Part shown: positions 1-64,000 of the stretch, piece after piece | How the letters are laid out: the number at the start of each line of letters is the position of its first letter | Position numbering within the stretch: the first letter of the stretch is position 1 | From: Anaerolineaceae bacterium | Lineage (GTDB): Bacteria > Chloroflexota > Anaerolineae > Anaerolineales > Anaerolineaceae | DNA: 64,000 nt | Reading direction: 5' to 3' | NCBI GenBank assembly: GCA_029975475.1 | Contig: JARKPB010000008.1 | Span: 992,001-1,056,000, forward strand | Program-made: the position numbers and the translations under genes | Notes under the pieces: generated by a model | What the model was told of the DNA's origin: nothing | The model's database searches: none | What the model saw: the letters and a program-made list of their open reading frames with translations, nothing else

Positions 1-1
1 C

Positions 2-385
2 CAGATTGGAATTTTATCTCCGCAAAAGGATAATTTCGCGACAACCGGGCTGCGAACAGGCAAAAGCGGTCTGACCGCGATCAACCTGGACCCGATGGGC
101 AGATTCCTCGCTGCTGGCTACGCGAATAATCAGTGGGATTTGTGGGATGTCCGCTCGCAGGATTTGCCCGTCTTATTCCGCTCTGCAATCGGCACAATCT
201 CGCCGGCGGGTGTTGAAACAATCTTCTGCCTTGAAGAGAACCCGCTGCTGCCGGCTGCCGTGCGAGGCTGGCTGACCTACACGGGTCTGCTCTTGCGCCA
301 TCGCTTTCAATATGATATAGATATCGCCAGTCTTCCGGCGATTAAACCCGGCAATCACGAAATCATCCTGGAAGAAAACGGTTAA
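2..385 (+). CDS. WD40-type protein, C-terminal fragment (5' end outside window)
   Basis: The reading frame is open from base 2 to a TAA at 383-385, so this is the last ~127 residues of a longer protein. The visible part contains a WD40-like blade (LAAGYANNQWDLWDV) followed by a helical stretch and a tail ending HRFQYDIDIASLPA...HEIILEENG. That tail resembles the end of the WD40 protein at 3170-5350 (QRLRFDIEIGDHTP...FDIFLEGV), so the two look like paralogues sharing a C-terminal module. It lies 32 bp upstream of the Hsp70-like gene on the same strand and probably belongs to the same operon. The biochemical role is unknown; WD40 propellers usually act as scaffolds. Confidence 0.7.
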   Translation, partial: QIGILSPQKDNFATTGLRTGKSGLTAINLDPMGRFLAAGYANNQWDLWDVRSQDLPVLFRSAIGTISPAGVETIFCLEENPLLPAAVRGWLTYTGLLLRHRFQYDIDIASLPAIKPGNHEIILEENG

Positions 386-417
386 CCCCACTTCCAGCAG
401 CCAGGGTATCACTTTTT

Positions 418-2004
418 ATGTCAGGAAAAATCGCAGTTGATTTCGGCACATCCAACACACTGGTCGCCGCCTGGGATGAAACCCGGCGCGACGCCCGGCC
501 GATTTTAATTCCTGACTATTCATTTTCCCTGTCGGCCGGAACCGCATCCATCCCGCTGATTCCCTCCCTGATCCATTACACCCCGGACCGCCGCCAGTGG
601 ATTGGAGCCCAGGTGATTGACCGCGGATTATATTCATCCGAACGAACCTTTCGATGGATGAAACGTTATATTTCCAACCGCACGCCGACCCGCCTGACAC
701 TGGACGGCGTTGAACGCACTCCGCTATCGGCGGCTGGTGATTTTCTGAACGCGGTCTTATTCTTCGCCCGCCAGGAATTATCCAGTCCGGATGAAGAAGT
801 GGCTTTTAGCGTGCCGGTTGAGACCTTTGAACATTACGAAAACTGGTTGACCGAACTGGCGGACCGCTGCGGTTTCCACCGTTTTCGTTTGATTGACGAG
901 CCTTCCGCTGCTGCCCTTGGTTACGATGCTCATATTCAACCGGGCAGCGTGTATATGATTTTTGATTTTGGCGGCGGAACCATGCACGCTTCGGTCATCC
1001 TGATTGAACAGGAAGAAAGCGCAAGCGTCGGCCGGCGCTGCCGGGTGCTTGGAAAAGCAGGCCGGGATATCGGTGGTTCTACCCTCGATCAATGGCTGTA
1101 TCAGCAATCGCTGCAATCCGCGCATCTCCACCCTCACGATCCAGAGGTGCGTCAGGCTTCACGCAATATCCTGGTAGCGTGTGAAAAAATTAAAGAAAAA
1201 CTCTCCTTTGATGATTTTGCCAGCCAGGAAATCAACCTGTCCGATGGGAAAAACTTCCATATCGAGTGGACTCGAAGCCGGTTTGAAGATTTGATGGACC
1301 GAAACGGCCTCTTCCTCGAAATCAACCGCATGATCCGCTCCGCGATCAATCAGGCGCATGAAAAAGGCTATTCCGAAGAAGCCATCCAGTCTGTTCTGGT
1401 CGTTGGCGGGTCAGCCCAGGTGCCAGCGGTTCAGCGGCTGCTGCGCCAGAACTTTGGAAGTGAGAAGGTGCTGGTCGATCGGCCGCTGGACGCGGTAGTC
1501 CGCGGGGCAGCCGCTTTTGTCGCCGGGGTAGATTTCTATGACCACATCCAGCATGATTATGCCATTCGCTACCTGGATCCAGCCAGCGGGGAATACCGCT
1601 ATCGCGCTCTGGTCGCGCACGGCACCCCTTACCCGACCCCCGGGCCGGTCGCCCGCCTGGCCGTCAAGCCATCGTATGACGGGCAAACCGATTTGGGTCT
1701 GGCGATTTTTGAGATGGCCGCTCAGAACAAAGCTGAATCCCAGCCGTATGAACTGGTGTTTGATCAAACCGGCGCGGCCCGCATTGTGCAGATCACCCCG
1801 GAAGAATTGGAGCAGCGCTCGTATTTCTGGTTAAACGAGAAAAGTCCTACTTTTCTACACGCCGATCCGCCCGCCGCAAGGGGTGAGGCGCGTTTTGAAG
1901 TAGAATTCAGTATTGACAGCAACAAGCGCCTGCTGCTTACCGCGCGCGACTTGCGCACCCGTCGGTTATTATATAAAGACTACCCCGTGGTAAAACTGGT
2001 CTAA
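418..2004 (+). CDS. Hsp70/DnaK-family ATPase without C-terminal lid
   Basis: A 528-residue Hsp70-superfamily protein. The phosphate-1 loop is DFGTSNT at residues 8-14, the phosphate-2 motif DFGGGT starts at D183, and the adenosine motif is VVGGSAQVPAVQRLL near 328-342. Residues ~395-528 resemble a beta-type substrate-binding domain and end in a DnaK-like strand (FSIDSNKRLLLTARDLRTRR). No alpha-helical lid or EEVD-like tail follows, so it is shorter than DnaK (~610-640 aa). No dnaJ or grpE is nearby. It is embedded in an operon with DUF1257, DUF2997, radical-SAM and WD40 genes, which points to a specialised role rather than general chaperoning. Only a weak Shine-Dalgarno is visible before the ATG. 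Confidence 0.85.
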   Translation: MSGKIAVDFGTSNTLVAAWDETRRDARPILIPDYSFSLSAGTASIPLIPSLIHYTPDRRQWIGAQVIDRGLYSSERTFRWMKRYISNRTPTRLTLDGVERTPLSAAGDFLNAVLFFARQELSSPDEEVAFSVPVETFEHYENWLTELADRCGFHRFRLIDEPSAAALGYDAHIQPGSVYMIFDFGGGTMHASVILIEQEESASVGRRCRVLGKAGRDIGGSTLDQWLYQQSLQSAHLHPHDPEVRQASRNILVACEKIKEKLSFDDFASQEINLSDGKNFHIEWTRSRFEDLMDRNGLFLEINRMIRSAINQAHEKGYSEEAIQSVLVVGGSAQVPAVQRLLRQNFGSEKVLVDRPLDAVVRGAAAFVAGVDFYDHIQHDYAIRYLDPASGEYRYRALVAHGTPYPTPGPVARLAVKPSYDGQTDLGLAIFEMAAQNKAESQPYELVFDQTGAARIVQITPEELEQRSYFWLNEKSPTFLHADPPAARGEARFEVEFSIDSNKRLLLTARDLRTRRLLYKDYPVVKLV

Positions 2005-2005
2005 C

Positions 2006-2383
2006 ATGTCACATATCACCCGTATTCGCACCCGCTTGTTGGATAAAGACCTCCTGGTAAAAGCCCTGCAGGATCTAGGGTATCCGGTTATGGAAGGAAA
2101 TGAACGTATTCGCGGTTTTGGGGGCCAGAGCGAAGCGGTGGAGTTAAAAATCACGCTGGCCGGTTCGGGAGAAATCGGCTTTCGCCGCGGAACAAATGGC
2201 TATGAAATCCTGGCAGACTGGTGGCGCATTCGCGGCCTGCAGGAAAAAACGTTTCTTGACCGCCTGACCCAGCGCTACGCTTACCAGGCGACCCTGAATC
2301 ATCTGACGCAGCAGGGGTTCAACCTGGTGGAAGAAGAGACGCAAGGCGGACGAATTCGCCTGACACTGCGGAGAATTGCATGA
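2006..2383 (+). CDS. DUF1257 (Ycf35-like) protein
   Basis: A 125-residue protein starting MSHITRIRTRLLDKDLLVKA. It shows the DUF1257/Ycf35 pattern: MSH start, a G-x-RGFGGQ segment, an E-I-GFRR stretch, YEILADWW, and YAYQATLNHLTQQGFNLVEEE near the end. The family is known from cyanobacteria, plastids and other bacteria and has no established biochemical function. It begins one base after the Hsp70-like stop codon, and its own stop overlaps the next start (ATGA), so translation is probably coupled. Family assignment is from motif recognition; function cannot be inferred. Confidence 0.8.
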   Translation: MSHITRIRTRLLDKDLLVKALQDLGYPVMEGNERIRGFGGQSEAVELKITLAGSGEIGFRRGTNGYEILADWWRIRGLQEKTFLDRLTQRYAYQATLNHLTQQGFNLVEEETQGGRIRLTLRRIA

Positions 2384-2601
2384 GCGATCAGGGGATCAAA
2401 TTAGAAGAAATCGAAGTGGATATCAGCCCGGATGGGTCAATTCAGATCAGGGTTAAAGGCTTGAACGGCCCGCGCTGTCTTCAGCTCACCCAGGAACTGG
2501 AAGCCCTGCTGGGCGAAGTGATAGAGCGCGAACTTTCACCGGAGTATTTCAACCCGGTACAGCTGGATCATCAGCAGCACCTCGGAGCCGGCGAAGGGTA
2601 A
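2380..2601 (+). CDS. DUF2997 small protein
   Basis: A 73-residue protein matching the DUF2997 pattern: a short acidic beta-rich start (IEVDISPDGSIQIRVKGLNG) followed by GPRCLQLTQELEALLG and a tail with ERELSPEYF. One Cys is present in the GPxC motif, conserved in the family as I remember it. DUF2997 genes are commonly found beside DUF1257 genes; the role is unknown. The start overlaps the DUF1257 stop by 4 bp, and the stop abuts the next ATG directly, which implies fixed stoichiometry within one transcript. Confidence 0.78.
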   Translation: MSDQGIKLEEIEVDISPDGSIQIRVKGLNGPRCLQLTQELEALLGEVIERELSPEYFNPVQLDHQQHLGAGEG

Positions 2602-3186
2602 ATGTCCGCTTGCTTACGCGTCCATGATTTCATCGCATCCAGCACTTCAAATGGCCCGGGAAAACGGGCTGTCTTGTGGCTGCAGGGATGTTCACTGCGC
2701 TGCCCCGGTTGTTTTAATCCGCAAACGCACCCATCCACGGGCGGTGAATGGCGTTCCATCAATGAATTGATGCAAATGATCACCGCTCTGGGGTCAGAGA
2801 TAGAGGGACTCACGATTTCCGGAGGAGAACCGCTGGATCAGGCAGAAGGTCTGGCCGCGCTGCTTCACCGCATTCGCAGCGAAACCCGCTACAGCATCGT
2901 GCTGTTCAGCGGGTATCCCTGGGAAGTGATCGCGCAGACACCAGCCTGGTTTGAGTGCGCCAAGATGGCCGATATTGTCCTGGCTGGACCTTATATTCAA
3001 AATCAGCACCTGGCCGCAGGCCTGCGCGGTTCAGCGAATAAGACCTGCCGCTTCATTACCAACCGCTACACGCAATCAGACCTTGACCGGCTGCCAGATG
3101 CAGAAGTATGGATCGATTTGAACGGCATTGTGACCCTCAGCGGGATACGCCCTGTGAAGGCAGAGATTTATGGGCCAACCAGATGA
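2602..3186 (+). CDS. Radical-SAM / 4Fe-4S single-cluster protein (NrdG-activase-like)
   Basis: A 194-residue protein with the radical-SAM cluster motif C30-x3-C34-x2-C37 (CSLRCPGC), preceded by GPGKRAVLWLQG, and followed by the SAM-binding TISGGEPLDQ near 72-82. This small layout is shared with anaerobic ribonucleotide reductase activases and other glycyl-radical activases. No glycyl-radical enzyme is encoded nearby, so the substrate may be one of the operon's own products; that is inference. It begins directly after the DUF2997 stop, and its 3' end overlaps the next gene by 17 bp. Confidence 0.82.
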   Translation: MSACLRVHDFIASSTSNGPGKRAVLWLQGCSLRCPGCFNPQTHPSTGGEWRSINELMQMITALGSEIEGLTISGGEPLDQAEGLAALLHRIRSETRYSIVLFSGYPWEVIAQTPAWFECAKMADIVLAGPYIQNQHLAAGLRGSANKTCRFITNRYTQSDLDRLPDAEVWIDLNGIVTLSGIRPVKAEIYGPTR

Positions 3187-5350
3187 GCTTAACAAGATCG
3201 CCGGGCTGCTGAAGAAAGACAATCTGGACCGGTTCCTGCTGCGCGGCGCGCTCTTCAGTCTTGTTCTGGATGGTTCTCCGGAAGCGGTTGAACTTCTTAA
3301 AACCTGCTCGCATACCTTACAGCAAGAAAACCTGTCAGAGGTAGCCGCGGCATTGTCCTGGCTTGCCCATCAGGGAAACCAGGCCGCGGTGGATGCTTTG
3401 TATTATCACGCGATCCACGCGGCTTCGCCGTCCGCAGCCAGAATGATCCAAACCTTCTCTTATCCGGCCAGCAACCTGGCGGACAGAGCAGTCTTCGCCC
3501 TTCTTTACAGCGATTTACAAGCATTAAGGGAAATTGACCCATCGCTGGTGATCCTTTCCGAGGTCTATCAAACACGCGCCGACAGCGGATTAAAGGAGCG
3601 GATGCGCACAGCGGCCAGAAGGCTGGGATTGACCACCTGGCTGCTGATTGTGGAATCGCTTGAGCGCGGCGCGGAGGAAGACGCCGACCGGATTTTGAAT
3701 GCCTTCCCGGCGATGAACCCGGCTGAACAAGAATTAACCCGCAACTGGTTGATGAAACTGGCTAGGGAACAGAACCAGGCTGCGGTCTCGCTGCTGGCGC
3801 GCCTGTTTATTGTTCAGGCGGATCCAGGCGCATTCACTTTGATGGAAGAATTATCGGCCTTGCCGCAGGAGGACTCACTGAAAGCAGCGGTGTTCTTTCT
3901 GGCGGAAAAATGGTCCGCCCTCGATGCACTTGATTTTGATCACCGTTTGATTCGCAGCTTTTATTACAGCGCCGCGCCGTCCGTGCAGCAGCGGATCTTA
4001 AGAATCGCCAGGAGCAGCGGACGTCTGGATTGGATGGGAGAGCGATCTTCATCCCGTCAGATTCGCTGGCTAACAGACATGGATGACGCCAGTCTGGCGG
4101 AATTCATAGACCGCCTGATCGAAAATCACCAGCCCCAGGAAATCCAAAAAATTATTTTACACGCATCCTTGCGCCAGGCAGTCCTGACGATTTTGCAGTT
4201 GAACCGGGCCGGGATTTTGCTGGAAGAATTCGAGCAAGAAGAATGGAGACAGCAGGTTCAACTGGCTGAGGCCTGCGCGCTCAACCTGCCCGGTCTGACC
4301 GTATCGAAAAAAGGACGGCTCCATGTCGGTCCAATCAGCACAGCACTCCAAGACCCCGAAAACACCGTGCTGGCGCTGTGCATGGATGACGGGTCGGCCG
4401 CTGTGGTTCACCTCCCGGAAATGGTTGAGGTCCGGCGTTTTGACGCGCCGTCCGGTTCGCGTTATTTCGCCGCCCTGCCCGTGCAGGGAGAAGACGCCGC
4501 CGCTCTCGCCTGCATCGATGGAAGCATAAAAATCGCCCGCTTATCCGATGGACGCATGCTTAAGTCCATCCAGGGCCACACCGGCCTGGTCAAAGGGCTG
4601 GGATACGAACCCCAAAGCCGCCTGCTGTACACAGCCGGGTTTGACCGCAGTCTGCGCTGCTGGAGCTTTCCGGAAGGGCTTGCCAGGGGCGGAGTCTATG
4701 CTGATGCGGAGATCCTCAGCCTGACGCTCAGCGCGTCTTCCGGCATAGCGCTCACTGGTAGCGCCAACGGGAAAATATCTCGCTGGCGAACCAACGATCT
4801 AACCCCTTTAGGTGACCTGCCGTCCAATGACCCGGACGCAGTCCTGTCGCTGTCCACCTCAAAGGACGGGAAAATCGCTGTCAGCATGCACCGGCAAGGG
4901 AAAATCAGCTTCTGGAATCCAGGCAGCGGCAGACAGCTTGGGATGCTGACCGAAACGCGCGCCGTTAAGAGCGCCGCCCTGATGCCAGACGGGAAAACTC
5001 TCTACATCCTGCGGGACGACAACCGGCTTGACGGTGTCTCAGTTCCCGGGGGTCAGCTGCTAACCAGCGCGCTGATAGATAAGGACCGACTCCAGTTCCT
5101 TTTCTCCCAGGTTGACCAGCATCTTATGGCTTTGTCGGTTTCAGGAGAGTATCAAATTCTTGAAACTGCCGCCGTGACCTTTACACTGAAACCGGCGGGT
5201 GCGGTCGCGCAGCGGATTGAAGGTCTGCCGGATTGCTGGAAGCAGTTATCGGATCGAATCAACCGGCAGCGGTTGCGCTTTGATATCGAAATTGGAGATC
5301 ACACGCCAGTCAGCAGCGGCGAATTTGACATCTTCCTGGAAGGAGTATAA
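3170..5350 (+). CDS. Helical-repeat + WD40 protein (726 aa)
   Basis: Residues 1-~370 are Leu/Ala-rich and helical, consistent with HEAT/TPR-like repeats. Residues ~380-690 carry WD40-type blades, the clearest being the GHTGLVKGLGYEP...LYTAGFDRSLRCW stretch. The last ~40 residues resemble the tail of the truncated WD40 protein at the window start. No catalytic motif or signal peptide is visible, so a cytoplasmic scaffold is the most natural reading. The ATG at 3170 overlaps the radical-SAM gene by 17 bp. It closes the operon: the next gene has its own promoter-like hexamers, and TATAAT overlaps this gene's stop codon. Confidence 0.75.
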   Translation: MGQPDELNKIAGLLKKDNLDRFLLRGALFSLVLDGSPEAVELLKTCSHTLQQENLSEVAAALSWLAHQGNQAAVDALYYHAIHAASPSAARMIQTFSYPASNLADRAVFALLYSDLQALREIDPSLVILSEVYQTRADSGLKERMRTAARRLGLTTWLLIVESLERGAEEDADRILNAFPAMNPAEQELTRNWLMKLAREQNQAAVSLLARLFIVQADPGAFTLMEELSALPQEDSLKAAVFFLAEKWSALDALDFDHRLIRSFYYSAAPSVQQRILRIARSSGRLDWMGERSSSRQIRWLTDMDDASLAEFIDRLIENHQPQEIQKIILHASLRQAVLTILQLNRAGILLEEFEQEEWRQQVQLAEACALNLPGLTVSKKGRLHVGPISTALQDPENTVLALCMDDGSAAVVHLPEMVEVRRFDAPSGSRYFAALPVQGEDAAALACIDGSIKIARLSDGRMLKSIQGHTGLVKGLGYEPQSRLLYTAGFDRSLRCWSFPEGLARGGVYADAEILSLTLSASSGIALTGSANGKISRWRTNDLTPLGDLPSNDPDAVLSLSTSKDGKIAVSMHRQGKISFWNPGSGRQLGMLTETRAVKSAALMPDGKTLYILRDDNRLDGVSVPGGQLLTSALIDKDRLQFLFSQVDQHLMALSVSGEYQILETAAVTFTLKPAGAVAQRIEGLPDCWKQLSDRINRQRLRFDIEIGDHTPVSSGEFDIFLEGV

Positions 5351-5351
5351 T
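5325..5351 (+). promoter_or_regulatory. Candidate sigma-70 promoter for the MFS gene, inside the end of the WD40 gene
   Basis: TTGACA (5325-5330) and TATAAT (5346-5351) are both perfect hexamers, but the spacer is only 15 bp instead of 17. The -10 box overlaps the TAA of the upstream gene. A start near 5358 would give a short leader before the ATG at 5377. Confidence 0.4.
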
Positions 5352-5376
5352 TCACTTCCCGGACAGGATATTTTTT

Positions 5377-6669
5377 ATGGCACTTCGCAGATTCGCAGAC
5401 TGGTTTTCCACCCCGAAAAGTTCGCCCCAGATTGACCGCCAAAATTTTGTCAATGTTCAGATCGACGCGGTCGGGGTCGGCCTGGCCGCAGCCGCTGCCC
5501 CGTTTATTCCAGTCTTCCTCACCCGCATGGGAGCCAGCAGCTGGCAGGTGGGGCTGCTCTCTTCCATGCCGGCTTTGACCGGGCTGCTGCTGGCCATCCC
5601 CATCGGGCGCTATCTGGAGCGTCAGGCAAAAATCATCCCCTGGTTTTCATTCTCTCGTCTGGGGGTGATCGCCTGCTACGCCCTGACCGGTGTGGCGGGA
5701 TTAATCATCCGCGACCAGCAATTGTTAATCGCAGCGGTGCTGGCCATCTGGGCTCTTGCCACTCTGCCGCAAACCATCCTGGCGATTACATTTTCAGTCG
5801 TGATGAACGCGGTCGCCGGCCCGGCCGGACGGTTTGAGTTAATGACCCGACGCTGGTCGCTGCTGGGACTGACCACCTCCATCACCGTGTTTATTATCGG
5901 CCAGCTGCTGGATAATATACCGCCCCCTTACAACTACCCAACCGTTTTTCTCGCCCTCTCCATCGGCGGCCTGATCAGTTACTATTTTTCCAGCCACTTG
6001 CGCCTCAAAGATCGAGAGATTCCCCCCACCACCGCGAAAGAACCACTTTCTTCGAGGATAAAAGGGTACTGGGCAGAAATATCAACGGAAAAGCCATTTA
6101 TAAGTTTCCTAATCAAACGCTTTGTTTACACCACCGGCATCAGTCTTGCGCTGCCGCTCTTCCCACTGTTTTTCGTTAATGTGGTTAAAGCCAGCGATTC
6201 GACCATCGCGTTTATCAACACTGCCCAGGTCGGGGTGATGATTATTGGCTACTTTTTCTGGTCGCAGCAATCCCGCGCGCGCAGCAGCCGCCTGGTGCTT
6301 CTGTGGACGACCTTCGGGATCGGATTGTACCCCATCCTGATCGCCATGACGCGCAGCCCAAGCGTTTTGGTCGCTCTGGCCGGCATGGCGGGGATTTTTC
6401 AGGCTGGCCTCGACCTGGTGTTTTTTGATGAGCTGCTCCGCACGGTTCCGCCGGAACGGTCCGCCACGTTTGTCTCCTTTGCTCAATCGGTTCAATACAT
6501 TCCAACCATCCTGGCGCCTTTAATTGGGACCCTGCTCAGTGATTGGATCGGGCTGCCGCTGGCGCTGGTCGCCGCCGGAGTCATCCGCCTGATCGGTTTT
6601 CTGCTCTTTTTTATCCAAAAAGACGCCCGGCCGGGAAGTTCTCAGTCAAAGCCTGCCGGGGCGGGCTAA
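5377..6669 (+). CDS. MFS transporter
   Basis: A 430-residue integral membrane protein with about 12 hydrophobic segments split into two halves by a charged loop at ~205-225 (LRLKDREIPPTTAKEP). The N-terminal ~20 residues are polar, then FVNVQIDAVGVGLAAAAAPF begins the first membrane segment. The overall pattern is major facilitator superfamily; the substrate cannot be read from sequence. Only a weak AGGA lies before the ATG. The gene ends just before the gcv promoter (6675). It resembles the MFS protein at 60778 in layout (FxFN/FVNV start followed by a G-rich first helix), possibly a distant paralogue. Confidence 0.8.
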   Translation: MALRRFADWFSTPKSSPQIDRQNFVNVQIDAVGVGLAAAAAPFIPVFLTRMGASSWQVGLLSSMPALTGLLLAIPIGRYLERQAKIIPWFSFSRLGVIACYALTGVAGLIIRDQQLLIAAVLAIWALATLPQTILAITFSVVMNAVAGPAGRFELMTRRWSLLGLTTSITVFIIGQLLDNIPPPYNYPTVFLALSIGGLISYYFSSHLRLKDREIPPTTAKEPLSSRIKGYWAEISTEKPFISFLIKRFVYTTGISLALPLFPLFFVNVVKASDSTIAFINTAQVGVMIIGYFFWSQQSRARSSRLVLLWTTFGIGLYPILIAMTRSPSVLVALAGMAGIFQAGLDLVFFDELLRTVPPERSATFVSFAQSVQYIPTILAPLIGTLLSDWIGLPLALVAAGVIRLIGFLLFFIQKDARPGSSQSKPAGAG

Positions 6670-6674
6670 AATCC

Positions 6675-6703
6675 TTGACTTTTCTTTCAACCCTCCGTAG
6701 AAT
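6675..6703 (+). promoter_or_regulatory. Sigma-70 promoter of the gcv operon
   Basis: TTGACT (6675-6680), 17-bp spacer, TAGAAT (6698-6703). The predicted start near 6710 lies just upstream of the first glycine aptamer. Confidence 0.75.
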
Positions 6704-6720
6704 GAAAACGTCAACTGACT

Positions 6721-6887
6721 GGGAAATGGGAAGAGACCGGAGAAACCGGCACCGAAGGGGCAAGTCCGTAAAAATGCGGCGGATGAATCTCTCAGGTAAA
6801 TGGACCCACTCCCTTAAACTCTGGAAAGTCTGCGGACACCGAAGGGGCAAACCCGTTCCGGGCGAATCTCTCAGGTCAATAACAGAG
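6721..6887 (+). ncRNA. Tandem glycine riboswitch
   Basis: Two consecutive aptamers carry the glycine-riboswitch signature twice: ACCGAAGGGGCAA at 6770-6782 region of the first half and again at 6838-6850, each followed by the conserved ATCTCTCAGGT (near 6787 and 6866). Aptamer 1 is closed by TGGG (6727-6730) with CCCA (6805-6808), extended by GGG/CCC. Aptamer 2 is closed by CTCTG (6819-6823) with CAGAG (6883-6887). It precedes gcvH-gcvPA-gcvPB, the classic target. By established knowledge of this class, glycine binding turns the operon on. Confidence 0.95.
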
Positions 6888-6914
6888 GGCACGCTTGATT
6901 AAGCGTGCCTTTTT
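6888..6914 (+). terminator. Riboswitch expression-platform terminator
   Basis: Stem 6888-6896 / 6901-6909 (GGCACGCTT with AAGCGTGCC, 4-nt loop) followed by T5 at 6910-6914. It starts on the base after P1 of aptamer 2 closes, so glycine-stabilised P1 and terminator folding are likely in competition. This suggests transcriptional control of gcvH. Confidence 0.88.
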
Positions 6915-6954
6915 ATCTTAAAATCCACTTAATTTCTGACCCTGGAGGAATAAA

Positions 6955-7347
6955 ATGAACACACCTGCTGAATTAAAATATAACGCCACCGATGAATGGG
7001 TAAAGGTAGAGGGGAATATCGCTACCATCGGCATCACCGATTATGCTCAGGAACAGCTTTCTGACATTGTCTTTACAGAGGTCATTGTGTCCGTTGGGGA
7101 CAGCCTAAAGAAAGGCGCGAATATCGCCACGGTTGAATCGGTTAAAGCCGCTTCGGATGTCAACGCTCCGGTTTCCGGGAAGGTGGTGGAAGTAAACGAA
7201 GAACTGGGAAGCGCTCCGGAAGTGATCAACACCGATCCTTACGGGAAGGGATGGATGCTTAAAGTTGAATTAAGCGATCCCGGCGAGCTTGGCAGCCTGA
7301 TGGATGCCGCGGCCTACGAGAAATACTGCCAGGAACGAGGACATTAA
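6955..7347 (+). CDS. gcvH: Glycine cleavage system H protein
   Basis: A 130-residue lipoyl carrier that shuttles the aminomethyl group between the P and T proteins. The lipoylation motif is ESVKAASDV with Lys64, within a fold typical of GcvH (ITDYAQEQLSDIVF upstream, APVSGKVVEVNEEL downstream, and a WML...YEKYC end). Length is normal. GGAGG lies 7 bases before the ATG. First gene after the glycine riboswitch; its stop TAATG overlaps the gcvPA start. Confidence 0.97.
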   Translation: MNTPAELKYNATDEWVKVEGNIATIGITDYAQEQLSDIVFTEVIVSVGDSLKKGANIATVESVKAASDVNAPVSGKVVEVNEELGSAPEVINTDPYGKGWMLKVELSDPGELGSLMDAAAYEKYCQERGH

Positions 7348-8699
7348 TGTTCATCCCACATACCCCTTCTGAAAAGGAGGAGATGCTGAAGACCATCGGC
7401 ATGAAGAGCCTGGATGAGCTCTTCCAGGATGTGCCTGAAAAGTATCGCTTCCCCAAACTAAACCTGCCCCCGGCGCTGACCGAAATGGAAGCCATGGAGC
7501 AGATGCGCGAATACGCGGAAGCCAATGAAAGCACCCGCGAGTTAATCTGCTTTCTAGGCGCCGGAGCGTACAATCACTATATTCCGGCAGGTGTTGATTT
7601 TATCTTGCGGCGCGGAGAGTTCTACACAGCCTACACCCCTTATCAACCGGAAGTATCACAGGGAACGCTTCAGGCAATTTTTGAATTCCAAACACTGATT
7701 GCCAATTTGACCGGCATGGATGTCAGCAACGCCAGCCATTATGACGGCGCCACTGCCGCCGCGGAAGCCGCGGTGATGGCTTATCACAACTTCCGCGGCA
7801 AACGCAACACCATGGTACTGTCGCCGGCTGTTCACCCGCAATACCGCGAGGTTGTCCGCACCTATATCTGCGGATACGAGAATGTATGCACCGCGGGCGA
7901 CAGCGAGGATAGCGACCCGCTGGCAGGACCGGAAGCACTCTACCCGCTCATTGATGAAAACACCGCCATGGTTTTGGTGCAATATCCTGATTTCTTTGGA
8001 CGGATTTTTGATTACACCGCGCTGGCGAAAAAGACCCACGAAGCGGGAGCCTTGCTGTGTGTGGCTGTCAATCCAACCGCGCTGGCGGCATTAAAGCCTC
8101 CTTCTTCTTTCGACGCGGACATCGTGGTAGGCGAAGGCCAGCCGCTCGGTATTCCGCTTTCCTTTGGCGGGCCGTATCTGGGAATTTTCGCCACAAAGAA
8201 AGAATACGTGCGAAAAATCGCCGGCCGCCTGGTGGGAGAAAGCTCTGACAGCCAGGGTCGGCGCGCCTATGTGCTGACCCTGACCGCGCGGGAACAGCAT
8301 ATCCGCCGTGAAAAAGCGACCTCCAACATTTGCACCAACCAGGGTCTGATGGCGCTGGCTGCCACCGTCTATCTCAGTCTGCTGGGGAAAAACGGCTTGA
8401 AACAGGTTGCCAATCTATGCTACCAGAAAGCGCATTACGCTGCGGGTCAGATCGCTGCCCTACCCGGTTTTGAGGTGGTCGGGGCTTCGCCGTTCTTCCA
8501 TGAATTTGTGGTTCGCTGTCCGATAGCGGTAAAAGAACTCAATCAACGCCTGTTAGACCGCAACATTCTTGGCGGGTACGACCTTTCCAGGGATTACCCC
8601 GCTCTAAACCGGCACATGCTCCTCGCAGTGACCGAAATGAACACCAAAGAAGAAATTGATCTGCTGGTTGAAACGCTCAAGGAGGTGAGCCATGCCTGA
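7347..8699 (+). CDS. gcvPA: Glycine dehydrogenase (decarboxylating) subunit 1
   Basis: A 450-residue protein matching the N-terminal half of glycine decarboxylase (two-subunit form). It starts MFIPHTPSEKEEMLKTIGM, then FLGAGAYNHYIPAGVD and YTPYQPEVSQGTLQAIFEFQ, strongly conserved in GcvPA. It forms the P protein with GcvPB; this half has the fold-type I architecture but lacks the PLP lysine, which is in subunit 2. Its start overlaps the gcvH stop and its end overlaps gcvPB by 8 bp, consistent with coupled translation. Confidence 0.96.
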   Translation: MFIPHTPSEKEEMLKTIGMKSLDELFQDVPEKYRFPKLNLPPALTEMEAMEQMREYAEANESTRELICFLGAGAYNHYIPAGVDFILRRGEFYTAYTPYQPEVSQGTLQAIFEFQTLIANLTGMDVSNASHYDGATAAAEAAVMAYHNFRGKRNTMVLSPAVHPQYREVVRTYICGYENVCTAGDSEDSDPLAGPEALYPLIDENTAMVLVQYPDFFGRIFDYTALAKKTHEAGALLCVAVNPTALAALKPPSSFDADIVVGEGQPLGIPLSFGGPYLGIFATKKEYVRKIAGRLVGESSDSQGRRAYVLTLTAREQHIRREKATSNICTNQGLMALAATVYLSLLGKNGLKQVANLCYQKAHYAAGQIAALPGFEVVGASPFFHEFVVRCPIAVKELNQRLLDRNILGGYDLSRDYPALNRHMLLAVTEMNTKEEIDLLVETLKEVSHA

Positions 8700-10155
8700 G
8701 GCGACCATTTACGAACTCACTTCTGCCGGCCGCCAGGGTGTTCGTTTCCCGGATGCGGATGTGCCCGTAAGCCCCTTACCGGCTGAATTCGCCAGGGAGG
8801 AGCTGCCGCTGCCGGAACTCTCTGAGATTGACGTCATCCGGCACTTCACCCGTTTAAGCCAGAAGAATTACTGCATTGATTACGGGTTCTATCCGCTCGG
8901 CTCGTGCACGATGAAATACAACCCGAAAGTGAATGAAGAAGCGGCCCGCCTGCCCGGCTTTGCCGCCATTCACCCGCTGCAGCCGGAAGAAACCGTTCAG
9001 GGCGCGCTGGCATTAATGTACACCCTTCAGGAATGGCTGGCGGAGATTAGCGGTTTCAAAGGGGTGACGCTTCAACCCGCAGCCGGCGCCCAGGGAGAGT
9101 ACACCGGCGTGATGATCATCCGCGCGTACCACGAGTCGCGGCAAGATGATAAACGCAAGAAGATCATCGTGCCAGACTCAGCCCACGGTACCAACCCGGC
9201 GACCTCTGCGATGAGCGGTTTTGAAGTCGTGGGCGTGGCAACGGACGCGAGCGGCAATGTGGATCTTGACGCCTTAAAAGCCACTTTAGATGACACCGTC
9301 GCCGGGATCATGTTAACCAATCCGAACACGCTCGGTTTATTTGAGCAGAACGTTCTTGAAGTTGTGCGGCTGGTTCACCAGGCTGGCGGTCTGGTCTATG
9401 GAGACGGCGCCAATCTAAACGCTTTGCTGGGAGTTGTCCGCCCCGGCGACCTGGGCTTTGACATCATGCATTTCAACCTGCACAAGACATTCTCAACCCC
9501 TCACGGCGGCGGCGGCCCCGGTTGCGGCCCGGTCGGGGTGGCCGCTCATCTGGTGGACTTTCTGCCTGATCCAGTCGTAGTGATGGTAGAGGCTGGGGAT
9601 GATGATACCGCTCCACTGTACGGTTTCCGCCGCCCGGATAAATCCATCGGACGGATGAAGTCTTTCGCCGGTCATTTCGGAATGATGGTGCGGGCTTTCT
9701 GCTACATCAGCATGTACGGCGGAGACCACCTCAGAGATATCGCTGATTATGCCGTGCTGAACGCCAACTATCTGATGCACAAAGTCAAGCAGGTATACAA
9801 AGTCGCCTATCCACGCGTTTGTATGCATGAATTTGTCGTGGAAGGGCGCTGGGACGACGCGCCAGAGGTTCACGCGCTCGATATTTCAAAGCGCTTGATG
9901 GATTACGATTATCACCCGCCTACCAACTACTTCCCGTTGATTGTGCATGAAGCGCTGATGATTGAGCCCACCGAAACCGAAAGCAAACAGGAACTGGACC
10001 AGTTTGCCGAGGCGCTGATCAAAATCGCGCAAGAAGCGCATACCCAGCCTGAATTGCTTAAATCCGCTCCGCACAACACCCCGGTGGGCAGAGTGGATGA
10101 GGTTAAAGCAGCCAAAGACCTGGTGCTTTGCTGCTGGATGCCAGACAGTAAATAA
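8692..10155 (+). CDS. gcvPB: Glycine dehydrogenase (decarboxylating) subunit 2
   Basis: A 487-residue PLP-binding half of the P protein. The PLP lysine is Lys265 in HFNLHKTFSTPHGGGGPG, with the glycine-rich loop that follows it in all P proteins. The N-terminal motif FYPLGSCTMKYNPK and the TLQPAAGAQGEYTG segment are also typical. It catalyses decarboxylation of glycine and transfer of the aminomethyl group to lipoyl-GcvH. It is followed by an intrinsic terminator (10167-10200). No gcvT or lpd gene is in the window, so T and L proteins must be encoded elsewhere. Confidence 0.97.
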   Translation: MPEATIYELTSAGRQGVRFPDADVPVSPLPAEFAREELPLPELSEIDVIRHFTRLSQKNYCIDYGFYPLGSCTMKYNPKVNEEAARLPGFAAIHPLQPEETVQGALALMYTLQEWLAEISGFKGVTLQPAAGAQGEYTGVMIIRAYHESRQDDKRKKIIVPDSAHGTNPATSAMSGFEVVGVATDASGNVDLDALKATLDDTVAGIMLTNPNTLGLFEQNVLEVVRLVHQAGGLVYGDGANLNALLGVVRPGDLGFDIMHFNLHKTFSTPHGGGGPGCGPVGVAAHLVDFLPDPVVVMVEAGDDDTAPLYGFRRPDKSIGRMKSFAGHFGMMVRAFCYISMYGGDHLRDIADYAVLNANYLMHKVKQVYKVAYPRVCMHEFVVEGRWDDAPEVHALDISKRLMDYDYHPPTNYFPLIVHEALMIEPTETESKQELDQFAEALIKIAQEAHTQPELLKSAPHNTPVGRVDEVKAAKDLVLCCWMPDSK

Positions 10156-10166
10156 TCAATCGGTTG

Positions 10167-10200
10167 AAAAAGCCGCTGGCAAAAAGACAGCGGCTTTTTT
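10167..10200 (+). terminator. Intrinsic terminator after gcvPB
   Basis: Stem 10167-10178 / 10188-10199 (core AGCCGCTG with CAGCGGCT, 9-nt loop) ending in a T6 run. It ends only 19 bp before the pepA ATG, so pepA needs either readthrough or a promoter inside gcvPB. Confidence 0.85.
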
Positions 10201-10219
10201 AGCGCAAGGAGAGCATTCG

Positions 10220-11641
10220 ATGACATTTTTTGAAATTCCGCAACCCGTTCAACTAAAATGTTCCCCCACCGCTCCGGCGGAGGGATTGAAGGTAAGCTTC
10301 CGCTTTTCGGTTGAGAAGCCCACCCTGCAGGATCCCGGCGCTTCTGCTGGAGAAATTACCTACCTGGCTCCAGATAACCTCCTGGTCAGCCTGGGTAAGA
10401 AAGAAAAATTGACCGCCGATACCCTGCGTCAGGCAGGGGGCGGCCTGGTTCGCTGGCTGCTGGCCAGGCATGTTCAATTCGCGCTTGTTCAACCTGAAAT
10501 TCCTGACACGGTTCTGACGGATGAACATCTGACGGCGTTAATGGAAGGCTGCCTGCTCGGTTCGTACCGTTTCAACCGCTATAAAAAAGTGGAGGATCAT
10601 GCGGATACCTGCGAGATCGTTTTTATCAGCCGTGAGGTAGAGAAATGCTCCGCGCTCATCGCCCGGACAGAGAAAGTTAGCCGCTGCGTCAACCTTGCCC
10701 GCGACTGGGCCCATGAACCGGCCAATGTCATTAACCCGGCCACACTGGAGGAACGCGCCCGGCAGCTGGCGGAACGCTACCACCTTAAAATCACTGTTTT
10801 GGACGACCGCCAGTTAGAAGAGATTGGAGCTGGCGGAATTGTCGCCGTCGGAAAAGGCTCAAAAACACCCTCTAAGTTAATGATCCTCGAATACCCCGGT
10901 AAAAAAGAGGGACAGAAGCCCGTCGTACTGGTTGGCAAGGCGTTAACCTTTGATTCTGGCGGTTATTCCATCAAACCTACGGACGGAATTCAAGGCATGA
11001 AATATGACAAATGCGGCGGCATCACCGCTCTGGCAGCGATTATGGCCGCGGCTGAACTTGTCCTGGAGCAAGCGGTGATCGCAGTTGTCGCGGCAGCGGA
11101 AAATATGATTTCTGAAAACGCGTACCGACCGGATGACATTCTTAGAATGCTGTCTGGCAAAACGGTCGAGATCATCACCACGGACGCGGAAGGCCGCCTG
11201 GTGCTGGCGGATGCCCTCACCTACACGCAGCAGCACTATTCCCCCCGTGTGGTCATCGATCTGGCGACGCTGACCGGCGGGGTCGTGGTTGCCCTGGGGC
11301 GAGCGCGCGCCGCAGTGCTTTCCAATGACGATGAACTCGCCGATGCTTTAATTCAATCCGGAGAGCGCACCGCCGAACGATTATGGCGCATGCCGCTGGA
11401 TGAAGATTACTCAAAATTGATTAAGAGCGATGACGCGGATATTAAAAACGCCGGCGGCCGTGAAGGCCACTGCAGCATCGGCGGCGCATTCCTCAAAGAG
11501 TTTATCGAGGACGGCACCCGCTGGGCGCATCTGGATATTGCCGGGGTGGCCGATCTGCCGAAAGAAAGCGCCTATTGCCCCAAAGGAGCGACCGGTTTTG
11601 GCGTGCGGCTGTTAATTGATTATCTTGAGCATCTTAAATAA
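10220..11641 (+). CDS. pepA: Leucyl aminopeptidase (M17)
   Basis: A 473-residue M17 dimetal aminopeptidase releasing N-terminal residues from peptides in the cytoplasm. The metal and catalytic signatures are VGKALTFDSGGYSIKP (Lys and Asp ligands), then MKYDKCGG, and the family hallmark TTDAEGRLVLADAL (canonical NTDAEGRL, here Thr for Asn). The C-terminal part has ATLTGGVVVALG, as in PepA. I place the start at ATG 10220, with AAGGAG just upstream, rather than an in-frame earlier codon at 10097 that would overlap gcvPB and span its terminator. It is convergent with alaS. Confidence 0.93.
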   Translation: MTFFEIPQPVQLKCSPTAPAEGLKVSFRFSVEKPTLQDPGASAGEITYLAPDNLLVSLGKKEKLTADTLRQAGGGLVRWLLARHVQFALVQPEIPDTVLTDEHLTALMEGCLLGSYRFNRYKKVEDHADTCEIVFISREVEKCSALIARTEKVSRCVNLARDWAHEPANVINPATLEERARQLAERYHLKITVLDDRQLEEIGAGGIVAVGKGSKTPSKLMILEYPGKKEGQKPVVLVGKALTFDSGGYSIKPTDGIQGMKYDKCGGITALAAIMAAAELVLEQAVIAVVAAAENMISENAYRPDDILRMLSGKTVEIITTDAEGRLVLADALTYTQQHYSPRVVIDLATLTGGVVVALGRARAAVLSNDDELADALIQSGERTAERLWRMPLDEDYSKLIKSDDADIKNAGGREGHCSIGGAFLKEFIEDGTRWAHLDIAGVADLPKESAYCPKGATGFGVRLLIDYLEHLK

Positions 11642-11659
11642 TCTAAAGACAGAAAAAAT

Positions 11660-11694
11660 CATGCCCCGCCTGAAGCGCGGGGCATGGTCTTTTA
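11660..11694. terminator. Bidirectional terminator between pepA and alaS
   Basis: Stem 11660-11669 / 11677-11686 (CATGCCCCGC with GCGGGGCATG, 7-nt loop). TCTTTT follows on the plus strand, and a run of A (11652-11658) gives T's on the minus strand. It therefore suits both convergent genes, though the plus-side T-run overlaps the end of alaS. Confidence 0.8.
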
Positions 11695-14427
11695 ACCAAG
11701 TTTTGATTTGATGTACGGTATGGCAGCATCCAGCGCTTCGCTAAGTCTGGCAGGGTTCTTTCCGCCAGCCTGCGCCATGGTGGGCCGCCCGCCGCCGCTC
11801 CCCTCGATTATCCCGGCGACATGCTTCACCAAATCGCCAGCGTTGAGCCCGCGCTTTACCAGATCTTCTGTCACCCCGGCAATGATCGTCGGACGATCGG
11901 ACTGGACGGTTCCAAGAACCGCGACGCTGCTGGGGTAGCGTTCGCGGAAGAGATCCGCCATCTGCCGCAGGGTTTCGCTGTCCGCCCCGGGCAGCAGGCA
12001 GCTGATCACAGCCGCACCGCCGATTTCAGGCACGTTCTCCAGTTTGCGAAGGAACTCCATCCGCACGCCTTCCTGCCTGAGCCGCGCAATTTGCTTTTTG
12101 CTCTCGTCCAGCTCTTGCTGCAGCGAGCTGACCTTTTCCGGAAGCGCGTCCACAGCCGCCCCTAACTGGGAGGCTGCTCTTTTCAGCAGGCGGAAACGGC
12201 GTTGGATCAATTCGTACGCGCCTCGCCCCGTTACTGCTTCGATGCGGCGAATGCCGGCTGCCGCGCTGCTTTCAGAGACAATAATGAAGATTCCGATATC
12301 GCCAGTCTCTCCGACATGCGTTCCGCCGCATAACTCATAGGAGAACGGCTCACCTCCCCCTCCAATGGCGATCGTGCGCACGGTTTCACCGTATTTTTCG
12401 CCAAACAAAGCCATCGCTCCTTCAGCCATCGCTTCTGCCAGCGGTTTTATCTTGATATTTAACCGCATACTGCTGTAAATCGCCTGGTTCACATTGGCTT
12501 CGATCCGTTCCAGTTCTTCCGGCGTCAAAGCCTCGGGATGGGTGAAGTCAAAGCGCAAACGGTCAGGAGCGACCAGAGAACCGGCCTGACGGGCGTGTTC
12601 GCCCACCACAGCATGCAGGGCGGCATGCAGCAAATGGGTGGCGGTGTGGTTGCGCATGATATCTTTGCGGCGGTCAATATCCACCCGCGCAACCGCGTTA
12701 TCACCGCGGCGTGGCTGGCCTTTCACCACTTTACCCACATGCACGATCATCCCGGCCGCCGGTTTGCGCATATCGGTGACCGCAATTTCCCATTCCGCGC
12801 TGCCCGCGGAGAAGATCACACCGTGATCAGAAACCTGCCCGCCGGATTCAACGTAGAAACAGGTTTTTGGGAGCAGGACTTCAACCGCGTCACCCTCTGA
12901 AACGCTTTCGACTTCTTCGCCATCCTTGAACAACGCCAGAATTTCGCCTTCGACCTGAACAGAGGTGTACGGATCAAAATCCACCCCGTTGAGGAGTTTT
13001 CCTTCCAGGTTTAAGCGCTCAAGAACCGGTCGGTAAACATCCACATCCTCACCGCCCAGCGCGCCCAGCGCTTTACCGCCGCCTGAAGCCAGCCGATGTT
13101 CTTCCATGGCTGCTTTAAAGCCGTCCACATCCACATCCAGCCCCTGTTCGCGGGCAATATCCCGGCTGATTTCCAGCGGCAGGCCGTGCGTGGCGTATAA
13201 ATCAAAGGCTTTGTGCCCGTCCAGCACGGTTTGACCGTTGGTCCGCATATCGCCCAGCATCTCTTCCAGGTGGCTCACACCGACTTCTACAGTTTTCTGG
13301 AAACGCTCTTCTTCCCGGGTCAGGTTATCCAAAATGGCTTTTTGATTCTTGCGCAGTTCCGGATACGCATCGCCGTAAACGCGGATAACCTCTTTGGCGA
13401 CCTCCGCAAGAAACGGCTGATTGAGCCCGATCTTGGAGCCAAACCGCGCCGCCCGGCGAATAATCATCCGACAAACATAATTACGGCCGATATTCCCGGG
13501 AACAACCCCGTCAGCAATCAGAAAGGTGGCAGCCCGGGTATGATCAGAGATCACCCGGTAAGGGGTTGGATTGGCTTCGCGCTGTTCGACCGTCGTGCCC
13601 GATAACGCCAGGATACGGTCCATCAGCGGAGAGAGCAGATCCGTCTTGTAATTCGAGGTAACCCCCTGCATAACCGAAACGATTCGTTCCAGTCCCATGC
13701 CGGTGTCGACGTGTGTGGCTGGCAGCGGCTCGAGTTCGTTGGGGCCCAGGCGGTTGTACTGAATGAACACGAGATTCCACAATTCCAGGAAGCGCGCACA
13801 ATCGCCGTTGACCCGGCAAACATGCCCGGGGACATCTTTTTTGTTGCAAAATTCCGGGCCGCGGTCGATGTGAATTTCGCTGCAGGGCCCGCAGGGGCCG
13901 GTCTCTGCCATTTCCCAGAAATTGTCTTTGCGGCCAAAGTAAAGCACATGCTCCGGGATCATACCGGGCTGTTTGCGCCAGTTCTCGGCGGCTTCTTCAT
14001 CGGTGGGAATATCCCCTTTGTCATCCTTGAACACGGTAGCCCAGAGGGATTCTTTTTTCAGCCCGTACACATCCGTTAACAGAGTCCAGGCCCACTCGAT
14101 CGCTTCCTTTTTATAATAATCACCGAACGACCAGTTCCCCAGCATTTCAAAAAAGGTGTGGTGGGTATCGTCACGGCCAACATCATCCAGGTCGTTATGC
14201 TTGCCGGCGACGCGCATGCACTTCTGTGAATTCGCGGCGCGGGTATAAGGGCGGTGATCCGTTCCTAAAAAGACATCCTTAAACTGCACCATGCCGGCAT
14301 TGGTAAACAATAAAGTCTGATCTCCGCCAGGCACCAGAGAGGAGGACGGCACAAACGTATGGCCGTGCTGCTTGAAGAAGTCAATAAAAGCCTGGCGAAT
14401 CTCTGCGCCCGTCATCGTCTTGTTCAT
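11692..14427 (-). CDS. alaS: Alanine--tRNA ligase
   Basis: A 911-residue class II synthetase of full family length. N-terminal catalytic core: IRQAFIDFFKQHGHTFVPSSSL and LLFTNAGMVQFKDVFLG, as in all AlaRS. The editing-domain zinc ligands are His594 and His598 (HTATH), Cys700 and His704 (CGGTH). The C-terminal C-Ala region after ~740 includes a coiled coil and GGGRPTMAQAGGK. The start at 14427 gives MNKTMTGAEIR; the second Met (MTGAEIR) is an alternative. The sigma-70 promoter at 14464-14492 lies just upstream. Confidence 0.97.
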   Translation of the reverse strand: MNKTMTGAEIRQAFIDFFKQHGHTFVPSSSLVPGGDQTLLFTNAGMVQFKDVFLGTDHRPYTRAANSQKCMRVAGKHNDLDDVGRDDTHHTFFEMLGNWSFGDYYKKEAIEWAWTLLTDVYGLKKESLWATVFKDDKGDIPTDEEAAENWRKQPGMIPEHVLYFGRKDNFWEMAETGPCGPCSEIHIDRGPEFCNKKDVPGHVCRVNGDCARFLELWNLVFIQYNRLGPNELEPLPATHVDTGMGLERIVSVMQGVTSNYKTDLLSPLMDRILALSGTTVEQREANPTPYRVISDHTRAATFLIADGVVPGNIGRNYVCRMIIRRAARFGSKIGLNQPFLAEVAKEVIRVYGDAYPELRKNQKAILDNLTREEERFQKTVEVGVSHLEEMLGDMRTNGQTVLDGHKAFDLYATHGLPLEISRDIAREQGLDVDVDGFKAAMEEHRLASGGGKALGALGGEDVDVYRPVLERLNLEGKLLNGVDFDPYTSVQVEGEILALFKDGEEVESVSEGDAVEVLLPKTCFYVESGGQVSDHGVIFSAGSAEWEIAVTDMRKPAAGMIVHVGKVVKGQPRRGDNAVARVDIDRRKDIMRNHTATHLLHAALHAVVGEHARQAGSLVAPDRLRFDFTHPEALTPEELERIEANVNQAIYSSMRLNIKIKPLAEAMAEGAMALFGEKYGETVRTIAIGGGGEPFSYELCGGTHVGETGDIGIFIIVSESSAAAGIRRIEAVTGRGAYELIQRRFRLLKRAASQLGAAVDALPEKVSSLQQELDESKKQIARLRQEGVRMEFLRKLENVPEIGGAAVISCLLPGADSETLRQMADLFRERYPSSVAVLGTVQSDRPTIIAGVTEDLVKRGLNAGDLVKHVAGIIEGSGGGRPTMAQAGGKNPARLSEALDAAIPYIKSKLG

Positions 14428-14463
14428 AGTTCACCCGCTCGTCGATATAGATAGAATTGCTAG

Positions 14464-14492
14464 ATTATAAGCCAAGAGGTGAGCGCTGACAA
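14464..14492 (-). promoter_or_regulatory. alaS: Sigma-70 promoter of alaS
   Basis: Minus strand: TTGTCA (14492-14487), 17-bp spacer, TATAAT (14469-14464). The start would be near 14457, leaving a ~30-nt leader. The -35 box overlaps the T-tract of the terminator of the upstream TPR/peptidase operon. Confidence 0.75.
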
Positions 14493-14528
14493 TAAAATGG
14501 CTGCTCCCGGGAAGGCAGAGCAGCCATT
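14491..14528 (-). terminator. Terminator of the TPR/caspase-like operon
   Basis: Minus-strand hairpin: 11-bp perfect stem 14528-14518 / 14506-14496 (AATGGCTGCTC with GAGCAGCCATT), then a TTTTATT-like tract. It lies 22 bp beyond the stop of the peptidase gene and directly before the alaS -35 box. Confidence 0.82.
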
Positions 14529-14549
14529 GAGGTTTTTGGTCTGGCGGGG

Positions 14550-17342
14550 TTAGCGCGAGACAGCCAGTTTGATCATCTTTCCTTCTTTGTCGAGAGTCGC
14601 GCGGGCGTACTGGAAATTGGTCCGGCTGGCGACTTCAATTCGTTTTGAAAAAGTTACCACCAGGCGGTCCTCCAGCGATCCGGCGGCGTTTTTTGCGCCA
14701 ATTTCATGCGTTGGACAGCGGTGATTGCGAGCGTTGCAGGTTCCATGCTGGCGGTTTATCAAGACACTGGCATTTTCCAGACCCGGAAGGTAAACCTCCA
14801 CTTCTTTTTTCACCTTTCGCAGCATTTCGCCGTTAATTTCTGGCACGAAATGTTCATCTTCAGCCCGATCGCAAACCGTCTTAACCGCCCGGTGAACGCG
14901 CTGGCGGGTGATGCCTTTGGCTTTCTTGAGGGATTTTTCCCGCGAGGCGAGCGGGTCGCCGTACAGCACAAAAGAAATCAGCGTTTTCTGGTCCTCGCCA
15001 TCCAGGTATCCCTGCCGGCTGTGCATTTCGTTCGCCAGATCGATTTTTGCCTGCATAAACGCCTGACCGGCGGGAAAACCCGCGCGCAGATATTTCCAAA
15101 AAGCGTAGCCCAGCAGGTCGGCTCCGATTAACGGCGTATTGACCGAGCCGTATGACACGCAGGTGGAACCCACAACGCAGCTGGCCCCCAGAGAAAGGAA
15201 CTTCAACGCCAGGGAAGAATTTTCTCCCTTTCCAGTGATATGCGCGCCGTAACAGGCCTCACTGAACACGAACTGCGGGCAGCGGCCGTTCTTGCGCAAA
15301 TCAGATGGGCTCAGAGCCACCGGATATTCCGGTCCGTCGCCGCGCGTGCCGCTTTCTTTTTGCCCGTACCAGTCTGAAGAATCAATCAGCCCGTGCAGGT
15401 TGTAATAGTTCAATCCAGCCGCCAGAATCTTCTTGCCATCCACCCTCCCGGTCATTTCTGGCGGAGAAACGCGCAGCTGGCGGGCGTCCCCAATCGGCTT
15501 AAACGCGGCGATGGAGGAGCGCTTCCAAACCGCGGCGGTATACCCAAAATTCGGGGATTGAATTCCAATCAAAGCGTCATAGGCAGCCAGCAACAGCTGA
15601 CGCCAGCTTGAAGGATTTAATTTCCTTAAATTGATCTTCGCCCCGCGTTGATACCGCCTGGCGACGTTGCGCAGCTGGCCGAGTAACGCGCTGGCATCCG
15701 GCCCGCTTTCTCCGGGCAGCCGGCCAACTGGCCACTCGGGGACAAAATAATTCGAATCCAGGGTCGCATACGGATTATCGGATAACACATCCGGATCAGA
15801 GTCATCGGTGGGGTTTGGAAGGCGGTGGAAGGGGATGATTTCAGGACCGCCCACAATCAAAACAGCGCCGATCATTTCCCCTCTTTTTGCCAGGGTCTGA
15901 TCAAAATCGGCCAGAGCCAGCTTGATTTTCCAGGGATCGCTGCTTTCGATCGCTTCCAGTCCAATTAATTTCATCTGGTCCGCATCATCGGGCACAAACA
16001 CAGCCGCGCTCCATTTTGGCATGGCGGCCTGAACGGCGCTGGCGATCGCGGCCATTTCTTTAATCACGATTTCAGCGGTTTGCACGCCGTACTGCGCCGT
16101 CAGACCCTTGCGCGAGGTCAGGAGCACATAGGTCGGAAACCGGCTGTCTTCTCTGGCCAGAGACGGCTGTTTCATTTTTTCCGCCAGCTTCTCAAATTCC
16201 TGCTCGACCGCATCCAGTTCCGGGTCAACCCAGGGCGGTGATTTTGGAAAATCGGTATCTTCCGTCTGTGAACGGCCGGCAGACATTTCAACCGCCGGGA
16301 AGCTGCTGCCAGCTTCATCGGCGCTCTTTTCCCCGCCGCCGACCAGCATCTCAAAAGGCGGTTCTTCCGGCTGACTGGCTGACCGCACTGCCTCTTCCTC
16401 GGCGCTTCGCGCTTCTTGCACCAGAGATTCAAACGATGGCAGCTCTTCCGGATCAATTTCCGCCGGTTCCAGATCAAACGCCATGCCAGCAAATACTTCT
16501 GGGATGGCTTTGGGTTCCCCTCCGCCCGCTGGCAGCCAGTTCAGCCCCAGCACACCGGCGACATCCGCAGGAACGGGCAAATTGAACGCGGCTTCCAGGT
16601 TTCGCGGCCAGAGCGGACGATAAGGATGGTCCGCCCCCCAAAGCCGCTGGGCAGTTTGACCGGTTACATCCTTGCTGGCGCACTCGTGCAGCAGGTTAAC
16701 CGCTTTAACCTCATCGCCGATTTCCATCAGAGCGTCCGCATACAGCAGCTTAAACTGCAGACATTCCGGCCAGCGGTTGATGTACAAATCAGCCAGTTTG
16801 ATCGTAGTCGCCAGGTCTTCGCGTTTGCGGGTAATTTTGAGATGTAAAATCGCTGCGAGAACGGGATCGCCCTCAACGCCGAGCACTTGGTGCAATATTT
16901 TTACCGCTTCGTCGTATTTCTCTTCGCCCGCCAGGCGGTACGCCTCCTGCAGGTTGTGGCTCCATCCCGGCAGGACATCTTCGTAATTCTCACGACCGTC
17001 CAAAATGTGCAGATTTATGGCGGTGATCCGTTTCTGAGAATCGCCCATCCGCCGCTGCACATCTGCCAGCGCGGCCTGACCTTCCAGAAATTCCGGGTCG
17101 CGTTTACAGACGCGGTCCAGCACCTGATAGGCCTGGGCGAGCTTATTCTCTCCAGCCATCGCCCGCGCGAGCAAAACATTCACCCGCAAATCGGCGTTAT
17201 AAACGCCCAGCCAGTTCATGGTGATTTGCCGGGCAAACCGGAAATTTTTTACTCTTAAGGCAGCTTCCGCCAGGGAGACCAGTTGATTCCGGTTGATTTT
17301 CTGGTACGGCTCACCCGGTGAGGATGGGGAATATGTGGTCAT
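14550..17342 (-). CDS. TPR protein with C-terminal caspase-like (clan CD, C25-like) cysteine peptidase domain
   Basis: A 930-residue protein. Residues ~20-250 are TPR-like helices (LAEAALRVKNFRFARQITMN, AQAYQVLDRVCKRDPEFLEG). Residues ~300-385 form an acidic, Pro/Ser-rich linker. From ~400 a gingipain/caspase-like domain follows: His650 in YYNLHGLIDSSDW and Cys697 in FSEACYGAH form the expected clan CD dyad, then ASCVVGSTCVSYGS and a terminal FVLYGDPLAS typical of C25-like folds. A basic tail of ~120 residues carries a Cys/His-rich segment (HGTCNARNHRCPTHE). No signal peptide, so cytoplasmic. It overlaps the giant TPR gene by 4 bp and is last in the sigma-54-driven operon. Substrates are unknown. 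Confidence 0.85.
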   Translation of the reverse strand: MTTYSPSSPGEPYQKINRNQLVSLAEAALRVKNFRFARQITMNWLGVYNADLRVNVLLARAMAGENKLAQAYQVLDRVCKRDPEFLEGQAALADVQRRMGDSQKRITAINLHILDGRENYEDVLPGWSHNLQEAYRLAGEEKYDEAVKILHQVLGVEGDPVLAAILHLKITRKREDLATTIKLADLYINRWPECLQFKLLYADALMEIGDEVKAVNLLHECASKDVTGQTAQRLWGADHPYRPLWPRNLEAAFNLPVPADVAGVLGLNWLPAGGGEPKAIPEVFAGMAFDLEPAEIDPEELPSFESLVQEARSAEEEAVRSASQPEEPPFEMLVGGGEKSADEAGSSFPAVEMSAGRSQTEDTDFPKSPPWVDPELDAVEQEFEKLAEKMKQPSLAREDSRFPTYVLLTSRKGLTAQYGVQTAEIVIKEMAAIASAVQAAMPKWSAAVFVPDDADQMKLIGLEAIESSDPWKIKLALADFDQTLAKRGEMIGAVLIVGGPEIIPFHRLPNPTDDSDPDVLSDNPYATLDSNYFVPEWPVGRLPGESGPDASALLGQLRNVARRYQRGAKINLRKLNPSSWRQLLLAAYDALIGIQSPNFGYTAAVWKRSSIAAFKPIGDARQLRVSPPEMTGRVDGKKILAAGLNYYNLHGLIDSSDWYGQKESGTRGDGPEYPVALSPSDLRKNGRCPQFVFSEACYGAHITGKGENSSLALKFLSLGASCVVGSTCVSYGSVNTPLIGADLLGYAFWKYLRAGFPAGQAFMQAKIDLANEMHSRQGYLDGEDQKTLISFVLYGDPLASREKSLKKAKGITRQRVHRAVKTVCDRAEDEHFVPEINGEMLRKVKKEVEVYLPGLENASVLINRQHGTCNARNHRCPTHEIGAKNAAGSLEDRLVVTFSKRIEVASRTNFQYARATLDKEGKMIKLAVSR

Positions 17343-20300
17343 AACGCGCTAGCCTCCTGAGAATGGTGGACCAGATTCAATGCGATTAACGCCCCCAGCT
17401 GCCGGCGAATTTCCACATCGTCGGGAGCCAGCTGCGATGCGCGCCGGAGCATCGATTCGGCGGCTGCGTACTCTTTGCCATCCCGCAGCAATTCCGCCGC
17501 CTGGAGATACGGACGGGGATCGCTGCCGGAGACCGCGATGGCAGCCTGAAGCGTCTTTAGCGCCAGACCCGGCTGCCGCTGCTGCCGGTAAATATCCGCC
17601 AGGCAAAGATACGGTTCAAGCGCCTCCGGGTTCAGACGGATGACTTCGGTGTATTCATGCAGCGCCTGGTCCAAATCGCCATTTTTCCTCAATAAAGCTG
17701 CCAGCCTGACGCGGATCTCGACATCGTTTGGATAGAGCCCCAGCGCGCGCTGGCAAATATCGATGGCCGCCGGGAAATCGCCGGTTTCAGCCAGGAGGCG
17801 GGAAATAAACTCAAATGCCTCCCGGTCGTGAAGATCACTGCGGTCAATTGCCTTGATCGTCTGGACAGCGCGGTGCGCGCCCTGGTTCTGGTAAACAATC
17901 CGGGCTTTCTCTAAAATCGCGGGGAAGGCGCCCGGGTGAAGCTGCAAATAACGGTCCAGGGCTTCAGCGGCCGCCAGCGGGTTGCCCAACGCCTGCTCAA
18001 CCCGCGAGGAAAACAAGACCGCGTTCAAATCTTGAGGATCCAGCGCCAGCGCAGCCGCAGCAAACTCACAGGCGGCATCCAGTTTGCCCTGCGCGAAAGC
18101 GATCTCGCCTTGCAGAATTAACGGCCGGGTCGCTTTCGGGTTGAGGTTGCCAGCGTTTTGCGCCAGCCTCAGTCCATCGGCATGCTTGGATAGTTTCAAC
18201 TTTACCCCGGCCAGAGTCAGCAGCGCATCGCTATTTTCAGGCTGGAGGACACAGGCGGCTTCTAACGCCGTTTCAGCTTTTTCATACTCCGCGGCAGCCG
18301 CCAGTTCTGCCCCCAGACTGTTGAGGATGGCGGGGTTATCAGGATCCAGCTGGCTGGCTTTGGAAAAATGCAAAATCGCTGTGTCATGCTCCTTCAGATG
18401 CGCAGCCAGCTGCCCGGCCCAGGATTGCCATTCCGGCTCTTCCGGCCAGATTTCGAGCGCTGACTCGAGCAGATCCAGCGCCAGGTCCTCCTGGAAATTC
18501 CGCTCAGCGAGCAGAGCTGCCGCGGCACGCAGGATCGGGTTTTCCGGTTCTCTTTCTACAGCCTGAATGGCGAAAGCCAGTCCGCGGTCAGGGTCGGCTT
18601 CCATACAGGCCAGACCGAGCTGAATTAACGTCGCCGGGTGATTGGGAAAACGCAGCGCAGCTTCAACCGCTGTTTTGGTGTTCCCCATACGCCGCAGCGC
18701 CCCGACCACAGCGGCGATATCGCTAACATCCGGCTGCATCAAAGCCAGCGCGCGGATCGTGGCCGTCCCGGGCTGGAAAACAGTCTGTCCGCGATACCGC
18801 CAGCGTTGAACATCGCGGTTCGAATTTTTCGAAGCCAGCGCCAGCATGGCATTTTCAAATATCTTTGCGAAACTGGCGCTGCTGCCCGCCGGCCGGTGAG
18901 TTTGGATCTTCAATTCATCGGCCAACAGGCAATATTCGGCCGCCAGGACGCTCGCTTGAGCCAAAGCGAGTTGGGCGAGTGAATCGGCAGGCTGCCGCTC
19001 AGCCTGCGCGGAGAGCAGCCGGAACGCCAGGTCCCAGCTGCCTGCCTCCAAACAGGCCAGGCCAAGCCAGATTTCCTGATTGATTAACGCCGGTTCAGCA
19101 TCCTTTCCGGTCAGATCGTTGACCAGGCTTTCAAGCAGCTGGTGAGATTGACTAACCTTGCCTTCCCGGGCGAGACATCTTACTTCAACCGCCGCAAGAC
19201 GCGCGGTGTTCCCGCCAGATCTACCCGCGGCCAGCACCTTTTGGGCTGTCTCCAGGTCACCGGTCAGCAACGCCGCCTCGGCAGCGGCCGCGCAGAAGCG
19301 GGAGAATCCCTGAAGATCACCGCTGCCTGGCTGGCGGGCGGAATTTTCCGCGTAGGGTTCCAGCAGCAAGCGGCAGCGCAGTTCGATCCTCATCGCGGCG
19401 AGGGTATCGTCCTCCGGATGGCTGGCGGTCAACCGCTCCAGATCGGTAAGCGCCCCGCCCAGATTCCCCGCTGCCAGGTTGCAGTCCAGCGCCAGGCGGT
19501 CCAACCCGCCGGAGGTTTGCAGCAGCTGAGCCGCGCGGTCGGAAAAATATTTCCGCACGCCGTCATCAATATTTTCGACCGCCGGTATATTTAATCGGCG
19601 GAATCTTTCCAGTGTTTTCAGCGCAGCAGGGTGGTCCCCGGCCTGATGCGCGAGAAAAGCGTACAAGACCATTCCCGCGGCATCTTCAGGGAAATTCTCC
19701 AGTAGACCGGACAAAATCTGTCTGGCGCTGGAAAAGTCCCCTTGCTTTTCCAACAATGCTGCCAGTTTTAAGTACAGGTCACGTCTGGGTTCCAGACTGG
19801 CCTGGATACCCCTGCACAAGCACTCAGCAGCCGCGGTCTCATCGCTGCCGGCGATGAACAAATCCGCTGCCATCGCCCAATGTTCCGCGCCGGCATCCTC
19901 TAACCCAAGCAGCGGCTGTAAAGTATCCAGCGCTTCTTTTACTGCGCCACCTGCCATCTGCTTATCAGCCGCCCTTAAGCGCAAATCCGGTGATGTGGGA
20001 TTAATATCCAGCGCATGCAGAAGGGCATTCATTTCTTCGGCTTTCCGCCCGGTTTGCTCCATGACCTTGCCGTACCAGAGCACCGTTTCCAGATCATCCG
20101 GCTGCTGGCGCAGAAGTTCACCGGCGACATTAACCGCTTCTTGAGGCAGCTGGGATTGCAGATACGCTTCGGCCAGCATTTGCTGAACTCCAGGATTATT
20201 CGGGCAGTCAGCGGCGGCATCTGCCAGAGCAGCCAGTGCGACCTCCAGTTCGCCGGCGCGCAGAGCGCTCCGCCCCAACCCGGTCTGAATACGCCATCGC

Positions 20301-22624
20301 CAGCGGTCCTGATGCGCTTCTGGCAATTCCAGCAAGTGGCGGTAAATTTTCAAAGCGATACTGGCTTTCCCGTCCAGACGTTCAATTTCTGCCAGCATGT
20401 AACTGGCGTTGAAATGATCCGGGTGGTGGACCAGCGCTTTAACCAGCGCGTCCCGGGCGGGGGCTAAATTCTTGCGCTCAATTTCACCTTCTTCTAAAAA
20501 CACCGGGTCTGCCGCCGCATTCAGGAGGGCGGCCGCCAGCATCACAGCCAGATCTGCTGCGGCAGGATCCGCTTCATTGGCAAGCCGAAGATATGCCGCA
20601 GCTTGTTCCCGTTTACCGGATTCAAATAATATTTCTCCAAACAATCGAACCAGATCCATGTTGCGTGGCCAGGATTGAACCGCGGCTGCCGCGATTCCCG
20701 CAGCCTCATCCAGCCGTCCGATCAGGCGCAGCGTGCGTGCCAGTTCAAGAGCCGCAGTCGGATTATCAGCCTGCAAATGGCTGGCCTGGCGCAAATAAGG
20801 TAACGCCTCCGCTGCCTGGCCTTTTGCCAGATAAACTTCAGCCAGGCGAAAAGCGACTGCGCCGGATTGAGGACAGGCCATTGCCGCTTCGCGCAGTACT
20901 TCTACCTTCTTTTGCTCGGCGCCCATCTCTTCATACAAATCTGCCAGCGCCAGCCAGGCAACTTCGTGATCAGGCTGATAAAGCGCCGCCCGGCTCAGGT
21001 CATTTTCCGCATCCTTGTAATTTCCCAGCAGAACCTGGCTCTTGCCGCGTAAAGCCAGAGCCAGGCCGTTTTCAGCATCTTCAGCCAGAACCTGGTTGCA
21101 GGCAAGCAGCGCCTCGCCAGCGTCTGAGACAGCCAGAGCAGCTTCAGCCAGCGCCAGCTGATCACCGGCCGAAAGCGGACCAGCCGCCCTGACAATCGCT
21201 TTTCGTTCCTCAAAACTGGCTTGAAGATCGCCGCACAGGTGGTATACCCTGGCCAGATTGCGCCGCCAGTCTAGATTTTCGGGCTCCAGCGACGCGCCCA
21301 TTTGCAGGGCGTGCAGGGCTTCTTCATACCGGTTGATTTTCAGACAGGTGTCCGCGAAGATGGAGAGCACTTCGCAATCCCCCGGGCGCGAATCCAGAAA
21401 CAGACGTGCGGTGTCATAGGCCTCCTGGTTAAGGCCCAGACGCAATAATGTTCCAATCACCTCGCCCGGATCAATCACCGCGTTGAAATCAGCCAGACTG
21501 ACGGCTTTTCCGCCGCTGCTTTGAATCAGTTGATACAGCTTTTGTCCAGCCTGACGGGATTCGTCTTCCAGTCCCTGACGAAGGGTTGCGTCAATTTCCA
21601 CCAGCAACACCGGGATGGAAACCGCCGGAGCGGTCTCGTCATCCTCACCATGATCCGCGCTCATCACAGCTGCCAGCGGCTGGATTACATCCAGGCCGCG
21701 CACCCGGCCCAGCTTGCCGGTCTTAAGCGAAACGGCATGGGTCACATGTTCAAGGCACTTTTGCGCTTCCTGCATCATGTAATCGGCTTCAACCAGTTTT
21801 CCGGCGATTTGAAGGATGTTGCCGGTTTTGCGGAAATGCTCGGCGCGGTTTAATTCACTGGCGATTAAATTCTTTCCGCTCAAGGTCTGTTCTTCTGGCA
21901 GCAGATTAAGGTCTTCTGTCAGGTTATCGGCCAGCACGCGCGCCAGCGAATCAAGCCCCTGCTCCTGCAGCCAGGCCAGGAACTCAAGCCGATGATCCAG
22001 GGATTGAGGAAATAAATAAGTGGAAAGGGTTTCAATTCGCTGCGGATTTTCCAGCGGCATGCTCAGGAGCGCATGTCCGACCCAGCGCATGGCAGTAAAC
22101 CATTCCGCGCCTTCAAACAGCGCGTCAAAACACTGCGAACGGTCCTCGATCCAACCGCTGAGAATCGCCAGGCTGGTTTTCCAGGTTTGAAAAGCCCCGG
22201 CAGCGCCTGATAGGCGGGTTAATTCTTCACCCAGCCCCCGCCAGCTGCCTTTCCTGCGACGGCGTTCCCAGAAGGCCAGCGCCAGCAGCGCATGACCGCG
22301 CAGATCCAAAGGGAAACTGCCACCCTCGCCAGCCCGTTCATACGCTTTTAGGGCAGCAGCGACCGCCTCAGGGCTCAGGCTCTCTACCGTCGGCGGACAA
22401 ATTGTTGGATCAACGCCGTCGTTCATGAGAACCAGTAAACCAATCTGTCCGGGATTCCACGCCTGCAAGCGATCCACACAGGTGGAAGATACCGCGCTCC
22501 AGAAGGTTGGGTCCTGCAAGGCGGACCAGATCACCTTATCCTGACGCAAAGAACGCAGCAGCAGGGCGACGGTCGAAGGAGGAAAAATCTGGTTGAGGCT
22601 GTCCAGCACGAAATTGTTCTGCAT
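17339..22624 (-). CDS. Giant tetratricopeptide-repeat protein (1761 aa)
   Basis: An all-helical protein made almost entirely of ~34-residue TPR units from ~380 to the C-terminus, for example AALYQPDHEVAWLALADLYEEMG and HEYTEVIRLNPEALEPYLCLADIY. Residues 1-~370 are also helical but less regular. There is no catalytic motif, transmembrane segment or signal peptide. Such a TPR superhelix is a likely binding platform; since the next gene (4-bp overlap) encodes a TPR + caspase-like peptidase, the two probably act in one complex (inference). It begins 24 bp after the small membrane protein gene. GGGAG lies before the ATG. Confidence 0.88.
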   Translation of the reverse strand: MQNNFVLDSLNQIFPPSTVALLLRSLRQDKVIWSALQDPTFWSAVSSTCVDRLQAWNPGQIGLLVLMNDGVDPTICPPTVESLSPEAVAAALKAYERAGEGGSFPLDLRGHALLALAFWERRRRKGSWRGLGEELTRLSGAAGAFQTWKTSLAILSGWIEDRSQCFDALFEGAEWFTAMRWVGHALLSMPLENPQRIETLSTYLFPQSLDHRLEFLAWLQEQGLDSLARVLADNLTEDLNLLPEEQTLSGKNLIASELNRAEHFRKTGNILQIAGKLVEADYMMQEAQKCLEHVTHAVSLKTGKLGRVRGLDVIQPLAAVMSADHGEDDETAPAVSIPVLLVEIDATLRQGLEDESRQAGQKLYQLIQSSGGKAVSLADFNAVIDPGEVIGTLLRLGLNQEAYDTARLFLDSRPGDCEVLSIFADTCLKINRYEEALHALQMGASLEPENLDWRRNLARVYHLCGDLQASFEERKAIVRAAGPLSAGDQLALAEAALAVSDAGEALLACNQVLAEDAENGLALALRGKSQVLLGNYKDAENDLSRAALYQPDHEVAWLALADLYEEMGAEQKKVEVLREAAMACPQSGAVAFRLAEVYLAKGQAAEALPYLRQASHLQADNPTAALELARTLRLIGRLDEAAGIAAAAVQSWPRNMDLVRLFGEILFESGKREQAAAYLRLANEADPAAADLAVMLAAALLNAAADPVFLEEGEIERKNLAPARDALVKALVHHPDHFNASYMLAEIERLDGKASIALKIYRHLLELPEAHQDRWRWRIQTGLGRSALRAGELEVALAALADAAADCPNNPGVQQMLAEAYLQSQLPQEAVNVAGELLRQQPDDLETVLWYGKVMEQTGRKAEEMNALLHALDINPTSPDLRLRAADKQMAGGAVKEALDTLQPLLGLEDAGAEHWAMAADLFIAGSDETAAAECLCRGIQASLEPRRDLYLKLAALLEKQGDFSSARQILSGLLENFPEDAAGMVLYAFLAHQAGDHPAALKTLERFRRLNIPAVENIDDGVRKYFSDRAAQLLQTSGGLDRLALDCNLAAGNLGGALTDLERLTASHPEDDTLAAMRIELRCRLLLEPYAENSARQPGSGDLQGFSRFCAAAAEAALLTGDLETAQKVLAAGRSGGNTARLAAVEVRCLAREGKVSQSHQLLESLVNDLTGKDAEPALINQEIWLGLACLEAGSWDLAFRLLSAQAERQPADSLAQLALAQASVLAAEYCLLADELKIQTHRPAGSSASFAKIFENAMLALASKNSNRDVQRWRYRGQTVFQPGTATIRALALMQPDVSDIAAVVGALRRMGNTKTAVEAALRFPNHPATLIQLGLACMEADPDRGLAFAIQAVEREPENPILRAAAALLAERNFQEDLALDLLESALEIWPEEPEWQSWAGQLAAHLKEHDTAILHFSKASQLDPDNPAILNSLGAELAAAAEYEKAETALEAACVLQPENSDALLTLAGVKLKLSKHADGLRLAQNAGNLNPKATRPLILQGEIAFAQGKLDAACEFAAAALALDPQDLNAVLFSSRVEQALGNPLAAAEALDRYLQLHPGAFPAILEKARIVYQNQGAHRAVQTIKAIDRSDLHDREAFEFISRLLAETGDFPAAIDICQRALGLYPNDVEIRVRLAALLRKNGDLDQALHEYTEVIRLNPEALEPYLCLADIYRQQRQPGLALKTLQAAIAVSGSDPRPYLQAAELLRDGKEYAAAESMLRRASQLAPDDVEIRRQLGALIALNLVHHSQEASAL

Positions 22625-22648
22625 CCCGGGCTCTCCCTTGAGTGCGGT

Positions 22649-22981
22649 CTAAAAACCAGCGAGATTTCGAACCAGCGCATAAGCGCAGCCAATCAGCGCA
22701 AAACCGACAAAAACGAGGAATATGCCGACACCGGCATTGGTGCGGGTGAGCTGGTTCAATGCGTCAATCAGATTCGCCGCGTTACCGACCAGCCCGGATA
22801 AATCCTCTGAGAGACCTTTCTGCGCCAGTTTTGAGGTTTGCGCGGCGATCGCGTTGATCTCCTGCCCGACCACTTTGCTGACCAGGACAAAAATCCCTAC
22901 AATCATGACCACGATCCCGGCGATGAGAAGAACGCCGGCCATGGTAAAGAAAAAATTACTGATAGTCATTGAAAAAATCAT
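22649..22981 (-). CDS. Small two-TM membrane protein, first gene of the sigma-54 operon
   Basis: A 110-residue protein with a hydrophobic helix at ~5-37 (FFFTMAGVLLIAGIVVMIVG), an amphipathic middle (~38-82, rich in Ala, Gln, Leu) and a second hydrophobic helix at ~84-106. The layout suggests a hairpin membrane anchor with a helical loop. I do not recognise a family. The ATG at 22981 has GGGAGG 6 bases upstream. It is the first gene after the -24/-12 promoter, with a leader of only ~25 nt, so its product is coordinated with the TPR and peptidase proteins and might anchor or sense for them (inference). Confidence 0.75.
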   Translation of the reverse strand: MIFSMTISNFFFTMAGVLLIAGIVVMIVGIFVLVSKVVGQEINAIAAQTSKLAQKGLSEDLSGLVGNAANLIDALNQLTRTNAGVGIFLVFVGFALIGCAYALVRNLAGF

Positions 22982-23016
22982 CCTGTCCTCCCGGCAATGG
23001 CCTTCGGAGGATAGGA

Positions 23017-23033
23017 TGCAATATTCGTGCCAG
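23017..23033 (-). promoter_or_regulatory. Sigma-54 (-24/-12) promoter
   Basis: Minus strand reads C-TGGCACG-AATA-TTGCA, an exact fit to the RpoN consensus TGGCACG-N4-TTGCA. The invariant GG is at 23031-23030 and GC at 23019-23018, giving a start near 23006. It lies in the gap between the sigma-54 activator gene and the small membrane protein gene. I found no comparable -24/-12 match elsewhere in the window by eye. Confidence 0.9.
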
Positions 23034-23060
23034 GTTTGATTTATTGGTTTGCCTGGGCGT

Positions 23061-24221
23061 TTACCAGGTCAAAGGGAGATGTTCGATATCCAGTTCAGCG
23101 CCGTCGCAGAACAGCATGGCTCTTTCAATTGTGTTGCGCAGTTCGCGAATATTTCCGGGCCAGGAGTAAGCAGTCAAAATATCCATGGCGCGGCCGGTCA
23201 TTCCCTGAATATTCATACCCTGGCGGGCGTTGTTGAGGCGGATAAAGAAACCCACCAGGTCGGGGATATCCGCAATTCGCTCGCGCAAGGGCGGCAGGTG
23301 CAGGTCGACTACCTTTAAACGGTAATACAAATCTTCCCGGAAAGTTCCTTCTTCGATCATCTTCCGCAAATCGCGGTTGGACGCGGCGATTAACTGCACA
23401 TCCACCTTAATCAACGCCGTGCCACCCACCCGGCGGAAAGCTTTCTCCTCGATGACGCGCAGCAGCTTGGCCTGGATATCCACCGGCATGGAGGAAATTT
23501 CATCCAGGAATAGAATACCGTCATCGGCGACTTCAAGCAGGCCGATTTTACGTTTTTCCGCGCCGGTGAAAGCGCCGGCTTCATACCCAAACAATTCCGA
23601 TTCAAGCACCGTGCTTTGAATCGCGGCGCAGTTCAGGGCGATAAAGGGCTTGTTGGAGCGCGGGCCGGAAGAATGGATATACTCCGCCAAAACCTCTTTT
23701 CCCGTGCCCGTCTGACCGGTGATCAAAACGGATACTGAGGCTGCAGCGGCGCGCTGTGCCTGGGACAGCACCTGGCGCATCGCCTGGCTCTCGCCCACGA
23801 TAAACTTGGCTTTCTGCAGCTGCTGTTCGCGAAAATGGGCGATCTCCCGCCGCATCCGCACCAGTTCGCCAGCGCGTTTAATGCTTTGATCCAGACGTTG
23901 AAACTGTAAAGGCTTTGAGAGAAAATCGACCGCCCCGTTTTTCATCGCATCTACCGCCATTTCGATATCGCCGTACGCGGTGAAGAGAATGATCGGAGGG
24001 CTGTTGGGGTTCTGAGCGGTCTCAAGCAGCAGACTGGGGCCGTAGCCGTCGGGTAAAGTAACATCCAGAAGGACAATATCGCCGGCGCCGCGGTTTAAAT
24101 GATTTCGGGCTTCTGCCAGTGTCCCGGCCCCGATAACCTCAAAACCCTTCCCGACCAAATATTGCCCGATGAACTCGCGCGCGTTTTCTTCGTCATCCAC
24201 GATTAAGATCGTAAAGCTCAT
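23061..24221 (-). CDS. Sigma-54-dependent response regulator lacking a DNA-binding domain
   Basis: A 386-residue protein with a receiver domain (acidic DDE at 9-11, phospho-acceptor Asp53 in LLDVTLPDGYG) and a sigma-54-interacting AAA+ domain: Walker A GQTGTGKE, the sigma-54 contact loop GAFTGA, Walker B ILFLDE and the R-finger region. It ends ...NTIERAMLFCDGAELDIEHLPLTW, where NtrC-type proteins begin their Fis-type helix-turn-helix. That HTH is absent, and no continuation is readable in the bases after the stop. It is therefore ~80 residues shorter than NtrC. It should activate RpoN polymerase without enhancer binding, as described for FlgR and Chlamydia CtcC. Its start overlaps the kinase stop (ATGA). 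Confidence 0.92.
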   Translation of the reverse strand: MSFTILIVDDEENAREFIGQYLVGKGFEVIGAGTLAEARNHLNRGAGDIVLLDVTLPDGYGPSLLLETAQNPNSPPIILFTAYGDIEMAVDAMKNGAVDFLSKPLQFQRLDQSIKRAGELVRMRREIAHFREQQLQKAKFIVGESQAMRQVLSQAQRAAAASVSVLITGQTGTGKEVLAEYIHSSGPRSNKPFIALNCAAIQSTVLESELFGYEAGAFTGAEKRKIGLLEVADDGILFLDEISSMPVDIQAKLLRVIEEKAFRRVGGTALIKVDVQLIAASNRDLRKMIEEGTFREDLYYRLKVVDLHLPPLRERIADIPDLVGFFIRLNNARQGMNIQGMTGRAMDILTAYSWPGNIRELRNTIERAMLFCDGAELDIEHLPLTW

Positions 24222-26167
24222 TCAGATACTCCGTTGCTGGCCGGGATCCGGATGGTAAATACCGTTCCACCGGGAAAGGATTCGACATTGACCGCGCCGC
24301 GGTGGCCGACAATCACCCGTTTTGTAATCGCCAGGCCAAGGCCTGTTCCGCGGGGGCTGTTGCTGACAAACGGTTCAAAAATTTTATCACGAAGATCATC
24401 CGGAATCCCTGGTCCGTTATCGGATATGGAGATAACAACTTCCGGAATGCCTGCGGGGCTGTTTTCTTTGGATAAATTAATCGCCAGCGTGCCGCCGGTT
24501 TGACTCATCGCTTCCAGCGCGTTACTGACCAGGTTGGTATATACCTGCTCCAGAGCCCGCGCATCGCCTTGAATCCACAATGGCTGCTGGGGGGGATGAA
24601 AAAATGGGCGCACATTCACCCGCGCAAATCGCGGCTGCCAGCGGCTGACAAACCGCTGGGTGAAATCAACCACATCCATTTCCTCCAGCTTTAAATTATC
24701 CGGACGGGAAAAGGTCAGGACCGATTCCATTAGGTGATTGATGCGGTTGCAGTCATTGATCATGCGCTGGATGCTGTCCTGCGCGGGAGCGCTTTCCGGT
24801 AGCAGACTCCCCAGCAACTGCAGCCCGGTCATGATGTTATTAATTGGATTTCGGACTTCATGCGCAAAGACCGCCGATACCTCCCCCAGGACTGCGCGGT
24901 GTTCCAGCTGTTCTGTGCGCGCGCGGATCTGTTCATCTTCGGAACAGTCTTCAATAAAAACCAGGATCGCCAGGATCTCGTTTCCGCGATTCACCGGGAT
25001 GACCTGTAGATGCGCGGGGAAAGACAGGCCGTTGCGGCGGTGCAGGGATACGCTGCCGAGGTTATGGGTGGGTATATTTCTTGTGGCTACGCGCATTGCC
25101 TGGATCACTCGCTCTGAGCCGATTACAATATTCTCTACCGGTTGTCCGCGCACCTCTTCGCTGGCATAACCAAGCATCCATTCTGCCGCTGGATTCAGCC
25201 CCGCCAGAGTCAGCCGCGGAGTTAAAATCAAAACTCCTTCTTTCAGGTTCTCAATAATCTCATCCTGAACAGCCAGCCCGCTGCGGTCTTTCTCGATTTG
25301 GTCTTTCAGGTTGGATACCAGAATCAGATTCTCATAAGCGGCATTAATCTGGGCTGACAGGATCGACAGGGTCTTCAGCGCGCGCTCATCCGCGCTGTGA
25401 TCCAAATCCGCAGCCGCCAGCAGCCCCCAGACCGCTCCGTCCGATCCCAGGGGGTGAACCGCCAGCACGGAAAGTCCGGCATTCCGCGCTGCCCGCTGAA
25501 TTTCTGTATTGATCCTTTTTTCCGGGGTCCAGAGACCGGCCTTTTTATAATGGATCAAATCCGTAGAGGGGAGGAATTCTGGCTGCCAGAGAGGTTCTCC
25601 GCTTCTGGCCGCCAGCCTTAACCGCGGGCTGTCACCCATCGCCTGATAGACCGCGCAGCTGCGCAGGCCCAGTAAACTGGCGCAGTTCACCGCCGCCTGT
25701 TCAAACATCTTCTCGGGGGTTTCAGCCACAAGCAGGCTGGTCATATCGCCCAGTGAACGGAGGGTCGTTTCCTGCCAGCTTTGAATTTGCTCGCTGGCGT
25801 CATCCCTGCCTTTAACTTTTATTAACCACCAACGTTTCTCGTCATCCAGTACACGCGACTCGAGGAGCACAGCCAGGTCAGGTCTGGACGGGCGGCGCAA
25901 GGCAGCGTCCTGAACCTCAAACCGGGAAACATCCGCGGCTTGAATTCCAGTCAAGAGCTCACTGACCCCTGCCCCTTCCAGCGAATGAGGAGCCCGCCCG
26001 CACAGGTGATACAGCGCTTGATTGCAGGTGACAATTTTGCCGCTGATCAGGTCTACAATCAACGCGGCCTCTTCAAAAGCGTCCAGGACGGCTGCCAGAA
26101 CCTCCCCGCTGGCTGTTTTCCCGCGGAATAAAGATTGGAGCATCTGGAATCCTGATTTCGCGCTCAT
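24218..26167 (-). CDS. PAS/GAF sensor histidine kinase
   Basis: A 649-residue soluble kinase with no transmembrane segment. Order: PAS-like domain ~20-110, GAF-like domain ~145-280, second PAS ~295-410, HisKA with phospho-acceptor His436 (FAHEVRNP), then HATPase_c with NLVSNALEAM (N box), DNGPGIPDDLRDKIFEPF (G1) and GTGLGLAI (G2). NtrB-like in its catalytic half. It almost certainly phosphorylates the overlapping response regulator. It begins one base after the rpoN stop. The N-terminal sensor domains suggest a cytoplasmic signal, which is unidentified. Confidence 0.93.
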   Translation of the reverse strand: MSAKSGFQMLQSLFRGKTASGEVLAAVLDAFEEAALIVDLISGKIVTCNQALYHLCGRAPHSLEGAGVSELLTGIQAADVSRFEVQDAALRRPSRPDLAVLLESRVLDDEKRWWLIKVKGRDDASEQIQSWQETTLRSLGDMTSLLVAETPEKMFEQAAVNCASLLGLRSCAVYQAMGDSPRLRLAARSGEPLWQPEFLPSTDLIHYKKAGLWTPEKRINTEIQRAARNAGLSVLAVHPLGSDGAVWGLLAAADLDHSADERALKTLSILSAQINAAYENLILVSNLKDQIEKDRSGLAVQDEIIENLKEGVLILTPRLTLAGLNPAAEWMLGYASEEVRGQPVENIVIGSERVIQAMRVATRNIPTHNLGSVSLHRRNGLSFPAHLQVIPVNRGNEILAILVFIEDCSEDEQIRARTEQLEHRAVLGEVSAVFAHEVRNPINNIMTGLQLLGSLLPESAPAQDSIQRMINDCNRINHLMESVLTFSRPDNLKLEEMDVVDFTQRFVSRWQPRFARVNVRPFFHPPQQPLWIQGDARALEQVYTNLVSNALEAMSQTGGTLAINLSKENSPAGIPEVVISISDNGPGIPDDLRDKIFEPFVSNSPRGTGLGLAITKRVIVGHRGAVNVESFPGGTVFTIRIPASNGVSE

Positions 26168-27577
26168 TTACCTTCTCAAGGGAACGGGGGTTCGTAGATG
26201 GGCGGGGAGGATCCCTTCCATGGCGCGGTATTTGGCCACGGTGCGGCGGGCGACTTCATACCCGTCACGGGCGAGGAGAAAGGCGATTTCCGTGTCGCTT
26301 AGCGGGCGGGTTTCCTGATGAATATAATTCTTAATCACCGTGCGAATATTCAAACTTCGGTCAAAGAAAGAAGCCATTGGCACAATTTTACCGTTGGGCA
26401 GTTGGACGGCTTTATTCGCCACCGCCCTTGATATGGTAGATTCATGCACCTCGAGCTCGCGGGCAAGCTGAGCACGAGTGACGGGCTGCAAATATTTATC
26501 GCCGTGAAGAATATACAACCGCTGCAGTCCAACAATGCGCTGCATCAGGCGCAGCATGGTGTGGTTACGCTGCTGCAGGCATTTAACAAATAAGGATGCT
26601 TTTTCAAGGTCCGTGCGCATATCTTCTTTCCGATCCTCCTCCGACACCTTCAGCGCCTGCTTGAAAAACGGGTTGACCCGCAGGGTGCCGCTGATCGGGA
26701 GGATCACTTCCACAAACAACCGTTCGCTTTTCCCGTCATGCGCGCAGGTGATAATCACATCCGGTTGATGGAAAACGCCGGTCTCGTCGCTGGGATTGCT
26801 GCGGTTCGGTCCCCAGTGCGCCCGGGCCGGGTAAGGATTTAAGTTTTCCTGGATAAAATCCACCGCGGCGCGAACCTGTTTGAGGGTCACACCGCAGGCG
26901 CGCGCCAGGCTGGCGTACTGGCGGCGGCTCAACAAATCCATGTGGTCGGATACCAGTTTGAAATATAAATCCGGCAATGAACGTGTTTCGGAAAGGGCTT
27001 CAAGCTGCACCAGCAAAGCTTCTTGCGGGTTTCTGGCAGCCACCCCGACCGGATCAGCCCGCATGATCATCTGATGCACCGATTCAACCTGGCTCAGGGG
27101 CAGGTTAAAGTAGCGGGCGGCTTCGAACAATTCGATTTTCAACAAACCGTCTTCGTCCAGATTCATGAGAAGAAACGCGGCAACCTTCTGTCCGGTTTTA
27201 TCCAGGTCCGAGGCAACCTGACGCAGCACATACACCGGTAATTCCTCAACCTCAGGAGCGCTCATTCCGTCGCGAAAATCATCCTCATCCACCTCACGGC
27301 GGGAGAAGAAATCTTCGCGCGGGGAAATATAGACCACCGAATCATCTCCGATGGCGTCTTTTGGCGCGCTGCACACCGGGCACGAACCCGCCGGCGGCAA
27401 AGCGCGCTGACAGAGCGGACAGCGGCGTTCATCCAGCATCTCGAGAGCAGGATTGCTGGCCAGTTCCGAGTCGATCTGCTGCTTCAACTCGTCAACCGCC
27501 AGACTGAGCAGGGTCATCGTCTGCGCCAGATGAGCGGTTGTGGTCGGGCGGATGGTATGCTGCTGAAGGATTTTCAT
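26168..27577 (-). CDS. rpoN: RNA polymerase sigma-54 factor with zinc-ribbon-like insert
   Basis: A 469-residue sigma-54. Region I: MKILQQHTIRPTTTAHLAQT...LASNPALE. The core-binding domain and C-terminal helices follow, ending with the RpoN box ARRTVAKYR before EGILPAHLRTP. Between region I and the core is a zinc-ribbon-like motif, Cys53-x2-Cys56 ... Cys66-x2-Cys69 (CPLC/CPVC), not present in enterobacterial RpoN. I chose the Met at 27577 because the preceding 16 codons do not resemble RpoN and overlap the promoter spacing. First gene of the rpoN-kinase-regulator operon. Confidence 0.95.
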   Translation of the reverse strand: MKILQQHTIRPTTTAHLAQTMTLLSLAVDELKQQIDSELASNPALEMLDERRCPLCQRALPPAGSCPVCSAPKDAIGDDSVVYISPREDFFSRREVDEDDFRDGMSAPEVEELPVYVLRQVASDLDKTGQKVAAFLLMNLDEDGLLKIELFEAARYFNLPLSQVESVHQMIMRADPVGVAARNPQEALLVQLEALSETRSLPDLYFKLVSDHMDLLSRRQYASLARACGVTLKQVRAAVDFIQENLNPYPARAHWGPNRSNPSDETGVFHQPDVIITCAHDGKSERLFVEVILPISGTLRVNPFFKQALKVSEEDRKEDMRTDLEKASLFVKCLQQRNHTMLRLMQRIVGLQRLYILHGDKYLQPVTRAQLARELEVHESTISRAVANKAVQLPNGKIVPMASFFDRSLNIRTVIKNYIHQETRPLSDTEIAFLLARDGYEVARRTVAKYRAMEGILPAHLRTPVPLRR

Positions 27578-27596
27578 GGAGCACCCCGGTTCAATT

Positions 27597-27625
27597 AGTA
27601 TAGCGTGCAACCTGAATCGTTGCAA
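27597..27625 (-). promoter_or_regulatory. rpoN: Sigma-70 promoter of rpoN
   Basis: Minus strand: TTGCAA (27625-27620), 17-bp spacer, TATACT (27602-27597). The start would be near 27590, a 13-nt leader before the rpoN ATG. The housekeeping promoter makes the sigma factor and its activators available before the -24/-12 promoter fires. Confidence 0.72.
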
Positions 27626-27684
27626 GTTTCATACCAGCCAATCCAGTACTGGAATGGTACAATTTGTGCCATACAGGTTTCGTT

Positions 27685-29037
27685 ATGACAGAGATTACCA
27701 TCATCGGCGGCGGGCTGGCGGGCAGCGAAGCCGCCTGGCAGGCCGCAGAACGCGGAGCTAACGTCAATCTTTACGAGATGCGCCCGCAGATCTCTACCGG
27801 CGCGCATCAGACAGAGCATCTGGCGGAGTTAATTTGTTCAAATTCGCTGGGCTCGCTGCGGCCGGATCGCGCCAACGGCCTTTTGAAAGAAGAATTGACC
27901 CGGCTTGGTTCTCTGCTGGTCAAAATCGCAGAAGAGACCGCGATTCCCGCCGGCAGCGCGCTGGCGGTTGACCGCGCTGCGTTCGCCCAGAAGGTCACGC
28001 GCGCGATCGAAGCGCATCCCCGCATCCACCTGATCCGTCAGGAGGTCACCGAAATCCCTGAGGGGCTGTGCGTGGTCGCCGCCGGTCCGCTGGCCTCGCC
28101 CGCTTTTACCAGGACCCTCCAGCGTTGGACCGGTGAAGAAAGCCTGTTTTTTTATGATGCCATCGCCCCGGTAGTCGCGGCCAATACAATCGACATGGCG
28201 GTCGCCTTCCGAGCCTCTCGCTACGACCATGGAGAAACCCAGCAAGGCGACTACATCAACTGCCCCTTTAACAAGGATCAATATCACGCATTTCGCGAGG
28301 CTCTGATCACAGCGGAACGCATCCATCTGCATGATTTTGAAACTGAAATTAACCAGGGAGTCGCGATCCATCAGAAAGTATTTTTTGAGCGCTGTCTGCC
28401 GGTGGAAATCCTTGCGGCGCGCGAAGAACGCGCGTTGATCTTTGGCCCGATGCGGCCGGTGGGGATTCGGGATCCGCGCACCGGCCGGGGCGCGTACGCG
28501 ATTGTCCAGCTGCGTCAGGACAATCTGTCCGCCAGCATGTACAACCTGGTCGGTTTCCAGACCAACCTGACCTACGCAGAACAGAAAAGAGTTTTCCGCA
28601 TGATCCCCGGACTGGAGCAGGCTGAATTTCTGCGCTACGGACAGATGCACCGGAACACCTACCTGTGCGCTCCCAGAATCATCCTGCCGACCCTGCAGAC
28701 CCAACAGCGCGCGGATCTTTTTTTCGCCGGTCAAATCATCGGCCTCGAAGGGTATCTTGGCAATATCGCCAGCGGGTTGGTCGCCGGGTGGAACGCTGCG
28801 CGCCTGGCGCGCGGGCAGCACCCGCTGCGTTTTCCACCAGAGACCATGCTGGGATCGCTGCTGCATTACATCAGCCATGCCAGCCCGCAGGACTTTCAAC
28901 CAATGAAAGCCAATTACGGTCTTTTGATCGATCTGACAACCGTTTCGTCTTCGCGGGCTGACCGGAATCGATATTTGTTTAACCGCTCGATGAACTCCCT
29001 GGAGCCGTACATCCAGGAACGACTTTCTGGAGGTTAG
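27685..29037 (+). CDS. trmFO: Methylenetetrahydrofolate--tRNA-(uracil-54-C5)-methyltransferase
   Basis: A 450-residue FAD- and folate-dependent enzyme that makes m5U54 in the T-loop of tRNA. Motifs: FAD-binding IIGGGLAGSEAAWQAAERG at the N-terminus, then YEMRP, LICSNSLGS and the ANGLLKEEL segment, all diagnostic of TrmFO rather than GidA. The C-terminal part has GLEGYLGNIASGL and SRADRNRYLFNRS. The start at ATG 27685 (MTEITIIGGG) is preferred over an upstream TTG. It is divergent from rpoN. Confidence 0.95.
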   Translation: MTEITIIGGGLAGSEAAWQAAERGANVNLYEMRPQISTGAHQTEHLAELICSNSLGSLRPDRANGLLKEELTRLGSLLVKIAEETAIPAGSALAVDRAAFAQKVTRAIEAHPRIHLIRQEVTEIPEGLCVVAAGPLASPAFTRTLQRWTGEESLFFYDAIAPVVAANTIDMAVAFRASRYDHGETQQGDYINCPFNKDQYHAFREALITAERIHLHDFETEINQGVAIHQKVFFERCLPVEILAAREERALIFGPMRPVGIRDPRTGRGAYAIVQLRQDNLSASMYNLVGFQTNLTYAEQKRVFRMIPGLEQAEFLRYGQMHRNTYLCAPRIILPTLQTQQRADLFFAGQIIGLEGYLGNIASGLVAGWNAARLARGQHPLRFPPETMLGSLLHYISHASPQDFQPMKANYGLLIDLTTVSSSRADRNRYLFNRSMNSLEPYIQERLSGG

Positions 29038-29038
29038 T

Positions 29039-29926
29039 GTGAAACTCACCCGCAGGCAAATCATCATCACCGCCGCCATTATCACCGTCCTTGCCCTTCT
29101 CGGCGGCATCATGGCGCTAATCGGACGCAACACACCGGTCCTCTTCAACGGTCAGCGCGCATTTCGAGATGTGAACTATCAGGTATCCCTGGGCCCGCGC
29201 ATTCCGGGCAACACCGCCCACGCTCAGACCATCGAGTATATTTACCAGACATTAATAAAATACGGCTGGGAGCTGGAAATTCAAGAAATTGAGGTGATGG
29301 GACATCCCATCAAGAATATCATCGCCCGGCGGGGATCAGGGGATGAATGGATTATTCTGGGCGCACATTATGACACCCGGCGTTTTGCGGACCGCGACCC
29401 GAACCCGCAGCTGCAGTATGATCCGGTACCCGGCGCGAATGACGGCGCTTCCGGAGTGGCAGTGCTGCTTGAACTGGGCCGGGTTTTGCCAAAAGATCTT
29501 GATAAAGAAATCTGGCTGGTCTTCTTCGACGCAGAAGATCAGGGCGAAATTCCAACCTGGGACTGGATCCTCGGGTCAAAAGGTTTTGCCGCCTCATTGA
29601 CCGATTTACCCGCTGCGGTTGTCATTGTGGATATGGTGGGGGACGCGGATTTACAAATCTATCGTGAGAAGAATTCAAACTCCGACCTGACGGACGACAT
29701 CTGGAAAACCGCGCGCAAATCTGGCTTTGGAAAATATTTCATTGACGAGGAAAAATACTCGATTCTCGACGACCATATTCCTTTCATAAGACTGGGAATA
29801 CCTTCCGTGGACATTATCGATTTTGATTACCCGTACTGGCACACCACAGCAGACACGGCAGATAAAACCTCGGCTGATAGTCTTTCGGCGGTAGGAATCA
29901 CCCTGTATAACTGGCTGACCCGGTAA
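29039..29926 (+). CDS. M28-family zinc peptidase / glutaminyl cyclase-like protein, membrane-anchored
   Basis: A 295-residue protein with an N-terminal hydrophobic segment (~8-28) after a basic start, acting as signal anchor. The M28 zinc ligands are visible in order: His-x-Asp in LGAHYDTR, Asp in GANDGASG, Glu-Glu region FFDAEDQGE, and a late His in YPYWHTTADT. The FDAEDQG and WILGSKGF motifs are typical of the glutaminyl-peptide cyclotransferase branch, so either aminopeptidase or pyroglutamate formation is possible. GTG start with GGAGG 5 bases upstream, directly after the trmFO stop. Confidence 0.85.
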   Translation: MKLTRRQIIITAAIITVLALLGGIMALIGRNTPVLFNGQRAFRDVNYQVSLGPRIPGNTAHAQTIEYIYQTLIKYGWELEIQEIEVMGHPIKNIIARRGSGDEWIILGAHYDTRRFADRDPNPQLQYDPVPGANDGASGVAVLLELGRVLPKDLDKEIWLVFFDAEDQGEIPTWDWILGSKGFAASLTDLPAAVVIVDMVGDADLQIYREKNSNSDLTDDIWKTARKSGFGKYFIDEEKYSILDDHIPFIRLGIPSVDIIDFDYPYWHTTADTADKTSADSLSAVGITLYNWLTR

Positions 29927-29982
29927 GAGGTAGATTATTGGCGCATCTACCTGTCGGAGAAGGATTTTTGTCCTTCCATCCA

Positions 29983-30011
29983 TTGGCAATTTCTTCAGCC
30001 TGTCGTACACT
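29983..30011 (+). promoter_or_regulatory. Sigma-70 promoter of the histidine kinase gene (leaderless)
   Basis: TTGGCA (29983-29988), 17-bp spacer, TACACT (30006-30011). The expected start falls at or next to the A of the ATG (30018), and there is no Shine-Dalgarno, so a leaderless transcript is predicted. Confidence 0.6.
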
Positions 30012-30017
30012 AATGTC

Positions 30018-31247
30018 ATGCGAGAAGCGGAATTACTGGAAGGGCTGCGTGAAACCTGGTTGAACAGCATGGTTGAAGCCATGTCGCGCGGCTCGGGAAC
30101 GCGAGAAGACTGGCAAAATCAGATGACGCGCTTCTTCTCGCTGCTCCTCCAGGCGGTGGACAGTGGAACCCCATCATGGCTGGATCCGATCATCAGCGAT
30201 TGGTCGACTTCATTGACTCAGACGGACCTGGAGGAATCCACCAATAACCTCTCGCGCATTCTGGAACAGATGACCCTGCAGACAATTGCGGTCATCAAAG
30301 AGAACCTGCCGCCTGACCAGGCGCTCCAGCTAACCAGCGCGGTCCTGCCGTGTTTTACCCACTGTTTTGAGACCGCGGCGTCGCTGGAAATGCAGGCCAG
30401 GGTTACGTATGTATCCAACCAGCTGGCAGACGCCCGCCTGACGCTGGAAAAACTTGACCGCAGCAAATCGGATTTTATCGCCGTAGCGGCGCATGAACTA
30501 AAAACCCCCCTTACACTGGTCGAGGGTTACGCCGCGATGTTAAGAGAATACGCGGAGCGATCAGCCGAAAGCCAGGCCGAACTGGCTCTGCTGGAAGGCA
30601 TCCATAACGGCACGCGGCGGCTAAGGGCGATCATTGACGATATGATTGACGTCAGCCTGATTGATAACAATTTACTATCGCTCCATTTTCAGCCCATATG
30701 GATCAACCGCCTTTTTGAAATCCTGGAAATCGAATTTCGCGGCAGCCTGATGGAGCGCAAACAAACGCTGGAGTTCCTCCCATTTGACGGATATGACGAA
30801 ATGAATTTCGGCGATCCGGAACGCTTGATACAGGTTTTCCGCAACGTTTTGAACAACGCGATTAAATTCACACCCGACGGCGGGAGCATCTGGGTTAGCG
30901 GCCGAAAATTACCCGGATTCATAGAAATCACGATCAAAGATACCGGCATCGGCATCGCGCCTGAAGATCAAACCATCATTTTTCATAAATTTTCGCGTTT
31001 GGGAGACGCAGCCCTGCACAGCAGCAGCAAAACCAGGTTCAAAGGCGGCGGTCCCGGGCTTGGCCTGCACATCGCGCGCGGGATTGTTGAAGCCCACGGC
31101 GGCGCGATCTGGGTGGAATCACCCGGTTTTGATGAAACAGCATGCCCGGGGTCAATATTCCATATTCTTTTACCCCTGCGCAATGAAGCGCCGGATGATA
31201 AAACCAGCAAACTGTTCGACACATTAAAAACCGTAAATAACAGTTGA
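30018..31247 (+). CDS. Cytoplasmic sensor histidine kinase
   Basis: A 409-residue kinase without transmembrane segments. Residues 1-~145 form a helical domain I do not recognise, loosely like RsbR-type N-terminal sensors. HisKA follows with phospho-acceptor His159 (AHELKTP), then HATPase_c: NVLNNAIKFTPDGGSIW (N box), DTGIGIAPEDQTIIFHKF (G1) and GPGLGLHIARGI (G2). No response regulator gene is adjacent, so it is an orphan in this window. It ends 17 bp before the aminotransferase ATG. Confidence 0.88.
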   Translation: MREAELLEGLRETWLNSMVEAMSRGSGTREDWQNQMTRFFSLLLQAVDSGTPSWLDPIISDWSTSLTQTDLEESTNNLSRILEQMTLQTIAVIKENLPPDQALQLTSAVLPCFTHCFETAASLEMQARVTYVSNQLADARLTLEKLDRSKSDFIAVAAHELKTPLTLVEGYAAMLREYAERSAESQAELALLEGIHNGTRRLRAIIDDMIDVSLIDNNLLSLHFQPIWINRLFEILEIEFRGSLMERKQTLEFLPFDGYDEMNFGDPERLIQVFRNVLNNAIKFTPDGGSIWVSGRKLPGFIEITIKDTGIGIAPEDQTIIFHKFSRLGDAALHSSSKTRFKGGGPGLGLHIARGIVEAHGGAIWVESPGFDETACPGSIFHILLPLRNEAPDDKTSKLFDTLKTVNNS

Positions 31248-31264
31248 GGAGACATAATCAGTTT

Positions 31265-32461
31265 ATGACGGCTACCCCATCCATTTCCTTCCAACCGGCC
31301 GATCGAATCGCCGGCTTCAAACCGTATTTTTTCGCCTCGCTCGCGCAAAAACTTGCGGCATTAAAAGCCCGCGGCGTCGATATCATCCGCATTGATATGG
31401 GCTCGCCCGATCTTCCGCCAACCGAAGCGATTATTAATACGCTGATCGAATCCGCCCGCAGAAAGGATACGCACGGTTACACCCCAAACGGCGGAACGCT
31501 TGAATTCCGTCAGGCAATCGCCGAGTACTACCAAAAACGATTTCAGGTCGCCCTCGACCCCCAGACCGAAACGCTGGCATTAATCGGTTCCAAAGAGGGC
31601 CTTTTTAATCTTAGCCAGGTGCTCTTAAATCCCGGCGATCTTACCCTGGTGCCGGATCCAGGTTACCCGGTGTATAAAGCCGGCAGCGAAATTGCCGGTG
31701 CGGAAGTGTTTCTCTTCCCTTTGATCAAAGAAAACGGTTTCCTGCCTGATCTTAAGGCGATCCCGGAAGAGATTGCCAGGCGGGCTAAGATCCTGTGGCT
31801 CAACTACCCGAACAATCCGACCGGAGCGATCGCTTCACTGAGGTTTTTTGAGGAAGCGGTGGAATTCGCCCGCAGGTATCAGATCCTGATCGCGCACGAC
31901 GCCCCGTACGTGGATATCTGCTTTGACGGCTACCGCGCCCCATCTATCCTGGAAGTGCCTGGCGCGAAGGAAGTGGTCATCGAGTTTAACTCGCTTTCAA
32001 AAACCTACAACATGGCCGGCTGGCGGCTGGGGATGGCAGTGGGGAACGCCCAGGTCGTCAAGTACTTGCACACTTATAAGTCCCAGATGGACACCTCCCA
32101 TTTCGCCCCGGTATTTGAGGCTGGGATTCAAGCTCTGACCGGCGATCAGACCTGGCTTGAGGAACGCAACAAAATTTATCAGGAACGCCGGGATATTGTC
32201 CTGGCGGGGCTGCGCGAGGCGGGATTGGCAGTGGATACACCTCCCGCGGCGATTTACGTCTGGGCGCGACTACCTGATGATGAAAAGGACAGCATCGCTT
32301 TCTGTAACCGCATGTTAGAAGAGACCGGCGTCAGCACGACTCCCGGGATCGTCTACGGTGAATTCGGTGAAGGGTATCTGCGGATTTCCCTCGGGACACC
32401 AACGGAGCGGATCAAAGAAGCCATGCAGCGAATCGTCGCCTGGAGGAAAGCAAACCGCTGA
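31265..32461 (+). CDS. PLP-dependent class I/II aminotransferase (LL-DAP/aspartate aminotransferase-like)
   Basis: A 398-residue fold-type I aminotransferase. The PLP lysine is Lys246 in NSLSKTYNMAGWRLG. Other motifs: IDMGSPDLPP, YTPNGGTLEFRQAI, VPDPGYPVY, LNYPNNPTGA and a C-terminal arginine region (YLRISLGTP). The closest family by pattern is the LL-diaminopimelate aminotransferase / alanine-aspartate group; the exact substrate cannot be set from sequence. Start at ATG 31265 (MTATPSI), GAGGAG upstream. Its stop TGATG overlaps the hflX start. Confidence 0.85.
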   Translation: MTATPSISFQPADRIAGFKPYFFASLAQKLAALKARGVDIIRIDMGSPDLPPTEAIINTLIESARRKDTHGYTPNGGTLEFRQAIAEYYQKRFQVALDPQTETLALIGSKEGLFNLSQVLLNPGDLTLVPDPGYPVYKAGSEIAGAEVFLFPLIKENGFLPDLKAIPEEIARRAKILWLNYPNNPTGAIASLRFFEEAVEFARRYQILIAHDAPYVDICFDGYRAPSILEVPGAKEVVIEFNSLSKTYNMAGWRLGMAVGNAQVVKYLHTYKSQMDTSHFAPVFEAGIQALTGDQTWLEERNKIYQERRDIVLAGLREAGLAVDTPPAAIYVWARLPDDEKDSIAFCNRMLEETGVSTTPGIVYGEFGEGYLRISLGTPTERIKEAMQRIVAWRKANR

Positions 32462-33828
32462 TGGCAAAGAAAACGCCCGAAGCCACACGGCCGCCGCGTG
32501 AACGCGCGTTTCTGGTTGGCGTAGAAATCTACACCGATCCAGGTATATTAAGCATGGATGACTCCCTGACCGAACTCGCCCTGCTGGCCGACACCGCCGG
32601 GCTGGAAGTTGTTGGTATGGTTTCGCAGAAAATCGACCGTCCCAACCCAAAAACATTCATCGGCTCCGGGAAAGTGCTGGAAGTTAAAGCGCTGGCGGAA
32701 GAAACCCAGGCGCAGGTGATCCTGTTTGACAACGAACTGTCTCCAACCCATCAGCGAGAACTGGAAGAAGCCTTTGGCGATCACGTGCGAGTGCTGGACC
32801 GCACCGCGCTCATCCTTGATATTTTTGCCCAGCACGCGAACACCCACGAAGGATTTTTACAGGTCGAACTGGCACAGTATGAATACCGCCTGCCGCGCCT
32901 GACCAGGGCATGGACGCACCTGGCGCGCCAGACTGGCGGCGGAGGCGGGAGAACCGGATCAAGCGGCGGGGTTGGCCTGCGCGGGCCGGGTGAAACCCAG
33001 CTGGAGGTCGACCGGCGCGATATCAACCGCAGAATATCGAAATTGAAGGCTGATCTGGAGAAAGTGCGCCAGCACCGCCAGCAGCACCGCGCCCAGCGCC
33101 GCCGCTCGCGCATCCCGATTATTGCGCTGGTCGGGTACACCAACGCTGGGAAATCCACCCTGCTTAACCGCCTGGCGCGGTCCGATGTCTATGTGGCCGA
33201 TCAATTATTTGCCACCCTGGACCCGACCACCCGCCGGGTCATACTGCCGGGCGGGCATACGGTGCTTTTCAGCGACACGGTGGGTTTTATTCAAAAATTA
33301 CCCACCAACCTGATCGCCGCTTTTCGAGCCACGCTTGAAGAAATCGCGGACGCGGATTTGCTCCTGCATGTGGTAGATATCACCCATCCAAATGCGCTGC
33401 AGCAGTGGCAGGCCGTTCAACAAACGCTGGAAGAAATCCACGCCAGTCATATCCCGGCCATCACAGTGTTAAACAAACTGGACCGCTTCCCCGATCCGAC
33501 CCTGGCGAGAGAGATCGCGGCTGGTTATCCCGATGCGCTGGCGGTCTCCGCGCTGACCGGGGAAGGCATCCGGGAGATGATTACCGCGGTGGAAGAGATG
33601 CTCTACGAAAAGTTTACCCCGATCACGGTGCAGCTGCCTTTTGAGGAAGGCCGCCTGCTTTCATTGTTCCACGAAATGGGCCACGTTGAGCAGCAAATCC
33701 ACACTCGATCCGGCGTGATTCTACAGGGGCAGCTTCCCGGCCGGTTACTGGCGCAGTTTCAGTCTTTCCTGCGGCCAGAGAAAACCATTGATGGAATAAC
33801 TGATATTCCCTCAGGTGAGGAAGAATGA
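32461..33828 (+). CDS. hflX: GTPase HflX
   Basis: A 455-residue ribosome-associated GTPase that splits stalled ribosomes. An N-terminal HflX domain contains IGSGKVLEV and FDNELSPTHQRELEE; a glycine-rich linker follows (GGGGGRTGSSGGVGLRGPGE). G domain: G1 GYTNAGKST at residues 225-233, G3 DTVGFIQKLP, G4 NKLD, G5 SALTGEG. A C-terminal domain follows to 455. The start overlaps the aminotransferase stop and its stop overlaps the next small gene (4 bp), so all three are cotranscribed. Confidence 0.96.
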   Translation: MAKKTPEATRPPRERAFLVGVEIYTDPGILSMDDSLTELALLADTAGLEVVGMVSQKIDRPNPKTFIGSGKVLEVKALAEETQAQVILFDNELSPTHQRELEEAFGDHVRVLDRTALILDIFAQHANTHEGFLQVELAQYEYRLPRLTRAWTHLARQTGGGGGRTGSSGGVGLRGPGETQLEVDRRDINRRISKLKADLEKVRQHRQQHRAQRRRSRIPIIALVGYTNAGKSTLLNRLARSDVYVADQLFATLDPTTRRVILPGGHTVLFSDTVGFIQKLPTNLIAAFRATLEEIADADLLLHVVDITHPNALQQWQAVQQTLEEIHASHIPAITVLNKLDRFPDPTLAREIAAGYPDALAVSALTGEGIREMITAVEEMLYEKFTPITVQLPFEEGRLLSLFHEMGHVEQQIHTRSGVILQGQLPGRLLAQFQSFLRPEKTIDGITDIPSGEEE

Positions 33829-34034
33829 ACCGCATCTTATCCCGATGGCTCAGTAAGGCCTCCAATTTTCTCGCGGTCCGCAAAGGGCTGCTGCCGCTGA
33901 TCGGCCTGGCGCTGGTCATTTTGAACTTTATCTTTGTGGCGGTCATCCCCGGGTGGATCGCCGAAACCAATCTGCTGCTGCACCTCGGTATCATCACCGC
34001 GATCATCGGTTTTATGATCGCCTGGGCGCTGTAA
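33825..34034 (+). CDS. Small membrane protein (69 aa)
   Basis: A 69-residue protein with a basic N-terminus (MNRILSRWLSKASNFLAVRKG) and two hydrophobic segments at ~22-43 and ~49-68. I do not recognise a family. It overlaps the end of hflX by 4 bp (ATGA) and is followed by a strong terminator, which supports it as a real terminal gene of the operon. Confidence 0.65.
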   Translation: MNRILSRWLSKASNFLAVRKGLLPLIGLALVILNFIFVAVIPGWIAETNLLLHLGIITAIIGFMIAWAL

Positions 34035-34040
34035 ACAAAA

Positions 34041-34072
34041 ACGGGCTGGTTACCCAGCCCGTCATTGTTTTT
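34041..34072. terminator. Terminator between the hflX operon and rpmF
   Basis: Stem 34041-34049 / 34054-34062 (ACGGGCTGG with CCAGCCCGT, 4-nt loop), with TCATTGTTTTT on the plus side and AAAAA upstream that gives T's on the minus side. It serves both convergent units. Confidence 0.82.
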
Positions 34073-34082
34073 CCTGAAAGGG

Positions 34083-34280
34083 TTACTTTTTCTTTTCTTC
34101 TTTCGCCATAGCGACCACTTCGCGACCCTGATAGTGACCGCATTTCGGACAAACCGTGTGCGGCAGGCGCATCTCGCCGCAGTTGCTGCAGGCGGTCAGA
34201 TTCATTGTGGTCAGCGCGTCATGCGCGCGGCGGCGGTCGCGGCGGCCTTTAGAATGCTTTCGTTTCGGTTGCGGAACCAT
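34083..34280 (-). CDS. rpmF: 50S ribosomal protein L32
   Basis: A 65-residue L32 with the typical N-terminus MVPQPKRKHSKGRRDRRRAH and a zinc ribbon, Cys-x2-Cys (CSNCGEMRLPH) and Cys-x2-Cys (CPKCGHYQGREV), i.e. the zinc-binding (C+) form. A lysine-rich tail follows. It is monocistronic, from its own near-consensus promoter to the shared terminator. Confidence 0.96.
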   Translation of the reverse strand: MVPQPKRKHSKGRRDRRRAHDALTTMNLTACSNCGEMRLPHTVCPKCGHYQGREVVAMAKEEKKK

Positions 34281-34344
34281 ACTTCTTACTCCTGTGTAAA
34301 ATTCGATCCATAGGCCGTGCGCCTTCCCAGCACAAGGCCGTCAA

Positions 34345-34374
34345 ATTATACTTACCTTCACCTTAAAATGTCAA
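34345..34374 (-). promoter_or_regulatory. rpmF: Sigma-70 promoter of rpmF
   Basis: Minus strand: TTGACA (34374-34369), 18-bp spacer, TATAAT (34350-34345). Both hexamers are perfect consensus, fitting a highly expressed ribosomal protein gene. Confidence 0.82.
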
Positions 34375-34441
34375 GGCGCAGTTCCGCGGAGCTTGGACGG
34401 AACTCTGTGCCGTTTTCCGTCTTTTATTGTAAAATGTCAGC

Positions 34442-35164
34442 ATGGAAATTCAAATAGCAGTCGCCAAGACCAGCAAATACGCCGTGTCGGAGAGCGGCGA
34501 CACTCTGGAAATTGTCGAGCGGCCGACCGGGGGCGTCTCAATCGTACTTGCGGACGGGCAATCGCACGGGCGCGGTGCCAAGGTCATCTCCAGCATGGTT
34601 GTTCGCAAAGTCATCAGTCTGCTGGCAGAAGGTGTGCGCGACGGCGCCGCGGCGCGGGCGGCCTCAGATTACCTTTACGCCGAGAGGAGCGGGAAAGTTT
34701 CCGCCACGCTCAATATCATTTCCGCGGACCTTCAAAGCGGCACGCTGGTGCTGGCGCGGAATAACCCGACGCCGATTTTCCTGGCTCGAAATGAGGATAT
34801 CGAGTGCCTGGCTTCAGAAAGTCAGGCGATCGGCACCTCCCGGAATATCCGCCCCGTGATTTCTGAACTGCCGCTTGAACCCGGCATTACCCTTGTGGTT
34901 TTTACCGATGGAATCCTGCATGCCGGAGATCGAACCGGTGAGATTTTTGACATCTGCACCTTGATGCAGTCCCTGCTGGAAGACCAGGATCCGCCCGCAC
35001 AGGCGATTGCCGATAATCTGCTCGCCCAGGCCATTCGGCTGGATCAGGGCCGGCCCAATGACGACATGAGCATTGTCGTTCTCCGGGTGGTAGCCCGGGA
35101 AACTGACGATATCCGCAGGATGAGTGTGCAATTACCGGTGCCGCGCATTAAACCTTTTTCTTAG
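34442..35164 (+). CDS. SpoIIE-like PP2C-type serine phosphatase
   Basis: A 240-residue single-domain protein with the SpoIIE/PP2C metal-binding motifs: LADGQSHG near 36-43, VVFTDGILHAG near 155-165 and GRPNDDMSIVVLRV at ~205-218. Such phosphatases often act in partner-switching on anti-anti-sigma factors; no STAS or anti-sigma gene is adjacent. TAAAAT (34430-34435) sits 6 bases before the ATG with no Shine-Dalgarno and no good -35 box, so a leaderless transcript is possible. It ends 9 bp before the next gene. Confidence 0.85.
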   Translation: MEIQIAVAKTSKYAVSESGDTLEIVERPTGGVSIVLADGQSHGRGAKVISSMVVRKVISLLAEGVRDGAAARAASDYLYAERSGKVSATLNIISADLQSGTLVLARNNPTPIFLARNEDIECLASESQAIGTSRNIRPVISELPLEPGITLVVFTDGILHAGDRTGEIFDICTLMQSLLEDQDPPAQAIADNLLAQAIRLDQGRPNDDMSIVVLRVVARETDDIRRMSVQLPVPRIKPFS

Positions 35165-35173
35165 GCCATTCGT

Positions 35174-35557
35174 ATGCAGCCAGGAAGACCCTACCCGCTG
35201 GTGGGGGTGGTTGGACCCTGCGCAGCGGGTAAATCAACCTTAATCGCCAACCTGAAATCAAGGGGGATCGCAGCGCGCCACATCGCGCAGGAGCACAGCT
35301 ATGTGCAAAATATGTGGCAGCGGTTAACCAACCCGGACCTGTTGATCTTTCTGGATGTATCCTTTCCCGAATCCATTCAACGCAGACGCCTGGCCTGGGA
35401 AGAAAGTGAATATCAGGAGCAGCAGCGCCGCCTTGAACATGCCCGCGCCCATGCCGATATTTACCTGTTTACCGACAACCTGACCCCGGATCAAATCGCG
35501 GATCGGCTGGAAGAGGAAATCAAAGCCTGGACCCGGGACCATCTGCCGGGAGATTGA
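35174..35557 (+). CDS. Small P-loop nucleotide-binding protein
   Basis: A 127-residue protein with a Walker A loop GPCAAGKST at ~14-22 and an AAA/NMP-kinase-like LLIFLDV (Walker B) near 54-60. A charged helical stretch follows (RRLAWEESEYQEQQRRLEHARAHADIYLFTDN), and DNL-type ends suggest a small kinase-like fold (shikimate/adenylate kinase type). The substrate is unknown. It lies between the phosphatase and secD; no terminator is seen after it. Confidence 0.7.
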   Translation: MQPGRPYPLVGVVGPCAAGKSTLIANLKSRGIAARHIAQEHSYVQNMWQRLTNPDLLIFLDVSFPESIQRRRLAWEESEYQEQQRRLEHARAHADIYLFTDNLTPDQIADRLEEEIKAWTRDHLPGD

Positions 35558-35658
35558 AGCGGCGGTTTTCCCTACTCATCCTTTCTTAATAAGTGTATAA
35601 TCGCACAATACCGCCAGCCGACGGGCTGGTATTTGTTTGTACCGGAGGTTCCAATCGC

Positions 35659-37020
35659 ATGGATCGTCGCTACGTTAATCTCATCATTATTTTGGTTCTC
35701 GTAGCCGCAGTACTCTGGATTGACCTGAGCAGCGTCATCAAGATCGGATCGTTTGAACGCTCGATCAAACCCGTACTCGGTTTAGACTTACGCGGTGGTT
35801 TACAGGTTTTGTTAAAACCGCCCGCGGGCACTGAATTTGACAATCAGGCACTTGAAGACGCTGCCAAAATCCTGGAAAACCGCGCCAACGGTCTGGGAGT
35901 TTCCGAAGTCGTCTTTCAAACTGCCGGCGGTCAATATATTCTGGGTGAATTTCCCGGCTTAACCAATACCGAAGAAGTGATATCCGTATTACGTCAGACC
36001 GGCCAGCTGGAATTTGTCGATCTGGGAGATTACTTCCTTCCGGCAGGGACAAAAGTGAGCAGCATGGATTGCAGCACGCAACCGCGCCCTGAATTAAAAC
36101 TGAAAGAAGACGGCAGCCTGGCTGAACCTCCTGCGGGTGAAGCCTACGGGCCTTTCTGCACAGTGATGACCGGCAAAGATCTGAAAACAGTCAACGTCGG
36201 CACAGACCAGAAAGGTCAGATCAACGTAAATTTCACCCTGGATGAAGCGGGCACAAAAGTTTTTGCGGATTACACCAGCGCTAATGTGGGCAAGTTCCTG
36301 GCCATCGTCCTGGACGGTACCGTGATCTCCGCCCCGACTATCAGCACGGCGATCACCAAGGGTGAAGGGCAAATTAGCGGCAATTTCACAATTGATGAAG
36401 CCAACAATCTGGCGATTACCCTGCGCTACGGGCGCCTGCCGGTCGCGCTGGAAGTGGTTGAAAGCCGCGTGATTGGTCCGACCCTCGGCGCTGATTCGCT
36501 GAACAAATCCCTGTTAGCCGGCGTGATCGGGTTCATCATTGTTGCGCTCTTTATGATCATCTACTACCGCCTTCCGGGTGTTGTCGCCGTGATTGCGATC
36601 GCGATTTACGCTGGCATCACCTTCGCGCTCTTTAAACTCATTCCGGTTACACTGACCCTGCCCGGCATCGCTGGTTTCCTGCTCAGTACCGGTTCAGCCC
36701 TGGACGCCAATATCCTCATTTTTGAGCGTTTGAAAGAAGAGCTGCGCAACGGGCGCTCGATGACCCAGGCGATTGAACTGGGATTTAAGCGCGCCTGGTC
36801 TTCCATCCGCGATTCGAACATTGCCACGATTATTACTTCGCTGATCCTGTTCTGGTTTGGCTCTGCCTACGGGGCGACCATCGTAAAAGGCTTTGCCCTC
36901 ACCCTGGCGATTGGTGTGGTGGTTTCAGTCTTCACGGCCGTGTTTGTCAGCCGCAATCTGCTAACCATCGCGGTAGATTTTGTCAAAAACGCCAAAAAAG
37001 AATTCTGGTTTGGCATCTAA
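35659..37020 (+). CDS. secD: Protein translocase subunit SecD
   Basis: A 453-residue membrane protein that uses the proton gradient to pull exported proteins through SecYEG. The N-terminal TM is at ~7-25, then the family motif LGLDLRGGLQVLL near 42-54; the periplasmic-type domain extends to ~275, and five TM segments follow (start AGVIGFIIVALFMIIYYRLPG, with DANILIFERLKEELRNG). The Met at 35659 has GGAGG upstream and is preferred over an upstream GTG. A TATAAT at 35596-35601 and a hairpin (CCAGCC/GGCTGG near 35612-35628) lie in the leader. Confidence 0.95.
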   Translation: MDRRYVNLIIILVLVAAVLWIDLSSVIKIGSFERSIKPVLGLDLRGGLQVLLKPPAGTEFDNQALEDAAKILENRANGLGVSEVVFQTAGGQYILGEFPGLTNTEEVISVLRQTGQLEFVDLGDYFLPAGTKVSSMDCSTQPRPELKLKEDGSLAEPPAGEAYGPFCTVMTGKDLKTVNVGTDQKGQINVNFTLDEAGTKVFADYTSANVGKFLAIVLDGTVISAPTISTAITKGEGQISGNFTIDEANNLAITLRYGRLPVALEVVESRVIGPTLGADSLNKSLLAGVIGFIIVALFMIIYYRLPGVVAVIAIAIYAGITFALFKLIPVTLTLPGIAGFLLSTGSALDANILIFERLKEELRNGRSMTQAIELGFKRAWSSIRDSNIATIITSLILFWFGSAYGATIVKGFALTLAIGVVVSVFTAVFVSRNLLTIAVDFVKNAKKEFWFGI

Positions 37021-37035
37021 CAGGAAGATTTAGCG

Positions 37036-37959
37036 ATGAATATTCTAGGAAAACGTTACTTTTTCTTTATCTTTTCAGCCCTGCTGATCATCCCGGGCAT
37101 GCTGGTGTTGATTTTTGGCGGCGGGTTTAACCTGGCCATCGATTTCAAAGGCGGTACGCTGCTGGAGATTTCGTTCGCTTCCGGGAAAGTCCCATCAACC
37201 GCTGAAATCAAATCTATCTATGACAGCAAAGGCATCACAGACGCTCAGATCACCCGCGCCGGTGAAGACCGCCTCATCATCCGCTCCGCTTCTTTGAGCG
37301 ACAGCGACCGCGAAACCATCATCGCGGATATGGAAGCGGCTTTGAACGACAAAATCACGGTGCACCGCTTTGACACTGTTGGCGCGACCATCAGCCAGCA
37401 GGTTACCAATCGGGCCGCGCAGGCGGTGGGGCTGGCCGCGCTGGGCGTGATCATTTACATCAGTCTGGCTTTTCGCGGCATTCCCCACGCGTTCCGCTAC
37501 GGGATTTGCGCGGTGATCGCCATGGCGCATGATGTTCTGGTGGTGCTGAGCCTGGCAGCGATCGGCGGCAAATTGTTTGGCTGGCAGGTTGATTCACTGT
37601 TCCTGACCGCGCTGCTCACCGTCATCGGTTTCTCCGTCCAGGATAAGATTGTGGTTTTTGACCGCATTCGCGAGAATTCCAATATCTACCGCAAGCTGCC
37701 GTTCGAGACCCTGGCGAACCATTCGATCGTCCAGACTCTGCAGCGCTCGATCAACACCCAGTTAATGACCGTGGAATTCATGCTGCTGGCGCTGGCGTTG
37801 TTTGGCGGCGTGACCCTGCGCGAATTCGCGGTAATCCTGCTGGTCGGTTTGCTCAGCGGTACCTATTCATCCATCTTTGTCGCCGCACCAATTCTGGTGG
37901 TCTGGGAAAACAAAGAATGGAAGAACTGGTTTCGCGGGCAGAAACCTGCCCAGGCTTAA
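37036..37959 (+). CDS. secF: Protein translocase subunit SecF
   Basis: A 307-residue partner of SecD. First TM ~8-28, then the motif FNLAIDFKGGTLLEI, an extracytoplasmic domain to ~130, and five TM helices containing VDSLFLTALLTVIGFSVQDKIVVFDRIREN, a SecF hallmark. A tail ends ...VVWENKEWKNWFRGQ. It begins 15 bp after secD, so they are cotranscribed. It is followed by the terminator at 38020-38060. Confidence 0.95.
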   Translation: MNILGKRYFFFIFSALLIIPGMLVLIFGGGFNLAIDFKGGTLLEISFASGKVPSTAEIKSIYDSKGITDAQITRAGEDRLIIRSASLSDSDRETIIADMEAALNDKITVHRFDTVGATISQQVTNRAAQAVGLAALGVIIYISLAFRGIPHAFRYGICAVIAMAHDVLVVLSLAAIGGKLFGWQVDSLFLTALLTVIGFSVQDKIVVFDRIRENSNIYRKLPFETLANHSIVQTLQRSINTQLMTVEFMLLALALFGGVTLREFAVILLVGLLSGTYSSIFVAAPILVVWENKEWKNWFRGQKPAQA

Positions 37960-38019
37960 TTCTTAGCTCGCCCGGGCAGTGAGGAAAAAAATTTCCATGG
38001 GCTGCGCATTCTAAAAACT

Positions 38020-38060
38020 GCGGGGGTTCATCCGGGGGGCCGGGATGAACCCCCGCCTTT
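38020..38060 (+). terminator. Terminator of secDF
   Basis: A 14-bp perfect stem, 38020-38033 / 38043-38056 (GCGGGGGTTCATCC with its complement), 9-nt loop, followed by CTTTTA. It contains an ATG in frame with the next gene, which is why I reject the longer start of that gene. Confidence 0.82.
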
Positions 38061-38086
38061 TATCAATCACCTTTGTGGAGGGAGAA

Positions 38087-39493
38087 ATGACTCAATCTGC
38101 AACCCCATTGTTGGTGGAAGAAAAAGTTCCCCTGAAAAGCCGCATCTGGATTTCCGCGGCAGACTCGGCCGCGGCAATCCTGCAAACGGTCATTGGAGGC
38201 GGCGCGCTGACGTATTATTTCCTGCGGGTGATGGGACTCACCTGGGACTGGATCAGCCTTGGCTGGCTGCTGTTTGGCATCTGGAACGCTGTCAACGATC
38301 CGCTCTTTGGGTATATCTCCGACCGCACAAAAAGCAAAATTGGCCGCCGCAAGCCCTATATCCGCTACGGCGCTCCTTTCTTTGTGCTTTCCTTTATTGC
38401 TTTCTGGATTCCAATCACCACCACCCAGCTCGGAATGTTCCTGCAGTTCACCATCGCGCTTTTCCTATACGACATTTTATACACGGCCATCGCCACCAGC
38501 ATTTACATCATGCCGTATGAGATGGCGGTTTCCAACAAAGCGCGGTCGAGTATCTTTATCTGGAAGATTCTGTTTATGATCTTCCCCAATATCCTGCCAT
38601 TTATCATCGCGTTCATTCAGCCAGGTCCCGGAGACGACCCAACCGGTTTCCGCACCATTCTGATTGCGATGGCGGTCGTGATGGGAATCATCATCGCCGT
38701 TTCAACTTTTTTCTACGAAGAAAAGCATTTTCAGCAGGAAGAGCAGCAGCCCCCATTTTTGACCGCCTTCAAAGAAAGTCTGAAAAACAAAGCCTTTATT
38801 ATTTTCCTGGTGGTGAGTTTCACGGTTATCTACATCCAGACCTCCCTGATGCAGGGCGTGGCATATTATTTTGATGAGGTCATGCGCGATAACGGCTTAC
38901 CGATTTATATCGGCCTGGCGGTCGGCATCGTCGCTGGCATATTCCTGTGGGTGAAAATGCGCGACCGCTGGGGAGTGAAACGCTGCCTGATGGTCTGGCT
39001 GGGAATTTTTGCGGCAGGCTGCCTGATCCTGCTGTCGCTGGGGGCCGTCCTGCCGGCGGCTGTACTCGGTTTTCTGTTTGTCGGGGTTGGATTTTCAGGC
39101 GGGATGTATCTGATCCCGATCATGAACGGGGATGTGATTGACAATGACGAAGACCGCACAGGGCTGCGCCGCGAAGGCATGTACGCCGGGATTAACAGTT
39201 TTGTCACCAAACCTGCGATCAGTCTGGCGCAAAGCGCATTCCTTTGGATTCTGAGTATGTTTGGCTACCAGGCTGATCTCGCCAAGGGAGCCCAGCCCGC
39301 TCTGGCGCAAACCGGCATCCTGGTCGCCTGGACAGCCATCCCGGCCGCCCTGCTGCTGATCTCTTTGCTGGCCATGAACTGGTACCCCCTGGCTGGACCT
39401 GCCTGGGATAAGGTAAAGGCAGCGCTTGGGAAAATTCATCAGGAGAAAGAGAAAAAATATCTGGAAGCCCACGGAATCAAGTACGTTGAATAA
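38087..39493 (+). CDS. GPH-family cation symporter (sugar-type MFS)
   Basis: A 468-residue, ~12-TM transporter of the glycoside-pentoside-hexuronide group: WNAVNDPLFGYISDRTKSKIGRRKPYI after TM2 is the family signature, and DRTGLRREGMYAGINSFVTKPA in the second half is also typical. The exact substrate is unclear. Start at ATG 38087 (MTQSATPLL), preceded by GGAGGGAG. It is flanked by terminators, so it is probably monocistronic. A second GPH transporter is at 62303-63667. Confidence 0.88.
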   Translation: MTQSATPLLVEEKVPLKSRIWISAADSAAAILQTVIGGGALTYYFLRVMGLTWDWISLGWLLFGIWNAVNDPLFGYISDRTKSKIGRRKPYIRYGAPFFVLSFIAFWIPITTTQLGMFLQFTIALFLYDILYTAIATSIYIMPYEMAVSNKARSSIFIWKILFMIFPNILPFIIAFIQPGPGDDPTGFRTILIAMAVVMGIIIAVSTFFYEEKHFQQEEQQPPFLTAFKESLKNKAFIIFLVVSFTVIYIQTSLMQGVAYYFDEVMRDNGLPIYIGLAVGIVAGIFLWVKMRDRWGVKRCLMVWLGIFAAGCLILLSLGAVLPAAVLGFLFVGVGFSGGMYLIPIMNGDVIDNDEDRTGLRREGMYAGINSFVTKPAISLAQSAFLWILSMFGYQADLAKGAQPALAQTGILVAWTAIPAALLLISLLAMNWYPLAGPAWDKVKAALGKIHQEKEKKYLEAHGIKYVE

Positions 39494-39505
39494 CCAGTAA
39501 GCATT

Positions 39506-39538
39506 AAAGACCTGTAATGAATATTACAGGTCTTTTTT
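39506..39538 (+). terminator. Intrinsic terminator after the GPH transporter
   Basis: A 13-bp stem 39506-39518 / 39523-39535 (AAAGACCTGTAAT with its complement, 4-nt loop) leading into a T6-7 run. Confidence 0.88.
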
Positions 39539-39630
39539 AAGATAAATGGCATTCTCTCGACCAAATTGAACGCTGTACAATTATTTTGCAGCCTGCTGCA
39601 ATTAACCTACCAACTCGAGGAGACCGATCC

Positions 39631-40650
39631 ATGCGAAAAGAAGTCGTTTTGATCACCGGAGCGAATGGTGAAATCGGACACGGCTTAATTGAATATCTTG
39701 GCGAGACCTGCGGAATGCAGATCGTCGCCATCGATGTGGTTCCGCTGGATGAATCGATCCGCAAGTATTGTGTGCGTTTTGTTCAGGGGGATATTCTGGA
39801 TGGCATGCTGCTGGGCCGGCTGGTGGCGGAATATGATATTCGCACCATATACCATCTGGCTTCGATCCTTTCGACAAAAGCGGAATACAACCCCGAAGCT
39901 GCCCACCGGGTCAACGTAGAAGGGACTCTGAACCTGCTGCGGCTGGCGAATGAACAGGCGCAATGGCAGGGGCAGCCGGTGAAATTCCTCTACCCCTCCT
40001 CTATCGCTGCTTACGGCCTGCCCTCGCTGGAAGTCAAAAACTCGGCTGGAAAGGTTAAAGAGCAAGATTTTTGCAACCCGACCACCATGTACGGTATCAA
40101 TAAACTGTACTGCGAACACCTTGGGCGCTACTATTCCAATCATTACCGCCAGCTGGCCGCCGACCGGGCGCGCAACAGCCTCGATTTTCGCGCCATTCGC
40201 TTTCCAGGTTTGATTTCAGCGCAAACCGTCCCAACCGGCGGCACCAGCGATTACGGCCCGGAAATGCTTCATGCGGCCGCGCAGGGCATCCCGTACGCCT
40301 GTTTTGTCCGCCCGGATGCCCGCCTGCCCTTTATGGCGATGCCGGACGCGGTGAAAGCGTTAATAGAACTGGAAGCCGCCCCGCGCGAGAAGCTCAGCCA
40401 GCTGGTATACAACGTCACCTCGTTCAGCCCGTCAGCAGCGGAGCTGCGAGAAATTGTGCTCGGGGCGTTCCCCGGCGCGGAAATCACCTTCGCGCCGCAC
40501 GCAGCCCGCCAGGGGATTGTCGATTCCTGGCCGGCGGATGTGGATGACAGCGCCGCCCGGCGCGACTGGGGCTGGAAGCCGGATTACGACCAGGAGCGCG
40601 CCTTCAAAGAATATCTGCTCCCGGCCATCATTCAGCGGTACCAGAAATGA
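39631..40650 (+). CDS. L-threonine 3-dehydrogenase (SDR/epimerase type)
   Basis: A 339-residue extended SDR. NAD-binding GANGEIGHGL at ~9-18, catalytic Tyr154 and Lys158 (YGINK), and a C-terminal stretch that is characteristic of SDR-type threonine dehydrogenases: FRAIRFPGLIS, GGTSDYGPEMLHAA, and RQGIVDSWPADVDDSAARRDWGWKPDYD in two parts. The predicted reaction oxidises threonine to 2-amino-3-ketobutyrate, which kbl would split to glycine and acetyl-CoA; kbl is not in the window. A UDP-sugar epimerase is the alternative. Start ATG 39631 with GGAG upstream. Confidence 0.8.
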   Translation: MRKEVVLITGANGEIGHGLIEYLGETCGMQIVAIDVVPLDESIRKYCVRFVQGDILDGMLLGRLVAEYDIRTIYHLASILSTKAEYNPEAAHRVNVEGTLNLLRLANEQAQWQGQPVKFLYPSSIAAYGLPSLEVKNSAGKVKEQDFCNPTTMYGINKLYCEHLGRYYSNHYRQLAADRARNSLDFRAIRFPGLISAQTVPTGGTSDYGPEMLHAAAQGIPYACFVRPDARLPFMAMPDAVKALIELEAAPREKLSQLVYNVTSFSPSAAELREIVLGAFPGAEITFAPHAARQGIVDSWPADVDDSAARRDWGWKPDYDQERAFKEYLLPAIIQRYQK

Positions 40651-40701
40651 GGTTTAATGGATGCCCGAAAATTCGGGCATCCGCGATTTCTGAGGAGAAA
40701 T

Positions 40702-41691
40702 ATGACCAAAGTGTGGATTACCCGGGCGCTCCCGCCGGAGGCGCTGGACGCCCTCAAGCCTTACTGTGAAGTAGAGGTCTGGCCGCTGGAGACTCCCCCG
40801 CCAAAAAGCGAGATCCTTCGCCGCATCGGCGATCTGGACGCCATGCTGACCATGCTGACTGACCCGATCGACGCGGAAGTCATCGCGGCGGCAGGCCCCC
40901 GGTTCCGGGCGATCAGTCAGATGGCTGTGGGATACGATAACATCCATATTCCTGCTGCCACGCAGCGGGGAATCGCTGTGGGTCATACCCCGGGCGTCTT
41001 GACCGAGACCACCGCAGACATGGCCTGGGCTTTATTAATGGCCGTGGCGCGCCGGGTCGTGGAAGCGCACCAGGAAGTCCAGAAGGGAATCTGGCGTCCC
41101 TGGGGGCCGTTCGTCCTCTGCGGTCAGGAAGTCTACGGCGCGACTCTGGGCATCATCGGCTTTGGCCGCATTGGCCAGGCGGTAGCCCGGCGCGCCGCCG
41201 GCTTCTCGATGCGGATCCTCTACCACGATCCCGACCGCCATCCCGAACTGGAAGCTCAGCTGGGGGTTCAGTATGCCAGCCTGGATGATCTCCTCAGCAG
41301 CGCGGATTTTATCAGCCTGCATGCTTATCTCTCCGAATCGACCCGCAGGATGATTAATTCCGAAACTTTGGGGAAGGTCAAACCCGGCGCGATTTTGATC
41401 AACACCGCCCGCGGCGGTATGGTGGATCAGGAAGCGCTCTATCATTCACTCAAAGAGGGGCGCCTCGCCGGGGCCGGGCTGGATGTAACCGACCCCGAAC
41501 CGATCGATCCCTCCTCGCCCCTCCTGAACCTGCCAAATGTGATCATCACCCCGCACATCGCCTCAGCTTCCACGGTAACGCGGCAGAAGATGGCGCTGCT
41601 CGCCGTCCAGAACTTAATCGCCGGCCTGAAAGGCGAACCCATGCCCCACTGCGTGAATCCAGAAGCTTTAACCAGAGGCCAGGCGGCCTGA
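40702..41691 (+). CDS. D-2-hydroxyacid dehydrogenase (glyoxylate/hydroxypyruvate reductase-like)
   Basis: A 329-residue NAD(P)-dependent dehydrogenase. The Rossmann motif LGIIGFGRIGQAVARRA is at ~151-167, and the catalytic residues are Arg237 (NTARGG), Glu266 (DPEP) and His285 (TPHIAS). The N-terminal MTKVWITRALPPEALDALKP resembles the GyaR/GhrB group. Start at ATG 40702 with GAGGAG upstream; an earlier ATG at 40657 would run through an intergenic hairpin (ATGCCCGAA/TTCGGGCAT, 40661-40680). Probably in one operon with the threonine dehydrogenase. Confidence 0.85.
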   Translation: MTKVWITRALPPEALDALKPYCEVEVWPLETPPPKSEILRRIGDLDAMLTMLTDPIDAEVIAAAGPRFRAISQMAVGYDNIHIPAATQRGIAVGHTPGVLTETTADMAWALLMAVARRVVEAHQEVQKGIWRPWGPFVLCGQEVYGATLGIIGFGRIGQAVARRAAGFSMRILYHDPDRHPELEAQLGVQYASLDDLLSSADFISLHAYLSESTRRMINSETLGKVKPGAILINTARGGMVDQEALYHSLKEGRLAGAGLDVTDPEPIDPSSPLLNLPNVIITPHIASASTVTRQKMALLAVQNLIAGLKGEPMPHCVNPEALTRGQAA

Positions 41692-41928
41692 AGTCAGGCG
41701 CATTCAAGTCTTGAAATATGATAATATTCACAGAAATCAGGACTTTTGTTTACAAGTTTTTGGCTAAAATATAGCCATAATGAATGATCGTCAGACAATT
41801 GAACGCGTTACACGAAAGGACGATAGCCCGGTTATCAATAAGCCATCTCTGGTGTACTTTGACATCATAGATGGCTTTTTCTCTTCACCTGCCCTGTCAT
41901 TCAATATTTCTGCTCAGGAGGATTTACT
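41692..41928 (+). promoter_or_regulatory. Leader region of the acyl-CoA synthetase gene with terminator-like hairpin
   Basis: A 237-bp gap. Near its middle, stem 41840-41848 / 41869-41877 (AAGCCATCT with AGATGGCTT, 20-nt loop) runs into T5 (41876-41880). Upstream, ATCGTC (41787-41792 area) can pair with GACGAT (41819-41824), enclosing ~25 nt. This could be the terminator of the upstream gene or an attenuator with an unrecognised sensor. I see no known riboswitch consensus and no convincing promoter. Confidence 0.5.
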
Positions 41929-44043
41929 GTGAAACTCGATTCTTTAGACGGCTTGATGAAGCCCAAAAGCGTTGCGGTTGTCGGCGCATCCGCCACTCCC
42001 GGCAAAATTGGCTACACGGTTATTCAAAACCTGCAAAAAGACGGTTATAAGGGCGCGGTTTATCCGATTAACCCCAACGCCACAGAAATTCTTGGTTATA
42101 AAGTCTACCCGAATGTAACCAGCATTCCTGAAGCCGCCGATGCTGCCATCATCACTGTTCCGGCGAAATTCTGCCTGGATGTGGTTGACGAATGCGGCCG
42201 TAAAGGCATTAAAAACCTGATTATCATTACTTCGGGCTTTTCGGAAGTGGGCGACAAAGAACTGGAAGAAAAGATGGTGGAAACGGCCCATAAATACGGA
42301 AGCCGCATCCTTGGCCCCAATATTGTTGGTATTTGCTCCAACTCTGAAAAATTCAACGGCTCGTTCGCCCCGTTCCTGCCGCTGGAAGGTAAATCCTCTC
42401 TGATTTCACAGTCCGGCGCTCTGCTGATCGCGATTGACGCTTCCTCCTATATCCGCGGGGTTGGGTTTGACAAATTGATCTCGATCGGCAACATGGCCGA
42501 TATTGACTTTGCCGACCTGGTGACCTGGCTGGATAAAGATGAAAATACCAGCTGCATTTCCATGTACGTCGAAGGTTTTAAAGACGGGCGCACCTTTATC
42601 GAAGCCTGCCAGAAAGCCAGCAAGCCGATTATCGCTCTGAAATCCGGCGTATCGGCGCACGGCGCTGCCGCTGCCGCTTCTCACACCGGTTCACTGGCCG
42701 GCGCTGCCAAAGTATACGGTGCGGCCTTCCAGCAGGCGGGCGTTATCCAGGCTGCTGACCTGGATGACCTGTTCGACCGATCCCTCGCGCTCTCGCTTCA
42801 GCCGCCAATGAAGGGCGAAAATTTACTTGTTCTGACCAACGGCGGCGGTGTCGGGGTGCTGGCGACCGATGCGGCCGAAAAATACGGCGTGCCGCTCAAG
42901 TTCGCTCCGGCTGATGTGCAGGCTGAATTAAAGAAACACATGCCTGAATTCGGCTCGGCGAAAAACCCGGTGGATATGACCGGTATGGCTGGCAACGAGT
43001 GGTATTACGCCACCACCAAATTCTCTTACGCTCACAAGTGGGTGGACGGGCTGGTGGTTCTGTATTGCGAAACCGCCATGACCAATCCGCTGGAGATTGC
43101 CCAGAGCATTAAGAAAGCGGTGGATGATTCGGGTGTTAAAGGCAAGCCGGTCACAGTATCTTTCGTGGGCGGCGAGCGCTCGGTGAACGCGATGCGCTGG
43201 CTGGTTGACCACGGTATTCCCGCCTACGGCGCGCCGGATCTGGCCATTAACGCAATCGCTGCCCTGCGCGAGTTTTACAAGATGAAAGAAATCGTTAACG
43301 AAGCGCCCATCAGCTGCGAAGGCTTCCAGTATGAACAGGCGGTGGAAATTATCAACAAGGCGCGCACGGAAGGCCGCGACTCGCTGACGGAAATCGAAGC
43401 CAAACAGGTCTTTAGCATCTACGGCCTGCCCGTGACCGCCACCGAGCTGGCGAAAACGGAAGATGAAGCCGTCGCGCTGGCGAAGAAAATTGGTTTCCCG
43501 GTGGTTATGAAAATCGTCTCGCCGGATATCCTGCATAAATCGGATGCGGGCGGGGTTAAAGTCAACATCAAGGATGAAGCCGCTGCGCGGGATGCCTACC
43601 AGACGATCCTGAAGAACGCCAAAGCCTACAAAGCCAACGCCAATATTCACGGCATCGCGGTTCAGGAAATGGCACCCTGGGGCACCGAAGTCATTCTGGG
43701 ATCGGTAAACGACCCGACCTTTGGCCCAACCATGATGTTTGGCCTGGGCGGTATTTTTGTGGAAGTGCTCAAGGATGTCACTTTCCGGGTGGCCCCCGTC
43801 TCGCAGAATCAAGCCCTGCGCATGTTCTCTGAAATTCGCGGCGCGCCCATCCTGGCCGGCGTGCGCGGTGAGGCTCCGCGCGACCGCGAGGCTCTGGCGG
43901 ATGTGATCTGCCGGTACTCCTCCATGATCATCCAGCTTCAGGATGAAATCTCGGAATCGGACGCCAACCCCGTGCTGGTCTATGAAGAAGGCAAAGGGGT
44001 AAAAGTTGTGGATGCCCGCATTATTCTGAAGAAAAAAGCCTGA
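41929..44043 (+). CDS. Acetate/acyl-CoA ligase (ADP-forming), fused alpha-beta
   Basis: A 704-residue NDP-forming acyl-CoA synthetase converting acyl-CoA + ADP + Pi to acid + ATP + CoA. The N-terminal CoA-binding domain begins MKPKSVAVVGASATPGKIG; the ligase domain carries phospho-His252 in ASHTGSLAGA. The C-terminal ATP-grasp domain (~480-704) includes GFPVVMKIVSPDILHKSDAGGV. GTG start with CAGGAGG upstream. In fermentative anaerobes this enzyme makes ATP at the end of amino-acid or sugar degradation. It is monocistronic, between the hairpin leader and a strong terminator. Confidence 0.92.
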   Translation: MKLDSLDGLMKPKSVAVVGASATPGKIGYTVIQNLQKDGYKGAVYPINPNATEILGYKVYPNVTSIPEAADAAIITVPAKFCLDVVDECGRKGIKNLIIITSGFSEVGDKELEEKMVETAHKYGSRILGPNIVGICSNSEKFNGSFAPFLPLEGKSSLISQSGALLIAIDASSYIRGVGFDKLISIGNMADIDFADLVTWLDKDENTSCISMYVEGFKDGRTFIEACQKASKPIIALKSGVSAHGAAAAASHTGSLAGAAKVYGAAFQQAGVIQAADLDDLFDRSLALSLQPPMKGENLLVLTNGGGVGVLATDAAEKYGVPLKFAPADVQAELKKHMPEFGSAKNPVDMTGMAGNEWYYATTKFSYAHKWVDGLVVLYCETAMTNPLEIAQSIKKAVDDSGVKGKPVTVSFVGGERSVNAMRWLVDHGIPAYGAPDLAINAIAALREFYKMKEIVNEAPISCEGFQYEQAVEIINKARTEGRDSLTEIEAKQVFSIYGLPVTATELAKTEDEAVALAKKIGFPVVMKIVSPDILHKSDAGGVKVNIKDEAAARDAYQTILKNAKAYKANANIHGIAVQEMAPWGTEVILGSVNDPTFGPTMMFGLGGIFVEVLKDVTFRVAPVSQNQALRMFSEIRGAPILAGVRGEAPRDREALADVICRYSSMIIQLQDEISESDANPVLVYEEGKGVKVVDARIILKKKA

Positions 44044-44060
44044 AAATCGGTTGTAGTGTG

Positions 44061-44090
44061 AAGCCCCGAGGTGATCCCCGGGGCTTTTTT
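44061..44090 (+). terminator. Terminator after the acyl-CoA synthetase
   Basis: Stem 44061-44068 / 44079-44086 (AAGCCCCG with CGGGGCTT) followed by T6. Confidence 0.87.
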
Positions 44091-44152
44091 ATACACCGGG
44101 TTGAATTTTTCGCAAATTTCATTAACCTTAACTATAAGCAAGGAGGAAAAAC

Positions 44153-44509
44153 ATGGCCTGGGAAAAAGCAATCGCTGAAAGTGAACTGGCGCTCACCGGA
44201 AGAAAGGTGGTAAAAATCGGCGGCAATGACATCCTGCTAATTGCCACCAGAGAAAAAGTCTACGGGGTAGCCAATCAGTGCCCCCACCTGAATCTCCCCC
44301 TGCAGAATGGAAAGGTAACCGATCAAAACACGATTGTTTGCAACTGGCACCGATCGGAATTTCACCTTGAAGACGGGACGCCTGCCGCCTGGTCGAACTG
44401 GCCGCCGGGAATTGGCAAAATGCTGGCAAATGTCAGCAAAGAGAAACCGCTGAAGACCTACCCGGTTCGACGGGAAGACGGCTTCATCTGGGTTGAACTT
44501 CCAGATTAA
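44153..44509 (+). CDS. Rieske-type [2Fe-2S] ferredoxin
   Basis: A 118-residue soluble protein with the Rieske ligands Cys43-x-His45 (CPHLN) and Cys63-x2-His66 (CNWHRSEF). Loop 1 is followed by LPLQNGKV and loop 2 by HLEDG, as in dioxygenase-type Rieske ferredoxins. No TM segment, no oxygenase gene nearby. GGAGG precedes the ATG. Partner and redox role are unknown. Its stop codon overlaps the stop of the convergent gene. Confidence 0.9.
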   Translation: MAWEKAIAESELALTGRKVVKIGGNDILLIATREKVYGVANQCPHLNLPLQNGKVTDQNTIVCNWHRSEFHLEDGTPAAWSNWPPGIGKMLANVSKEKPLKTYPVRREDGFIWVELPD

Positions 44510-44922
44510 CCGGCCGCGATCAGCTGTTGATATGCCCCGTGCCAGGGTTCGCCCAACCGGTTGCGCTCGGGCACATTGACTTTCACCAGCCTGCCCGCCA
44601 GGGCGGCAGAGGATTCTGCCACCACCGCCCAGTTTTCCTCCAGCAAAGCCTGGCGCATCTTCTGAGCCAGCGGAATGACCCACTCCCATTCCATCCGAAA
44701 ACGGTCCGCTTTTACCCAGTAACCGCGCTTTTCCCAGGCTTGAACCGAGGGCTCAATCGTGGCGCCAATTTCGCTTAAAGCCAGGATGATGTAAGCGGTT
44801 AAGTCGCGGGTGAGATCATCAGCCTCCTGCTGGCGCATGAGGGCGCGCAGCGCCAGCACCAGGGTCTTGCTTAACCGCGTGCGGTCTTTTCCAGCTGATT
44901 CCAGTTTAATCACACGGCTCAA
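44506..44922 (-). CDS. Conserved-looking hypothetical protein (138 aa)
   Basis: A helical, charged 138-residue protein (MSRVIKLESAGKDRTRLSKTL...RQQEADDLTRDLTAYIILALSEIG). It has no membrane segment or metal motif that I can see, and I do not recognise the family. The start codon is TTG at 44922, with GGAGG 5 bases upstream; the nearby ATG is out of frame. Codon use matches its neighbours. A TATAAT (44964-44959, minus) ~37 bp upstream may be its -10 box. The stop shares bases with the convergent Rieske gene stop (TTAA). Confidence 0.7.
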   Translation of the reverse strand: MSRVIKLESAGKDRTRLSKTLVLALRALMRQQEADDLTRDLTAYIILALSEIGATIEPSVQAWEKRGYWVKADRFRMEWEWVIPLAQKMRQALLEENWAVVAESSAALAGRLVKVNVPERNRLGEPWHGAYQQLIAAG

Positions 44923-44972
44923 TCATACCTCCAGTGAGGAACATGCCTCAAGGGGGCTATTATATCCCATTA

Positions 44973-45001
44973 TTGACGACCATCCCCCTTGCGCTTATAA
45001 T
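44973..45001 (+). promoter_or_regulatory. Sigma-70 promoter of tRNA-Leu (and perhaps tig)
   Basis: TTGACG (44973-44978), 17-bp spacer, TATAAT (44996-45001). The start is predicted around 45008, just 5 bases before the tRNA. Confidence 0.82.
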
Positions 45002-45012
45002 TTGACCGGTCT

Positions 45013-45097
45013 GGGGAAATGCTGGAACTGGCAGACAGGCATGACTTAGGATCATGTGCCGAGAGGCGTGAGGGTTCGACCCCCTCTTTCCCCACCA
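45013..45097 (+). tRNA. tRNA-Leu (anticodon UAG), CCA encoded
   Basis: Acceptor GGGGAAA (45013-45019) pairs with TTTCCCC (45087-45093), then A-CCA (45094-45097) is encoded. The anticodon stem CATGA/TCATG holds loop CTTAGGA with anticodon TAG at 45047-45049. A long variable arm (GTGCCGAGAGGCGTG area) marks it as class II, as expected for Leu. The T-loop GGTTCGACC is present. Confidence 0.96.
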
Positions 45098-45128
45098 GTC
45101 AAAATACCACGTTTAGAGGAAGCAACCC

Positions 45129-46571
45129 TTGAAGATCGAAACCACCCCCCGCGACGACCACCAGATGACTGTTGTGGCTGAATTTGAATCCGGAAGCCTG
45201 GAAAAATATAAACGCCAGGCAGCCCGAAAAATCTCTGAAAATTCGAAGATCCACGGCTTTCGCCCTGGCAAAGCCCCCTATGATATCGTCCGCCGTTTAT
45301 ATGGTGATGAAGCCATCGAGAAACAGGCGGTTGAGTTAATGGTGGATGATGTTTATCCAGAAGTTGTTAAAGAATCAAAAGTTGATCCCGCCGGTCCGGG
45401 GTCCCTGGAAAAGATCATTTCCGCTGAACCGCCCAAGTTTTCATTTATTATCCCCATGTCTCCAGTGGTAAAACTTGGCGATTACCGCAAGCTGCGCAAA
45501 GAATATCGCCCCGATCCTGTTACAGAGGATGAAGTCGAATCCTTCCTCAAGCGGCTGCAGACCAGCTTCGCGACCGCTGAACCGGTGGAGCGCCCGATTG
45601 AAAAAGGTGATCTGGTCTACCTGCGGTTGAAAGGCACGCTGACCAAACCCGCTGAGGGCGAGGACGCCGAAGTGATCAAAGAAGCGCCCATGCAGACGAT
45701 CGTGGGTGAAAACACGATCCAGGAAGACAGCTGGCCTTACCCGGGTTTTAGTAAAGAATTGATCGGATTAAGTGCTAAAGAAGAAAAGACGATCAAACAC
45801 AAATTCAAAAAAGACGAAGGCAGCGAAGACTTGCAGGGGAAGGAAGTGGCGCTGCATGTTCAGATTGAAAGCGTTAAAGCCCTGCATTTGCCCGAACTGG
45901 ATAATGAATTTGCTCAGACAGCCGGAAATGTTGAATCGATTGACGAATTAAAGAAATCCATCCGCGAACGCCTGGAAGCCGGGAAAAAAGAAGAATACGA
46001 CCGCAAATATTATGACGAACTGGTGGATGAACTGATTGGCATCAGCACAATCCAGTACCCGCCGCAGGTGCTGGAGGACGAGATGGAATCGGTCCTCCAC
46101 TCACTGGCAGACGACCTGGCAGCTCAAAAGCTGGATTTCGATACCTATCTGAAACTGATCAACAAAGACCGCGAGATTTTCTTGAATGAACAGATCAAAC
46201 CCGCGGCAGCCAAACGTCTGGAACGCTCACTGGTGCTGGATCAGCTCTCGCATGAAGAGAAAATTGAACTGCCGAAAGAAGATCTGGAAAACGAGTTTAA
46301 CAAAACCTTGTACGATATCCAGGCAACCACTGACATGCGCCAGTTAAGGCGTAAAATGTCTAATGAGCGTCTGGCCAATGCCATTGCCATGCAGGCAGCC
46401 ACCCGGCTGATGAGCAAACGCACCCTGGAACGGTTAAAGGCAATCGCGACCGGTGAGGAAATCAAATCTGAAGAAAAACCCGCGGATAAACCGGCGAAAA
46501 AGAAAGCCAAGAAAGCGGACGCGGAAGCAGAAAGCAAGGTAGAGGCAAACGCTCCTGAAACGGAAAAATAA
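45129..46571 (+). CDS. tig: Trigger factor
   Basis: A 480-residue ribosome-associated chaperone with peptidyl-prolyl isomerase activity. The ribosome-binding signature GFRPGKAP is at ~40-47, after a typical MKIETTPRDDHQ start. The PPIase-like middle (~150-245) and helical C-terminal domain follow, ending in a charged Lys/Ala/Glu tail (KPAKKKAKKADAEAESKVEA). It starts with TTG (GAGGAAG upstream). It lies 31 bp after tRNA-Leu with no terminator between, and 9 bp before clpP. Confidence 0.96.
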   Translation: MKIETTPRDDHQMTVVAEFESGSLEKYKRQAARKISENSKIHGFRPGKAPYDIVRRLYGDEAIEKQAVELMVDDVYPEVVKESKVDPAGPGSLEKIISAEPPKFSFIIPMSPVVKLGDYRKLRKEYRPDPVTEDEVESFLKRLQTSFATAEPVERPIEKGDLVYLRLKGTLTKPAEGEDAEVIKEAPMQTIVGENTIQEDSWPYPGFSKELIGLSAKEEKTIKHKFKKDEGSEDLQGKEVALHVQIESVKALHLPELDNEFAQTAGNVESIDELKKSIRERLEAGKKEEYDRKYYDELVDELIGISTIQYPPQVLEDEMESVLHSLADDLAAQKLDFDTYLKLINKDREIFLNEQIKPAAAKRLERSLVLDQLSHEEKIELPKEDLENEFNKTLYDIQATTDMRQLRRKMSNERLANAIAMQAATRLMSKRTLERLKAIATGEEIKSEEKPADKPAKKKAKKADAEAESKVEANAPETEK

Positions 46572-46580
46572 GGAGATACC

Positions 46581-47180
46581 ATGAACACCGACTTTCGTTC
46601 TGTCATTCCGATGGTAATCGAATCTTCCGGCCGCGGAGAACGGGCTTATGACATCTATTCGCTGCTGCTCAAATCGCGGATAATTTTCCTGGGAACCCCG
46701 ATTGATGATCAGGTCGCGAATGTGATCGTTGCCCAGCTGCTCTACCTCAGCCACGAAGATCCGGATGCCGACATTCAGATGTACATCAATTCGCCCGGCG
46801 GACACATCTATGCCGGTATGGCAATTTATGACACCATGAAGATGGTTCCCAATAAAATCAGCACTGTCGCCGTCGGGCTGGCGGCCTCCTTTGGCACGGT
46901 ACTGCTGGCGGCCGGTACCAAAGGCAAACGATATGCCCTGCCGCATGCCACCATCCACATGCATCAGCCGCTCGGCGGCGCTCAAGGTCAGGCTTCCGAC
47001 ATTGAAATTCAGGCGAAAGAAATCCTGCGCCTGAAATCCCGACTGACCGCCATTCTCTCAGAAAGCACCGGCAAAACCCTGGAAGAAATTACGCGCGACA
47101 CCGAACGCGATTTCTACCTGGACGCCCAGGCAGCGGTGGATTACGGGCTGGTGGATCAGGTTTTAACCACGACCAAGTAA
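46581..47180 (+). CDS. clpP: ATP-dependent Clp protease proteolytic subunit
   Basis: A 199-residue serine peptidase forming the ClpP barrel. Active-site Ser103 (GLAASFGT), His128 (HMHQPLGG) and Asp in [35 protein letters not shown] is the usual N-terminal region. The AAGGAG ribosome site precedes the ATG. tig-clpP order is standard, but clpX does not follow; a HAD gene does. Confidence 0.97.
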
Positions 47181-47208
47181 TTTGATTGGCGGATAAATGA
47201 TACAATCA

Positions 47209-47232
47209 AGCCGGAAGCACTGCCTTCCGGCT
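47209..47232 (+). terminator. Hairpin after clpP, possible weak terminator
   Basis: A 9-bp perfect stem 47209-47217 / 47224-47232 (AGCCGGAAG with CTTCCGGCT, 6-nt loop), followed by AAACTTTT rather than a pure T-run. An extended -10 (TGA-TACAAT, 47198-47206) lies immediately upstream, so it may instead be a leader hairpin of the next gene. Confidence 0.5.
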
Positions 47233-47251
47233 AAACTTTTGGAGAGGATCA

Positions 47252-48037
47252 ATGAGATATCCAATATTAAACAATGTGGATGGACTGATTCTGGATATGG
47301 ACGGCGTCCTCTATCGCGGCGACCAACCAATCGGCGACCTTGAATGGATATTTCGGCGGATGGACGAGATCCGAAAACCGTATATTCTGGCGACCAACAA
47401 CGCCACGCGCAGCCCGGAAGACGTGGCTGAAAAATTATCCAAAATGGGCGCCCGGGTTGACCCATCCAGAATCATTAATTCCGGGATGGCGGTCGCGGAA
47501 TTATTAAAACAACGCTTTCCCAAAGGTTCCAGGGTTTTTATTCTCGGGGAAATTGGACTGCATCAGGCGATTGAAGCCGCCGGTTTTACCGTCAGCGACA
47601 GCGATCCGGCTGCGGTTGTGGTCGGTTTAGACCGCCAGTTAACCTATCAAAAACTTACGCTGGCGATGCGGTTTATTCGCGGCGGGTCATTCTTTATCGC
47701 CACCAATCCGGATAAAACATTTCCGGCCCCGGATGGGCTGCTGCCCGGCGCTGGCACGGTCATCGCCGCCGTGGCAGCCGCCAGCGAAACCGAACCGGTC
47801 TATGCCGGGAAACCCTACCCCGGATTGTACGATACCGCCATTGCCGCTCTGGGGATGCCGCCGGACCGCGTCCTGGCAGTCGGCGACCGGCTCGACACGG
47901 ATATTCTGGGAGGCATCAACGCCGGATGTAAGACTGCCCTGGTTCTTACCGGTGTGAGCCAGCGAGCCGACTTGGCCTCGCTCTCTTACCAGCCGGATAT
48001 TGTCGCGGACAGCCTGCAGGATTTACTGGATGAATGA
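47252..48037 (+). CDS. HAD-superfamily IIA phosphatase (NagD-like)
   Basis: A 261-residue hydrolase. HAD motif I DMDGVLYRG at ~14-22, motif II ATNNATRSPEDVAEKL, and motif III/IV at the end with AGKPYPGLYDTAI and AVGDRLDTDILGG. The C2-type cap places it in subclass IIA (NagD, pyridoxal- or nitrophenyl-phosphatase type). The substrate is unknown. GGAGAGG upstream. Its end overlaps rlmN by 8 bp. Confidence 0.88.
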   Translation: MRYPILNNVDGLILDMDGVLYRGDQPIGDLEWIFRRMDEIRKPYILATNNATRSPEDVAEKLSKMGARVDPSRIINSGMAVAELLKQRFPKGSRVFILGEIGLHQAIEAAGFTVSDSDPAAVVVGLDRQLTYQKLTLAMRFIRGGSFFIATNPDKTFPAPDGLLPGAGTVIAAVAAASETEPVYAGKPYPGLYDTAIAALGMPPDRVLAVGDRLDTDILGGINAGCKTALVLTGVSQRADLASLSYQPDIVADSLQDLLDE

Positions 48038-49082
48038 TTCCGATCAAGCGCTGATTTACGACCTGGACCTTGAGGCGCTGGAGAAAATCCTGATCGATTG
48101 GGGGGAACCGCGTTACCGCGCGTCTCAGATCTGGACCGGTCTATATCAACAGCTGTGGAATAGCCCGCAGGAATTCACCAGTTTACCCCACGCACTGCGA
48201 ACCCGCCTGGCGGAAACCTTCTCCTTCTCCCACCTGACAGCCGGCGCGGTAAAAAAATCCAGCGACGGCGAAACGACCAAGACCCTTTTTACCCTGCCGG
48301 ATGAGAAGGCGATCGAAGCCGTGATGATGCTGTATGATCAGCGCCGCACTCTGTGCATATCCAGCCAGGCAGGCTGCTTGATGGGCTGCATATTTTGCGC
48401 TACCGGCGCCATGGGTTTTCAACGCCACCTGTCCAGCGGTGAGATAGTTGAGCAGGTTTTGTATTACGCTCGCCAGCTTCGCGCGGTTGGTGAAGCGGTC
48501 ACCAACATCGTGGTGATGGGGATGGGCGAGCCTTTTCATAATTACGAGGCAGTAATGGCTGCGATCGACCGCCTGAACCATCCTCAGGGGATGAATCTGG
48601 GCGCGAGGCGTTTCACCGTCTCAACCGTTGGCCTTGTCCCTGGAATCCGCCGCTTTGCCGCGGAAGGCCGACAGGTTAATTTGGCGATCAGCCTGCATGC
48701 GGCCAATAATGAATTACGCTCTTCCCTGCTGCCCATCAATAAAAAATATCCGCTCAGTGAATTAATGACGGCCTGTCGGGAGTATATTCAGGCGACCAAC
48801 CGCAGGATCACATTTGAGTGGGCGCTGATTCAGGGGGTCAACGACACCCCGCGGCACGCTGAAGAACTGGCCAGTCTTCTGGAGGGGATGCTTTGCCACG
48901 TCAACGTGATCCCGCTGAACCCGACGGATGGTTATTCAGGCCAAGCGACGACCCGCGAGCGCGCGCTTGCGTTTCAACAAACGCTTCAGGCGCACGAGGT
49001 CCCCTGCACCATTCGGCTTCGCCGCGGAATTGATATGCAGGCAGGCTGCGGGCAGCTGGCAACGCAGGCGCGCAAAAAATAA
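48030..49082 (+). CDS. rlmN: 23S rRNA (adenine2503-C2)-methyltransferase
   Basis: A 350-residue radical-SAM methyltransferase that modifies A2503 of 23S rRNA (and A37 of some tRNAs). The cluster motif is Cys116-x3-Cys120-x2-Cys123 (CLMGCIFC), and the C-terminal acceptor Cys is in MQAGCGQLA. GMGEPFHNYEAV and LRRGIDMQAGCG are family hallmarks. The start at ATG 48030 overlaps the HAD stop by 8 bp; an earlier in-frame start at 48000 lies further inside that gene. Confidence 0.95.
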   Translation: MNDSDQALIYDLDLEALEKILIDWGEPRYRASQIWTGLYQQLWNSPQEFTSLPHALRTRLAETFSFSHLTAGAVKKSSDGETTKTLFTLPDEKAIEAVMMLYDQRRTLCISSQAGCLMGCIFCATGAMGFQRHLSSGEIVEQVLYYARQLRAVGEAVTNIVVMGMGEPFHNYEAVMAAIDRLNHPQGMNLGARRFTVSTVGLVPGIRRFAAEGRQVNLAISLHAANNELRSSLLPINKKYPLSELMTACREYIQATNRRITFEWALIQGVNDTPRHAEELASLLEGMLCHVNVIPLNPTDGYSGQATTRERALAFQQTLQAHEVPCTIRLRRGIDMQAGCGQLATQARKK

Positions 49083-49097
49083 ACCGATCAATTGCGA

Positions 49098-49106
49098 TGG
49101 TATAAT
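49098..49106 (+). promoter_or_regulatory. ftsY: Extended -10 promoter of ftsY (leaderless)
   Basis: TGG-TATAAT: an extended -10 (TGn) with perfect TATAAT at 49101-49106, and no clear -35. The ATG at 49115 is 8 bases downstream with no Shine-Dalgarno, so transcription probably starts at or within 2 bases of the start codon. Confidence 0.6.
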
Positions 49107-49114
49107 CCAGTCCT

Positions 49115-50026
49115 ATGGCAGACCTGATCAATAAATGGATCGACGGGTTGCAGCGCACTCGCAAAGCAACCTTCGGCAAAATTGCCCAGATATTTGGCGC
49201 CAGTGATATCACCGCGGATACCTGGGATGAACTGGAAGCACTGCTCATCCAGGCTGATCTCGGAGTGGACGCAGCCAGCGACATCCTGAACAATTTGAAG
49301 CAGCAGGTAAACCGCCAGGGGATCACCCGATCCGACGAGTTTGAGCAGCTGCTTCGCCAGGAATTAATCAACCGTTTAGACGCGCCGGTCTTCCCCGATT
49401 TTTCAGCCCACACGCCCGCGGTCATCCTGCTGGTTGGCGTGAACGGATCTGGGAAAACCACCACCTGCGCTAAGCTTGGAAAACGGTTCAGCCAGCAGGG
49501 GAAAAAAGTGCTGCTGTCTGCCGCGGATACCTTCCGCGCCGCAGCTGTTGATCAGCTGCAGGTCTGGGGAGACCGGCTCGGCCTTCCCGTCATCGCTGGC
49601 GCCCCGGAAGCGGATCCCGGCGCGGTGGCTTATGATTCTGTCCAGGCAGCCGTGGCGCGCAAAGCCGATTTGTGCCTGATTGACACAGCCGGTCGTTTGC
49701 ATACCCGCTATAACCTGATGGAAGAACTTAAGAAGGTTTACCGCGTGGTGGGCAAAGCCCTGCCCGGCGCGCCTCACGCAGTATGGCTGGTGCTGGACAG
49801 CACCACCGGCCAAAACGCGCTGAACCAGGCCCGGGCATTCAAAGAGGCTGTTCAGGTGACCGGGGTCATTCTGGCAAAGCTCGACACGTCGGCAAAAGGC
49901 GGAATGGCGTTTTCCATTCAAAAAAACCTAGGCCTGCCGATTCTTTTCGCCGGTCTGGGTGAAAAACCCGAAGATCTGACCCCGTTTGACCGCGAAGCCT
50001 TTGTGGATGGCATGCTGAGCCGTTAA
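49115..50026 (+). CDS. ftsY: Signal recognition particle receptor FtsY
   Basis: A 303-residue SRP receptor GTPase, the NG domains only: the acidic A domain found in E. coli is missing, as in many bacteria. The P-loop GVNGSGKTTT begins at residue 108, DTFRAAAVDQL and DTAGRLHTRYNLMEEL follow, then TKLD-type AKLDTSAKGG and GLGEKPEDLTPFD at the end. It docks ribosome-SRP complexes at the membrane. It precedes prfB by 22 bp. Confidence 0.96.
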   Translation: MADLINKWIDGLQRTRKATFGKIAQIFGASDITADTWDELEALLIQADLGVDAASDILNNLKQQVNRQGITRSDEFEQLLRQELINRLDAPVFPDFSAHTPAVILLVGVNGSGKTTTCAKLGKRFSQQGKKVLLSAADTFRAAAVDQLQVWGDRLGLPVIAGAPEADPGAVAYDSVQAAVARKADLCLIDTAGRLHTRYNLMEELKKVYRVVGKALPGAPHAVWLVLDSTTGQNALNQARAFKEAVQVTGVILAKLDTSAKGGMAFSIQKNLGLPILFAGLGEKPEDLTPFDREAFVDGMLSR

Positions 50027-50048
50027 TTTTTTTACAGGAGCACCTCCA

Positions 50049-51141
50049 ATGCAAGACATCGTCATGGTATTAGAAGAAAAGAAACGCATTATTCATCAAC
50101 TTCTGGAGCGTCTTTGACTTACCCGGAAAGGAAAAACAGTTAAGCGAACTTCAGCAGCGGTCTGAGGACCCTGAATTATGGAATGACCGGGATAATGCCC
50201 AGCGGGTGTTAAAATCGTTATCCGACCTGAGAGATGAAATCGCTGTCTGGCGGGGAATTGAAAAAAGGATCCAGGACGCGCTTGAGCTGGCAGAAATCGG
50301 TGATGAAAGTATCCGTGCTGATCTGGAGAAAGAAACCGCAGCCATCAGCAGCGAACTAAGCAGGCTGGAAATTAACGCGCTGCTTTCCGGACCGCATGAC
50401 CGCGGCAATGCCCTGCTGTCGATCAACGCCGGCGCGGGCGGAACCGAAGCCCAAGACTGGGCCGCCATGCTCCAGCGCATGTACCTGCGTTGGGCTGAAC
50501 TGCGCAATTACGAGGTTGAAATCCTGGACCTGACCGAAGGCGAAGAAGCCGGGATAAAAAGCTGCACGATCGCGGTGAACGGTCCATATGCGTACGGCTA
50601 TCTTAAACCGGAACACGGTGTGCACCGCCTGGTTCGCATCTCTCCCTTTGATGCCAATCACCGCCGGCACACCTCCTTTGCCCAGATTGAGGTCCTGCCA
50701 GAAGTCACCGCTGAAGACCCGACCGTGCAGATCAATCCGGATGATATCAAGATTGATATTTACCGTTCTTCTGGCGCAGGCGGTCAGAACGTCCAGAAAA
50801 ACAGCACAGCCATCCGCATCACCCATATCCCGACGGGAATTGTGGTCTCCTGCCAGAATGAGCGTTCGCAAACCCAAAATCGCGAAAACGCGATGCGCGT
50901 TCTGCGGTCGAGGCTGCTGGATTTAATGAGAGAACAGCAGGTCCAGGAGACCAATCAGTTAAAGGGAGAATATCGAAAGATCGAGTGGGGTTCTCAAATT
51001 CGTTCTTATGTCCTTCATCCATACCAGATGGTGAAGGACCACCGCACAGAGTATGAAACCTCCGCGACCACGGCTGTCCTGAACGGAGAAATCGACGCCT
51101 TTATCGAAGCCTATCTGCGCAGCCCGCGCAACGGATCATAA
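50049..51141 (+). CDS. prfB: Peptide chain release factor 2, with programmed +1 frameshift
   Basis: Coding starts at ATG 50049 and runs 22 codons to an in-frame TGA at 50115-50117 in the slippery site CTT-TGA-C; after a +1 shift it continues from GAC at 50116 to the stop at 51141, giving 363 residues. RF2 features: SPFD specificity motif (VRISPFDANHRRH) and GGQ at residues 244-246. It releases peptides at UGA and UAA. The frameshift provides autoregulation by RF2 itself. The first part overlaps nothing else, and GGAG (50105-50108) is 3 bases before CTT, as in the known site. Confidence 0.95.
50105..50118 (+). other. prfB: prfB programmed +1 frameshift site
   Basis: Internal Shine-Dalgarno-like GGAG (50105-50108), 3-nt spacer CGT, then CTT-TGA-C (50112-50118). 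The layout matches the classic RF2 site, although the internal Shine-Dalgarno is shorter than the E. coli AGGGGG. Confidence 0.9.
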
Positions 51142-51144
51142 AAA

Positions 51145-51170
51145 CATCCTCCCTGGTTTGCGGGAGGATG
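51145..51170 (-). terminator. Terminator of pfkA (minus) between prfB and pfkA
   Basis: Stem 51145-51153 / 51162-51170 (CATCCTCCC with GGGAGGATG, 8-nt loop). On the minus strand it is followed by TTTTT (51144-51140); the plus side lacks a T-run, so it serves mainly pfkA. Confidence 0.78.
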
Positions 51171-51178
51171 CGAAAGGG

Positions 51179-52150
51179 TCAGTCTAAAATTTTTGCCAGC
51201 TCGATCAATCCCAGGTCGAGCTGTTTTTTCTGCTCGGCGACCAGTTCCAGCGGGGTGGTATGCAGCGCCCCTTTCACCCAGCCTACCAGCACGCCGGTTT
51301 CTCCCTTTTCAATCTGGGCTGTGGCCGCAGCCCCCAGCCGGGAGGCCAGGATGCGGTCATAAGCCCCGGGCGCTCCGCCGCGTTGAATATGGCCGAGCAC
51401 CGATAGGCGCAGGTCGAATCCCAGGCGTTCTTTATGCTGTTCGAAATAAGCCTCAAGCCGCTTGCCGTTGTATTCGGCGCCTTCTGCCACAACCACAATG
51501 GCGTGGGCTTTTCCGCGCCTGTAAGCGTCCGCAATTTTCGCCGCCAGTTCCTCCGGGTCGAAGGGAACTTCCGGGATCACCACCCCTTCTGCGCCGCCGG
51601 CGATCGCGGCCATCAGCGCCAGATATCCGCATCCCCGACCCATGACCTCGACCAGGAAGGCGCGCTGATGGGAAGAAGCGGTAATTTTCAAGCGGTCAAT
51701 GGCTTCCAGAGCGATATTCAGGGCGGTGTCTACGCCAATGGTGATATCAGAGCCGGCCAGATCGTTGTCAATGGTCGAAGCGATCCCCACCACCGGGAAA
51801 CCCTGCTGTTTCAGCGCCAGCGAACCGGTCTGGCTGCCGTTGCCGCCGATCACCACCAGGGCGTCCACACCCGCGCGGTTCAAGTTGTGAATGGCTTTGC
51901 GCTGACCTTCCGGCGTTTTAAACTCCGGGCAGCGAGCGCTGCCGAGGATGGTTCCCCCGCGGTTCAGAATTCCGCCGACATCCCGATGGCCCAGCGGTTG
52001 AAAACTTCCATTGATCAGCCCCTCGTATCCCTGACGGACACCATAAACCTCCCAGCCATAATACACACCGGTACGCACCACGGCCCGGATTGCGGCATTC
52101 ATCCCGGGAGCATCCCCGCCGCTGGTTAACACTGCGATCCGCTGAACCAT
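51179..52150 (-). CDS. pfkA: 6-phosphofructokinase
   Basis: A 323-residue phosphofructokinase of glycolysis. ATP-binding LTSGGDAPGMNAAIRAVVR, fructose-6-phosphate site STIDNDLAGSDITIG and VEVMGRGCGYLAL are present. The normally GGDGS loop reads GGNGS, with Asn104 where the Mg2+-binding Asp103 of E. coli PfkA stands; the Gly that marks ATP use is kept. AGGAGACAG precedes the ATG. The gene is convergent with prfB. Confidence 0.93.
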   Translation of the reverse strand: MVQRIAVLTSGGDAPGMNAAIRAVVRTGVYYGWEVYGVRQGYEGLINGSFQPLGHRDVGGILNRGGTILGSARCPEFKTPEGQRKAIHNLNRAGVDALVVIGGNGSQTGSLALKQQGFPVVGIASTIDNDLAGSDITIGVDTALNIALEAIDRLKITASSHQRAFLVEVMGRGCGYLALMAAIAGGAEGVVIPEVPFDPEELAAKIADAYRRGKAHAIVVVAEGAEYNGKRLEAYFEQHKERLGFDLRLSVLGHIQRGGAPGAYDRILASRLGAAATAQIEKGETGVLVGWVKGALHTTPLELVAEQKKQLDLGLIELAKILD

Positions 52151-52178
52151 ATCTGTCTCCTGCTTTTTGGATGAGCTG

Positions 52179-52187
52179 ATTCTATCA
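52179..52187 (-). promoter_or_regulatory. pfkA: Extended -10 promoter of pfkA in the divergent region 52151-52382
   Basis: Minus strand: TGA-TAGAAT, extended -10 ~29 bp before the pfkA ATG; no clear -35. The rest of this 232-bp gap holds an imperfect palindrome, TGACACTC-GTGAGTCA (52234-52249), and a TACAAT at 52292-52297 that may serve the divergent oxidoreductase. Confidence 0.45.
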
Positions 52188-52382
52188 CCAATCCGCGCCT
52201 CAATTCACAATCTTTCTGATTCATTCTGTTTCATGACACTCGTGAGTCAGAATCGGGTCGAAAGACAGTATGGCAGCGTCCTGGCATTTGTTACAATCCA
52301 TGTGATTTACCGGTTCTATTCCGGGGTTTTTTGTGATTCTGGTCTACGGTTCGTTTCATATCATCTCAACAAGGACATCCGA

Positions 52383-54479
52383 ATGGCCGATTTTCGCATC
52401 AAGCAGCATCCCATCCTCCCCATACCCGAAGAGAAAACCATCGAATTTACCTGGCAGGGCAAAAAATTAACCGCGAGGGCGGGCGAAACGATCGCGGCCG
52501 CCCTGATGGCAAACGGCATCAGAATTTTCGGCTACCACCCAAAAGATCATTCACCGCTCGGTATTTTTTGCGCCAACGGGCAATGTTCGCAATGCATGGT
52601 TATGGCTAATGGAAAGCCCGTTAAATCCTGCATGGAGTTGATCCAGCCGGAGATGCGCGTGTCTCCCGCTGAAGGGCTTCCGGAACTGCCCAAAATATCC
52701 CCTGCTGCGCCAGTCCATCCAGCCCCCATCCGCGAGATAGATATCCCGGTGCTGATTGTTGGCGGCGGGCCAGCCGGGCTTTCAGCAGCCATCGAACTGG
52801 GCCGGCGCGGCATTCGAGCGCTGCTGGTGGATGACAAACACCGACTTGGCGGAAAACTGGTGCTGCAAACCCACCGTTTTTTCGGTTCGACGGACGCTGT
52901 TTACGCCGGTACCCGGGGAATTGATATCGCCACCCGGCTGGAAGAAGAATTGCGCGCCGTTCCTGAGGTAGAGATCTGGCTGCATTCCACCTGCCTGGCG
53001 GTATTTTCTGACCGTAAGGTTGGGATTCTGAAAGAAGGTGAAGAATACATTCTGGTTAAGCCGGAGATCATTCTGGTCGCTACCGGCGCAAGAGAAAAAT
53101 TCCTGGCTTTTCGCGGCAATACTCTGCCCGGCGTGTACGGAGCCGGGGCGTTCCAGACTCTGGTGAACCGCGACCTGGTTAAACCGGCGGAAAAACTGTT
53201 CATTGTTGGCGGTGGAAATGTCGGTTTAATCGCCGGGTATCACGCCCTGCAGGCCGGGATCGGTGTGGTGGGGCTGGTGGAAGCCCTGCCTGAATGCGGT
53301 GGATACAAAGTCCATAAAGATAAATTGATCCGGATGGGTGTGCCCATTTACACTTCTCACACCATCCTTTCCGCGAACGGCAAAGACCGGGTTGAATCGG
53401 TCACCATCGCGGAAGTGGACAGCGAATTTCAACCCGTGTCTGGCACGGAAAAATCATTTGCCTGCGACAGCGTCCTGATCGCCGTCGGTCTGGACCCTGT
53501 GGATGAGTTTTATAAAAAAGCCCAGGAATTTGGCCTTCCAGCCTATGTCGCGGGAGATGCGGAAGAAATCGCGGAAGCCAGCGCCGCGATCTTTTCCGGC
53601 AAAATCAAAGGGCTTGAAATCGCCCGCAGCCTGGGGAAAGAGGACCAGCCGGTACCTAAAGAATGGTACCGAACCGGTGAAATCTTAAAATCCAGACCCG
53701 GACCTGCCCACCACGAGGAACTACCAGAAACAGGCGTCGGGGTTGCCCCGGTCATTCACTGCACTCAGGAAATACCGTGCGATCCCTGCTCCAGTCTGTG
53801 CTCCCACGGGCTGATCGAGATCGATAAAAGCGATATTCGCTCCGTCCCCAAATTTATCGGGAATAATTACTGCTGCGAGGTTTGTGAGCGCTGCGTGGCG
53901 GGCTGCCCGGGACTTGCCATCACCCTGGTGGACTACCGCGCCAACCCCACCCTGCCGGTGGTATCCATCCCATACGAATTTACCCGCGAAGCGCTGCACA
54001 AAGACGACCGGGTCACAGTCGAGGATACCGAAGGCAACGCGCTCGCTGATCTTGAAATTATTGGCGTGCATTCCATTCCCACCAGCGACCGCACAATGAT
54101 TGTTCAGGTTCAGGCGCCGGCCGATATTGCGCCGCGCATCGCCGGCATCCGCATCCAGACCCAGGCCATCACAGAACCGATGGATGAGTACGTCCCCCAT
54201 CTGTCGGACGACACGATTGTCTGCCGCTGCGAGCATATCACCGCCGGTGAAATCCGCGCCCTGATTCGGAAAGGCTACACAGACATGAATGAAATAAAAA
54301 TTGTGACCCGGGCCGGGATGGGCGCGTGCGGTGCGAAGACCTGTGATGCCCTGATTCACCGCCTTTTCCGCGAGGAGGGGGTTCCCAGCGACAAAGTTGT
54401 GGATTACACCAAACGACCGCTGTTTGTTGAAGTGCCGCTGGAGAAATTCGCCGGTCTGAAACCCGCCGATGGTGAATAA
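52383..54479 (+). CDS. FAD/iron-sulfur oxidoreductase, alpha subunit of a sarcosine-oxidase/HCN-synthase-like amine dehydrogenase
   Basis: A 698-residue multidomain protein. Residues ~1-100: [2Fe-2S] domain with Cys pattern FCANGQCSQC ... C (SCMEL). ~118-420: FAD/NAD(P) pyridine nucleotide-disulfide type domain (VGGGPAGLSAAIELGRRG; second GGGNVGL). ~440-520: 4Fe-4S-type Cys clusters (CTQEIPCDPCSSLC, CCEVCERCVAGCPG). C-terminal BFD-like [2Fe-2S] region (CRCEHITAGEIR, GACGAKTCD). This is a fusion of parts that are separate in HcnA/HcnB or SoxA-type systems. It works with the DAO subunit encoded 12 bp downstream. The substrate (amine, proline, sarcosine, opine) is unresolved. Start is ATG 52383; an upstream extension is not credible. 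Confidence 0.85.
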   Translation: MADFRIKQHPILPIPEEKTIEFTWQGKKLTARAGETIAAALMANGIRIFGYHPKDHSPLGIFCANGQCSQCMVMANGKPVKSCMELIQPEMRVSPAEGLPELPKISPAAPVHPAPIREIDIPVLIVGGGPAGLSAAIELGRRGIRALLVDDKHRLGGKLVLQTHRFFGSTDAVYAGTRGIDIATRLEEELRAVPEVEIWLHSTCLAVFSDRKVGILKEGEEYILVKPEIILVATGAREKFLAFRGNTLPGVYGAGAFQTLVNRDLVKPAEKLFIVGGGNVGLIAGYHALQAGIGVVGLVEALPECGGYKVHKDKLIRMGVPIYTSHTILSANGKDRVESVTIAEVDSEFQPVSGTEKSFACDSVLIAVGLDPVDEFYKKAQEFGLPAYVAGDAEEIAEASAAIFSGKIKGLEIARSLGKEDQPVPKEWYRTGEILKSRPGPAHHEELPETGVGVAPVIHCTQEIPCDPCSSLCSHGLIEIDKSDIRSVPKFIGNNYCCEVCERCVAGCPGLAITLVDYRANPTLPVVSIPYEFTREALHKDDRVTVEDTEGNALADLEIIGVHSIPTSDRTMIVQVQAPADIAPRIAGIRIQTQAITEPMDEYVPHLSDDTIVCRCEHITAGEIRALIRKGYTDMNEIKIVTRAGMGACGAKTCDALIHRLFREEGVPSDKVVDYTKRPLFVEVPLEKFAGLKPADGE

Positions 54480-54491
54480 GGAGTGATGATG

Positions 54492-55655
54492 ATGAACGCC
54501 ACCCTGCCCCATTATGATGTCATTATCATCGGTGCCGGTTCAATTGGCACCCCGACCGCTCTCTATCTTTCAAAAGCCGGTTTCAAGACCCTGGTACTGG
54601 ATGCTGGTCCAAGTGTTGGTCAGGGGTCAAACAAAAAAGCCATTGGCGGCATCCGCGCCACCCATTCGGATCCCGCCAAAGTGCGCCTGTGCCTGCGTTC
54701 GATCGAGATATTTTCCAACTGGCAGCAAGAATACGGGGATGATATTGAATGGTATAAAGGCGGCTATATGTTTGTCGCCTACCGCGAACAGGAAGAGAAA
54801 ACCCTGAAAGATCTGGTGGAAAAACAGCGCGCCCTGGGATTAAATATCCAGTGGCACGACAGCGCCGAGATACGCCAGATTGTGCCAGATCTAAACCCAA
54901 ATGGATGCATCGGCGGCACTTTCTCACCGGACGACGGGAACGCCTCGCCCCTTCTGGCGATTCACTCTTTTTATACCCACGCGCTGGATCGCGGCGCGGT
55001 ATTTCATTTTAATGAGCCTGCGACCGCACTGGTCATCCGCGGCGGCAGGGTGGTCGGGGTGAAAACGCCTGCCGGCGAATACGGCGCAGATGTGGTGATC
55101 AACGCGGCCGGAGCCTGGGCAGACCAGATCGGCCAGCTGGCCGGGATCACCATCCCGGTCAGGCCGGATTCCCACGAAGCGGCCATCACCGAACCTGTCG
55201 CCCGGTTCTTTGACCCGATGATTGTGGATATCCGCCCCGCGCCTGGATCATCAAATTTCTACTTTTACCAACACCTCACCGGCCAAATCATCTTCTGCAT
55301 CACACCCAGCCCAAACATCTGGGGATTTGATACCCGCGAGACAAGCGAATTTCTACCCATGGTGTCAAGACGGATGGTTGAAGTCATGCCGCGTTTACGC
55401 AATATCCGCGTTCGGCGCACCTGGCGGGGATTGTACCCGATGACGCCGGATGGATATCCCATCATCGATTGGACGCGCGAAGTTTCCGGTTTCTTACAGG
55501 CGGTCGGCACCTGCGGGCAGGGTTTTATGCTGGCACCCGGGCTGGCTGAATTGTTGACCCGCATGGTATCCAAGCAAACCACGCCAGAAGATGATGAAGT
55601 GCTGCGCTATACTTCGCTGTACCGCGATTTTGGCCAGCAAGAATTACTTAAATAA
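54492..55655 (+). CDS. FAD-dependent DAO-family oxidoreductase, beta subunit (SoxB/HcnC-like)
   Basis: A 387-residue flavoprotein: FAD motif VIIIGAGSIGTPTALYLSKAG near the N-terminus, GGIRATHSDP (substrate side), a VINAAGAWADQIGQLAG stretch and C-terminal PIIDW...GTCGQGFMLAPGLAELL. It is the amine-oxidising partner of the upstream multi-cluster alpha subunit. Three in-frame ATGs (54486, 54489, 54492) follow AAGGAG (54478-54483); I chose the last for spacing. Heterodimer or heterotetramer formation is inferred from gene pairing. Confidence 0.85.
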   Translation: MNATLPHYDVIIIGAGSIGTPTALYLSKAGFKTLVLDAGPSVGQGSNKKAIGGIRATHSDPAKVRLCLRSIEIFSNWQQEYGDDIEWYKGGYMFVAYREQEEKTLKDLVEKQRALGLNIQWHDSAEIRQIVPDLNPNGCIGGTFSPDDGNASPLLAIHSFYTHALDRGAVFHFNEPATALVIRGGRVVGVKTPAGEYGADVVINAAGAWADQIGQLAGITIPVRPDSHEAAITEPVARFFDPMIVDIRPAPGSSNFYFYQHLTGQIIFCITPSPNIWGFDTRETSEFLPMVSRRMVEVMPRLRNIRVRRTWRGLYPMTPDGYPIIDWTREVSGFLQAVGTCGQGFMLAPGLAELLTRMVSKQTTPEDDEVLRYTSLYRDFGQQELLK

Positions 55656-55672
55656 ACGCTCTCACGCGATCA

Positions 55673-55705
55673 ATCAGGAGGAGCAGCGAGCATGCTCCTC
55701 CTGAT
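55673..55705 (+). terminator. Hairpin after the amine dehydrogenase operon
   Basis: A 13-bp perfect stem 55673-55685 / 55693-55705 (ATCAGGAGGAGCA with its complement, 7-nt loop), directly followed by TTGCAT, not a T-run. The hairpin may still stop or stabilise the transcript. Confidence 0.6.
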
Positions 55706-55734
55706 TTGCATGAATCCGTTGAAACCGTTACAAT
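55706..55734 (+). promoter_or_regulatory. Sigma-70 promoter of the HAD gene
   Basis: TTGCAT (55706-55711), 17-bp spacer, TACAAT (55729-55734); the start would fall near 55741, ~33 bp before the ATG at 55774. Confidence 0.65.
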
Positions 55735-55773
55735 AGCACTTCGGCAGGTTTGAATGATAAAGGTTGAGGGTAT

Positions 55774-56442
55774 ATGCAGATTAGAGGATTAATCTTTGAC
55801 TTTGACGGAATTATTTTAGACACTGAAACACCGGAATATCAATCCTGGTTGGAGTTATTTCAAGAATTTGGAAAAGAATTACCGGTATCCATCTGGACCG
55901 CTTATATTGGCGCGGGCCGCACCAGTTTCGACCCCCTGGCGTATCTGAAAGAGATCACCGGTTTACCCCTCCCGGAACAGGACCTTCAAACCCGGCGCTA
56001 CCAGCGAGCCGTGGAACTGCAGACCCAGAAGGGCATCTACCCGGGGGTGGTCGAGTACCTGCAGGATGCGAAACGCATGGGATTGAAGACGGCGGTCGCT
56101 TCCAGCTCAGACCGCGCCTGGGTTGGCGGGCACCTTTCACGCCTGGGTCTAATGGATTTTTTCGACGCGGTTCTGACTGCCGATGATGTATCTCAGGTTA
56201 AACCAGAACCCGAGTTGTTTCTGAAAGCACTAAAGGCGATTGGGCTGGAAAAAGATCAGGCGCTGGTTTTTGAAGATTCGCCTAACGGGATTCTGGCCGC
56301 GAAACGCGCGGGAATTCGCTGCATCTGCGTTCCCAACGAAATCACCCGTGAAATGGATACCAGCGCCGCTGACGATCACCTTCCCTCCCTGGCAGCCGTG
56401 CGGCTGGCAGATCTCCTCCAACAGATGGAAACCCCCGTTTAG
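55774..56442 (+). CDS. HAD-superfamily phosphatase (beta-phosphoglucomutase/CbbY-like)
   Basis: A 222-residue HAD hydrolase of subclass I. Motif I IFDFDGIILDTETPEYQSW at ~7-25, motif II VASSSDRAW near 109, motif III KPEPELFLKALKAIG, motif IV FEDSPNGILAAKRAGI. A small alpha-helical cap is inserted after motif I. Could be a phosphomutase or phosphatase; the substrate is unknown. GTTGAGGG is the possible ribosome site. Confidence 0.88.
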   Translation: MQIRGLIFDFDGIILDTETPEYQSWLELFQEFGKELPVSIWTAYIGAGRTSFDPLAYLKEITGLPLPEQDLQTRRYQRAVELQTQKGIYPGVVEYLQDAKRMGLKTAVASSSDRAWVGGHLSRLGLMDFFDAVLTADDVSQVKPEPELFLKALKAIGLEKDQALVFEDSPNGILAAKRAGIRCICVPNEITREMDTSAADDHLPSLAAVRLADLLQQMETPV

Positions 56443-56465
56443 CCTGTGCAATCCATCGCTGCGCG

Positions 56466-56494
56466 TTGAAACTTCAAGGTACAACGGGTATACT
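56466..56494 (+). promoter_or_regulatory. Sigma-70 promoter of relA/spoT
   Basis: TTGAAA (56466-56471), 17-bp spacer, TATACT (56489-56494). The predicted start ~56501 leaves a 14-nt leader with CAGGAA before the ATG at 56515. Confidence 0.7.
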
Positions 56495-56514
56495 TGACAG
56501 TTAGCAGGAACAAT

Positions 56515-58746
56515 ATGGCCACCCTAGCGACAGGCATTCAGAACCTGATGGATGTCCTCCCGGACACGTATACAGCGGTTGACCGGGAGATGATTCAGCG
56601 CGCTTATCTGCTGGCTGAGAAGGCGCATGAAAACCAAAAGCGTGCCAGCGGTGAACCGTATATTACCCACTGCGTCGCTGTCGCCAAAATATTAGCCGAA
56701 CTCCGGGTCCCGCCAAGTGTTGTTGTGGCGGGACTGCTGCACGATACGGTGGAAGACACCGATGTCAGCCTGGAAGATATCAAGCGTGATTTCAGCCAGG
56801 AAATCGCGACCCTGGTGGACGGGGTCACCAAACTAACCAACCTGCCGAGGGTCTCGCGCGGGGATCAACACAGCAACGGGATTGAAGAAAAAGAACCGGC
56901 ATATCTGGATGATGAAGACCTGGGAACCGGTCCGCTGGGACGATCGCGCCGCAGAGATCTGGTCAACGAAACCCTGCGCAAGACTTTTATGGCGATGGGA
57001 GATGATATTCGCGTGGTTTTGGTGAAGCTGGCAGACCGGCTGCACAATATGCGCACGCTGGGTTTCATGCCAGAAGCCAAACGCCGGCGAATCGCTCAGG
57101 AGACTCTGGATATATTTGCACCCCTCGCGAACCGCCTGGGCATCTGGCAAATCAAGTGGGAGCTGGAAGATCTGGGTTTCCGCTACACGCAGCCAGAAAA
57201 ATATAAAGAAATCGCCGAGCAGCTGGCTGAACGCCGCACCGACCGCGAACGGCAAATTGAAGAGATCAAACAGCGCATCTCCAAACTGATGGAGGAGGCG
57301 GAGATTGAATGCGAAATTTCCGGCCGCCCCAAACACATTTACTCGATTTACAAAAAAATGATGGAAAAAGGGAAATCCTTTGACATGGTCCGCGATCTGC
57401 GCGGTTTTCGCTTGATCGTCCCGGATATCCCTTCCTGTTATGCTGCGCTGGGGATCATTCACACCCACTGGCGGCCGATCCCGCACGAATTCGATGACTA
57501 TATCGCCGCGCCCAAAGATAACTTTTATCAGTCGCTCCACACGGCGGTGATTTATGACGACGGGAAGCCTCTTGAGGTTCAGATACGCACCCATGAAATG
57601 CACCAGAACGCGGAGTACGGCATCGCAGCGCACTGGATTTACAAGGAAAAAGGCTCAAGAGAGAATACCTACGAGCAGCGGGTCACGTGGTTAAAGAAAT
57701 TGATGGAATGGCGTCAGGATGTGGAAGACGCGCAGGAATTCGTGGACGGCATGAAGACGGATGTTTTCCAGGACCGGGTGTACGCCTTTACCCCCCGCGG
57801 AGACATCATTGACCTGCCTGCCGGGGCTACCCCGATTGACTTCGCCTATTCCGTCCACACCGAGATTGGCCACCGCTGCCGCGGAGCAAAAGTTAACGGG
57901 AAACTGGTCACCCTGGATTACACCCTGAAGACCGGCGATCAGGTCGAAATTCTGACGGCAAAACGCGGCGGTCCCAGCCGCGACTGGCTCAATTCTAATC
58001 TGATGCTGGTTCGCACGCAGCGGGCCAGGTCAAAAATCCGCTTATGGTTTAAGCGCGAAGACCGCGAGCAGAATCTGGCTCAGGGCAAGTTGATGCTGGA
58101 AAGGGAGCTGCGCCGGCTGGGTTTACAGGATGTAAACCTGACCGAACTGGCGCATACTTTTGATCTTAAAAACGAAGATGAAATGTATGTCGCCCTTGGC
58201 TGCGGCGATCTTTCGCTTGGGAAAATTATCAACCTGCTGTCTGAAAATGAGAAAGAAGAAGACCTGCTGGCCATTCCCCACCAGCCGATTGAGCAAAAAA
58301 CAGGCAGCACTCAGGTTGTTGTCCTGGGTCTGAAAGGTTTGCTGACTTCGATTGCGCGCTGCTGCAACCCGGCTCCGGGAGACGCGATCATCGGCTACAT
58401 TACCCGCGGACGCGGCGCGACCATTCACCGTCAGGACTGCCCCAACATCTTACGCATGAAAGACCGCGATCGGATCGTAAAAGTCAGCTGGGGGGAACAC
58501 CAGACCACCTACCCGGTGGCGATACAGATCCGGGCTTACGACCGCCAGGGGTTGATGGCGGATATCTCGAATATCTTGAACACCGAAGATATCAATCTCA
58601 AGGATATCGCCTTGAAAGTAACCCACAACCTGGCGACGATCAAATTACTGGTAGAGGTGGTAGACATCGCCCAGTTGAGCCGGCTGTTGACGCGCATTGA
58701 GACTTTGCCCAATGTCATGGAAGCCAAACGGGTGAAACCTGGGTGA
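56515..58746 (+). CDS. relA: Bifunctional (p)ppGpp synthetase/hydrolase
   Basis: A 743-residue Rel-family enzyme controlling the stringent response. The HD hydrolase domain has THCVAVAKIL and LLHDTVEDTD (~45-95), so hydrolysis is likely intact. Synthetase domain ~240-370 (DLRGFRLIV, HYRRP-type region YQSLHTAVI). TGS domain ~400-460 (VYAFTPRGDIIDLPAGATPIDFAYSVHTEIG), a zinc/helical middle, and an ACT domain ~660-740. An upstream TTG is not needed; ATG 56515 has CAGGAA before it. Confidence 0.95.
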   Translation: MATLATGIQNLMDVLPDTYTAVDREMIQRAYLLAEKAHENQKRASGEPYITHCVAVAKILAELRVPPSVVVAGLLHDTVEDTDVSLEDIKRDFSQEIATLVDGVTKLTNLPRVSRGDQHSNGIEEKEPAYLDDEDLGTGPLGRSRRRDLVNETLRKTFMAMGDDIRVVLVKLADRLHNMRTLGFMPEAKRRRIAQETLDIFAPLANRLGIWQIKWELEDLGFRYTQPEKYKEIAEQLAERRTDRERQIEEIKQRISKLMEEAEIECEISGRPKHIYSIYKKMMEKGKSFDMVRDLRGFRLIVPDIPSCYAALGIIHTHWRPIPHEFDDYIAAPKDNFYQSLHTAVIYDDGKPLEVQIRTHEMHQNAEYGIAAHWIYKEKGSRENTYEQRVTWLKKLMEWRQDVEDAQEFVDGMKTDVFQDRVYAFTPRGDIIDLPAGATPIDFAYSVHTEIGHRCRGAKVNGKLVTLDYTLKTGDQVEILTAKRGGPSRDWLNSNLMLVRTQRARSKIRLWFKREDREQNLAQGKLMLERELRRLGLQDVNLTELAHTFDLKNEDEMYVALGCGDLSLGKIINLLSENEKEEDLLAIPHQPIEQKTGSTQVVVLGLKGLLTSIARCCNPAPGDAIIGYITRGRGATIHRQDCPNILRMKDRDRIVKVSWGEHQTTYPVAIQIRAYDRQGLMADISNILNTEDINLKDIALKVTHNLATIKLLVEVVDIAQLSRLLTRIETLPNVMEAKRVKPG

Positions 58747-58750
58747 CCTA

Positions 58751-59995
58751 ATGAATCCAACCATGTTAAGTGTGATTGAAGCCCAAGAGAAAATCGCTGC
58801 CGCGCTCTCCCCGCTCGGCACAGAAAGAGTCGAATTAAGTTCAGCCGCTGGCAGAATCCTGGCGGAATCCATCCAGGCTGATCACGACCTGCCTCCCTTT
58901 TCAAATTCCAGCGTTGACGGTTTCGCGGTTCACCTTGCGGACATTGAAACAGCCGCGGAGCGGCAAGGAATAACGCTTCCGGTCGTGATGGATATCGCTG
59001 CCGGAACGGTCCCGCCCGCAGCCCTCAAACCCGGGACCGCGGCCCGCGTGATGACAGGCGCGCCTGTGCCGGCTGACTGCGACTGTGTAATTCCAATTGA
59101 AGATACCGATTACGACCCGGATCGTTACGCCGCGCAGTCAAGTCCGGCTATCACGATATTCACAAAGGGTTCGCCCGGGCAGGGAATCCGCCCGCAAGGG
59201 CAGGATATAAAAAGAGGGGAACTGGCCCTGGAAGCCGGGCAGCCGATCTCGGCTCAGGCGCTGGGTTTGCTGGCAACGCTGGGACACGCTCAACCGCTGG
59301 TCTATCGAAAGCCCAAAATCGCCGTCCTGGCCACCGGAGATGAACTCATCGCCCCGGAAGAGGCTCTGAAGCCGGGAAAAATCCGCGAGTCAAACACGTA
59401 CACGCTGACCGCGCTGCTGGAAAAAGCCGGGGCGGTTGCACTGAGACTTCCCCCGGCAGCGGATGACCCGCAGGTGATCACCAGCCGCCTGAATGACGCT
59501 TTGGAGATGGGGTCGGACTTGATTCTCACCTCCGCCGGCGTGTCTGTCGGCGCATATGATTATGTCCGCACCGTCATCGAGCAAAACGGCGAGCTGAACT
59601 TCTGGCGGGTTAACGTCCGCCCTGGCAAACCGCTCGCGTTTGGCCACTACCACGGCTGCCCGCTGATCGGGCTGCCCGGAAACCCGGTTTCTTCCTTTGT
59701 CGGGTTTCAGCTGTTTGTCCTTCCGGCGATTTACCGGCTGGCTGGAAGACGCGGCGCGACTCCCTTGCGCGTGACCGCTGTTCTGGAAGAACCGCTGGAA
59801 ACGGACGGTCGCGAAACCTACGCCCGGGCGGTCCTTGAGAACCGCGGCAGCCGCCTGGTCGCCAGATTAAGCGGGCACCAGGGGTCTGGTAATCTGGTCG
59901 CATTGGTGCGATCAAACGCTTTACTGATTGTGCCGTCTGGGGTAAAATCGCTTCCTGCCGGAGCAACCATAACTGCCTGGCTCATTGACGGGTGA
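58751..59995 (+). CDS. moeA: Molybdopterin molybdenumtransferase
   Basis: A 414-residue MoeA that inserts molybdate into adenylylated molybdopterin. Domain order: an N-terminal linker, DHDLPPFSNSSVDGFAV, TGAPVPADCD near 100, the MPT-binding domain with LATGDEL, VSVGAYDYV and NVRPGKPLAFG...GLPGNPVSS, and a C-terminal beta domain. It begins 4 bp after relA and ends 1 bp before the VKOR ATG. No other molybdenum cofactor gene is in the window. Confidence 0.94.
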   Translation: MNPTMLSVIEAQEKIAAALSPLGTERVELSSAAGRILAESIQADHDLPPFSNSSVDGFAVHLADIETAAERQGITLPVVMDIAAGTVPPAALKPGTAARVMTGAPVPADCDCVIPIEDTDYDPDRYAAQSSPAITIFTKGSPGQGIRPQGQDIKRGELALEAGQPISAQALGLLATLGHAQPLVYRKPKIAVLATGDELIAPEEALKPGKIRESNTYTLTALLEKAGAVALRLPPAADDPQVITSRLNDALEMGSDLILTSAGVSVGAYDYVRTVIEQNGELNFWRVNVRPGKPLAFGHYHGCPLIGLPGNPVSSFVGFQLFVLPAIYRLAGRRGATPLRVTAVLEEPLETDGRETYARAVLENRGSRLVARLSGHQGSGNLVALVRSNALLIVPSGVKSLPAGATITAWLIDG

Positions 59996-59996
59996 A

Positions 59997-60449
59997 ATGA
60001 AACATCGTATCAGACGGCGCGAACTTTCCAACATCCTGGCTGTGATCGGACTGGTAACCTCGCTGTATCTTTACATCATAAAAATAACCGAAAACAAGGC
60101 GATGTGTCTCCCGGGAATTGGCGATTGCTGGACAGTGAATAACAGCCCGTATTCCGAATTCTTCGGAATCCCGGTTGCGCTGATCGGCGCGGTCGGGTAT
60201 CTGGCAATCATCCTGACTGTCTGGCTGGAAAAGCGGTATACTGTGGTACGCAAATACAGCCTGTATGCGTTATTCGCGATGACCTTTTTTGGGGTAATCA
60301 TCTCTGGTTTGCTGACTTATGTGGAAGTGTTTGTGATTCATGCCGTCTGCCCATTTTGCCTGCTTTCTGCAGGTACAATGCTGGGATTGTTTATCCTGAG
60401 CCTGACCGCCCTCAAGCAATCCCCGATGGAAATCAGATCACGGCAATAG
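59997..60449 (+). CDS. Vitamin K epoxide reductase (VKOR)-family protein
   Basis: A 150-residue four-TM protein. A basic N-terminus is followed by TM1, the extracytoplasmic loop with CLPGIGDCWTVNNSPYSEFFGIP, and the membrane-embedded active-site CPFC in HAVCPFCLLSA (~118). Its role is to reoxidise disulfide-forming partners with quinone, a DsbB substitute. No DsbA/thioredoxin domain is fused. The ATG is 1 bp after the moeA stop, so they are likely translated together. Confidence 0.9.
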   Translation: MKHRIRRRELSNILAVIGLVTSLYLYIIKITENKAMCLPGIGDCWTVNNSPYSEFFGIPVALIGAVGYLAIILTVWLEKRYTVVRKYSLYALFAMTFFGVIISGLLTYVEVFVIHAVCPFCLLSAGTMLGLFILSLTALKQSPMEIRSRQ

Positions 60450-60459
60450 GAGGAAAAAA

Positions 60460-60699
60460 ATGCCCAAGATTCGCTGCCATTATATTGACTGCGCATTTCT
60501 AGACGAGGGGTATTGCAGCGCAGCCCAGGTGGAACTCGATCCGGATTCCGGGTGCGCCACTTATGTTCCCAATGAAAACACGCCTGCGGACGCTGGCTGG
60601 GATGAGGACAGCCTGGATGAATGGGAAGAAGTTGAAGAGGAAGTTGAAGACGAAGAAGAAGACTGGCTGGATGAAGACGAAGAAGAAGATGAATATTAA
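60460..60699 (+). CDS. Small Cys-rich protein with acidic tail (DUF1540-like)
   Basis: A 79-residue protein whose first ~36 residues have a Cys pattern resembling DUF1540 zinc-binding small proteins: CHYIDCAFLDEGYCSAAQV...DPDSGCATY. The last ~30 residues are almost only Glu, Asp and Trp. No function is known. GGAGG precedes the ATG. It begins 10 bp after the VKOR gene and ends before a terminator, so it belongs to that operon. Confidence 0.8.
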   Translation: MPKIRCHYIDCAFLDEGYCSAAQVELDPDSGCATYVPNENTPADAGWDEDSLDEWEEVEEEVEDEEEDWLDEDEEEDEY

Positions 60700-60736
60700 A
60701 CCGGTACCGATCTCAGCCAATTAAAAGGCGACATTG

Positions 60737-60758
60737 ACCCCGGATTTCCCGGGGTTTT
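60737..60758 (+). terminator. Intrinsic terminator
   Basis: Stem 60737-60743 / 60749-60755 (ACCCCGG with CCGGGGT) followed by TTTT. It ends the moeA-VKOR-acidic protein unit 20 bp before the next gene. Confidence 0.7.
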
Positions 60759-60777
60759 GCTTAAAACGGTCAGAAAA

Positions 60778-62037
60778 ATGGAAAAATCTTTTATCGCGCG
60801 AAATCTAAAATTCAATTTTATCTTCAATGTCCTCGACGGGGGTTTCTTTGGTTTTGCGCTGGGATTTGCTTCGTTTACGACCATTCTGCCCTTATTCATT
60901 GCAAATTTAACCGATTCCGCCCTGCTGGTAGGCCTGATCCCGGCGATCCATAACATGGGCTGGCAGCTGCCGCAGTTATTTACCGCGAGATGGATCGCCA
61001 AGAAAAAGGTCTTAAAACCCACCGTTCTCAAAGTTTCGATTCATGAACGCCTTCCCTTTCTGGGATTCGCCTTTGTTGCGCTGTTGATCCCCGTCATTGG
61101 TAAGGATGCTGCCCTGGTGCTGGCATTCATCCTCCTGGTCTGGCAGGGATTAGGCTCCGGTTTTACCGCCAATCCCTGGCAGGTGTTTGTCGCCAAAATT
61201 ATCCCTTCAGACACCTTTGCCACATTTATCGGCGCGCAATCGGCAGCAGCAAATTTACTGGCCTCCATCGGCGCAGTGGCGGCGGGATATCTGCTGGAAC
61301 ATCTGCCCTTTCCCGGCAATTTCGCGCTGTGTTTCTTTATCGCCGTTGGATTCTTTATCGTCTCCTGGTTGATGCTGGCTCAGGCCAGAGAACCGGAACG
61401 GGAACAGGTAGTTCAGGAGCAAAACCTGAATATTTTTAAAGATGTAACCAGAATTCTCAAGAAAGATAACCGGTTTTTCTGGTATTTAATTTCTCGGATG
61501 GTGTATCAATTTGGCATGATGGCTTTCGCCTTTTACATGGTCTACGGAGTAAAGCATTTGTCAATGACCGAAAGCACAGCCGGCATCATGACATCGGTCC
61601 TTTTCATCACCATGGTGGTGTCAAATCCGGTTCTCGGCTGGCTCGCCGATCACTGGTCGAAACGGTGGATACTTGAACTGGGCGCTTTGTCCGGTGTGGC
61701 CAGCGCGCTCCTGGCTTATTTTGCCTCCTCGATCAGCACATTCTTCCTGGTTTTTATCCTTAATGGAATCGCCAGCACCGCCTTCTGGAGCATTGGAATC
61801 GCCTATACCATGAGTTTTGGCAGTGAAGAGGAAAGGCCAACTTATGTGGGCATGTCGAACACATTCATCGCCCCCAGCGCGATTCTCGCCCCGCTTGTCG
61901 GAGGCTGGCTGGCAGACAGCGCTGGATTTAAGACGACCTTTCTGGTTTCGGCCGCTCTGGGTCTCCTGGCGGTGCTGGTCATCCATCTCTCAGCGAGCGC
62001 GAAACCGCGGCAGGATGTACTCCAGCAGCAGGCGTGA
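60778..62037 (+). CDS. MFS transporter
   Basis: A 419-residue transporter with about 12 TM segments; a charged loop at ~205-240 (AREPEREQVVQEQNLNIFKDV) separates the two halves. Starts FIARNLKFNFIFNVLDGGFFGFALGFASF. I cannot tell its substrate. The start is ATG 60778 rather than TTG at 60757, which would lie in the terminator region. It is similar in organisation to the MFS protein at 5377-6669. Confidence 0.8.
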   Translation: MEKSFIARNLKFNFIFNVLDGGFFGFALGFASFTTILPLFIANLTDSALLVGLIPAIHNMGWQLPQLFTARWIAKKKVLKPTVLKVSIHERLPFLGFAFVALLIPVIGKDAALVLAFILLVWQGLGSGFTANPWQVFVAKIIPSDTFATFIGAQSAAANLLASIGAVAAGYLLEHLPFPGNFALCFFIAVGFFIVSWLMLAQAREPEREQVVQEQNLNIFKDVTRILKKDNRFFWYLISRMVYQFGMMAFAFYMVYGVKHLSMTESTAGIMTSVLFITMVVSNPVLGWLADHWSKRWILELGALSGVASALLAYFASSISTFFLVFILNGIASTAFWSIGIAYTMSFGSEEERPTYVGMSNTFIAPSAILAPLVGGWLADSAGFKTTFLVSAALGLLAVLVIHLSASAKPRQDVLQQQA

Positions 62038-62131
62038 ACTTTCTAATCATTGCCTGGCATGCAGCGCAAAGCCTTGATCCAGTTGTTGGAAGATGTAGAG
62101 ATAAAAAAAATATTAACCTCAGGGCAGTAAT

Positions 62132-62160
62132 AAAAAAAACCCGCTTTCGCGGGTTTTTTT
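62132..62160. terminator. Bidirectional terminator between the MFS gene and tRNA-Gln
   Basis: AAAAAAACCCGC (62132-62143) pairs with GCGGGTTTTTTT (62149-62160), 5-nt loop. It has A- and T-tracts on both sides, so it works in both directions. Confidence 0.88.
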
Positions 62161-62168
62161 ATATCAGG

Positions 62169-62239
62169 CTGGGGGCAAAGGATTCGAACCTCTACAAACA
62201 GATCCAGAGTCTGCTGTCCTGCCGTTAGACGAGCCCCCA
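62169..62239 (-). tRNA. tRNA-Gln (anticodon CUG)
   Basis: Minus strand: acceptor TGGGGGC (62239-62233) pairs with GCCCCCA; anticodon stem GCAGA/TCTGT encloses CTCTGGA with anticodon CTG; the T-arm has GAGGTTCGAATCC. The discriminator is G and no CCA is encoded, unlike the tRNA-Leu of this window. Confidence 0.95.
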
Positions 62240-62253
62240 AACTTGCGACCGAT

Positions 62254-62282
62254 ATTTTACCACCGTGCCGCGCGAATGTCCA
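62254..62282 (-). promoter_or_regulatory. Sigma-70 promoter of tRNA-Gln
   Basis: Minus strand: TGGACA (62282-62277), 17-bp spacer, extended -10 TGG-TAAAAT (62259-62254). Confidence 0.65.
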
Positions 62283-62302
62283 GTATTCACCCTCAAATCG
62301 TT

Positions 62303-63667
62303 TTATCCGCGGATTCGGGCTAGCGCGGATTTGACGGCTTTTAACCGCTCGCCGTGCAGCGGATAAAAATACAGCACCACAACCGCCAGAAAAGCTCCGA
62401 TCGCCGGCGGAACGGACATAAAGAAACGGAATCCTTCGGCGACACTATCCGGCTGAACCGCCAGCAGCGGATTGTAGCCAAAGCGCTGACTCACCCACGA
62501 AAAAACCTGGGCAGACAGCGCATAACTGAGGGTGACAATAAAGCCGCCCATGCCAAAATACATCCCCTCGCGGCGCTGCCCGGTTTTTATTTCATCATCA
62601 TCAATCACATCCGAAAGGATCACGTCTCCCATCAATAACAAACCTGCCAGGCCGACCCCGACCAGAGCGCTGGTCAGCACAGCGGCGAGAATGGTCTGGA
62701 CAAACATCAGCGGCAGCACCGAGACGCCCAGCACGGCATAGGCAATCATCAATGTTGTTCGGGCTTCCAGGCGGTTTGCCAGCAATTTTTGCCACGGCCA
62801 CAGCGCCAGGGCAGCCACCACAAAGGCGGTTGCCAGGATGATGGAGGTCAGACCCGGATCCGCGCCAAGGCTGTACTTGGTGTAAAAAGCCATACCGGTG
62901 GACAGCGTGGCGGTAGCAAAATGGCGCATCGCCTGGGCGATCACGACCAGCAGAAAACTTTTGTTGAACAACGTCGCCTTGAGCGCGACCCAGACATTGA
63001 CGCTCGCCGCCTCCACTGAACTGCTGCGCTCAAACATCCCGCGTAAACTGAGGAACAATGCCGCGGCGGAAAGTACGCCCAGAAATGCCCCCATCACCGG
63101 CCAGCCCCACCACTTTGCCAGCAAGGTTGGCATGGCAGCGCCAGCGAGCAGCCCGACCGTCATGAAGATGTTCATGCGTACCGCTACAGCTGTGCGGTCT
63201 TTGTATTCATCAAACATCTCAGGTAATAAAGCGTAATAGGCTGTCTGAACCAGCGTGGCCAGGGTTTCAAAGAGGAACAGAACAACAGCAAAATAGATCA
63301 ATAAACCGACCGGATTCGTCCGGCCGTCCATCGGAGCGAAGAAAAGCAGGGCGAAAAGTAAGGCGTAGGGAAAAGTGCCAAATAGAATGTAGGGAATTCT
63401 TCTTCCCCAGCGCGACCGGGTGCGGTCGCTGATATATCCGACCACCGGATTATTAAGCGCATTGTAAATTGAATAAAAACTCATGACCGCTGCCGCCCAC
63501 ACCGGGTTAAGATGGCGCACATCCGCATAGAAAAACAACAGCACTGCGCCAACCGCCTGGTACGGAATCGAGCAGCCCAGATTTCCCAGCCCGTACAACC
63601 AGCGCTGGGCATTGGTAAGATTCAGGCTGGTTGTGTTGACCACCTGGTGAGCAAGTTTTATCCGCAT
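62303..63667 (-). CDS. GPH-family cation symporter (sugar-type MFS)
   Basis: A 454-residue, ~12-TM transporter. The GPH signature YNALNNPVVGYISDRTRSRWGRRIPYI follows the second TM, and the second half has DEIKTGQRREGMYFGMGGFIV. It is a paralogue of the protein at 38087-39493. A longer ORF starts at 63730, but the Met at 63667 (or 63670) is right behind GGGAGGG, so I use 63667. Substrate unknown. Confidence 0.85.
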   Translation of the reverse strand: MRIKLAHQVVNTTSLNLTNAQRWLYGLGNLGCSIPYQAVGAVLLFFYADVRHLNPVWAAAVMSFYSIYNALNNPVVGYISDRTRSRWGRRIPYILFGTFPYALLFALLFFAPMDGRTNPVGLLIYFAVVLFLFETLATLVQTAYYALLPEMFDEYKDRTAVAVRMNIFMTVGLLAGAAMPTLLAKWWGWPVMGAFLGVLSAAALFLSLRGMFERSSSVEAASVNVWVALKATLFNKSFLLVVIAQAMRHFATATLSTGMAFYTKYSLGADPGLTSIILATAFVVAALALWPWQKLLANRLEARTTLMIAYAVLGVSVLPLMFVQTILAAVLTSALVGVGLAGLLLMGDVILSDVIDDDEIKTGQRREGMYFGMGGFIVTLSYALSAQVFSWVSQRFGYNPLLAVQPDSVAEGFRFFMSVPPAIGAFLAVVVLYFYPLHGERLKAVKSALARIRG

Positions 63668-63737
63668 CATCCCTCCCAGAATGAAAATCAGCGGGTTGCC
63701 GCCCACAGCCCGCTGTATACAGCTGATCACAGAGATT

Positions 63738-64000
63738 TTATGACAGTTTCTTTAATACCGCTACCGCATTTTCCATCCGTTTTATTACAATTTCTTTACC
63801 AATAATTTCCATGCTTTCAAATAACGGCGGGCTGACCCGCTGACCGGTTACCGCCACGCGGATAATACCAAAAACCTGTTGCGGGGTTTTTCCGCTGCGC
63901 TCAACCAGAGCGCGTAAAGGTTGTTCCGCCTGATGCACGGTTAATTCGGGCAATGACCGGATAATTTCCAAAGCCTGTTCCGCCAGTTCAGCGGATTCTG
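63738..64000 (-). CDS. gltX: Glutamate--tRNA ligase, C-terminal part (5' end outside window)
   Basis: The frame is open to the window edge on the minus strand and ends at 63738, giving the last ~87 residues. The segment ...GKTPQQVFGIIRVAVTGQRVSPPLFESMEIIGKE matches the anticodon-binding C-terminus of bacterial GluRS, whose hallmark is LR-x-ALTG-x-x-x-SPP. The catalytic domain is not visible here. Confidence 0.88.
   Translation of the reverse strand, partial: ESAELAEQALEIIRSLPELTVHQAEQPLRALVERSGKTPQQVFGIIRVAVTGQRVSPPLFESMEIIGKEIVIKRMENAVAVLKKLS

Follow-up and report, generated by a model that had tools for sequence, protein, structure and literature searches.

The locus examined here raises the question of whether a sequence resembling the −24/−12 promoters used by RpoN (sigma-54), lying between an activator gene and an operon in an Anaerolineaceae bacterium, is a functional promoter, and whether RpoN in this organism serves only a very small regulon, as an earlier note on the same DNA had suggested. 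The window analysed is a stretch of 64,000 nt of contig JARKPB010000008.1, and all positions given without a locus label refer to it.

Results

The element occupies 23032..23017 on the minus strand, reads TGGCACGAATATTGCA and sits between the activator gene and the P0001–TPR–C25 operon. Written TGGCACG-AATA-TTGCA, it is the sole zero-mismatch match to TGGCACGN4TTGCW in the window and scores 19.5 bits, the maximum of the matrix used, the top match in the reversed window being 11.9 bits; both matrix and consensus are approximations. The perfect RpoN consensus described in the earlier note was therefore confirmed on the minus strand, although the span given for it, 23017–23033, has to be shortened as 23033 falls one base outside. 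Taking C23018 as −12, the expected start is at approximately 23006, 25 nt upstream of the ATG at 22981, with GGGAGG at 22992..22987 between the two, also as had been described. Its GG and GC elements are correctly spaced and it is conserved in place ahead of a gene, which satisfies the usual definition of a sigma-54 promoter. The match alone is weak evidence, as controls equal or exceed it: with up to three mismatches the window contained 76 matches, fewer than its shuffles (mean 116.7), and with up to one mismatch the genome contained 20 matches to the forward pattern versus 18 to the reversed one. Genome-wide counts were rejected as the main argument on these grounds, and because the five strict sites found (see below) lie within the simulated range of 2–10; the case is made by context and conservation.

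The genes on the minus strand are ordered rpoN, kinase, activator, the site, P0001, a TPR protein, a TPR/C25 protein and alaS. P0001 (22649..22981) encodes 110 amino acids without a Pfam family, and its structure model (pLDDT 77.6) consists of two long predicted helices, residues 7–56 and 62–108. Pfam searches identified P0005 (17339..22624, minus strand) as a 1761-amino-acid TPR protein and P0006 (14550..17342, minus strand) as a protein with TPR and Peptidase_C25 domains (PF01364, E 2.3e-14). His650 and Cys697 of P0006, which we take to be the catalytic pair, are identical in 60/60 aligned proteins, so that the protein meets the description of Peptidase family C25 by profile match and conserved His/Cys, its protease activity being inferred; comparison with solved structures gave no match at E up to 1. 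The PAS/GAF histidine kinase gene (24218..26167, minus strand; Pfam) begins directly after the rpoN stop codon, and its end shares 4 nt with the activator gene.

Conservation of the site was assessed by scanning named genomes with a six-row P0001 alignment. This gave 64 loci, titled Anaerolineaceae, Anaerolineae, Anaerolineales, their genera or Chloroflexi/Chloroflexota, with one Candidatus Aquidulcis; Longilinea arvoryzae and Bellilinea caldifistulae are among them. One locus (L203) had no upstream sequence, leaving 63. P0001 follows the activator gene in 50 of these, and in 49 of the 50 a site of at least 12 bits lies within 200 nt upstream, while the reversed null gave 0/63. Where P0001 lies away from the activator gene, such a site precedes it in five of 13 loci and is missing from eight. 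Twelve of these 13 were mapped (L224 was left out): 11 carry geneA and ftsZ2 upstream of the P0001–TPR–C25 genes, each with one or more sigma-54-like sites of at least 14.5 bits at geneA or ftsZ2. In L055, from the same family, and in L059, the activator gene is not followed by any site scoring 14 bits or more. Strong matches to both rpoN and P0001 were found in 26 genomes among 296 (rpoN 34, P0001 28), with matches weaker than 1e-20 excluded and the lists compiled by hand. From these data we conclude that 23032..23017 is a genuine sigma-54 promoter and that the regulon to which it belongs is small and largely dedicated; the transcript start and the dependence on RpoN and the activator are inferred from sequence.

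The rpoN gene itself, approximately 3 kb upstream of the site, occupies 26168..27577 on the minus strand if the ATG at 27577 is taken as its start; a frame beginning with TTG starts at 27625. Its product has the activator-interacting, core-binding and DNA-binding domains (PF00309, PF04963 and PF04552), all above cut-offs, and a single Sigma54_DBD match in the whole genome (3.15 Mb, 98.9% complete) indicates a single RpoN. The activator (23061..24221, minus strand) has a receiver domain and an AAA+ domain (PF00158, E 8.7e-71) with a GAFTGA loop, by which it qualifies as a bacterial enhancer-binding protein. No helix–turn–helix (HTH) family was matched in Pfam, and the protein lacks the C-terminal HTH that would define an NtrC-type activator: it stops after the AAA+ lid, 33 residues from the W of WPGN. 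Five PF00158 (Sigma54_activat) matches exist in the genome, one clear activator at 240 bits and four others at 23–36. In the class sample rpoN exceeded the Pfam cut-off in 39 of 296 genomes, and when 33 rpoN-positive relatives were rescanned at 1e-30, one activator was found in 24, two in seven, three in one and none in one. The GAFTGA loop varies in activators of relatives (L053–L070), occurring as GAFTSA, GAFTDA, GAFTNA, NAFTGA and NAYTGA; perhaps this reflects relaxed constraint in a system of one sigma factor and one activator.

The site between the activator gene and P0001 had been noted as the only strong −24/−12 element in the window, which does not hold. A second sigma-54 site, TGGTATGAAACTTGCA at 27636..27621 on the minus strand, scores 16.3 bits and lies before rpoN, outside the strict pattern. 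It forms part of a pair of overlapping predicted promoters (27597..27636, minus strand), with sigma-70-like boxes TTGCAA (27625..27620) and TATACT (27602..27597) 17 nt apart, so that the TTGCA of the sigma-54 −12 element doubles as a sigma-70 −35 box. The sigma-54 site before rpoN is present in 39 of 43 testable relatives (null 0), and a TATAAT-like box matching at least five of six positions follows its TTGCA in 34 of the 39, the spacing being exactly 17 nt in 32; applied downstream of the P0001 site, this test gave 3/54, none at 17 nt. The natural reading is that sigma-70 would provide basal expression of rpoN, to which sigma-54 would add auto-activation or occlusion. At glmY a single stretch of DNA is said to serve both holoenzymes through overlapping sigma-54 and sigma-70 promoters; unlike glmY, the overlap here precedes rpoN itself, with the −12 element doubling as −35.

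The region immediately following the P0001 promoter is predicted to fold into an RNA hairpin (22981..23016, minus strand). Both the ribosome-binding site and the first base (A) of the start codon fall in its 3′ arm, and most of its 5′ arm precedes the expected start. The folding energy is −19.1 kcal/mol, but only −3.3 if the RNA is taken from the expected start onward; across leaders the means are −15.1 kcal/mol for the full sequence versus −3.5 from the predicted start. For the 46 nt after the −12 element, 50 P0001 leaders had a mean z of −4.3, the control leaders being at −0.2 (rpoN, n=39), +0.3 (geneA, n=7) and −1.4 (non-adjacent P0001, n=5). Covariation over a 13-pair stem was 0.391 on 42 aligned leaders, these being the 50 minus four removed by eye with a seemingly miscalled start (L216, L226, L231, L242) and minus four identical; shuffles averaged 0.222, with 0/500 as high, and slid stems reached at most 0.187. 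Cells changed on both sides of the stem numbered 84 versus 42.5 in shuffles, while pairs changed on both sides (8) and further pair types (27) were not above shuffled values (8.3 and 30.0). RNAalifold kept only six inner pairs, one of them with both partners changed, along with three pairs formed by invariant promoter letters, and the 13-pair stem was therefore named by hand for counting, a procedure biased in its own favour for which the slid controls are the check.

Activator genes without an HTH have a site within 700 nt in 53 of 62 cases, the median distance from the stop codon being 11 nt (28 nt in the window), although this set mixes named and unnamed loci and some are seemingly duplicates, for example L053 and L192. 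Given so short a gap, mRNA from the activator gene should run into P0001, and as the predicted sigma-54 start cuts the hairpin, folding is expected of read-through mRNA but not of sigma-54 mRNA. HTH-bearing lineages (L060–L064), with gaps of 113–434 nt between gene and promoter, have no stem (z −1.0 to 0.7), and L066–L068, with a shorter gap, are intermediate (z −1.9 to −2.4). L069 counts against this model: its promoter is close and its activator has no HTH, but the stem is missing (z 0.3). The structural requirement for a hairpin that silences read-through, as proposed for sigG and phage T4 (see Discussion), is met, with the start predicted and the silencing inferred.

Strict matches to TGGCAYRN4TTGCW occur at five places in this genome, all ending 25–45 nt upstream of the start of a correctly oriented gene. 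Ten simulated genomes gave 2–10 such sites, so the number is not above chance and the claim of a small regulon has to rest on position and conservation. In the comparison among genomes, strict sites numbered 65 in ~24 Mb (seven family genomes and G270, of the same order) versus 63 in ~50 Mb of 14 rpoN-less genomes of the same order (binomial p 2.8e-5), and lay upstream of a right-strand gene in 38/54 family cases versus 5/40 (Fisher p 1.9e-8), the latter count leaving out 4/58 family and 23/63 rpoN-less sites.

Besides the window operon, the targets predicted from strict sites are geneA and the ftsZ that follows, with one site each, together with an ftsL-like gene and a TPR/propeller gene. geneA encodes 437 amino acids without a Pfam family, is present in 14/14 rpoN-positive and 0/14 rpoN-negative genomes searched, and has a strict site 27–52 nt upstream in 7/7 family genomes. 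A separate promoter directly before ftsZ2 was rejected as a firm candidate, being strong in three of seven family genomes, weak in two and absent from two; in G000 and G255 its site lies within the 3′ end of geneA, where constraint on the protein may explain it. Only the predicted geneA promoter is kept as firm. The ftsL-like gene lies in a division cluster between rsmH and a penicillin-binding-protein gene, with its strict site between rsmH and itself (L074 2614–2629, plus strand). This site was found in five of seven family genomes and 0/14 rpoN-less ones, and none of at least 12 bits was found in seven rpoN-positive genomes outside the family. Two of the five are weak (G248, 12.4 bits; G229, 13.9 bits) and lie just inside the aligned frame, making the ftsL start codon in these genomes uncertain. 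The strict site of the TPR/propeller-like gene (at least 740 codons) is at L073 2224–2239 on the minus strand, 43 nt before it. A membrane-like protein family in G255, G248 and G229 (L077, L097, L100) also has strict sites, 97–100 nt upstream. On this evidence a small, largely dedicated sigma-54 regulon is well supported as a prediction. The earlier idea of a small, perhaps private regulon therefore stands, with one RpoN, one clear activator and five strict sites, but the regulon would span several loci, rpoN included.

This genome encodes two FtsZ proteins, the second at L007 4286–5437 (minus strand). The T7 loop reads NLDFAD in the canonical FtsZ and NVDFSH in the one after geneA. The T7-loop Asp is catalytic in E. 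coli FtsZ. In 25 distinct FtsZ2 paralogues from the study loci its position is held by His in 21, Asn in two, Ser in one and Asp in one; as the residue is missing in 24/25, reduced GTP hydrolysis by FtsZ2 is inferred.

The two halves of the module are joined in some relatives. L070 has rpoN, kinase, activator, P0001, TPR, C25, geneA and ftsZ2 in one cluster (P0001 placed by tblastn), and L069, where P0001 is labelled, has the same gene order from the kinase onward; in this genome the geneA–ftsZ2 half is at a separate locus under its own predicted sigma-54 promoter. Sigma-54-like sites of 20.3 bits also lie within the 3′ end of the TPR gene, upstream of the C25 gene, at L069 14065–14080 and L070 6101–6116. 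P0001 was matched in seven genomes of other Chloroflexota classes (L282–L288), once with geneA; the TPR gene adjoins it in 7/7 and the C25 gene in 6/7 (the L286 stretch ends first). These seven local stretches contain no labelled homologue of the activator, the kinase or rpoN, whole genomes not being covered. With no labelled sigma-54 genes nearby, the P0001–TPR–C25 module may be older than the sigma-54 link, or the link may have been lost.

Discussion

The genes of this locus, the missing HTH, the conserved sites and the pairing with its covariation are seen in the sequence. We consider it probable, in the absence of expression data, that a self-contained sigma-54 switch with an RNA read-through lock operates here, with 23032..23017 as its effector promoter. 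In this proposed circuit the shared sigma-70/sigma-54 promoter would supply basal RpoN, kinase and activator; the kinase would phosphorylate the activator; and the activator, having no HTH, would act from solution to open sigma-54 polymerase at a small number of promoters (the window operon, rpoN, geneA–ftsZ2 and ftsL), with specificity arising from a single sigma-54 and a single activator and not from enhancers. Both the phosphorylation and the activation from solution are inferred. Read-through RNA from the activator gene would be silenced as it folds and hides the ribosome-binding site (or terminates), while sigma-54 transcripts, beginning near the end of the hairpin 5′ arm, would remain open; start point and silencing are likewise inferences, as is the final step, in which the targets would remodel the envelope or septum.

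Other explanations for the data can be considered. That the promoter sequence is a chance match without function would agree with the near-equal forward and reversed counts at up to one mismatch genome-wide, but the retention of the site in all but one of the loci where P0001 follows the activator gene, against an empty reversed null, contradicts this, and we regard it as hardly credible. Another possibility is an ordinary NtrC-type system with a broader RpoN regulon, in which other activators or enhancers have been missed. Strict sites are about twice as dense in the seven family genomes and G270 as in the 14 rpoN-less genomes, a count that leaves weaker sites out; several strict sites precede genes not common to the genomes; and HTH-bearing activators exist elsewhere in the class. 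Nonetheless, a genome 98.9% complete yielded only one clear activator, without an HTH, and only five strict sites, and we think such a system improbable here.

Two further alternatives concern the hairpin. It could be an intrinsic terminator of the rpoN–kinase–activator transcript, with read-through silenced at another step, and the sequence after it is indeed T-rich: of 46 distinct leaders, 33 have at least five T within 9 nt. However, part of that T count comes from ATG-TTT codons, no terminator was called at 22850–23150, and 39 of the 46 leaders have three or more nucleotides of the ribosome-binding site in pairs; termination thus appears somewhat unlikely, though it is the alternative that we take most seriously. 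Operators are usually placed at the start point, and as the inverted repeat straddles the expected start it could instead be a DNA operator for a repressor, RNA folding being incidental. Against this, the two arms stay complementary although their sequences vary, and in the left arm the C residues facing GGAGG have mostly become U, keeping a U–G pair (positions 28–53, UG 12, other 2; positions 29–52, UG 15, other 0), although transition bias could contribute to this pattern. An operator is in our judgement distinctly improbable, and we retain the read-through lock.

Extending this circuit, we put forward more tentatively, as a possibility that we would not yet favour over its negation, that a private sigma-54 switch, doubly locked by the overlap of promoter and hairpin such that only sigma-54-born mRNA is translated, runs a morphogenetic module. 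This would comprise a two-helix membrane protein, a giant TPR scaffold, a C25 protease, an unknown protein, a second FtsZ usually without the catalytic Asp, and ftsL, and would have been split in Anaerolineaceae into two loci, both halves with sigma-54 promoters.

The individual parts are of known kinds. FlgR of Helicobacter and CtcC of Chlamydia are sigma-54 activators without a DNA-binding domain (PMC3162934, PMC7482065), and the G5 of GAFTGA is D in FlgR (PMC3162934). The activator described here resembles them in lacking that domain and, in relatives, in its loop variants (GAFTSA, GAFTDA, NAFTGA). Unlike in those systems, rpoN, kinase, activator and target operon adjoin, the junction carries a predicted hairpin, and what would be regulated is a C25-protease/TPR module together with division genes. 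For Bacillus subtilis sigG, a hairpin has been proposed that would prevent translation of mRNA reading through from the upstream sigma-factor operon and that cannot form on RNA from the gene's own promoter (PMC5942855). The hairpin predicted here is similarly on read-through mRNA and cut by the predicted start of its own promoter, but with a sigma-54 promoter and a stem that covaries across many species. With T4 late genes and I-TevI, the ribosome-binding site is covered by a fold in early and middle transcripts, the late start being too far downstream for this (PMC2988022); unlike these phage promoters, the present case would belong to a bacterial sigma-54 regulon. Sigma-54 is present in some Chloroflexi, and in the accessible part of the same comparative study cell division is not marked as enriched among its functions (PMC3162934). 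Among the matches listed in literature searches on sigma-54 or rpoN in Chloroflexi/Chloroflexota/Anaerolineae, titles and abstract openings did not describe this circuit, nor was there anything on the second FtsZ here; subscription papers and preprints lay outside the search. What appears new, judged from sequence and within the literature searched, is the combination, the targets and the hairpin.

If correct, the model gives a little-studied lineage a compact and testable circuit consisting of one sigma-54, one activator without an HTH and few promoters, and a covarying example of a promoter whose predicted start cuts a ribosome-binding-site hairpin. It offers many natural variants for testing enhancer-free activation, and would link sigma-54 in these bacteria to a second FtsZ and to ftsL.
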